Source of the DNA: Candidatus Nitrosopumilus sp.
GTDB lineage: Archaea > Thermoproteota > Nitrososphaeria > Nitrososphaerales > Nitrosopumilaceae
Length of the DNA: 36,522 nt
Direction: 5' to 3'
Assembly: GCA_024644105.1 (NCBI GenBank)
Contig: JAHELP010000008.1
Location: 1-36,522, forward strand
The notes beneath the pieces are model-generated. The model was not told the DNA's origin. It did no database searches and saw nothing but the letters and a program-made list of their open reading frames with translations. Shown piece after piece: positions 1-36,522 of this stretch; the first letter of the stretch is position 1, and every line of letters begins with the position of its first letter. The position numbers were made by a program, and so were the translations under genes.

Positions 1-161
1 TTCCAATTTGGCATTTCACTTAATTTCTTTTTGCCTAGAAATACTTGTGATAACTCATGAAATTCATTTTTTCGATCTACGTATAATATTTTTAATGCTT
101 CTTGAATTTTTTCTTCAGTATATTCTGGAGTGTTCAACATGTACATTCCTTTGATACTCAT
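1..161 (-). CDS. Partial hypothetical protein, truncated by the window edge (MSIKGMYMLNTPEYTEEKIQEALKILYVDRKNEFHELSQVFLGKKKLSEMPNW...)
   Basis: Open minus-strand frame from an ATG at 161 running off the left edge; too short for the ORF track. Confidence 0.5.
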   Translation of the reverse strand, partial: MSIKGMYMLNTPEYTEEKIQEALKILYVDRKNEFHELSQVFLGKKKLSEMPNW

Positions 162-284
162 ATTTTTGAACAAAGTAAATTGGTAATTAAACTAATTCTA
201 TGTTATCACATTTGAAAGTCTCAAAATGGCATAGTTTGGCATAGTTTTTGAGCGTGTGGTAGGGGTTTCTAACAAAATTATGTG

Positions 285-399
285 TGCCGGGGGCGAGTTT
301 CGAACTCGCGACCTCCAGATTATGAGTATTGCCTTAGTTGGAGAACCGTTAGAGTTTACCAATTGAACTGGCACTCTAACCAGGCTGAGCTACCCCGGC
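285..399 (-). tRNA. tRNA-Met (CAT, elongator type), intron-containing
   Basis: Minus strand: GCCGGGG acceptor pairs with CCCCGGC+A; D-arm GCTC/GAGT; T-arm GCGAG-TTCGAAA-CTCGC; anticodon loop CTCATAA with 3' stem TCTGG pairing to 5' CCAG. The mature form is about 75 nt after removing about 40 nt. Confidence 0.88.
328..367 (-). other. tRNA-Met intron (about 40 nt), most likely between positions 30 and 31
   Basis: 5' exon ends ...GTGCCAG, 3' exon resumes ACTCATAATCTGG. Intron ends contain ATTG/CAAT, which could form the central helix of a bulge-helix-bulge. Exact phasing is uncertain by about 1 nt. Confidence 0.6.
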
Positions 400-436
400 A
401 TAGCATATGGTCAAAAATTTGGGAAATTAAATGATT

Positions 437-2104
437 CTAATTTCCCTTTAAATCCTTCCAGGCAACATTTTCGTTTTTGACCCAAAGGAATTTCTTTTGT
501 AATGCAGCTGTATACAATTTTTCCCACTCTGCTCCTACTTCATCAGTCCATGCTTTGAAAATTCTAGGATCTATGTAATTTCTCAATGATGTTCCAATAT
601 TGTAGTCCTTAGTTTTTTCAGACAAATCAATTTGTAATTCTAATTTTTCAATCCTTTCTTTGTGTTTTGATTTTTGCTTTTTGATTTGTTCATTTAGTGT
701 TTTGATTCTTTTAGTTTTATTTTTCTTTTGAGTATCTGTTTTTGGAACATTTGATTCTACTTTTTTGAGAGTTTCTTGTGTTTTCTTCCATGCTTGATCT
801 TTTCCTACTTTTTTCAAAGTATCTCTTTTCTTTTGTAGTGATTGCTCAAACGTTTTAGGAATTGTTCTTTTGTGATTACACATTATGGCAGCCTCAAGAT
901 TTGCTAATTTTGCATGATAAATTTTCTCAGTAGCTGTTTTTCCTTTCATGTTATCATGTTGTACAAGATAATCTTTGACTACGTTTGTTGCAAGGTATGT
1001 TCTGAATACCTTTGCTGTAAGTCCCTTTACGATACCAGAATAATATTGATTTACATGCCTTGATGTAATATCATGAAAAATCTCATCTTTTGGTTTTTTC
1101 TTATCTATTAATTTTTTGAGATTTTCATGAAATTGCTTATCATGCCCTTCTGCAACTACTGTTTCCTGCCATCTGACGCTGTCTTTACCTAGAAAATCAA
1201 ATTCAATAGAATTGGCGGTAATTTTGATATGTTCTTTCCTTAGTGTTGTAGCACCTACTGTGTCTGCCTCATCTGGATCTTTTTCGTCACCTACCCTCAT
1301 AGCAGTTCTGTAAATCAAATAACATGCAGTAGCGATTCTACTAACTTTGGGATCCTTGTTTTTCATATCTTTGACAATTCTATCTTTTATCTTCTCAATT
1401 TCATTTGCAAGTTTTACTGCTTTTTCGTATTTTTCCTTGTCTCTGCCTTGCTTTAGTCCTGCAGTATCTGCAAGCCAAACATATTTTCTTTTTTGTGTTA
1501 GAAAGTCCATCCAACTAGCTAACCACATAGAATCCTTATCATGAATTATCTTTCCCCATTTTCCTTCAGGAACTTTGGCTTCTTTTCCTAGATTTAGTGT
1601 AACATCTTTTGGAGTGACTGGTGGTTTCCATTTTCCTCTAAGCGGATGTTCACCACGTCCAATGAATATGCCTGGAGGTTCTGCCATGTAATTTCCTACT
1701 TCGACTTTTTCTCCATCCATGATGGCAACTCCAAATTTTTCTTTTAGTTTTTCTCGTAATTCTTTTCGTTTTGCAGCAAGAGATTTCTTTTCTTCCTTAC
1801 TCATCATCTCTTTGAGGTCTTTTTCCTTGTCAACTATTTTGTAAGCAGCGGAAAAATCAATATCTTCATATGAAATTTTTTTAAATTTTGAATCTAAGGT
1901 TTTTGCAAAATCTGCTGTAAAATTTTTCTGAAATACTTTATCTTGAGCATATGGAGTATCTTTCTTTTTGGCCCACTGATACACCATTTCTTCTTGTGAT
2001 ACATTGAGATTTACAGTCTCTCCTTTGATCTTTATCTTAATTCCTTGAGCCTCATATGCAGGAGGAAACAAGATTCCATTGTGTTGTAGAGTTTTCCATT
2101 TCAT
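437..2104 (-). CDS. DNA topoisomerase IB (eukaryote-like)
   Basis: N-terminal KWKTLQHNGILFPPAYE, core LASWMDFLTQKRKYVWLADTAGLKQGRDKEKYEKA, AMRVGDEKDPDEADTVGATTLR, and C-terminal catalytic-Tyr context LRNYIDPRIFKAW. Confidence 0.95.
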   Translation of the reverse strand: MKWKTLQHNGILFPPAYEAQGIKIKIKGETVNLNVSQEEMVYQWAKKKDTPYAQDKVFQKNFTADFAKTLDSKFKKISYEDIDFSAAYKIVDKEKDLKEMMSKEEKKSLAAKRKELREKLKEKFGVAIMDGEKVEVGNYMAEPPGIFIGRGEHPLRGKWKPPVTPKDVTLNLGKEAKVPEGKWGKIIHDKDSMWLASWMDFLTQKRKYVWLADTAGLKQGRDKEKYEKAVKLANEIEKIKDRIVKDMKNKDPKVSRIATACYLIYRTAMRVGDEKDPDEADTVGATTLRKEHIKITANSIEFDFLGKDSVRWQETVVAEGHDKQFHENLKKLIDKKKPKDEIFHDITSRHVNQYYSGIVKGLTAKVFRTYLATNVVKDYLVQHDNMKGKTATEKIYHAKLANLEAAIMCNHKRTIPKTFEQSLQKKRDTLKKVGKDQAWKKTQETLKKVESNVPKTDTQKKNKTKRIKTLNEQIKKQKSKHKERIEKLELQIDLSEKTKDYNIGTSLRNYIDPRIFKAWTDEVGAEWEKLYTAALQKKFLWVKNENVAWKDLKGN

Positions 2105-2162
2105 TTCATTTCACCTTAAAATTGCGGACTTTGATGAAATTCTATACTATCTGTATATCAAT

Positions 2163-2189
2163 TTAGCGTACAAGTACGATGTACGCTAA
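2163..2189. repeat. Perfect 9-bp inverted repeat TTAGCGTAC-aagtacgat-GTACGCTAA
   Basis: Read directly; it overlaps the TAG stop codon of the SDR gene (minus strand). Confidence 0.85.
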
Positions 2190-3013
2190 GGAAATAACTC
2201 CTTACTCATGTATTTTTCAAATTCCAGGTCTGTTTTCATCTTTTTTGCCTCCATGAACATGGCAGCATCAGTTCCTACAACATAACGTGGCTTCATCTCA
2301 TCATCATGAATTGCCTTGATTACCACATCTGCAACTTGGGAAGGTGCAGTTCCCATCTCTACCATCATTTTGAGACCTGCTAAAATATTGTCAGTCAATG
2401 TCTTGTATTTAGGATCAATCTTTGATTCTGGAACTTTCATAGAATTAAAAAAGTTAGTTTTGATTACTCCTGGTTCAATCATTGTAGTTTTAATTCCAAA
2501 TTGACCTAACTCATACCTTAAACATTCTCCTAATCCCTCTAATGCAAATTTTGAACTGATATAAGCTGGAGATCCTGGTAAACCCATTCTTCCTACAACT
2601 GAACTAATGTTGATAATGTTACCTGAATTTTGTTTTCTCATTATTGGTGCAACCTCTTGAATGATTCTTACAATGCTGAAAAAATTTGTCTCAAATTGTT
2701 TTCTAAAATCATCTACTGTTAGATCCTCTGTACATCCAAACTGGCCATATCCTGCGTTATTCACTAAAACATCTAATCTACCTCCTTCTGAAACAACTTT
2801 TTTGATTGCAGATACAATTGATTCTTCTTTATCAACATCCAACTCGATTACTTTAATTGAAAGATTTTCCTTTTTGGCAGCATGCTCTAGTTCTGCTGCT
2901 TTTTCCAGATTTCTCATACTTGCAAATGTAAGGTATCCGTCTCTTGCTAGTGATAATGCAGTTTCTAAACCAATTCCTGAGGAGCTACCTGTAACAAGAG
3001 CTACTTTTTCCAT
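2186..3013 (-). CDS. Short-chain dehydrogenase/reductase (SDR family)
   Basis: TGSSSGIG cofactor motif, NNAGYG, S...YISSK catalytic motif. Confidence 0.93.
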   Translation of the reverse strand: MEKVALVTGSSSGIGLETALSLARDGYLTFASMRNLEKAAELEHAAKKENLSIKVIELDVDKEESIVSAIKKVVSEGGRLDVLVNNAGYGQFGCTEDLTVDDFRKQFETNFFSIVRIIQEVAPIMRKQNSGNIINISSVVGRMGLPGSPAYISSKFALEGLGECLRYELGQFGIKTTMIEPGVIKTNFFNSMKVPESKIDPKYKTLTDNILAGLKMMVEMGTAPSQVADVVIKAIHDDEMKPRYVVGTDAAMFMEAKKMKTDLEFEKYMSKELFP

Positions 3014-3055
3014 ATGGATGCTAGATTCTTGTTATATTTATCCCATTTTGATTTA

Positions 3056-5566
3056 TTACACTAGAGGTTTGTCTCCTTCACTTGGATCTATTAATTCTGT
3101 TTTCTCACCAGAATTAATTCTCTCCAAAATTTCCAATGCTGAATATTTGTGAAGATATTCGTTATTGTTACCACATCTGTATGAGAATGTACATCTTGGA
3201 CATCCTGATTCATTTTTGCAAGGACATTCTTTTACGATAAACATACTTCGCTCAAGAGCTTTTTCAAATCTATCATAGAGGGCTTTACTTGCTCCACTGC
3301 CTCCAATGGCCCCATCATAGATGAAAATCAAGCCTGAAGTACCTAATGAAATGCCTCCTAAATCTTGAGACACTCCTCCAGTAATCATATTGCTTCCCTC
3401 AATCACTACATGTTCTGTTGCATGATATCCGCTTGCTTCGGCATACTCTGGATCCTCTGATTTTTCAATTATTTTGAGAGGCCTTGGTGCATGAAACACA
3501 ATTCCTTTAGTAACAAAATCATATTCCAAAGGTGTATCTAGTTCTACTTTTTCACCTTGAGTAACTTCTTGACCTAGTTCAATATTGACATAACCGTATA
3601 CCTTTTTTTCAATATGTAATTTACAAAATGCCACTTCTACTCCGTTTGCATTTCTTCTCTCAAAAACTGTTTCAATAGTTGGCCATTCTTCTGTTAATGA
3701 TTTTGTATAGTATGGATAATCTCTTGGAATTCTTTCTAATTTTGCATAGTTTTTTTCTGGATAATCAAATTCTTTAACCTTGTAACGTATTCCTGCTAAA
3801 AAATAGATTGCATCTTTGTGTAATTCCTCTAATGCAATTGGTAATACTCTATCTCCAACTTTTTTTCCACCCAAAAAAATATCTATTGATTTTCCAATTC
3901 CTCTAATACTGTATTCATTTAACATGGAATTTATTTTATCAAAATTTGGAATTATTCTATTGTTGAATTCTTTTAGATTTTCATTAATTATGTGGTGCTC
4001 TATCACCTCTTGGTGCTCTTTTAATTCATGTTTTGATATTGGCCTGTCACATGCCATGGCTAGAACTTGAAATTCTTCCACAAAGGGATTTTTGGGATCG
4101 ATGTATGTTTTTTCAACATCCTCAAAATAATCATCAGGATGATTTTTGTAATATTGTGATATAGGATCATTTCCTAATGCCAAAAAAGCATAACCTCTTT
4201 GACCTTTTCTAGCTGCCCTACCAATTCTCTGGACCAGCCTATTTACTGGAATGGTTGAAGATATCACGCAATCTACATTGCCCACATCTATGCCTAATTC
4301 GAGCGTGGGAGTGCATGAAATTGCTTGCAATTGGTCTTCTTTGAATTGCTTTTCAACTGAGGTTCTGTAATTTGCCATTAATCCAGCTCGATGAACTTTG
4401 ATGTTGACTTTTTGTTTTTTTGCCTGCATTGCTAAAAGTTCTGAGTTTAGATGAGAGTTATTGAAAACCATTGTCTTGTGATTTTTTTGAGTTAGTTTTT
4501 TTGTCAACTCTACCATCAATGCTCTTTGTGTTCGAAGTGATGGGAATAGCATTGCAAAATCAGTTTTTCCTTTTCTGCCGGAGCCTTGAATTTTTTGCAT
4601 TTTTTCACCAAATAATTTCTGACAAAATTCTTTTGCATCATCTAAAGTTGCTGATGCTGCAACAAATTGCAACTTGTTGGTGCAAATCCTCTTTAATCTT
4701 TTAATGATATAGTGTACATTTGATCCAAAAATTCCAGAATACACATGGGCCTCATCTGTTACAAGAATTCTAGTTGATGATAATAATGATGAAAATTTAG
4801 TTTGATGCCACATATGATAATGTAATACATCAAAATTTGTAATTAGAATTTGAGGAGGTTTATCAATGATGTCTCTTCTTTCTTCTTGTTTTGTGTCTCC
4901 ATCAAAGACTTTTACATTAACTCCGATTCTTTCTGCAAATTTTTGAATTTTTGGATATTGATCACGGGATAGTGCTTTTGTGGGATACACAAAAATTGCA
5001 AAAACATTCCCATCGATTGCATCTTTTTTAATTCTTTGAATCACTGGAATCAAAAATGCTTCAGTTTTACCTGATGCAGTTGGTGCCTCAATTACTACAT
5101 TTTCACCAAATGAAATTTCTTCAATGGCCTCTTCTTGAAATTTATAAAATTGTTCAATTCTCAATTCTTTGAGATGTTCAGTGATTGATTCATCTAGTCC
5201 TAATTCTTCTACTTTACAGCCCATTTTAGGCTCAGGATTACTCAAAACCTTGTATTGTGAAATATAGTCCTTTTTTGAAAATAGGATTTCCTCAGTAATT
5301 TTATCTGGATTGTTTTTTCCTATCATTTCTTTAATCTCATTTTCTCCTCTCACAATTCCTTCATCCTTGAGACCTTCGGATAATCCACCTTCAGTCACTA
5401 ATCCTTTGTCAAATCTTGAAAGAAATTCAAGAAATACCTCATCTGCATTCTTTGAAAATTCTAATAGATCTTCTAATCCGCATTTTTCACAAGAAACGTG
5501 CATTTTTTTGTTGAATGTTTTTTGTATTCCAATTTTTGACTTACATTTAGGACAAGAGAATTTCAA
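3056..5566 (-). CDS. DEAD/DEAH-box helicase of the MrfA/Hrq1-like type with C-terminal Cys-rich MZB/DUF1998-like domain and N-terminal zinc ribbon
   Basis: APTASGKTEAF (Walker A), TDEAHVY, SATLDD, QRIGRAARKGQ; C-terminal CPCKNESGCPRCTFSYRCGNNNEYLHK; N-terminal CPKC...CEKC. TTG start retained because it preserves the zinc ribbon. Confidence 0.85.
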   Translation of the reverse strand: MKFSCPKCKSKIGIQKTFNKKMHVSCEKCGLEDLLEFSKNADEVFLEFLSRFDKGLVTEGGLSEGLKDEGIVRGENEIKEMIGKNNPDKITEEILFSKKDYISQYKVLSNPEPKMGCKVEELGLDESITEHLKELRIEQFYKFQEEAIEEISFGENVVIEAPTASGKTEAFLIPVIQRIKKDAIDGNVFAIFVYPTKALSRDQYPKIQKFAERIGVNVKVFDGDTKQEERRDIIDKPPQILITNFDVLHYHMWHQTKFSSLLSSTRILVTDEAHVYSGIFGSNVHYIIKRLKRICTNKLQFVAASATLDDAKEFCQKLFGEKMQKIQGSGRKGKTDFAMLFPSLRTQRALMVELTKKLTQKNHKTMVFNNSHLNSELLAMQAKKQKVNIKVHRAGLMANYRTSVEKQFKEDQLQAISCTPTLELGIDVGNVDCVISSTIPVNRLVQRIGRAARKGQRGYAFLALGNDPISQYYKNHPDDYFEDVEKTYIDPKNPFVEEFQVLAMACDRPISKHELKEHQEVIEHHIINENLKEFNNRIIPNFDKINSMLNEYSIRGIGKSIDIFLGGKKVGDRVLPIALEELHKDAIYFLAGIRYKVKEFDYPEKNYAKLERIPRDYPYYTKSLTEEWPTIETVFERRNANGVEVAFCKLHIEKKVYGYVNIELGQEVTQGEKVELDTPLEYDFVTKGIVFHAPRPLKIIEKSEDPEYAEASGYHATEHVVIEGSNMITGGVSQDLGGISLGTSGLIFIYDGAIGGSGASKALYDRFEKALERSMFIVKECPCKNESGCPRCTFSYRCGNNNEYLHKYSALEILERINSGEKTELIDPSEGDKPLV

Positions 5567-5660
5567 GATCTATTTGATAAGGAATGGTTGATGATTTATT
5601 GTTTGATAGATGCTATAACCCACGACATTCTTAAACTAGAGCAGAGACTTGAATTTTAAA

Positions 5661-6437
5661 ATGAAAAAAATAGAAATTAATAAAATTTACAATCAAAACT
5701 GTATTGAAGGGATGAAATTAGTCCCCAAAAATAAAATTGATCTTGTAATTACTGATCCACCATTTGCAATAAATTTCAAGGCAAAAAAGGCAAATTATAA
5801 CAGAACTTCTTCTAGGGTGCTATCTGGATATAATGAAATTAAGCCTGAGGATTACTATGATTTCACATTTGCTTGGATGAGTGAAGTTTTCAGAATTTTA
5901 AAAGATTCTGGAAGCATGTATATTTTTTCAGGTTGGAATAATCTAAAAGATATTTTACGAGCAATAGATGATGTTGGATTTACAACTGTAAACCATGTAA
6001 TCTGGAAATACCAGTTTGGGGTAGTGACTAAAAGAAAATTTGTTACATCTCACTATCATTGTCTCTATGTATGCAAAGATGATAAGAAACGAAAATTTTT
6101 TCCATTTTCTAGGTTCAAAAAAGATGAAAAAACAAAAGATGGTAGAAGTCTTCATTATAAAGACAAGGAAGATGTTTGGGACATCAAAAGAGAATATTGG
6201 ACAGGTGATGATAAAACCCCGACCAAACTTCCATCAGAAATAATTGAAAAACTATTGGAATATTCAAGTGAAAAAAATGATTTGGTGTTTGATCCATTTC
6301 TTGGCTCTGGTCAAGTTGCGGTAGTTAGCAAGTCTCTAAAAAGGAAATTCCTTGGTTTTGAAATAGTTCCTGAATATTACAAATTTGCTAAAAAACGACT
6401 TGATACGAATTCCTATAGAATTAAAAAATCAAAATAG
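5661..6437 (+). CDS. Site-specific DNA methyltransferase (amino-methyltransferase, DPPF motif)
   Basis: VITDPPFAI catalytic motif and FDPFLGSGQVAVVSKSLKRKFLGFEI SAM-binding motif. ATG at 5661 preferred over the TTG at 5649 used by the ORF track. Confidence 0.88.
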   Translation: MKKIEINKIYNQNCIEGMKLVPKNKIDLVITDPPFAINFKAKKANYNRTSSRVLSGYNEIKPEDYYDFTFAWMSEVFRILKDSGSMYIFSGWNNLKDILRAIDDVGFTTVNHVIWKYQFGVVTKRKFVTSHYHCLYVCKDDKKRKFFPFSRFKKDEKTKDGRSLHYKDKEDVWDIKREYWTGDDKTPTKLPSEIIEKLLEYSSEKNDLVFDPFLGSGQVAVVSKSLKRKFLGFEIVPEYYKFAKKRLDTNSYRIKKSK

Positions 6438-6438
6438 A

Positions 6439-6783
6439 TTATTCCTTTTTCTCGGTTTCTTCTGTCCTTTTTTGACCTATTTTTGATGCAATATTTTCTC
6501 TGATCTCATCATCTGTTTTACCTTCTGTTTTAACTCCTGCTGACTTGGCAATCATCTCTAACTTTTCTCGTTCTGTTTCAACCGGTCCTGAAATTTTGGG
6601 AACTTCTGTAGCATCCTTCATCTGTTCTTGAATTTCGTTTTTGGCTTTGTTGTATTCATTTACTGCTTTCCCCATCTTTCTAGCTGCCCCTGGAAGTTTC
6701 CCTGTACCTAAAATCAATACTAGTGCAACGAAAATAATTATCATCCATTCGCTTCCACCAATATTCAGTGAATAATCAAACAT
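6439..6783 (-). CDS. tatA: Sec-independent protein translocase TatA/TatB-like
   Basis: Short N-terminal TM helix SEWMIIIFVALVLILGTGKLPGAARKMGKAVNEYNKAK, typical of TatA. Confidence 0.85.
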   Translation of the reverse strand: MFDYSLNIGGSEWMIIIFVALVLILGTGKLPGAARKMGKAVNEYNKAKNEIQEQMKDATEVPKISGPVETEREKLEMIAKSAGVKTEGKTDDEIRENIASKIGQKRTEETEKKE

Positions 6784-6845
6784 GTTTTGATCTTGTAGAA
6801 ATTGAAATTAAACGTAATGTCCAAATTTGTGCCTAAACTAACAAA

Positions 6846-6871
6846 TTCTCATTGAATATCAGATATGAGAA
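6846..6871. promoter_or_regulatory. Inverted repeat TTCTCAT-n12-ATGAGAA upstream of the PII gene; TATA-like TTTAAATA follows at about 6882
   Basis: Perfect 7-bp arms read directly in the tatA/PII divergent intergenic region, just upstream of the TATA-like box. Confidence 0.5.
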
Positions 6872-6911
6872 GTACTTATTGATTTAAATAAATTCAGAAC
6901 TAATAATTTTT

Positions 6912-7226
6912 ATGAAAAAAATAGAAGCAATAGTTCAGCCTGCTACAAAAGACGCAGTAATTGCTGCAATCAAAAAAGTTGGTGTTGGTGGTGTAACTGT
7001 TCATCAAGTTCAAGGCCAAGGCGCACAAGATCCTCCATTAGTTGGACAATATTTCAGTAGAGATATGATCATTTGTGTTGTAGATGACCCAAAAGTAGAT
7101 GACATACTCAATGCAATTGCAAATGTTGCTTGTACTGGCACCAAAGGTGATGGCAAAGTCTTTGTAACACAAATTGAAGATGCACTAGATCTATGTACTA
7201 AAAAACGTGGAACAATGGATATCTAA
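6912..7226 (+). CDS. PII-family nitrogen regulatory protein with shortened T-loop
   Basis: MKKIEAIVQP N-terminus and B-loop TGTKGDGKVFV; between them GQGAQDPPLVGQYFSRDMIICVV, shorter than in canonical GlnB/GlnK. Confidence 0.88.
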   Translation: MKKIEAIVQPATKDAVIAAIKKVGVGGVTVHQVQGQGAQDPPLVGQYFSRDMIICVVDDPKVDDILNAIANVACTGTKGDGKVFVTQIEDALDLCTKKRGTMDI

Positions 7227-8377
7227 TTTGATATTCTCCGTGGTTCTAGTTTCTTTCTAGCATTTATTGCAAATAGTGCAACTCCTATTCCTATAATACA
7301 AAACACAACATATGGTGTCTCATTTCCAAATGATTGTGTAATGGGACCTCCTATAGTTGGTCCTATGGCCCACCCCATTCCAAAAACTGTTTCATATGCA
7401 CCAATGATTTTTCCTGAAATCCCTTTTCGAGTTTTACTCAAAATAATCTCCAAAGTTAGAGGGAAGAATATACTAAATCCAAATCCCATCAGAATTAAAG
7501 CAATGCCAAAACTAAAGATTGAATCAGCTACAACTGATATTGCCAACCCAATTGATACGGCAATAGTTCCTGCAATCAAAGTTTGACTTGTTTTTCTTGC
7601 AAATTTTCCTACCAATGCAAGCGATACAACCCTTGATACTCCGAAAACAAAAAACAGTAACAAAATATCTGATGCAGACATTCCATTGTCATTGAGAAAT
7701 GCTGGATAAATTGTAAGTATTATTCCAAATGAAGATGTACAGAAAATCAATAAAATAATTACTTCAGGAAACCTCTTCATCTCTTTAATTGATGAAAATG
7801 AAAATCTCTCATGATGTGTTTTTACACTTTTTCTTGAGGCTACAAGGGATGTAATTATGGCAGCTGCGAGAATAAATGCTGCAATTTGGAATAATATTCT
7901 ATATGTGATATCTAGACCCTCTAGGAATACTGTACCAAGTAATGGTCCTACCATGAATCCAATTACGAAAAACATTGTAAACCATGAAATGTGTTTAACT
8001 CTATTTTTTTCAGAACTTTCATTTGAAATGATGGATTCACATGGTGGCCAAAAAAATGCATGGGCTACCCCTGTCATTATTCTAAATCCCATAATTTCTG
8101 GAACTGACTGTGCAATTGATAATAGATAGATTGATGCAGAATTTACTGCAGCTCCTAATGCCAGTAAATATCCATTGTTAATCCTATCAAGTAGAATACC
8201 TACAAACAATGGAATGAACATGTATGGAATAAAATTTGTTAGTCCGATTAACCCAAGTTCAGAATATGTTGCACCAATGATATTCTTTGCAAACACTGGA
8301 AGAATTGGACCGTGTAATCCATAGGAAATACCTATGATAAGACCTGTGATGTTAACAAGTATCAGAACTCTATTCAT
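7223..8377 (-). CDS. MFS transporter
   Basis: About 12 hydrophobic segments; MFS-like layout (FVGILLDRINNGY loop between early TM helices). Confidence 0.85.
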   Translation of the reverse strand: MNRVLILVNITGLIIGISYGLHGPILPVFAKNIIGATYSELGLIGLTNFIPYMFIPLFVGILLDRINNGYLLALGAAVNSASIYLLSIAQSVPEIMGFRIMTGVAHAFFWPPCESIISNESSEKNRVKHISWFTMFFVIGFMVGPLLGTVFLEGLDITYRILFQIAAFILAAAIITSLVASRKSVKTHHERFSFSSIKEMKRFPEVIILLIFCTSSFGIILTIYPAFLNDNGMSASDILLLFFVFGVSRVVSLALVGKFARKTSQTLIAGTIAVSIGLAISVVADSIFSFGIALILMGFGFSIFFPLTLEIILSKTRKGISGKIIGAYETVFGMGWAIGPTIGGPITQSFGNETPYVVFCIIGIGVALFAINARKKLEPRRISN

Positions 8378-9063
8378 TTGTATGCTGCAACCATTATTGC
8401 GCCACCCATAAGATCTTTCTCAAATTCTACTCTAGAAAATTTTTCAAGAATTAATTCCTCTAGTTTTTTGTTTTGTGGCCATCTTTTGTAGGTACCATAT
8501 AATGTACCAAATTTTAATCCAAGTCTACCTCCTGCAGCAAATGCAAGAATTGGTAGAATACATCTTAGATAAAATGAAACACCTGCTCTGAAAAATGCTT
8601 CATCTGGTTTTCCTAAATCAACAATTACAAATCTCCCATCTTTTTTCAACACTCTATGAATTTCAGAAATTGCAATTCTCAAATTGATTGCATCTCTTAA
8701 TGAATAACCACATAACACTGCATCAAATTCCTCGTCTTGGAATGGAATATGTTCAAAAACTCCATTTGCCATATCAGGTGTTTTTTCAAAAAATGTGCCT
8801 GTATTTTTTAACATTGGTACCAGTGGGTCATAAAGTGTAATTGATATTTTATCATCTGTTAATTTCATTGCAGTTTTTGACATGTTTCCAAAACCCGAAC
8901 CAGCATCTAGAATCTTATTGCCAGGAAACACTCTTTGTGAAATTCCACGAATTCTATGTTCTTTGTCTTTACCTAATGAAATAATTGAATTAACTTTATC
9001 ATAAACTGGAATAATCTCTCGAAGTACTTCCATGACTTCTCCCCAATAACTTCCTAAACCCAT
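8374..9063 (-). CDS. Class I SAM-dependent methyltransferase (UbiE/MenG-like)
   Basis: ILDAGSGFGNMSKTAMK motif I, FDAVLCGYSLRDAINLRIAISEIHRVLKKDGRFVIVDLGKP. Confidence 0.85.
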   Translation of the reverse strand: MGLGSYWGEVMEVLREIIPVYDKVNSIISLGKDKEHRIRGISQRVFPGNKILDAGSGFGNMSKTAMKLTDDKISITLYDPLVPMLKNTGTFFEKTPDMANGVFEHIPFQDEEFDAVLCGYSLRDAINLRIAISEIHRVLKKDGRFVIVDLGKPDEAFFRAGVSFYLRCILPILAFAAGGRLGLKFGTLYGTYKRWPQNKKLEELILEKFSRVEFEKDLMGGAIMVAAYK

Positions 9064-9114
9064 AATCTATCGTCTCAGTTTACTTGTTTGAATAGTTTTC
9101 AAATCAAAGTTCTA

Positions 9115-9837
9115 TTATTGAGCAAACTTTGATGCATTTTGAGAATAATTTTGTAAATCAGAGTCTGATACTTTCTCAAAGACTTTGGATTCAGTTGTAA
9201 CTTTTGCCATTTTTATGTTGTTCACTCCATCTTTGGATTCTGCTTTAAGATTAATTGCTGCAATTGCTAGTGCTGCTGCATCATCTAAACTCATATCTTC
9301 TTTGTAATGTTTTTCCAAAAATGCATTTACATCCTCAGAACCTGCTCCAATTGCAACTGCTGCAAATTGCACATAAGTTCCACTAGGATCTGTTACATAG
9401 ATTGATTCTCCTTTTTGATCAATTCCTGCAATTATCATGGAAACACCATTTGGACGTACTCCACCATATTGTGTAAATTGATGAGCTTGATCTGCTAGAT
9501 GTTTTGCAACTGTTGCAACTTCTACAGATTCATCATATGTCATTCTATTTCCTTGTGAGAAAAATCGGGCACCATCAACTTGAACACGTGCATCTGGAAT
9601 GTAGCCTGCTGCTGCAACTCCGATATGATAATCAACTTGGAAAATCTTTTGAGTAATGTTACTTGTTTGTAAAGTTCGAGGTTTTTCTTCAACAGCCATG
9701 ATAACTCCTTCTTTACTACTTACACCAATAGCTAAAGTTCCTCTTTTTACTGTCTCAATGGCGTATTCAACTTGGTAAATTCTACCATCTGGTGAATACA
9801 TGGTAGGTGTCATGTCATAACCACGTGATGCCATCAT
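9115..9837 (-). CDS. psmA: Proteasome alpha subunit
   Basis: GYDMTPTMYSPDGRIYQVEYAIETVKRGTLAIGV signature and overall 20S alpha sequence. Confidence 0.97.
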   Translation of the reverse strand: MMASRGYDMTPTMYSPDGRIYQVEYAIETVKRGTLAIGVSSKEGVIMAVEEKPRTLQTSNITQKIFQVDYHIGVAAAGYIPDARVQVDGARFFSQGNRMTYDESVEVATVAKHLADQAHQFTQYGGVRPNGVSMIIAGIDQKGESIYVTDPSGTYVQFAAVAIGAGSEDVNAFLEKHYKEDMSLDDAAALAIAAINLKAESKDGVNNIKMAKVTTESKVFEKVSDSDLQNYSQNASKFAQ

Positions 9838-9948
9838 ATTATCACGAGTTCATTCTCAGTCAATTTAAGGGTAATTGTCTTGCCTGAATTTGGGCTAGAT
9901 CTGGAAATAGGGTTTTAAGTAAATTCGACTTTATCTATTTTAGGAAAT

Positions 9949-10332
9949 ATGGTCAATCAACTACTAGAATTTAAAGAGATTATCAGGTCTAAACAAAATC
10001 CTGAACCTCGAAAAACTGACAAGCAGACTAGGAAACTCTTGCTATACTTGTTTACAAGTACAAGGGGTGGATTTACAAGATTAAGAATAATTATTCATCT
10101 TTTAGAACGACCTTACAATACACATCAGTTGGCCAAGGAACTTGCTCTTGATTACAAGGCAGTTCAACATCACATGCAAGTGTTAGAGAAAAATAACATG
10201 GTTTCAAAAATTGGTGAAAAATATGGCGCTATCTTTCATTTGTCAAATTTTCTAGAAATCAATATTGGAGCACTAGATGAGGCAATTGACAAACTAGATA
10301 GAAAAATGAATCGCACCAAAGTCTATCTTTAA
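9949..10332 (+). CDS. Winged-helix (ArsR-like) transcriptional regulator
   Basis: RLRIIIHLLERPYNTHQLAKELALDYKAVQHHMQVLEKNNMVSKIGEKYGAIFHLS, wHTH pattern. Confidence 0.85.
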   Translation: MVNQLLEFKEIIRSKQNPEPRKTDKQTRKLLLYLFTSTRGGFTRLRIIIHLLERPYNTHQLAKELALDYKAVQHHMQVLEKNNMVSKIGEKYGAIFHLSNFLEINIGALDEAIDKLDRKMNRTKVYL

Positions 10333-10401
10333 TTAATTTAGAAATGCGATCTAAAATGTTGAACTAAACTTAATATAATATACGCCGTTTTCAAAGTCAT
10401 C

Positions 10402-11676
10402 TTGGTCAAAAATGATCCTTTTGCAAATGCAACTAAACAAGTAAATGATGCATGTGATATACTTGGAATTAAAGACAAAGGAATTCGTGAATATCTTGCA
10501 ATTCCTAACAAAGTTTTGAGAGTTAAAATTCCGGTAAGAATGGATAACGGTAAAATTAGAATTTTTACAGGTTTTAGAAGTCAACACAATAATGATAGAG
10601 GTCCATACAAAGGAGGTATTCGTTATTTCAATCCTGAAGGTGGAGTTGAATATATGGAACGTGAAGTTATGGCACTTTCATCTTGGATGACATGGAAATG
10701 TGCAATTGTTGATGTTCCTCTAGGTGGTGGTAAAGGTGGAATCTTTGTTAATCCTAAAACTGAAAAACTTAGTGAAGGTGAACTAGAACGTCTTACAAGA
10801 GGATTTGCATTCAAGATTTCTGAAATTATTGGACCTAACAAAGACATTCCTGCACCTGATGTTTACACTACTGGTACAGAGATGACACAAATCATGGACA
10901 CATTTAGCAAACTAAACGGTAATGAATATTCACCAGGTGTAATTACTGGAAAACCAATTTCAATGGGTGGTTCACTTGCAAGAAATGTTGCAACTGGATT
11001 GGGAGCAGCTTACACTGTTAGAGAAGCAGCAAAGGCATTGAAACTAAATTTGAAAGGTGCCAAAGTAGTTCTACAAGGTTTTGGAAATGCATCAACATTT
11101 GCAGGAGAATATCTTGAAAAGATGGGTGCCAAAGTAATTGGAGCAAGTGATTCTAAAGGTTCAATATCAATTCCAAAAGGTGCTAAAGTTAGTGCAATTT
11201 TAGCCCACAAACAAAAGAAAGGTTCAGTAGTTGGATTCCCTGGGAGTAAAAAAATCTCAACTGAAGAATTACTTACTACTAAATGTGATATTCTAGTTCC
11301 CGGAGCTCTTGAGAATCAAATTAATGCAAAGATAGCAAAGAATCTCCAATGTAAAATTATTGCAGAAGCTGCAAACGGTCCAACATTGCCAGAAGCTGAT
11401 CCAATAATTGAACAAAAGAAAATTCTTGTAATTCCTGATATTTTGGCAAACTCTGGTGGTGTATGTATTTCATATCTAGAATGGGTACAAAACAACATGG
11501 GATACTATTGGTCATTTGATGAAGTTGCCAATAAAATGGAAACCAATATCACTAAAGGTTTCAAAGATGCATATGCTCTAAGTAAAAAACACAAGATTGA
11601 CATGAGAAAAGCAACTATGGTTTTAGCCGTTGAAAGAGTTCTAGAGGCCTTTAACCAAAGAGGCATTTGGCCATAA
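10402..11676 (+). CDS. gdhA: Glutamate dehydrogenase
   Basis: GPYKGGIRY, KCAIVDVPLGGGKGGI, PAPDVYTTGTEM, ANSGGVCISYLEWVQN; TTG start with TATA-like TAATATAATATA about 27 nt upstream. Confidence 0.97.
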   Translation: MVKNDPFANATKQVNDACDILGIKDKGIREYLAIPNKVLRVKIPVRMDNGKIRIFTGFRSQHNNDRGPYKGGIRYFNPEGGVEYMEREVMALSSWMTWKCAIVDVPLGGGKGGIFVNPKTEKLSEGELERLTRGFAFKISEIIGPNKDIPAPDVYTTGTEMTQIMDTFSKLNGNEYSPGVITGKPISMGGSLARNVATGLGAAYTVREAAKALKLNLKGAKVVLQGFGNASTFAGEYLEKMGAKVIGASDSKGSISIPKGAKVSAILAHKQKKGSVVGFPGSKKISTEELLTTKCDILVPGALENQINAKIAKNLQCKIIAEAANGPTLPEADPIIEQKKILVIPDILANSGGVCISYLEWVQNNMGYYWSFDEVANKMETNITKGFKDAYALSKKHKIDMRKATMVLAVERVLEAFNQRGIWP

Positions 11677-11678
11677 TC

Positions 11679-12056
11679 TTAGGCTAAATAAGACTCGTAA
11701 CTAACTAATTCTTCAACAAATTTTATTTTTCCTTTTGTAATGATACGTAACTTTCTTTTGAAACTAAGATCTACTTTTGTCCTTCTCTGCAATAATTGAA
11801 TAGTTTTTCCAGTTAATGTCCTGCCTTTTTTGTCTCTGTCAAAAAGAATGATCAGCCGTTCAAATTTAGCTACAGAATCTGCAAAATCTATCATACCTGA
11901 AAATCTATGAAATTCCAAAATCTTTCCAGTGTGGCCTATCTTTCTTAACGCATTAGAGTCTCTTTTTCCTTCAACTATCACCACAGCATTATCTATAGCA
12001 TTTAATTGAAAAATAAAATCTTTCAATTCCAAAATCTCTTGCTCTGATACTAACAC
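11679..12056 (-). CDS. Small stand-alone Toprim-domain protein
   Basis: AVVIVEGKRDSNALRKIG and LIILFDRDKKG: Toprim Glu and DxD-type motifs. Confidence 0.75.
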   Translation of the reverse strand: MLVSEQEILELKDFIFQLNAIDNAVVIVEGKRDSNALRKIGHTGKILEFHRFSGMIDFADSVAKFERLIILFDRDKKGRTLTGKTIQLLQRRTKVDLSFKRKLRIITKGKIKFVEELVSYESYLA

Positions 12057-12125
12057 ACTACAAGATTAATTTTAAAGTATTAAAACAGAGCATATTTTTA
12101 CTTGGAAATAATTTATTGAAACAAG

Positions 12126-12266
12126 ATGAAAACTGAATCAGAAATTGCTGAATATAGAAAAGTAATTGAAGAAAGATTAGTAAAAGCTGAATCTATGGAT
12201 GCCATGAAATACTATCAAGGAGTACTCAGAAGTCTTGAGTGGGTAGTTACAGGATTAGACGTTTAG
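12126..12266 (+). CDS. Small conserved-looking 46-aa protein of unknown function
   Basis: ORF MKTESEIAEYRKVIEERLVKAESMDAMKYYQGVLRSLEWVVTGLDV*, ending 4 nt before the next ATG (12271); below the ORF track size cutoff. Confidence 0.6.
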   Translation: MKTESEIAEYRKVIEERLVKAESMDAMKYYQGVLRSLEWVVTGLDV

Positions 12267-12270
12267 AAAA

Positions 12271-12954
12271 ATGTCAGATGTACTACTTGTACAGAATACA
12301 CGAATTGAAAGTTCTGGCTATCTAGGTGAACTCTTAGAAAAAGATGGATTCCAAATCACAACTGTAAATGCAAAACATGAAAAGTTACCAAGCAAAGATT
12401 TTTCACTAGTAGTAATTTTGGGAGCACCTGAAAGTGCAAATGATGATTTACCTTATCTTCAAGCAGAACAACAATTAATCAAAAATTCTGTTGAAAAAAA
12501 CATTCCTGTACTTGGAATTTGTTTGGGTTCTCAACTAATAGCAAAAACATTTGGTGCTAAAGTGTATGGTGGACCAAGAAAAGAAATAGGATTTTATCAT
12601 GATTTGAAAATTAATAATGCTTCTCCACTTTTCAAGGGATTCAAAAACCCATTTACTGTATTTCATTGGCATGGTGATACATTTGATTTACCAAAAGGTG
12701 CTATCCGATTAGCCTCATCTGAGCATTATTCTAATCAAGCATTTCAATATCAGACTGCTGTTGGATTGCAATTTCATCTAGAGGTAAATGAGGATATGGT
12801 AAATCTTTGGCTTGATAATACTGAAGAAAAACTAAAAGAAATTCCATATATCGTTCCACAACAAATTCGCTCAGATATTATTGAAAATATTTCAATAGTG
12901 AAATCAAATATGAATAATTTTTACAATAATTTCAAATCTTCATTCGACCTTTGA
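12271..12954 (+). CDS. Class I glutamine amidotransferase (GMP synthase glutaminase-like)
   Basis: PVLGICLGSQLIAKTFGAKVYGG nucleophile elbow; FHWHGDTF; GLQFHLEV. Confidence 0.9.
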   Translation: MSDVLLVQNTRIESSGYLGELLEKDGFQITTVNAKHEKLPSKDFSLVVILGAPESANDDLPYLQAEQQLIKNSVEKNIPVLGICLGSQLIAKTFGAKVYGGPRKEIGFYHDLKINNASPLFKGFKNPFTVFHWHGDTFDLPKGAIRLASSEHYSNQAFQYQTAVGLQFHLEVNEDMVNLWLDNTEEKLKEIPYIVPQQIRSDIIENISIVKSNMNNFYNNFKSSFDL

Positions 12955-12982
12955 CCAAAGTTTAATATAGTTAATTCTAATG

Positions 12983-13000
12983 TCATCGATCGAACGATGA
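12983..13000. promoter_or_regulatory. Palindrome TCATCG-atcgaa-CGATGA over the start codon of the acyl-CoA synthetase; TATA-like TTTAATATAG at 12961
   Basis: Perfect 6-bp arms; the 3' arm includes the ATG at 12997. Confidence 0.5.
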
Positions 13001-15114
13001 CTGCTGTGAAGAAAATTTTTGAAGAAATCATTCAAACAGATCACAAAGTCATCACAGAAGAATCATCCAAATCAATTCTCAAAACTTATGGAGTTAAAGT
13101 TCCACCTTATGCACTTGCTACATCTGCAGCTGATGCAGTAAAGCAAGCAAAAAAAATTGGATTTCCTATTGTAATGAAAGTTGTATCTCCACAGATTTTA
13201 CACAAGACTGATGTCGGTGGAGTTAAAGTTGGAATTGATAATGTCAATGATGTAAAAAAGACATTCAATGACATGTATGGTCGACTTTCTAAAAAGAAAG
13301 GTGTTGAAGTAAAAGGAATTCTTTTAGAAAAGATGGTTCCAAAAGGTGTTGAACTAATTGTAGGTATTCAAAACGATCCACAGTTTGGTCCAATGATTAT
13401 GGCTGGATTAGGTGGTGTAATGACTGAAGTTTTCAAGGATGTTGCATTTAGAATGTTGCCAATTACTACATCTGATGCAAAATCGATGATTAACGAACTG
13501 AAAGGTTCCAAACTTCTCAAAGGTTTCAGAGGTAGTGAACCAATTGATCTTAACATGGTAGCAAAAATGTTAGTCCAAATTGGAAAATTAGGCGTAGAAA
13601 ATGCAGATTACATTAACAGTATTGACTTTAACCCAGTAGTTGTTTATCCGAAATCACACTTTGTAGTAGATGCAAAAATTATTCTAAATAGCAAATTAAG
13701 AAAGAATTCAATCTCAAAAGCAAAACCAATCATTACCTCAATGGAGTCATTCTTTACTCCAAAATCTGTTGCACTAGTTGGTGCATCTGCAACACCTGGA
13801 AAGATTGGTAATTCAGTATTAGATGCACTTGGCAAACAAGATTACAAGGGTAAAGTATATCCAATTAATCCTAAACAAAAATCTATTCTTGGAATCAAAT
13901 GCTATCCATCACTAGATGCAATACCTGCAAAAGTTGATCTGGTTGTAGTTTGTATTGATCTTTCATTGTGTGGTCCTATCATGAAGACATGTGCAAAGAA
14001 AGGAATCCATAATGTTGTAATCGTTTCAGGTGGTGGTAAAGAGCTTGGTGGTGATAGAGCTGCAATGGAAGCAGAAGTAAAAGAATTATCTTTAAAACAC
14101 AAAATTCGTGTTATTGGTCCTAATTGTATTGGAATGTTTAATGCAGCAAATAGACTTGATTGTGCATTCCAAGGACAAGAAAGAATGGTGCGTTCAAGAT
14201 TAGGTAATGTAGCATTTTTCTCACAAAGTGGAACTATGGGAATTAGTATGTTAGAAAGTGCTGATTTGTTTGGATTATCAAAGATGATTAGTTTTGGTAA
14301 TCGTTCTGATGTTGATGAAGCAGATATGATTTGGTATGCTGCAAACGATCCTCAAACTAAAGTAATTGGATTGTATGTTGAGGGATTCGGTGATGGTAGA
14401 AAATTCATCAACACTGCAAAACGTGTAATGAAAGAGAAAAAGAAACCTATTGTAATATGGAAAAGTGGTAGAACTGCTGCAGGTGCAAAGCAAGCAGCAT
14501 CACATACTGGCTCACTTGGAGGCTCAAATGCAATGATTATGGGAGCATTCAAGCAAGCAGGAATTATTTCAGTTGACAGTTATCAAGAATTAGTTGGAGT
14601 CTTAAAGGCACTAGCTTGGCAGCCACCTGCAAAAGGTAATCGCGTTGCAATGACAAGTAATGGTGCAGGTCCAATGATTGGTGGAATTGATCAATTAGAA
14701 AGATTAGGTCTTACAATTGGAAAATTATCACCACAAATACTCAAAAAAGTAAAGGCTAGATTCCCACCTACAGTTCCTATACACAATGGTAATCCTGCAG
14801 ATGTTGGTGGCGGTGCAACCGCAGATGACTATAGATTTGTAATTCAGCAATTCTTAGATGAAAAGAATATCGATATTGCTATGCCATGGTTTGTCTTCCA
14901 GGATGATCCACTTGAAGAAACAATTGTTGGTTTTCTAGCTGATCTCTCAAAGAAAAAGAAGAAACCAATCCTTGCTGGCGGTAATGGTGGTCCATATACT
15001 GAAAAAATGATTAAATTAATTGAGAAACATAAAGTTCCTGTTTATCAAGACCTCAGAACTTGGGTTGCAGCAGCATCTGCATTAGCTCAATGGGGCAAAA
15101 TCCTAGGAAAATAG
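12997..15114 (+). CDS. Acyl-CoA synthetase (ADP-forming), thaumarchaeal HP/HB-cycle type (probable 3-hydroxypropionate-CoA ligase)
   Basis: ATP-grasp (beta) domain first ([26 protein letters not shown]), then CoA-binding alpha domain ([24 protein letters not shown]) with SHTGSLGG catalytic His. Adjacent to an enoyl-CoA hydratase, as recalled for Nmar_1309/1308. Confidence 0.88.
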
Positions 15115-15912
<798 letters not shown>

Positions 15913-15968
15913 CTATTTCTAATTTCTTTCTTATTTTATTTATTAAAAAATATAGAATTTTTAAAATT

Positions 15969-16499
15969 TTATTGTACTGTAACTAATCCAACTCTCCATG
16001 GATGGAATGAACAATAATAGTGATAGACTCCTTCATCCTCAAATGTAAACTCGAACCTATCTCCTGTATTTAGTGGTGGACTATTGAACAAGTCAATAAC
16101 CTTTCCAAATTCGTCTTGACTTTGGATGTTGTGTGGTACAGAGTCATCATTTACCCATGTCACTTTGGTATTTTTGTTAATTTCAAGATTTAATGGCAAG
16201 TAAAACCCACTACCTGACACAGCAAAATTCCCATTTGGAATAATTACTTGGGCTTCCATAGTTTTTGAAACAACACTTTCAGCAGTATCTAAGACAATAA
16301 TTCCATTTTCAATCAAAAATTTAATGGCACTGATAAATTCTGATTCGGAAATGTCTCCTTGACCATACCATAAAGCATTATTTTTTACCCATTCTGGAAC
16401 TGCTTCTGCAGATACATCCTGTACAGTAAATGAAACTAGTAGAGTAGAAAATATCATAACAATTATTGACATTTTCATAAATCTATACTTCATAAACAA
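15969..16499 (-). CDS. Secreted cupredoxin (plastocyanin-like) with N-terminal signal peptide
   Basis: Hydrophobic N-terminus, WVKNNALWYGQGDISESEFISAIKFLIENGII domain, cupredoxin ligand motifs VPHNIQS and YYCSFHPWRVG. Confidence 0.88.
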   Translation of the reverse strand: MFMKYRFMKMSIIVMIFSTLLVSFTVQDVSAEAVPEWVKNNALWYGQGDISESEFISAIKFLIENGIIVLDTAESVVSKTMEAQVIIPNGNFAVSGSGFYLPLNLEINKNTKVTWVNDDSVPHNIQSQDEFGKVIDLFNSPPLNTGDRFEFTFEDEGVYHYYCSFHPWRVGLVTVQ

Positions 16500-16588
16500 A
16501 AATATTTCTTAGATAATATATCATAGGAGTTTACATTGTCTTGCAGTGTAGTCTTGTATGTTATATCTGATTTTGACTATCTTTATTC

Positions 16589-16930
16589 ATGCAAGAACTA
16601 ATTCAACCCCGAAAAATAATGGATGAGGAACAAAAACAGGTAATTTTAGAAATTCTGGCAGACAAATATTGTAAATCAATCCTACAGAACACCCTAGATA
16701 AACCAAAATCAGCAATGGAGATATCTAGTGAAAAAAAAATCCCAATCAGTACTGTGTATAGACGATTGCAAACTCTGTATGATGCAAAATTACTTGCAAT
16801 TTCTGGATCAATTAGTCAAGATGGAAAGAAATTCTTCTTATACAAAAGTCGAATTAAATCCATTTCGCTCAAATGTGACTTGGAGGATACTGTTATCGAA
16901 ATAGTATCTAATCCTTCTAGAGCAGATTAA
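16589..16930 (+). CDS. HTH transcriptional regulator (ArsR-like winged helix)
   Basis: PKSAMEISSEKKIPISTVYRRLQTLYDAKLLAISG. Confidence 0.78.
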   Translation: MQELIQPRKIMDEEQKQVILEILADKYCKSILQNTLDKPKSAMEISSEKKIPISTVYRRLQTLYDAKLLAISGSISQDGKKFFLYKSRIKSISLKCDLEDTVIEIVSNPSRAD

Positions 16931-17044
16931 TTTTTCAGATCTCACATCTTTTGAAATATTGATGAATTTTACAAGATTAATTGAATTCCGAGTGTGTGTG
17001 GTGGGAAAAGCTTATTATAATTTGAATCGCCTTTTTTATTTATA

Positions 17045-17395
17045 ATGGCAACTGAGCAAACACAAAAGATGGTCACAGTTACTGCAAAAGCAGCTGAAAA
17101 GATCCAAGAATTCATGAAAGAAGAAGCAGAAGCCCCTGAATACCTAAGAGTATATGTTCAAGGTGGCGGTTGTTCCGGTCTATCTTATGGAATGGGCTTT
17201 GAAAAAGCACCAGAAGAAGATGACATTGTCTTGGAAGAAAATGGAGTCAAACTCCTAGTTGACAGCTACAGCGTTGATCATCTGCAAGGTGCAAACGTAG
17301 ACTATATTGAAAGCCTAATGGGCTCAGGATTCAAAATCAATAATCCAAATGTTACAAAATCCTGTTCATGTGGTCACTCATTTAGCACTGAATAA
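17045..17395 (+). CDS. A-type iron-sulfur carrier (IscA/ErpA/HesB family)
   Basis: GGGCSGLSYGMGFE ... CSCGHSF conserved cysteines. Confidence 0.93.
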   Translation: MATEQTQKMVTVTAKAAEKIQEFMKEEAEAPEYLRVYVQGGGCSGLSYGMGFEKAPEEDDIVLEENGVKLLVDSYSVDHLQGANVDYIESLMGSGFKINNPNVTKSCSCGHSFSTE

Positions 17396-17473
17396 ACAAA
17401 TAATCATTATTTTTCATTTTTAGTTTTTCTTAGCGATAGCTTTAGAAAAGAAATTTTTTCAAAAATTTAATAT

Positions 17474-17518
17474 TTTTACCATATGTTTTTGCGATACCCT
17501 CATATATCGCAGGTAAAA
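17474..17518 (+). promoter_or_regulatory. Two-tier hairpin upstream of dnaG: TTTTACC-(atatgtttt)-TGCGATA-ccctcata-TATCGCA-GGTAAAA
   Basis: 7+7 bp perfect arms with a 9-nt one-sided bulge, read directly. Followed by a Shine-Dalgarno-like AAGGAGATGA (17537-17546) before the ATG at 17554. Confidence 0.6.
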
Positions 17519-17553
17519 CCTCAAAATATGATAATAAAGGAGATGAATAGTTT

Positions 17554-18696
17554 ATGCCTCAATCAGGAATTGTCAAATATCACGTTAAACTTTCCTATGA
17601 AGTCGATGGACTCGTTGAAAGAGCAGATATAATCGGAGCCATCTTTGGCCAAACAGAAGGACTGTTAGGCCCAGAGATGAATTTGAATGAGCTGCAACGA
17701 GTTTCTAAAGTAGGTCGCATAGAAGTAAATGCCAAATCTACATCTAACACCACCAGTGGTGATGCATTAATTCCAATGAGTACTGATATTGATACTTGTG
17801 CATTAATTGCTGCAGGAATTGAAAGCATTGACAAAGTTGGACCATTTGATTGTAAATTCAAGTTAGAAGCAATTGATGATGTACGAGCTGCAAAGAAAGA
17901 TGATATTGTAAGACGTGCAAAAGAAATTAAACAAAAATGGGCAACTAAAACAGTAAGTGAAGGTGAAAGCATGCTAAATGATGTTCACCAAGGTGACACT
18001 GGAAAACTCTCAACATACGGACCATCAAAACTAACATGTAGTTCAGGCGTCTTTGATTCTACTTGGGTAATCCTTGTTGAAGGAAGAGCTGATGTTATCA
18101 ATCTTTTAAGAGCTGGATATGATAATGTACTTGCAATTGAAGGAGCAAAAATAGATGAATCAATTAAAGAATTATGTAACTCAAAAGACACTGTAGTAGC
18201 TTTCCTTGATGGAGACAGAGCAGGCGGATTTATTCTCAAAGAACTCAAATCTGTTGTTACACTTGATTATGAAATTCAAGCAGACACTGGTGTTGAAGTA
18301 GAAGAATTAACTCCTCAAAGAATTGATGAGATTCTAAGACCTATTGCTGATGAGATTAAAGATGGAAAACCTGCACCTGAATTAAAAAGTGAAGATGATA
18401 AACCCGTTGCAGAAATGGCAGCTAAAGTATTCCCAAACCTCAATGAAACTCTTGAAGCAGTTGCATTAGACGCAGATCAAAATGAAGTTTTCAAAGTTCC
18501 AATCAGTGAAGTTGTCAGTAAGTTATCCTCACAATCTGGAATCAAGTATTTACTTCTAGATGGTATCATCACTCAGAGACTTTTAGAAGGTGCCAAAAAC
18601 GCTGGTGTTGAATGTGTCATAGGACATAGAGTTGCTAAATTATCAAACTCTGATGGAATGACCCTCAAAACATTCGGTGACTTAGGCGTATCTTAG
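17554..18696 (+). CDS. dnaG: Archaeal DnaG-like primase
   Basis: VKYHVKLSYEVDGLVERADIIGAIFGQTEGLLG N-terminus; Toprim WVILVEGRADVINLLRAGYDNVLAIEGAKI and VVAFLDGDRAGGFILKEL. Confidence 0.95.
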   Translation: MPQSGIVKYHVKLSYEVDGLVERADIIGAIFGQTEGLLGPEMNLNELQRVSKVGRIEVNAKSTSNTTSGDALIPMSTDIDTCALIAAGIESIDKVGPFDCKFKLEAIDDVRAAKKDDIVRRAKEIKQKWATKTVSEGESMLNDVHQGDTGKLSTYGPSKLTCSSGVFDSTWVILVEGRADVINLLRAGYDNVLAIEGAKIDESIKELCNSKDTVVAFLDGDRAGGFILKELKSVVTLDYEIQADTGVEVEELTPQRIDEILRPIADEIKDGKPAPELKSEDDKPVAEMAAKVFPNLNETLEAVALDADQNEVFKVPISEVVSKLSSQSGIKYLLLDGIITQRLLEGAKNAGVECVIGHRVAKLSNSDGMTLKTFGDLGVS

Positions 18697-18701
18697 AATA
18701 G

Positions 18702-19385
18702 ATGACTGATCTAAAAATTCAGCATCTCCTTACACTTTCTTATCTGCTTTCAAAAGGAGCTAAATACAACTATGTTTCAATAACTACTTCATCCCTTGGA
18801 AAAAGTATCAAAAAATCTCAGCAAGCTGCATCTAAACATCTTTTAGAATTAGAACAAAACCAATTCATTGAGAGAATAATTAGTGGGAGAAATATATCCG
18901 TAAAAATTACTTCTAAAGGATTTTCAGAAATGGTAAAACTTTCATCTGTTTTACAAAAAAGTCTTGATTCTTCACCGTCTCATGTTGAACTCAAAGGTAC
19001 ATTGGTTTCCGGAATGGGTGAGGGTGCCTACTATATGGGATTAAAAGGATACACTAAACAATTCAAATCAAAAATTGGATATGTTCCTTATCCTGGAACG
19101 CTTAATGTTAGATTGGATCAAAAAATTCATCAAGAAGCAATTAAACAATTTGAAACTTTGAATGGCATCAAAATAAAGAGTTTCTCAGATGGGAAGAGAA
19201 CTTATGGTTGGGTAAAATGCTTTACTGCAAAATTGAATAACTCTACAAATTGTGAATTAATTATTTTAGAACGTACTCATCACGATGATTCTATCATCGA
19301 ATTAATCTCGAAATCTTGTTTGAGAAAAGTTGCAAAATTAAAAGATGGTTCAAAAGTTTCTATTAAAATTCCAATAATTTCCTAA
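18702..19385 (+). CDS. ribK: CTP-dependent riboflavin kinase with N-terminal HTH (RibK/RbkR-like)
   Basis: wHTH N-terminus plus LKGTLVSGMGEGAYYMGLKGYTKQFKSKIGYVPYPGTLNVRL archaeal RibK signature. Confidence 0.92.
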   Translation: MTDLKIQHLLTLSYLLSKGAKYNYVSITTSSLGKSIKKSQQAASKHLLELEQNQFIERIISGRNISVKITSKGFSEMVKLSSVLQKSLDSSPSHVELKGTLVSGMGEGAYYMGLKGYTKQFKSKIGYVPYPGTLNVRLDQKIHQEAIKQFETLNGIKIKSFSDGKRTYGWVKCFTAKLNNSTNCELIILERTHHDDSIIELISKSCLRKVAKLKDGSKVSIKIPIIS

Positions 19386-19999
19386 ATTCCATGAATAGAT
19401 TCACCGTACTCTTTTTCAATTTTTGAGCTAGAGCTTTCAGGTATTGGTGACTGTAGTCTTGCAACTTTTGCGTCAAGCTCTATTTTCTTACAACCTTCTG
19501 TGATGAATTTTTCTTGGTGAACTTGATCATAACCTAATGCAATTATCTGTGGTTTTACATGATTTACCGTTTTGAAAATATCATCCTCTTGTCCAATTAA
19601 ACAAAGATCTACCATTGATAGTGAATTGACTAATTCTTGTCTCTGTTCTTGTGAATGAAGTGGTTGTCTCTTTTTCATTTTTACTGCTGTATTGTCAGTT
19701 GCTACCACTACCACTAAAACATCTCCTAATTCTTTTGCAGCGTTTAATGTATGAATATGTCCTGGATGAATAATGTCAAAAACTCCTCCTGCCAATACTA
19801 CACATAATGAACTCCTACCAATTTCAGAAAGAGTCGTTCTATCTTTATTGACTAATTGATTTTTTACCAATTCATCAATTTTTGAATTTATTATCTCATC
19901 AGATAACATGATTTTTTTCTTTATTGCATCAAGAACTGGTTTTTCTTTAATTTGGCAAACATACATGATAGATAGTATGGTTTTCTCACTTTGATCCAA
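19382..19999 (-). CDS. ribL: Archaeal FAD synthetase (RibL-like nucleotidyltransferase) with N-terminal HTH-like extension
   Basis: VVLAGGVFDIIHPGHIHTLNAAKELGD cytidylyltransferase motif; about 65-aa N-terminal helical/wHTH-like segment; TTG start. Confidence 0.85.
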   Translation of the reverse strand: MDQSEKTILSIMYVCQIKEKPVLDAIKKKIMLSDEIINSKIDELVKNQLVNKDRTTLSEIGRSSLCVVLAGGVFDIIHPGHIHTLNAAKELGDVLVVVVATDNTAVKMKKRQPLHSQEQRQELVNSLSMVDLCLIGQEDDIFKTVNHVKPQIIALGYDQVHQEKFITEGCKKIELDAKVARLQSPIPESSSSKIEKEYGESIHGI

Positions 20000-20043
20000 T
20001 GTTTTTTCTATTTTTGACCCTCTCTTTAATTCATCGCTACAAA

Positions 20044-21081
20044 TTACATCTTGGGATCAAGGCCTTTTGCTAATCTTAATGCATCAACAAGACCATCTGC
20101 ATATCCAATACTCAAAATTGCAACTTCATCTTGACCATCTTCGAGAAATTTTTCAGCATCTTTAACATACAACTCCGCATTTTCTAAAATTCCTTGGAAT
20201 TCTTTTTGCCCTTTGTATAGTGGAATTACCTCCTCAAGTGCCTCTCTGACCATGGGGACATATTTTTTCATCATTTGGATGGAAATTTTTTTTGTTTTTT
20301 CAGTATTATCATACGGTTCATCAATACACTGACCGAATATTTTCAAAGCATCTGTCTCTGTAAAATGTAATCTACCTGGAATGATGACTGTATGTGGAGG
20401 CTTGCCAAAATCTATTTTCTTTAAACTCGATATTTTACCTGAAATAATGCTTTGATCTTTGAATCCTATTCTAGAAGCTACAATTACATATGTTGCTGAA
20501 CTTATTACATTTCTAATTTGGCCTTTTTCAGTTTCTAATAATCCATTTAACGCATCCTTAGGATCTAAGAAAAAATCTTTGTCTTGATTATATTCTAAAA
20601 GAAGTACTGTGTGATTACCTTCGATGATATTTTTATAAATTACATAATATGGTGTTGTTAATGATTTCATTTCACTCATTATAGTTGCAATTCTTCCAAC
20701 TTTGTAAAAATGTAAACCACATTCTCCAATCATTGAAGTCAGTGATGATGAAGCATGAATAGAATGTGTTTTGATATTTTCTTCAATTGCTCTTGTTCTT
20801 AATTCAATGTGAGTTGTTGCAATGTAAGGATCCCCATATGCTAGTAATACCACTTTCTTTTTCTTTGCATTTTTTAATATCTCACTACCATCTTCAACCA
20901 ACCATCTTTTTGCAAGTTTAAATTCTCCTTTCGTGGCTTTTTTGATTTTTGTCAAATCTGATTTTCCAATAGGACTTGTAAATTGTTCTAAATACACAAT
21001 ATCTGCTTTTGATAAAATCTCTAGTGCTTCATTTGGAATCGACTTGAATCCAGAAATTCCTAAACCTATGAACCAGAGCAT
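20044..21081 (-). CDS. dphB: Diphthine synthase
   Basis: MLWFIGLGISGFKSIPNEALEILSKADIVYLEQFTSP and YGDPYIATTHIELR, typical Dph5/DphB. Confidence 0.95.
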   Translation of the reverse strand: MLWFIGLGISGFKSIPNEALEILSKADIVYLEQFTSPIGKSDLTKIKKATKGEFKLAKRWLVEDGSEILKNAKKKKVVLLAYGDPYIATTHIELRTRAIEENIKTHSIHASSSLTSMIGECGLHFYKVGRIATIMSEMKSLTTPYYVIYKNIIEGNHTVLLLEYNQDKDFFLDPKDALNGLLETEKGQIRNVISSATYVIVASRIGFKDQSIISGKISSLKKIDFGKPPHTVIIPGRLHFTETDALKIFGQCIDEPYDNTEKTKKISIQMMKKYVPMVREALEEVIPLYKGQKEFQGILENAELYVKDAEKFLEDGQDEVAILSIGYADGLVDALRLAKGLDPKM

Positions 21082-22208
21082 TATTGCATCTTTTTATCGT
21101 GAAGTCTTTTTAAATGCTGTAGAGATTTCTTGATGATTTCTATCCCTCTAAGATATTCATCTACAGAAACTTTCTCATCAATTGTATGAGCTTCATGAGG
21201 ATCCCCTGGCCCATATGTAATAACTGGTATTCCCCACTGATTTCCAAGAACATTCATGTCTCCTGTGCCTGTTTTTCTGATCAAAGTTGGCCTTGAATGC
21301 TCAGTTTCCATAATTCCAAGTGTAAATGCTCTAACTAAAGGAGAATTGTGAGGGGCTTCAAAAGGCTCTGTTTCATCTAAAATTGAATAAAATGCTTCCA
21401 CTCCTCTTTCTTGTGCAATCTCTTTTACTAGATTTGCAATTTTTTGCTCAATAGTTTTACAATCCATGTCAACAGGAATTCTAATATCAAATGTTGTCTC
21501 ACAATCCTTTGGAGTTACATTATGACTTGTTCCCCCTTTAACTTCTGTCATAGTTGCAGTCAATAGCATTCCTTTAGATCTGTCCTCTTGATTTGCTTCT
21601 AGTTTCTCTTTTAGTTCTCTTGCAAAGATCATTGATTCTAGAATTGCATTTTTTGACAACCATGGAGCACTAGCATGTGAGCTATCTTCAACACTAATTT
21701 TTAGATTTATTGCTAGTCTTCCTTTGTATGCAATTGTAACCTGTTTAATTCCACTTGGTTCTCCAAATACAGCATAATCTATTCCCATTTTTTTCTTAAC
21801 AAGATTTTTAATTCCAGTTGCGTTTCCTTCTTCGTCGACTGCTCCTACAAAAATTACTGTTCCGTTATTATTTTGAATTGATGCTGCTGCAAATAACATT
21901 GCCATTAATGGTGCTTTAGCATCTGATGCACCTCTACCATACAATGAATCTCCTTCTTTTCTAACTTTTACTTTACCTGGAACTACATCCATATGCCCAC
22001 ACAACATTATTTTTGGAGAACCAGATCCTTTTTTTGCAATTACATTTCCCACTTCATCAATTTGAATATCTTCAAATCCTAAATCGTCGCATTTATCTGC
22101 CAAAAATTCTGCCATTGGTTTTTCACTGAGTGATGGAGTGTATAGTCGAAGAGCTTTCTCTAGCATCTTTACTGCAAATCTTGGTGTTACTGTAAAATGA
22201 GTGTCCAA
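21081..22208 (-). CDS. lysK: [LysW]-lysine/[LysW]-ornithine hydrolase (M20 peptidase family)
   Basis: MLCGHMDVVPG, GRGASDAKAPLMAM, VDEEGNATG; adjacent to LysX and LysW. Confidence 0.9.
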   Translation of the reverse strand: MDTHFTVTPRFAVKMLEKALRLYTPSLSEKPMAEFLADKCDDLGFEDIQIDEVGNVIAKKGSGSPKIMLCGHMDVVPGKVKVRKEGDSLYGRGASDAKAPLMAMLFAAASIQNNNGTVIFVGAVDEEGNATGIKNLVKKKMGIDYAVFGEPSGIKQVTIAYKGRLAINLKISVEDSSHASAPWLSKNAILESMIFARELKEKLEANQEDRSKGMLLTATMTEVKGGTSHNVTPKDCETTFDIRIPVDMDCKTIEQKIANLVKEIAQERGVEAFYSILDETEPFEAPHNSPLVRAFTLGIMETEHSRPTLIRKTGTGDMNVLGNQWGIPVITYGPGDPHEAHTIDEKVSVDEYLRGIEIIKKSLQHLKRLHDKKMQ

Positions 22209-22211
22209 TTC

Positions 22212-23054
22212 TTACTTTTCTATCTTCAGTGCATAGTCTAGCATTAAGGAAGGAATATCTACATCGCACACTCTAACAGTATTTTTGTATTCTGTAGTAT
22301 TGTTCACTTCATGTACAACTAGTCCTTTCTCATCACTTTCCATCAAATCTACACCTACGATATCTCCTTCAATTGCATGTTTTGCCTTAATACACATTTC
22401 TTCCATTTCTTGCGTAACTGGACATGGTTCGGCTGTTCCTCCAAGTGCCATGTTAGTCTTCCAATGTTTGGATGATCTGTAAATAGCCGCAACTATTTTG
22501 TCTCCAACCATAATTGCTCTAATGTCCCTTGGTGGTCTTTTCACAAATTCTTCTAAATAATGAACTTGATAAATTGGATACATGTTTTCTCTACTTTCAA
22601 TAATTCCTTCAGCTGCATCTCTATCATTTAATTTTGAAATTAATCTTCCCCAACTACCGACTGTTGGTTTGATAACTTTTGGATATCCTTGATTATCTAA
22701 TGCTTCCAAAGCTGCTTCTTTAGAAAAAGCTACTGTTGCATCTGGTGTAGGAACTCCAAATTTTTTCAATAACATATGTGTGAATAATTTATTTCCTGCA
22801 AAGACACCTGTATTGAGACAATTAATCACTTTGACTCCAATCCCTTCAAGTGCTGCAGTAGAATGTAGATTTCTGTAGTAACTAACACATCTTTGAATAA
22901 CTACTCCATAATCTTCTGGTTTCTTTTCTAAATTAATTGCTAATTTCTTACAATCAACCATCTGAATGTTTATGTTCTTTTTTTTACCTGCTTCTAACAG
23001 AGCTTTTTCTTCCCAACGGATGGTATCGTAAAGAATGGTAACGTCAGGATTCAC
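22212..23054 (-). CDS. lysX: LysX-type ATP-grasp ligase (alpha-aminoadipate-LysW ligase)
   Basis: ATP-grasp motifs VIKPTVGSWGRLISK, FVKRPPRDIRAIMVG, VVHEVNNTTEYKNTV. GTG start at 23054 overlaps the LysW stop (GTGA); the track uses a TTG at 23063. Confidence 0.9.
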   Translation of the reverse strand: MNPDVTILYDTIRWEEKALLEAGKKKNINIQMVDCKKLAINLEKKPEDYGVVIQRCVSYYRNLHSTAALEGIGVKVINCLNTGVFAGNKLFTHMLLKKFGVPTPDATVAFSKEAALEALDNQGYPKVIKPTVGSWGRLISKLNDRDAAEGIIESRENMYPIYQVHYLEEFVKRPPRDIRAIMVGDKIVAAIYRSSKHWKTNMALGGTAEPCPVTQEMEEMCIKAKHAIEGDIVGVDLMESDEKGLVVHEVNNTTEYKNTVRVCDVDIPSLMLDYALKIEK

Positions 23055-23218
23055 TGTCCCCAATCCTCGCCAACCGTTTGGGCAGGCTTTAGATCGAAAC
23101 CGTTTGAACCTTTTGCTAATTCAAAACTTGCGCCACATTCCGGACATGTTACGATTTCTCCCTCAAGTGCATCACTTGGTATGGAAATATCTGCATCACA
23201 TTCTTCACATTTTGACAT
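23051..23218 (-). CDS. lysW: LysW-family amino-group carrier protein, paralog with C-terminal Gln (…VGEDWGQ)
   Basis: 55-aa ORF MSKCEECDADISIPSDALEGEIVTCPECGASFELAKGSNGFDLKPAQTVGEDWGQ*; two CxxC zinc knuckles; between homocitrate synthase and LysX. Not in the ORF track. Confidence 0.93.
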   Translation of the reverse strand: MSKCEECDADISIPSDALEGEIVTCPECGASFELAKGSNGFDLKPAQTVGEDWGQ

Positions 23219-23240
23219 ATTTTCTCTTCATTACTCCTCT

Positions 23241-24407
23241 TTATTTATCATTAATTATCTTTTTTTCAAGTCTGTCTTCTAGAGGGATCTCAATTAGATC
23301 ACCCATTCTAAGACCCTTTAATCCTGCAGCAACAGCTTTTGCTCCTTCATCATCTTTTTCCAAACCTAACAATGACATCAAATATGCTGCCCCTGTTTTT
23401 CCTGCTAGTTCGCCAAATACTATCCTTCTTCTATTTCCAACTGCTCTGGGAGGAATTGGTTCATAGGCTGCAGGATTTTTGAGAATTGCTGCAAGGTGTG
23501 TTCCTGCTTTGTGTTTGTATGCTGATGATCCTACAATTGGCTTTGAATCATATGGTTTGATTGATGTGTATTCTTCAATTAATCTGGACAAATCAAGTAA
23601 CATATCTAATCTGAAATCATTTGGTGATTTGTAAAGATAAGTCAATGCTACTGCAACCTCTGCTAGTGGTGGAATTCCTGTTCTTTCTCCAATACCGTCA
23701 ATTGTAGTGTGAATTTGATCTACTCCTGCATCACATGCGGAAAAGGCATTTGCTACTGCAAAACCAATATCATTATGTACATGAGCATCAAGTGGAACAT
23801 CTACAACCTCTCTGACTTTTTTCACAAAATTATGCATTCCGATTGGACGTAAAATTCCAACTGTATCTGGAAGACTAATTCTATCTACCCCTGCTTCTTC
23901 AATAGCCTTACAAACTTTTAGTAAAAATTCTGGTTCTGCTCTACTTCCATCCTCAACTGTGAATCTAATTTTTAGTCCATGAGATTTTGCATATTCTACT
24001 GTTTCTACTGCTCTTTCAAGAGCCTCTTCTCTTGTAATTCGTAATTTATCTTTTAGATGAATATCTGAAATTCCTAAATAAGCTGCACACCATTTTGCAT
24101 CACAATCTAATGAAATATCTATGTCTCCCTTGAGTGCACGTCCATGAGAAACAATATCTGCCTTTAGTCCTTGTTTAATTATTGTTTTAGTTGCTTCTTT
24201 ATGATCATTTGAAACAACAGGTGAAATTTCAATTTGATCAACTCCAAAATAATCTAGCATCCATGCAATCTGGATTCTTTGTTTGTTGGTAAACGAAACA
24301 CCTGGATGTTGTTCACCCTCTCTTAGAGTACTATCTAGTATTCTAATTTTCTTTGGGTTTTTGTCATATGCGTTGTATAGGTTTGCATAGTGATTCGGAT
24401 CTTTCAT
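23241..24407 (-). CDS. Homocitrate synthase-like enzyme of the isopropylmalate/homocitrate synthase family
   Basis: ILDSTLREGEQHPGVSF, HVHNDIGFAVANA, GIGERTGIPPLAEV. ATG at 24407 (MKDPNHYANLYN) preferred over 24425 because a TATA-like box lies at 24434-24441. Confidence 0.85.
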   Translation of the reverse strand: MKDPNHYANLYNAYDKNPKKIRILDSTLREGEQHPGVSFTNKQRIQIAWMLDYFGVDQIEISPVVSNDHKEATKTIIKQGLKADIVSHGRALKGDIDISLDCDAKWCAAYLGISDIHLKDKLRITREEALERAVETVEYAKSHGLKIRFTVEDGSRAEPEFLLKVCKAIEEAGVDRISLPDTVGILRPIGMHNFVKKVREVVDVPLDAHVHNDIGFAVANAFSACDAGVDQIHTTIDGIGERTGIPPLAEVAVALTYLYKSPNDFRLDMLLDLSRLIEEYTSIKPYDSKPIVGSSAYKHKAGTHLAAILKNPAAYEPIPPRAVGNRRRIVFGELAGKTGAAYLMSLLGLEKDDEGAKAVAAGLKGLRMGDLIEIPLEDRLEKKIINDK

Positions 24408-24444
24408 TACTGAAATCGTTACCATATATTGATGATATAAACAT

Positions 24445-24485
24445 ATTCGTACTAGGATCGTAGGAATAATCTAAAATTGATCCTA
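24445..24485. promoter_or_regulatory. Nested inverted repeats upstream of homocitrate synthase: TAGGATC-n19-GATCCTA (perfect) and ATTCGTAC-n7-GTAGGAAT (7/8)
   Basis: Read directly; located upstream of the TATA-like box (minus-strand TTTATATC, 24434-24441) and next to an Lrp/AsnC-family gene. Confidence 0.5.
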
Positions 24486-24524
24486 AATTAGTTTGAAAAT
24501 TAAATTATGAAACGAAAGTCGCAT

Positions 24525-24944
24525 TTAGATTATTTTTCTCAAAATAATTACAGTATTCGTATCTATGACACCTGGAATTTTTCTTAATGCATCAATACTA
24601 TTGTTAATCTCTGCAATACTTGTTGCACTCATAATTGTTGTAATGTCATATTGACCTGTAATTTCATAAACTGTTTTTACTCCTTCAAGTTTTGCAAGTT
24701 TTAGAGATACTTTGGATGTGTCAGTTGCAGAATCTACTGAAACTAAAACAATTGCACTGGTAGTATTTTCTTCGCCTAACTCCAATGTGAATTTTTTAAT
24801 AGTACCACTATCTACTAGGTTTTTTACCCGTCTTCTAACTGCAGATTCTGATAGTTTTAATTTTTTACCAATGTCTACAAAGGATTCTCTAGAATCTTCT
24901 TTTAGGTATCCTATGATTTTCTCGTCTACTTTATCCTTGTACAT
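24525..24944 (-). CDS. Lrp/AsnC-family regulator (LysM-like)
   Basis: VDEKIIGYLKEDSRESFVDIGKKLKLSESAVRRRVKNLVDSGTI HTH plus RAM-type domain; embedded in the lysine/arginine cluster. Confidence 0.92.
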   Translation of the reverse strand: MYKDKVDEKIIGYLKEDSRESFVDIGKKLKLSESAVRRRVKNLVDSGTIKKFTLELGEENTTSAIVLVSVDSATDTSKVSLKLAKLEGVKTVYEITGQYDITTIMSATSIAEINNSIDALRKIPGVIDTNTVIILRKII

Positions 24945-26118
24945 TTCTTTTTTCTTCCTCTTCAGTTAGTACAGAATCAAGAGCATGTAAAACTTTTGTT
25001 ACATCATCTTCAGATATTACTAGTGGAGGAAGAATTCTTAGAATATTTCTTCCCGAATACAGCATTAGTACTCCTTTTTTTATTAATCCCATTAAGATAT
25101 CTCTGACTTCAAATTTCATCTCAATACCTATCATGAGACCTTTTCCTCGTACCTCTCTAATCATAGAATGATTTTCTTTTAGTTTTTCTAATCCCTCTCT
25201 GAATAACTTTCCCATCTTTTCTGAATTTTCAATTAATCCATCTTCTGTTATTGCTTTAAGAGCTGCAGTACCTGCTGCACATGATATTGGATTTCCTCCA
25301 AATGTTGATGAATGTTCTCCTTTATTGATTGATGCTAGGATATCTGGTCTAACAAGAGTTGCCCCCATTGGTACTCCTCCTGCTATTCCTTTTGCAAGAC
25401 ATAAGATGTCTGGTGAAGTATTCCAATGATCACAAGCCCATAATCGTCCAGTTCTACCTAAACCAGCTTGTATTTCGTCAAAAATTAACACAATTCCTTT
25501 TTCGTCACATAGTTTTCTAACTTCTTGTAAAAATCCTTCAGGAGCAACAATAATTCCACTTTCACCTTGAATAGGTTCTAAAATTACAAAGGCAGTATCA
25601 TCATCAATCACTGAACGTAATGATTCTATATCTCCATAAGATGCAAAAGAAACTTTCTCTACTAGTGGTGCAAATGCTTTTCTATATTTTGGATTAAATG
25701 TTAATGATAAAGCACCAAATGATTTTCCATGATAAGATCCTTTCATTGCAACCATTCCTTTTTTACCTGTAAATTTTCTTGCAAACTTCATGGCAGCTTC
25801 AATGGCTTCAGCACCACTATTGTTAAGATGAACTTGTGTTAGGCCTTTAGGAGCTAACCCAATCAATGTTGTCAAAAATTCTTCTCTTGTTTTATTGTAA
25901 AGAGAACTATGAACTGTAATGATCTTATCGATTTGTTCTCTTATTGCATCATTGACTCTTTGATTTTTATGACCTACTAGTGCTACACCGTATCCTCCCA
26001 TACAATCAATGTATTCTTTACCTTCGATATCCCATACATGGGATCCTACGCCCTTTTCAATTGTAACTGGAAATCTTTGATACAGATTTCCCATAAATTG
26101 GTCTTCACTCATGTTCAA
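24931..26118 (-). CDS. lysJ: [LysW]-aminoadipate/glutamate semialdehyde aminotransferase (class III)
   Basis: GVALVGHKN, NSGAEAIEAAMKFARKFTGKKG, LIFDEIQAGLGRTGRLWACDH, LAKGIAGGVPMGA. Confidence 0.92.
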   Translation of the reverse strand: MNMSEDQFMGNLYQRFPVTIEKGVGSHVWDIEGKEYIDCMGGYGVALVGHKNQRVNDAIREQIDKIITVHSSLYNKTREEFLTTLIGLAPKGLTQVHLNNSGAEAIEAAMKFARKFTGKKGMVAMKGSYHGKSFGALSLTFNPKYRKAFAPLVEKVSFASYGDIESLRSVIDDDTAFVILEPIQGESGIIVAPEGFLQEVRKLCDEKGIVLIFDEIQAGLGRTGRLWACDHWNTSPDILCLAKGIAGGVPMGATLVRPDILASINKGEHSSTFGGNPISCAAGTAALKAITEDGLIENSEKMGKLFREGLEKLKENHSMIREVRGKGLMIGIEMKFEVRDILMGLIKKGVLMLYSGRNILRILPPLVISEDDVTKVLHALDSVLTEEEEKRNVQG

Positions 26119-26908
26119 TCACCGTACAATTATCATGAGCAATAGCTGCTGAAATTGGATTTTCTCTTTGTCCATTACCAATTAGTGCTTCTTTAACACC
26201 CATATCTAATGCTTCAGTTGATGCCAAAATTTTTTTCTCCATACCTGGTCCAATTTTTGGTCTTATCTCTTTAGCTTCTGCTAATGTAAGTTTTGGAACT
26301 AGTTTGTCATCCATTAACAATCCATCAACATTTGTGATGAATAATACTTTATCACATCCAACTTTACCTGCTACATATGCAGCAGCCCTGTCTCCATCTA
26401 TGTTGAGAAATTCTGATTCTTCACTAATCGCAATTGGTGAAATTACAGGCGTAAGGCCTTGCTCTAAAAGTGATTTGATGAATTTTGAATTTACTTCTTT
26501 AATTTTTCCAGTATATCCACCATCAATTGCTTGTTTTCTACCTTTTTCATTGACTATGAGTAATTTCTTTTTCCTGTCTGCTTCTATGACTTTTGCATCA
26601 ACTCCTGAGAGACCAATTGCATTAATTCCATTTTTTTGAAGCATTTGTACGATTGTTTTGTTAATTCTACCAGACATTACCATGGTAAAAATCTCTGCAG
26701 TTTCTTTATCTGTATATCTGCTTTTGATTCCACTTGGTGAAGTTACAAATTTTGGTTCTTTTCCAAGTTGTTCACACACTTTGGTAACTTCTTTTCCACC
26801 TCCATGAACAATTATGATCCCTTCAGTTTCTGCTACTTTTTTAATATCTAAAATTGTAGATGGATGTAAATCATCAACTACACTTCCACCAATTTTGATT
26901 GTAATCAT
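26105..26908 (-). CDS. lysZ: [LysW]-aminoadipate/glutamate kinase (ArgB family)
   Basis: IKIGGSVVDD, IIVHGGGKEVTKVCEQLG, NIDGDRAAAYVAGKVGCDKVLFITNVDGL. Confidence 0.92.
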   Translation of the reverse strand: MITIKIGGSVVDDLHPSTILDIKKVAETEGIIIVHGGGKEVTKVCEQLGKEPKFVTSPSGIKSRYTDKETAEIFTMVMSGRINKTIVQMLQKNGINAIGLSGVDAKVIEADRKKKLLIVNEKGRKQAIDGGYTGKIKEVNSKFIKSLLEQGLTPVISPIAISEESEFLNIDGDRAAAYVAGKVGCDKVLFITNVDGLLMDDKLVPKLTLAEAKEIRPKIGPGMEKKILASTEALDMGVKEALIGNGQRENPISAAIAHDNCTVIEHE

Positions 26909-26910
26909 TT

Positions 26911-27957
26911 CTAAACAGGTGTTAAAGGAGTATATCTTAGTCCATCCATTTCATCAAAACCAGACATGACATTCATGTTTTGAATGGCAGAACCTGCTGC
27001 ACCTTTCATCAAATTATCTGATGCAGACAATGCAATCAATCTGTTGTTATCTTCATCTAAATCAAATCCAATATCACAAAAGTTTGAACCAACTAAGAAT
27101 TTTGGATCTGGGAATTTATACAATCCCTTTTTATCTCTGATTAATCTTACAAATCTTTCTTCGCCATAAGCTTGACGATATAATTTCCATAATTCTTTTT
27201 CCTCAATATCCTTTTTCAAGAATGTATGGTTTGTACATAGGATTCCACGAACTACATCTACTGCATGTGGACTCATTGAAACACGAATTTTATGTCCTGC
27301 AATTTCACTTAACTCTTGTTCAATTTCACCAGTGTGTCTATGCTTTGCTGGTTTGTATGGTCTAATTACACCTGCTCTCATTGCATGTGCAGTTCCAGAA
27401 CCAGAACCTGCACCTGAAGAACCAATTTTAGAATCAACTACAATATGTTCTGTATCAATAATGTCATTTCTAATTAATGGCGCAAGAGCTAGCATTGATG
27501 TTACTGCCATACATCCTGGGCAAGAAACTAGTTGTGCATTTTTAATTTTATCCCTATGTAATTCTGGTACTCCGAAAACTGATTTTTCTAAATAATCTGG
27601 ATGTGGATGTTCCCAACCATACCATTTGTCATATGCATCTTGATTGTGTAATCTATAATCTGCACTCAAATCAATTACTTTGACTCCTCTATCATAGAGT
27701 GCTTTTACAATTTCAGTAGCTGTACCATGTGGAACAGCAGTGAAAACTAAATCACACTTGTCAGTTAATTTATCATAGTCTAATTCTGAAAAAGTAAGAT
27801 CGGTAAATCCCTTCAAACTAGGTTGAACCCTGTGAAGATATTCTCCTACGTGTTGTCTTGATGTGACCATTGCGATCTCTACTTTTGGATGGTTTACTAG
27901 AAGACGAAGAGTTTCTCCACCTACATATCCTGATGCTCCAACAACTCCTACTTTCAT
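26911..27957 (-). CDS. lysY: [LysW]-aminoadipyl/glutamyl phosphate reductase (ArgC family)
   Basis: VGVVGASGYVGGETLRLLVNHP, VSCPGCMAVTSMLALAPL, KIGSSGAGSG. Confidence 0.93.
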   Translation of the reverse strand: MKVGVVGASGYVGGETLRLLVNHPKVEIAMVTSRQHVGEYLHRVQPSLKGFTDLTFSELDYDKLTDKCDLVFTAVPHGTATEIVKALYDRGVKVIDLSADYRLHNQDAYDKWYGWEHPHPDYLEKSVFGVPELHRDKIKNAQLVSCPGCMAVTSMLALAPLIRNDIIDTEHIVVDSKIGSSGAGSGSGTAHAMRAGVIRPYKPAKHRHTGEIEQELSEIAGHKIRVSMSPHAVDVVRGILCTNHTFLKKDIEEKELWKLYRQAYGEERFVRLIRDKKGLYKFPDPKFLVGSNFCDIGFDLDEDNNRLIALSASDNLMKGAAGSAIQNMNVMSGFDEMDGLRYTPLTPV

Positions 27958-27985
27958 GATAAGACACCTCCTAAAGGAGTATAAT

Positions 27986-28843
27986 TTATTTTCTTACGTA
28001 GTTTAGAGCATATTCTACCATTTCTTTTGGTATATTTCGTTGTGCAACTCTTGCTAGACCTTTGAATTCTACAGTATTATTGACTTCGTGTACTACTAAT
28101 CCTCGCTCATCATCTTCCATCATATCAATTCCTAAAATTCCGCCCCCCATGGCTTTTGATGCTTTTACAGCCATATCTTCCATCTCTTTTGTGATCTCAC
28201 AAAGTTCAGGATCTGCACCTAATGCGATATTTGTTTTAAAACCTCCTGAGGATTTTCTATACATTGCAGCAATTGGCTCATCACCTACTGTGATTACTCT
28301 AATGTCTCTTGGTGGTCTTTTGATTAATTCTTGTAAATAGTATATTCTGTCATGTGGACTATCTGTAATTTCTCTAATTTCAAAAACTGCTTCCATGGTA
28401 TCTTTATCTTTGAGTGGCATTACTCCTCTTCCCCAACTTCCTATTACTGGTTTTATTACCAAGGGAAACCCAACTTTTTCTAAATTCTCTGCTGCACTTT
28501 GACTTGAAAATGAAAAATATGTTTTAGGTGTTGGGATATTATTTTTTTTCAAAAGTAATGTCATGAACATTTTATTTCCACAAATATTTGCAACCTCAAA
28601 TTTGTTTAATACCGGAATATCTAAAAATTCCAAACTAGCTGTAAAATGCAGTCCTCTAAAATAACTAACACATCTTTCTAAAACAACATCTCCTAAATCA
28701 AAATCCTCTTTTTTGCTGTCTGTGTTGATTTGAGTGATTTTGGCATCTAACATCAATGCATCGTGTCCTAATTCAGATGCTTCTTTTTGAAGCATCTTTT
28801 CTTCCGCTCTTAGGCGGTCAAAAACGATACAAACTTTTGACAT
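27986..28843 (-). CDS. argX: ArgX/LysX-type ATP-grasp ligase (probable glutamate-LysW ligase)
   Basis: VIKPVIGSWGRGVMP, LIKRPPRDIRVITVG, VVHEVNNTVEFKGLARV; start codon overlaps the LysW stop; next to argG. Confidence 0.85.
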   Translation of the reverse strand: MSKVCIVFDRLRAEEKMLQKEASELGHDALMLDAKITQINTDSKKEDFDLGDVVLERCVSYFRGLHFTASLEFLDIPVLNKFEVANICGNKMFMTLLLKKNNIPTPKTYFSFSSQSAAENLEKVGFPLVIKPVIGSWGRGVMPLKDKDTMEAVFEIREITDSPHDRIYYLQELIKRPPRDIRVITVGDEPIAAMYRKSSGGFKTNIALGADPELCEITKEMEDMAVKASKAMGGGILGIDMMEDDERGLVVHEVNNTVEFKGLARVAQRNIPKEMVEYALNYVRK

Positions 28844-29010
28844 TACTCTCCCCAGTCTTCGCCTACGGTTTCTGCTTGTTTAAGCTCAACATTTGATCCG
28901 TCTTTTTTTGCGATTTCAAAGTCAGCGCCACAATCAGGACAGGAGACAATTTCTCCTACTGAGGCATCGTCTGGGATGTTTAGTGTTGCATCACATTCTG
29001 GGCAGTTCAT
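28843..29010 (-). CDS. lysW: LysW amino-group carrier protein with canonical C-terminal Glu (…VGEDWGE)
   Basis: 55-aa ORF MNCPECDATLNIPDDASVGEIVSCPDCGADFEIAKKDGSNVELKQAETVGEDWGE*; overlaps the argG stop (ATGA). Not in the ORF track. Confidence 0.95.
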   Translation of the reverse strand: MNCPECDATLNIPDDASVGEIVSCPDCGADFEIAKKDGSNVELKQAETVGEDWGE

Positions 29011-30206
29011 GTTTTTGTTGACCTTTTCTTTTGTAATTTATTAGCTTCTGTTGACTGCATTCCCCATAATTCTACAAATCCTTTGGCCATTCTTTGATCA
29101 AATGTTGATTCTACACCATATGTTGCAATATCATGACTGTACAATGAATTACTAGACTTTCTTCCAACAACTCTGAGACTACCTTTGTACAGTTTTAGTT
29201 TCACTGTACCTGAGACTGGTTTTTGTGATGCTTCAATAAATCCATCTAGGTCTGTTTTTAATGGATCTTGCCAAAGTCCTGAATATACCAAATATGACCA
29301 TTCATCATCAATTATTGATTTGAATTTATTTTCATGTTTAGTGTGCACCATTTTTTCTAAATCTGTATGAGCTTCAATTAAGCAAGTTGCTGCTGGGGTT
29401 TCATACACTTCACGAGATTTTATTCCGACAACCCTATCTTCAATATGATCCACTATTCCTACTCCGGCATTGCCAGCTTTCTTGTTGATATATTCAACTA
29501 ATTTTACAGGTTCCATTGTTTTACCATCTACTCCAACTGGAATTCCTTTATTGAATTTGATTTCCAAGTATGTTGGTTTATCTGGCAAATTTTTTGTTTT
29601 AACCCAAATGAATGCATCATCTGGTGGTTCATTATATGGATCTTCTAACACACCGCCTTCAATTGCACGTCCCCAAAGATTTTGATCAATACTAAATTTT
29701 TTTGCAACAGTATCAATTTCAATTCCATGTTTTTTTGCAAATTTTAATTCTGTATCTCTATCCAAATTTTTATCTCGTATAGGAGCTATAATTGGAAGAT
29801 CTGAACCAGAACGTAATGTAATATCGAATCTTACTTGATCATTTCCTTTCCCAGAACAACCATGTGCCAGTGATGTTACTTTTTCTTTTTTTGCTATTTC
29901 TAAAACTTTTTCTGCAATTAATGGTCTAGCAAGTGCTGTAGCAAGACAATATTTTTTTTGATAAAGTGCATTTGCTTTTATTGAAGGAAAAATGTAATCT
30001 TTGACAAATTCTTTTCTAGCATCAATATTGTAATGTTTTTTTACACCAAGTTTTTTTGCTTTTGCAGCAATTTTTTTCCAATCATCTCCTTGGCCTACAT
30101 CTACAGTTACTGTGATGACATCCATATCGTGTTCGTCTTGTAGATATTTTACAACAACAGATGTGTCGAGTCCACCTGAAAATGCAAGAATTCCTTTTTG
30201 AGTCAT
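29007..30206 (-). CDS. argG: Argininosuccinate synthase
   Basis: KGILAFSGGLDTSVVVKYLQ, AHGCSGKGNDQVRFD; ATG at 30206 (MTQKGILAF) preferred to the track's 30257. Confidence 0.96.
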   Translation of the reverse strand: MTQKGILAFSGGLDTSVVVKYLQDEHDMDVITVTVDVGQGDDWKKIAAKAKKLGVKKHYNIDARKEFVKDYIFPSIKANALYQKKYCLATALARPLIAEKVLEIAKKEKVTSLAHGCSGKGNDQVRFDITLRSGSDLPIIAPIRDKNLDRDTELKFAKKHGIEIDTVAKKFSIDQNLWGRAIEGGVLEDPYNEPPDDAFIWVKTKNLPDKPTYLEIKFNKGIPVGVDGKTMEPVKLVEYINKKAGNAGVGIVDHIEDRVVGIKSREVYETPAATCLIEAHTDLEKMVHTKHENKFKSIIDDEWSYLVYSGLWQDPLKTDLDGFIEASQKPVSGTVKLKLYKGSLRVVGRKSSNSLYSHDIATYGVESTFDQRMAKGFVELWGMQSTEANKLQKKRSTKT

Positions 30207-30338
30207 AAAACATCTTTTCCGTCGTATTTTCGAATTTATCTTTTGTGATAGGCTCAAATTAAATTATTTTTAAAAAATTTCTGACTAGCTTGAGCTAAAA
30301 TTCGATGATTATTTAACCGCCAAATATAACGCTGTTTT

Positions 30339-31367
30339 ATGAAAACTCGAGCTATAATTGCTACTAGTATTGTGGGTATTATCGTATTATCTGTGATAGG
30401 AATATCTCTTAATTCTAACGCAGAATCAAATGAAAATAAGATTAGAATTGCATATTTTCCAAACATAGGACACGCCATTCCTATTGTAGGGATGGAAAAA
30501 GGATTTTTTGAAACAAATCTAGGTGAGCAAGTTACAATAGAAACCCGTGTTTTTGATAGTGGTCCTCAAGCTATAGAATCTCTATTTGCCAATTCAATTG
30601 ACTTGGCATATGTTGGACCTGGTCCTGCAATTAATGGATTTTTAAATTCTGAAAACCACAGCATAAAGATTCTTGCCGGGGCTGCAAGTGGTGGAGCAAG
30701 TTTCATTGTTCATCCCCAATCTAAAATAAATATGGCATCGGATTTTTCTGGTAAAAAAATTGCTGCCCCTCAAATTGGAAATACTCAAGATGTATCATTA
30801 AGATACTACCTGTCTGAAAATGGATTAAAAACAGCTGACAAAGGTGGCTCTGTAATAGTCTACAATATTCCAAATCCTGATATTTACACATTATTTGTTA
30901 AAGGTGAAATTGATGGCGCATGGGTTGCAGAACCTTGGGCTACAATTTTAGAAACTGAACTAAATGGAAAACGATTGTTCTTTGAGGAAGATCTTTGGCC
31001 TAATCAAGAATTTGCATCCGTTCTTTTAATAGGAAATGTAAATTTTATTGAAAAAAATCCTGTTTTGTTTACAAATTTTTTGGATTCACATCATAAAACC
31101 GCAGATTGGATTTATCAAAATCCTGTTGAAACTAGAAATGTGTTTAACACTTTTTTAAAATCCCATTTGGGACAATCTTTATCTGATGAAGTTGTGGATA
31201 TTGCATTATCTAATCTTGTAATTACTGCAAATCCAATCCCTGATTCTGTTTATTCATTTGCAGAAAAAGCAGATTCTTTAGGTTATCTTGGAAGAAATGG
31301 ATATGATTTGTCTGGAATTTTTTACCTCTTTGATACAAATTCCATTGAAGGGGATAATACCACATGA
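30339..31367 (+). CDS. ABC transporter substrate-binding protein (nitrate/sulfonate/taurine SsuA/TauA-like)
   Basis: N-terminal hydrophobic segment; IRIAYFPNIGHAIPIVGMEKGFF, SIDLAYVGPGPAINGFL, GEIDGAWVAEPWA. Confidence 0.88.
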   Translation: MKTRAIIATSIVGIIVLSVIGISLNSNAESNENKIRIAYFPNIGHAIPIVGMEKGFFETNLGEQVTIETRVFDSGPQAIESLFANSIDLAYVGPGPAINGFLNSENHSIKILAGAASGGASFIVHPQSKINMASDFSGKKIAAPQIGNTQDVSLRYYLSENGLKTADKGGSVIVYNIPNPDIYTLFVKGEIDGAWVAEPWATILETELNGKRLFFEEDLWPNQEFASVLLIGNVNFIEKNPVLFTNFLDSHHKTADWIYQNPVETRNVFNTFLKSHLGQSLSDEVVDIALSNLVITANPIPDSVYSFAEKADSLGYLGRNGYDLSGIFYLFDTNSIEGDNTT

Positions 31368-32128
31368 CTAAACTCGAGGCAAAAAATATTGTAAAATATT
31401 TTAGTCATGATTCTCACAAACTCAAAGCTCTTGGAGGCATTAATCTCAAAGTCGAAGCCGGAGACTTTGTATGCTTGGTTGGTCCTTCAGGATGTGGTAA
31501 ATCTACATTTTTGCGCATTGTTGCAGGCTTGGAAAAACCTGATGAAGGACAAATTCTCTTTGATGGTAGAAATGTTACTGAAACTGGACCTGAAAGAATC
31601 ATGGTGTTTCAGGAGGGGGCATTGTTTCCATGGCTCAAAGTTCAGGATAATGTAGAATTTGGATTAAAAATGGCTGGTATTCCAAAAGAAGAACGGAGCA
31701 AAATATCTCATAGATATTTGGATATGATGCAATTAACTAAATTTGCAGATTCTTATGTTTATCAACTATCTACTGGAATGAAACAGCGTGTAGCTATTGC
31801 AAGAGCCCTTGTAATGGATCCTGATGTATTGCTAATGGATGAGCCATTTGCTGCACTTGATGCACAGACTCGTGATTTACTATTAGTTGAAATGCAATTG
31901 ATTTGGGAGAAAACAAAAAAGACAATTTTGTTTGTAACTCATAGTGTTTCTGAAGCTGCAGTACTTGGAACCAAAGTTGCAATTTTTAGTAATCGTCCAT
32001 CTGTAATTAAAAAAGAAGTTGACAATAATTTCCCAAGACCTAGAGTAACTGAGGATGAATCCTTACTTAAATTCCAACAAGATATCTTGACAGAGCTTAG
32101 ACCTGAGGTAAAGAAAAGACAAGAGTGA
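31364..32128 (+). CDS. ABC transporter ATP-binding protein (TauB/SsuB-like)
   Basis: VGPSGCGKSTFLRI Walker A, LSTGMKQRVAIARAL signature, DVLLMDEPFAALD Walker B. Confidence 0.95.
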   Translation: MTKLEAKNIVKYFSHDSHKLKALGGINLKVEAGDFVCLVGPSGCGKSTFLRIVAGLEKPDEGQILFDGRNVTETGPERIMVFQEGALFPWLKVQDNVEFGLKMAGIPKEERSKISHRYLDMMQLTKFADSYVYQLSTGMKQRVAIARALVMDPDVLLMDEPFAALDAQTRDLLLVEMQLIWEKTKKTILFVTHSVSEAAVLGTKVAIFSNRPSVIKKEVDNNFPRPRVTEDESLLKFQQDILTELRPEVKKRQE

Positions 32129-32892
32129 TAATTTTGGCAAAGAACTTTACACCTCATAGAATTGCATTTTATATTGGAATAGTTGTAGTATGGCAAATTG
32201 TTGCTATGACTGGAGTATGGCCTGATAACATATTTCCATCTCCATATGAAGTTGCTGAAGATTTAGCTTATGGCGCAGCTGATGGTGGTTTGCTATATGG
32301 AATTGCAACTAGTATGTGGAGACTTGGTATTGGATTGGCAATTGCAATTGGTGGTGGAATAATACTTGGAATATTTATGGCAAGAGTTGAAGTAATCAAT
32401 CAAACTGTAGGTTCCTTAGTATTGGGATTACAATCAATTCCATCAATTGCTTGGGTACCATTGGCAATACTTTGGTTTGGATTAACAGATGGTGGAATAA
32501 TTTTTGTTACTGCAATTGGAGCAATTTTTGCAGTTACAATTAACACCTATACTGGAGTGAAAAATATCAATCCACATTTTATTGAGGCTGCAAGAAATAT
32601 GGGTGCAAAGGGAAGTCAGTTGATTACTGCGGTGTTAATTCCTGCAGCATTCCCATACATGATTTCTGGCTTTAAACAAGGCTGGGCCTTTGCCTGGAGA
32701 GGAGTTATTGGTGCAGAAATCTTGTTCTCCTTCCTAGGATTGGGATTCCTACTCAATGCTGGCCGTTCTCTAAACGATGTGTCTCAAGTAATTGGAATTA
32801 TGATTGTAATAATGGCAATTGGTTTGGTAGTTGATGGTGTAATTTTCAAGAGACTTGAAAACAAAGTAATGTCTCGTTGGGGATTAAGATAG
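32125..32892 (+). CDS. ABC transporter permease (TauC/SsuC-like)
   Basis: EAARNMGAKGSQLITAVLIPAAFPYMISGFKQGWAFAWRGVIGAE, EAA-loop and SsuC-like C-terminus. Confidence 0.93.
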   Translation: MIILAKNFTPHRIAFYIGIVVVWQIVAMTGVWPDNIFPSPYEVAEDLAYGAADGGLLYGIATSMWRLGIGLAIAIGGGIILGIFMARVEVINQTVGSLVLGLQSIPSIAWVPLAILWFGLTDGGIIFVTAIGAIFAVTINTYTGVKNINPHFIEAARNMGAKGSQLITAVLIPAAFPYMISGFKQGWAFAWRGVIGAEILFSFLGLGFLLNAGRSLNDVSQVIGIMIVIMAIGLVVDGVIFKRLENKVMSRWGLR

Positions 32893-32897
32893 AAAAT

Positions 32898-33998
32898 CTA
32901 TTTTTTAATTTTCAATGATACTATAAATGCGCAAATAATTATTACAATTGCAAAATACATTACGGCAACATAATCAAATGCAAATGCAATAGCACCTGCA
33001 ACTACTGGACCAATCACTGTTGCAATAGATAAAGTTGAACTAAATATTCCCGTTGATGTTGAACGAGGGTTGTTCTCCATCAAGTGAAAGTTTCCACCAA
33101 TGAACAAAAATGCCCACGTTGCTCCAACTAGAGCCATAAACGGCATTGCCATCCACCATTCTGTAACTAGAGATAAACCTACAAAAACAAATGTTGTACA
33201 TCCAATTCCAATTTTAAATTTTGTTACATTGGAAAGATGAATTTTACTTGCCATTACATTCATCAAAATAAATGCTGTCAGTGTATTTGCTACATACACT
33301 ATTGAAATATGATATAATTCTCCACCTAATTTTTCTACAATCATTATTGGAAGAATAACCCATACTGCTGCTGCACCAATATGTCTTAGTAATAATGATA
33401 AAAATAGAAATTTATTTTTTGAAATTACTTTTTTCGTAGTACCTGGAGTTATCTCTTTTACTTGTTCAGGATTTGGAAGTTTAATTGTAAATAATAAACC
33501 AATCAAAAACGAGGCTGCACTTAATATGAAAATTAACTTTAGATCATTTGCAATTCCTGCTGCTGCAATTCCTGCAAGCCATCCTAAGGCATGAAATGAG
33601 ATTACTGTTGCGGCTCTCTTTTTGTCAATATTTGCCTCATAGGTATATGCAATCATTGCAGGAATCATGATTCCACTTGCAACACCAGCTGCTATTCTTA
33701 CCAAGAAAAACATACCAAGATCATCTGCAAAATAATGTAATCCAAATGCTATGGCGCATCCAATGAAACCTATTCTGATGAATTTGAGCCTGGTTCCTTT
33801 CTTATCTGAGTGTCTTCCGAAATAGATTTCAGATATAATCTGAGCAAAACTAAATGATGCCACTAGTAGTCCAATTTCAAAGATAGATTCTGTGACTCCC
33901 TTTGCAATAATAGGCATGAAAACAAAGATTATCGAAATTCCAGCATGTTGAAAGAATGTAGCACTACGAACTAGATTGTTAACCTGAGACTTTTGCAT
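32898..33998 (-). CDS. MFS transporter
   Basis: Multi-TM protein with YFGRHSDKKGTRLKFIRIG MFS loop motif. Confidence 0.87.
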   Translation of the reverse strand: MQKSQVNNLVRSATFFQHAGISIIFVFMPIIAKGVTESIFEIGLLVASFSFAQIISEIYFGRHSDKKGTRLKFIRIGFIGCAIAFGLHYFADDLGMFFLVRIAAGVASGIMIPAMIAYTYEANIDKKRAATVISFHALGWLAGIAAAGIANDLKLIFILSAASFLIGLLFTIKLPNPEQVKEITPGTTKKVISKNKFLFLSLLLRHIGAAAVWVILPIMIVEKLGGELYHISIVYVANTLTAFILMNVMASKIHLSNVTKFKIGIGCTTFVFVGLSLVTEWWMAMPFMALVGATWAFLFIGGNFHLMENNPRSTSTGIFSSTLSIATVIGPVVAGAIAFAFDYVAVMYFAIVIIICAFIVSLKIKK

Positions 33999-34110
33999 AA
34001 ATATACATAAAATTAACTTGCACCTAATTTCAACATACGTATCACCTCTACAATTCTTTGTGGATTTTTCTGAAAAGAGTTAAACTGTGTTGGAATATTT
34101 TGAAATTAGT

Positions 34111-35073
34111 ATGACAGAGAAAGAACCATTTCTTGATGCAATGAAAAATCGTATCTTATTGTTTGATGGTGCTATGGGAACTGAAATCCAGAGACATGAC
34201 CCAAAACCTGAAGACTTTCCTAATAATCAAGATGGTTTTAATGATGGCTTAGTAATTACACACCCTGAATGGATTAAACAAATTCACAGAAATTATTTAG
34301 ATGCTGGTGCTGATTGCATTGAAACAAATTCTTTTGGTTCAAATAAAATTAAACTTGATGAATATGGTTTTGGAGATCAAACCATTGAATTTAATAAAAA
34401 AATTGCAACACTTGCATCCGAAGTTTGTGCAGAATATTCTGATAAACCAAGATATGTGATTGGTTCAATGGGTCCAACTGGATACCTTCCAAGTTCTAAT
34501 GATCCAGATTTGGGTCAAAAACCTCTTGATGAAATACGTGAAGCATTTGAATTACAAGCTGAGGGATTGATTCTTGGTGGAGTTGATGCACTACTAATTG
34601 AAACAAGTCAAGACATTCTCGAAGTAAAATTAGTTATTGAGGCTTGTCATAACGCTAGAAAAAAAACAGGTAAAAAAATTCCAATTATTGCAAATACTAC
34701 TTTGGATCAATATGGAAAAATGTTACTTGGAACAAATATCCAAGCTGCATACACTACTGTCTCTGATATGGGTATTGATGTATTTGGATTGAATTGTTCA
34801 ACTGGTCCAATTGAGATGACTCCTAGTGTTCAATGGCTTGATGAACAAAATGAACATAATGTGCTAGTCGTTCCAAATGCTGGTATGCCTGAAAATGATG
34901 GTGGTCAAGCAGTTTACAAGATGACTCCTGAAAAAATGGGTAAGGCATTGGGAGATTTTCTTAATGATTACAAAAAAGTTCGAATCATTGGCGGTTGTTG
35001 TGGGACAAATCCTGAACACATCAAGGCTTTGAGGAAAGTAATTGACGAAAAAGCCAACTCTATCGAGGGTTAA
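34111..35073 (+). CDS. Homocysteine S-methyltransferase domain protein (stand-alone N-terminal module of split MetH)
   Basis: ILLFDGAMGTEIQR, ETNSFGSNKIKL, GLNCSTGP and GGCCGTNPEHI zinc-cysteine motifs. ATG at 34111 preferred over TTG at 34087. Confidence 0.9.
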   Translation: MTEKEPFLDAMKNRILLFDGAMGTEIQRHDPKPEDFPNNQDGFNDGLVITHPEWIKQIHRNYLDAGADCIETNSFGSNKIKLDEYGFGDQTIEFNKKIATLASEVCAEYSDKPRYVIGSMGPTGYLPSSNDPDLGQKPLDEIREAFELQAEGLILGGVDALLIETSQDILEVKLVIEACHNARKKTGKKIPIIANTTLDQYGKMLLGTNIQAAYTTVSDMGIDVFGLNCSTGPIEMTPSVQWLDEQNEHNVLVVPNAGMPENDGGQAVYKMTPEKMGKALGDFLNDYKKVRIIGGCCGTNPEHIKALRKVIDEKANSIEG

Positions 35074-35105
35074 GTATTTAGAAAAACGGATGTGATTTTA
35101 CAACA

Positions 35106-36522
35106 TTGACAGTTCCAAGAGTAAGTTCAGCATTAAAAGCAGTAGATCTTAAACAAATTCCTGCCCCTTTAATTATTGGTGAGAGAATTAATACTCAGGG
35201 TTCTCGAAAAGCCAAGAAACTAGTCCTTGAAGATGATTTTGATGGTTTAGTTGATTTGGGTAGAATTCAAGTTGAGGATGGAGCTCATTGTCTTGATGTT
35301 TGTGTTGCAACCACTGAACGAGCAGATGAAAAAGAGTTTATGCTAAATTTAGTTAAAAGATTAAGTTTAGAGATAGATGCACCACTTGTAATTGATTCAA
35401 CTGATCCTGAAGTCATAGAAGCTTCAGTAACTCAAATTCCTGGAAGACCAATAATCAATTCAATAAATCTTGAAGGTGATGGTAGTCGCTTTGAAAAATT
35501 AGCTCCTATAATGGCAAAGTATGGCTTACCTGCAATTGCATTGTGTATTGGACCTGAAGGAATGGCAAAAACACCTCAACAAAAAGTTAGCACTGCTGAA
35601 TTACTTTTTGAAACAGGAAAAAAATATGGATTAAAAATTGAGCAATTTATCTTTGATGTTCTTACATTTACTTTGGCAACTGGAGAGGATGAATTCCTTG
35701 ATGCAGGCAAAAATACACTTGAAGGAATTAGATTAGTTAAAGAAAAATTTCCAAATTGTTTCACTACCTTAGGTCTAAGTAACATTAGCTTTGGTCTTTC
35801 ACCCTATGCTAGAAAAATTCTAAATTCTGCATTTTTGTACCATGCAGTAAAGACTGGTCTTGACACTGCAATAGTTAATGCAAAAGAGATAATCCCATAC
35901 AGTGAGATTGATGAGAAAGAGAGAAAACTTGCAGACGATCTAATCTTTAACACACATCCAAATGCCTTATCTGATTTGATTGCCCATTTTGAGAATGCAG
36001 GGCCTCAAAATACTACTGATTCAAAGAAAATTGATGTTGATCCTTCATGGCCTGCAGGCAAACGCGCAAACTTTAGAATTGTAAATAGGCTAAAAGATGG
36101 AATTCAAAATGATGTTGTCTCTGCTATTGCAGAGAAGCTTGAAAAAAGTGACATTGTCAAAGATTCTGAAGGAATTTTGTCCCTTGATTTACCAAAAGAG
36201 TCTACACATGATGGTGCAATTAAAACTCTCAATGAGGATTTACTTCCCGCTATGAAAGAGGTTGGTGACAAATTTGGTGCAGGTGAACTAATCTTACCAT
36301 TTGTTCTAAAATCTGCAGAATGTATGAAAGCAGCAGTTGCAGAATTAGAAAAATATCTAGTTAAAGAAGAGGGTACAAGTAAGGGTGTACTTGTTTTAGG
36401 TACTGTTTATGGTGATGTTCATGACATTGGAAAAAATCTTGTAAAGACTATTTTTCAAAATAATGGATATACCGTTCATGATTTAGGAAAACAGGTTCCA
36501 TTACAAAAATTCCTTGAAAAAA
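35106..36522 (+). CDS. metH: Methionine synthase C-terminal module (pterin-binding plus cobalamin-binding), partial at window edge
   Basis: Open frame TTG ACA GTT..., IIGERINTQGSRK, LVIDSTDPEVIEA, and B12 motif LGTVYGDVHDIGKNLV; absent from the ORF track because no stop lies in the window. Confidence 0.9.
   Translation, partial: MTVPRVSSALKAVDLKQIPAPLIIGERINTQGSRKAKKLVLEDDFDGLVDLGRIQVEDGAHCLDVCVATTERADEKEFMLNLVKRLSLEIDAPLVIDSTDPEVIEASVTQIPGRPIINSINLEGDGSRFEKLAPIMAKYGLPAIALCIGPEGMAKTPQQKVSTAELLFETGKKYGLKIEQFIFDVLTFTLATGEDEFLDAGKNTLEGIRLVKEKFPNCFTTLGLSNISFGLSPYARKILNSAFLYHAVKTGLDTAIVNAKEIIPYSEIDEKERKLADDLIFNTHPNALSDLIAHFENAGPQNTTDSKKIDVDPSWPAGKRANFRIVNRLKDGIQNDVVSAIAEKLEKSDIVKDSEGILSLDLPKESTHDGAIKTLNEDLLPAMKEVGDKFGAGELILPFVLKSAECMKAAVAELEKYLVKEEGTSKGVLVLGTVYGDVHDIGKNLVKTIFQNNGYTVHDLGKQVPLQKFLEK

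Follow-up and report, generated by a model that had tools for sequence, protein, structure and literature searches.

Ammonia-oxidising archaea that abound in the sea and in soil encode Gln at the end of the small carrier protein on whose terminal Glu the textbook LysW-dependent synthesis of lysine and arginine depends, and some of their genomes hold no other copy. The gene discussed here, lysW-Q, lies in a 36,522-nucleotide stretch of DNA from Candidatus Nitrosopumilus sp. (contig JAHELP010000008.1, the whole of which we call the window), and its 55-residue product, MSKCEECDADISIPSDALEGEIVTCPECGASFELAKGSNGFDLKPAQTVGEDWGQ (minus strand, 23051-23218), is, judged by its sequence, a LysW carrier variant with Gln encoded at the attachment residue. 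The pathway itself is known; the novelty lies in the residue encoded at the attachment point and in the maturation that this residue implies. We consider it probable that deamidation after translation turns the terminal Gln into Glu and, more tentatively and at somewhat less than an even chance, that LysK is the enzyme responsible, which by analogy with the Pup system would make LysW-Q a self-maturing pro-carrier.

The identity of the gene is straightforward. lysW-Q scores above the cut-offs of both the Pfam LysW zinc-ribbon and the LysW/ArgW profile (Table 1), and the narrower TIGR01206 (cut-off 53.2) is failed by both LysW paralogues of the window, at 30.8 and 40.0 bits. The translation contains the motifs CEEC and CPEC, that is, four zinc-binding cysteines, and the 3' end reads GAT-TGG-GGA-CAG-TGA (EDWGQ), with the TGA stop at 23051-23053, instead of the C-terminal EDWGE with its attachment Glu that is the mark of a LysW. 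The initial annotation had read these letters correctly, both in the Gln codon and in the retained zinc knuckles and VGEDWG tail, and its placement of the gene between a homocitrate synthase-like gene and LysX is borne out by the reading frames and profiles. A DNA search of the window genome found two LysW copies only, lysW-Q and lysW-E.

Table 1. Features of the window in and around the lysW-Q cluster.
Feature	Positions	Strand	Evidence
lysW-Q, LysW carrier, 55 aa, VGEDWGQ end	23051..23218	(-)	ORF; PF21344 46.7 bits, cut-off 27; NF041070 88.9 bits, cut-off 75
CAG (Gln) terminal codon replacing GAR (Glu)	23054..23056	(-)	sequence; kept in 140/151 family genomes
lysX (LysX_arch), ATP-grasp ligase	22212..23054	(-)	TIGR02144 330 bits; GSWGR motif kept
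lysK, M20 metallohydrolase freeing Lys/Orn from LysW; proposed lysW-Q deamidase	21081..22208	(-)	TIGR01902 280 bits, cut-off 163
homocitrate/isopropylmalate synthase family gene	23241..24425	(-)	TIGR02146 377 bits, under equivalog cut-off 413.6
LysM-type Lrp/AsnC regulator	24525..24944	(-)	NF040947 189.8 bits, cut-off 180
lysJ/argD aminotransferase	24931..26118	(-)	TIGR00707 433 bits
lysZ/argB [LysW]-aminoadipate/glutamate kinase	26105..26908	(-)	NF010662 302 bits, cut-off 194
lysY/argC reductase	26911..27957	(-)	TIGR01850 415 bits
argX, second ligase of the LysX family, assigned to the arginine side by its neighbours	27986..28843	(-)	TIGR02144 297 bits
lysW-E (ArgW), second carrier, VGEDWGE end	28843..29010	(-)	ORF; NF041070 93.4 bits
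argG-like gene, upstream of lysW-E	29007..30257	(-)	ORF; named from own sequence

Downstream of lysW-Q follow lysX and then lysK, the sole LysK-type gene in the window genome at the TIGR01902 cut-off. The synthase gene on the other side would, with its presumed substrate, provide the first step of the aminoadipate route, and the lysJ/argD, lysZ/argB and lysY/argC genes are presumably common to the lysine and arginine branches. The GTG start of lysX overlaps the lysW-Q stop (CA-GTG-A), an arrangement seen in most of the family, and in genus g5 the sequence CAATGA gives an ATG start; to judge from this layout, the stop-start overlap likely couples the translation of the two genes. The idea that the overlap itself forces Q is rejected, because GAGTGA provides the same GTG start and is found in a clade that reverted to E. 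Elsewhere in the window, a gene with a class-I glutamine amidotransferase domain lies at 12271-12954 near a glutamate dehydrogenase gene, and a eukaryotic-type DNA topoisomerase IB gene lies at 437-2104 (PF01028, 246 bits).

The Gln codon is anything but a local peculiarity. The EDWGQ-stop pattern is found in 140 of the 151 sampled genomes that were assigned to Nitrosopumilaceae by named relatives, a reversed control pattern having zero matches, and in 96/98 when only good genomes of the family (at least 90% complete, at most 5% contaminated) are taken. Similarly, when relatives such as Nitrosopumilus and Nitrosarchaeum were picked by similarity and not by tail, 75 of 79 ended in Q and four in E, so the relatives do not all end in E, as the initial annotation had considered they might. 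Also, Q-ended LysW is present in many single-contig genomes. The assembly behind the window is a draft of 95 contigs, and a mistake of sequencing or assembly in the terminal codon was one of the options first listed, yet with Q in 140 family genomes, and in so many single-contig ones, the probability of such an error is negligible.

The initial annotation had also proposed to tabulate the last residue by neighbourhood, and in the window it is indeed the lysine copy that carries Q; a general tie of Q to the lysine branch is rejected, since in other genera the arginine copy, or both copies, carry it. Within family f11, both copies as Q, the arginine copy alone as Q and the lysine copy alone as Q all occur, and across the genomes examined the lysine/arginine tails Q/E, E/Q, Q/Q and E/E all exist. 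Outside f11, Q is found in families f10, f27, f28, f33, f51 and f54 of the phylum (in f27 by pattern match alone), and in G162-G167, genomes of family f19 in the same class, the E/Q pattern matched no LysW tail; these genomes may be without the pathway or have a different LysW tail. A few genomes show apparent third LysW tails (G018:C37:34368; G224:C45:381 and C52:55844; G198:C34:94), which are possibly extra copies or contig-end duplicates.

Furthermore, the alternation is confined to two residues. Among 304 LysW tails read from fetched loci, a count in which some genomes appear twice and most loci were picked by the E/Q pattern, 206 end in Q and 98 in E. When the last codon was left unconstrained in 76 genomes, every LysW among the matches listed ended in one of these two residues. 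Six further stop-ended matches, inspected as candidates for a LysW with another last residue, turned out to be unrelated reading frames; the tails read after a profile search of 23 genomes that made no use of the tail were again all E or Q. Neither Lys (AAG, one transition from Glu) nor a stop (TAG, one transition from Gln) was seen at the last codon among the tails read. The LysW copies found in Thermoproteota end in E or Q only.

Whether a Q-ended carrier works is best asked of genomes that encode nothing else. By profile, the single-contig genomes G299 and G300 hold two LysW each, all WGQ, and G308 holds two by pattern, both WGQ, each of the three with two LysX; in single-contig G284, G285 and G286 the profile finds one LysW each, WGQ, again with two LysX. 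The first three are probably Nitrososphaera evergladensis, N. gargensis and N. viennensis, and G284-G286 probably belong to Nitrosocosmicus. In other families, draft G341 and single-contig G348 likewise combine one WGQ LysW with two LysX, and the single carrier of G341 is surrounded by argH, lysK, lysJ, lysX, lysZ, lysY and a second lysX. DapB, of the diaminopimelate route, was absent from all 17 genomes searched, WGQ-only ones included, and was detected in 11 positive controls. Genomes with only WGQ, with two LysX-type ligases and without DapB therefore argue that WGQ is a working carrier, and a non-carrier role for it is, from gene content, close to excluded. The initial annotation had offered such a role as an option, in which LysW-Q would be a regulator or decoy and the WGE paralogue would carry all cargo; the window genome does retain a WGE copy, and in Sulfolobus a single LysW can supply both branches (Ouchi 2013, as cited), but the WGQ-only genomes have no WGE paralogue to fall back on, and the medium of Nitrososphaera viennensis lists salts, ammonium and vitamins and not amino acids (PMC4129164), an argument that holds if G308 is that species, so that we regard the option as very unlikely indeed.

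Two observations on copy number belong here. A single LysW, WGQ and adjoining LysX, is found in G282, G284-G286 and G291 (loci L191, L195, L190, L193 and L201), and in G284-G286 the arginine-side LysW seems to have been lost, in which case one carrier would supply both branches. In G023 (C1:1774750-1775589) the lysine-side LysX lies within an 825-aa open frame, possibly a gene fusion, and the lysine-side LysW is missing, the WGE copy alone being left.

The mechanism that we favour would reconcile a working carrier with the classical chemistry. LysW-Q would be made as a pro-carrier, a genuine amino-group carrier whose C-terminal Gln is deamidated once, post-translationally, to Glu, after which LysX and ArgX would load aminoadipate or glutamate onto the gamma-carboxyl in the classical style. 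An ATP-grasp carboxylate ligase cannot activate the side chain of Gln, but deamidation turns Gln into Glu. After the first hydrolysis the carrier would cycle as WGE, so that gene-encoded E and Q would yield the same working protein, which would explain why the swaps are free and reversible whichever paralogue is concerned, and why neither LysX nor the shared downstream enzymes have to change; and given that, among coded residues, only Glu or a deamidated Gln provides a terminal gamma-carboxyl, the exclusivity of E and Q would be explained as well. The side chain matters in at least one archaeon, since the E54A change in ArgW of the haloarchaeon Natrinema gari J7-2 abolishes arginine synthesis and leads to auxotrophy (PMC10433800).

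The likeliest deamidase would be LysK, the pathway's own product-releasing isopeptidase, which cuts the gamma-amide that links lysine or ornithine to the terminal Glu of LysW, a bond of which the Gln side-chain amide would be the smallest version. Its candidate M20 metal ligands are invariant (e.g. H73, D75, D97, E127, E128 and H342, their roles being presumed from the M20 family), and a single Phe/Tyr site alone separates the E- from the Q-partnered group of LysK proteins. LysK was present in 21/21 genomes searched, which does not discriminate in favour of a deamidase role, because it is needed in every LysW genome. Against LysK, its natural substrate provides side-chain contacts that NH3 lacks, and we know of no LysK that hydrolyses a primary amide. 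The precedent comes from Pup, which many species encode with Glu and others with Gln: Dop acts both as the deamidase of PupGln and as the enzyme that takes Pup off again, two reactions called "chemically equivalent" (PMC8223512, PMC12288473), and the Pup ligase PafA is unable to deamidate PupGln (PMC12288473), an analogy that favours LysK over LysX as the deamidase. The initial annotation had suggested a deamidation of this kind, and it is the best-supported of its options; the Dop-like enzyme did not materialise, for a Dop/PafA homologue (PF03136) was found in 0/12 genomes searched with a positive Corynebacterium control, in agreement with the absence of such a gene noted in the window, and LysK would in principle suffice.

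Deamidation could equally be the work of a separate, unlinked amidase or glutaminase, to which all of the evidence for deamidation applies just as well; genomes hold many amidases, and the class-I glutamine amidotransferase gene of the window is a possible, if unsupported, candidate. However, no dedicated deamidase was evident among the genes examined that adjoin Q-only carriers, the Q clusters examined held no evident candidate next to their carriers, and several lineages gained Q independently, each of which would have needed the enzyme beforehand; we hold this form of the deamidation reading to be rather unlikely.

The history of the switches bears on the remaining chemistries. In a phylogeny of 193 LysX proteins, which has the minor flaw of taking in a few pre-start columns that overlap lysW, the E/Q state of the partner changed at least eight times, four of these changes being forced by well-supported branches, and the switches affect both lysine and arginine copies; a within-family tree, trimmed of these columns, has one clear reversal to E (GAG) uniting five Nitrosopumilus genomes. 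Q is old as well as recurrent, and most of Nitrosopumilaceae has retained it. Among translated columns, no LysX position separates the five E-partnered from the 102 Q-partnered Nitrosopumilaceae proteins, the single separating column being the lysW codon read in the lysX frame ahead of its start. Likewise, in 1199 column-residue tests for a co-switching residue, of low power with four well-supported independent pairs, no translated column tracked all switches, and the best was the codon before the lysX start, i.e. the last codon of lysW in another frame. The tail-recognition motif GSWGR is kept in 105/106 Q-partnered LysX. In 107 Nitrosopumilaceae rows, the first base of the last codon changed once, as against 16 changes (four of them purine/pyrimidine) at a neighbouring fourfold site; Q may be favoured in this family for a reason outside the deamidation model, the counts being too small to reject neutrality between E and Q.

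The main rival to deamidation, which the initial annotation raised together with other altered chemistry, is that LysX makes an ordinary peptide bond between the amino acid and the terminal alpha-carboxyl of the carrier. Gln keeps a free alpha-carboxyl, LysX scores 282 bits against the RimK-type "alpha-L-glutamate ligase" family TIGR00768, and some relatives make alpha-linked products; because the family is named for such products, the idea retains a small probability, and it is distinctly unlikely as it fits worse in several respects. One kinase, one reductase, one aminotransferase and LysK would have to handle gamma-linked WGE cargo and alpha-linked WGQ cargo in one cell, LysX has no consistent residue change at the partner switches, residues besides E and Q would be expected if the alpha-carboxyl alone mattered, and the haloarchaeal E54A result speaks against it. 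Alternatively, the Gln amide might be consumed by LysX itself, through phosphorolysis of the amide in reverse or an NH3-releasing transamidation, with the gamma-acyl group handed on to the incoming amino acid, which would call for no extra enzyme and give the usual gamma-linked product. To our knowledge, ATP-grasp ligases do not consume a Gln amide, and the inability of PafA to deamidate PupGln, together with the lack of a within-family LysX position that separates Q from E partners, makes this highly improbable.

Set beside known systems, lysW-Q resembles the LysW proteins of Thermus, Sulfolobus and Thermococcus and the ArgW of Natrinema in its length, paired CxxC zinc knuckles and VGEDWG tail, and likewise lies beside a GSWGR-bearing LysX and shares the downstream enzymes, whereas the described members end in Glu and use its gamma-carboxyl (PMC10433800), and lysW-Q encodes Gln. 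LysX shares its ATP-grasp family (TIGR00768) with RimK, CofF and MptN, and although these are named as alpha-L-glutamate ligases, LysX reportedly acts on the LysW gamma-carboxyl. In the open-access literature searched, neither EDWGQ nor LysW paired with "C-terminal glutamine" was found, and a metabolic model of Nitrosopumilus maritimus fills in the LysW pathways, the passages found being silent on the tail (PMC6038301). Either a maturation step in central metabolism has been overlooked, or the carrier chemistry here is unlike the model.

The closest parallel is Pup and Dop of mycobacteria, where a small protein also ends in E or Q according to species, the gamma-carboxyl of Glu is the point of Pup attachment and the bond-breaking Dop also deamidates. 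The parallel with LysK is a proposal about how the enzymes work and not about descent: Pup and LysW share no homology, LysW being a zinc ribbon, Dop and PafA are missing from the 12 genomes searched, and the cargo is a metabolite in place of a target protein. The resemblance in the E/Q alternation suggests a rule by which Gln is tolerated in the gene wherever an isopeptidase recycles a gamma-glutamyl carrier, and deamidation by LysK, if true, would be a second and evolutionarily independent instance of the Pup/Dop logic, carried out by a non-homologous enzyme in abundant archaea.
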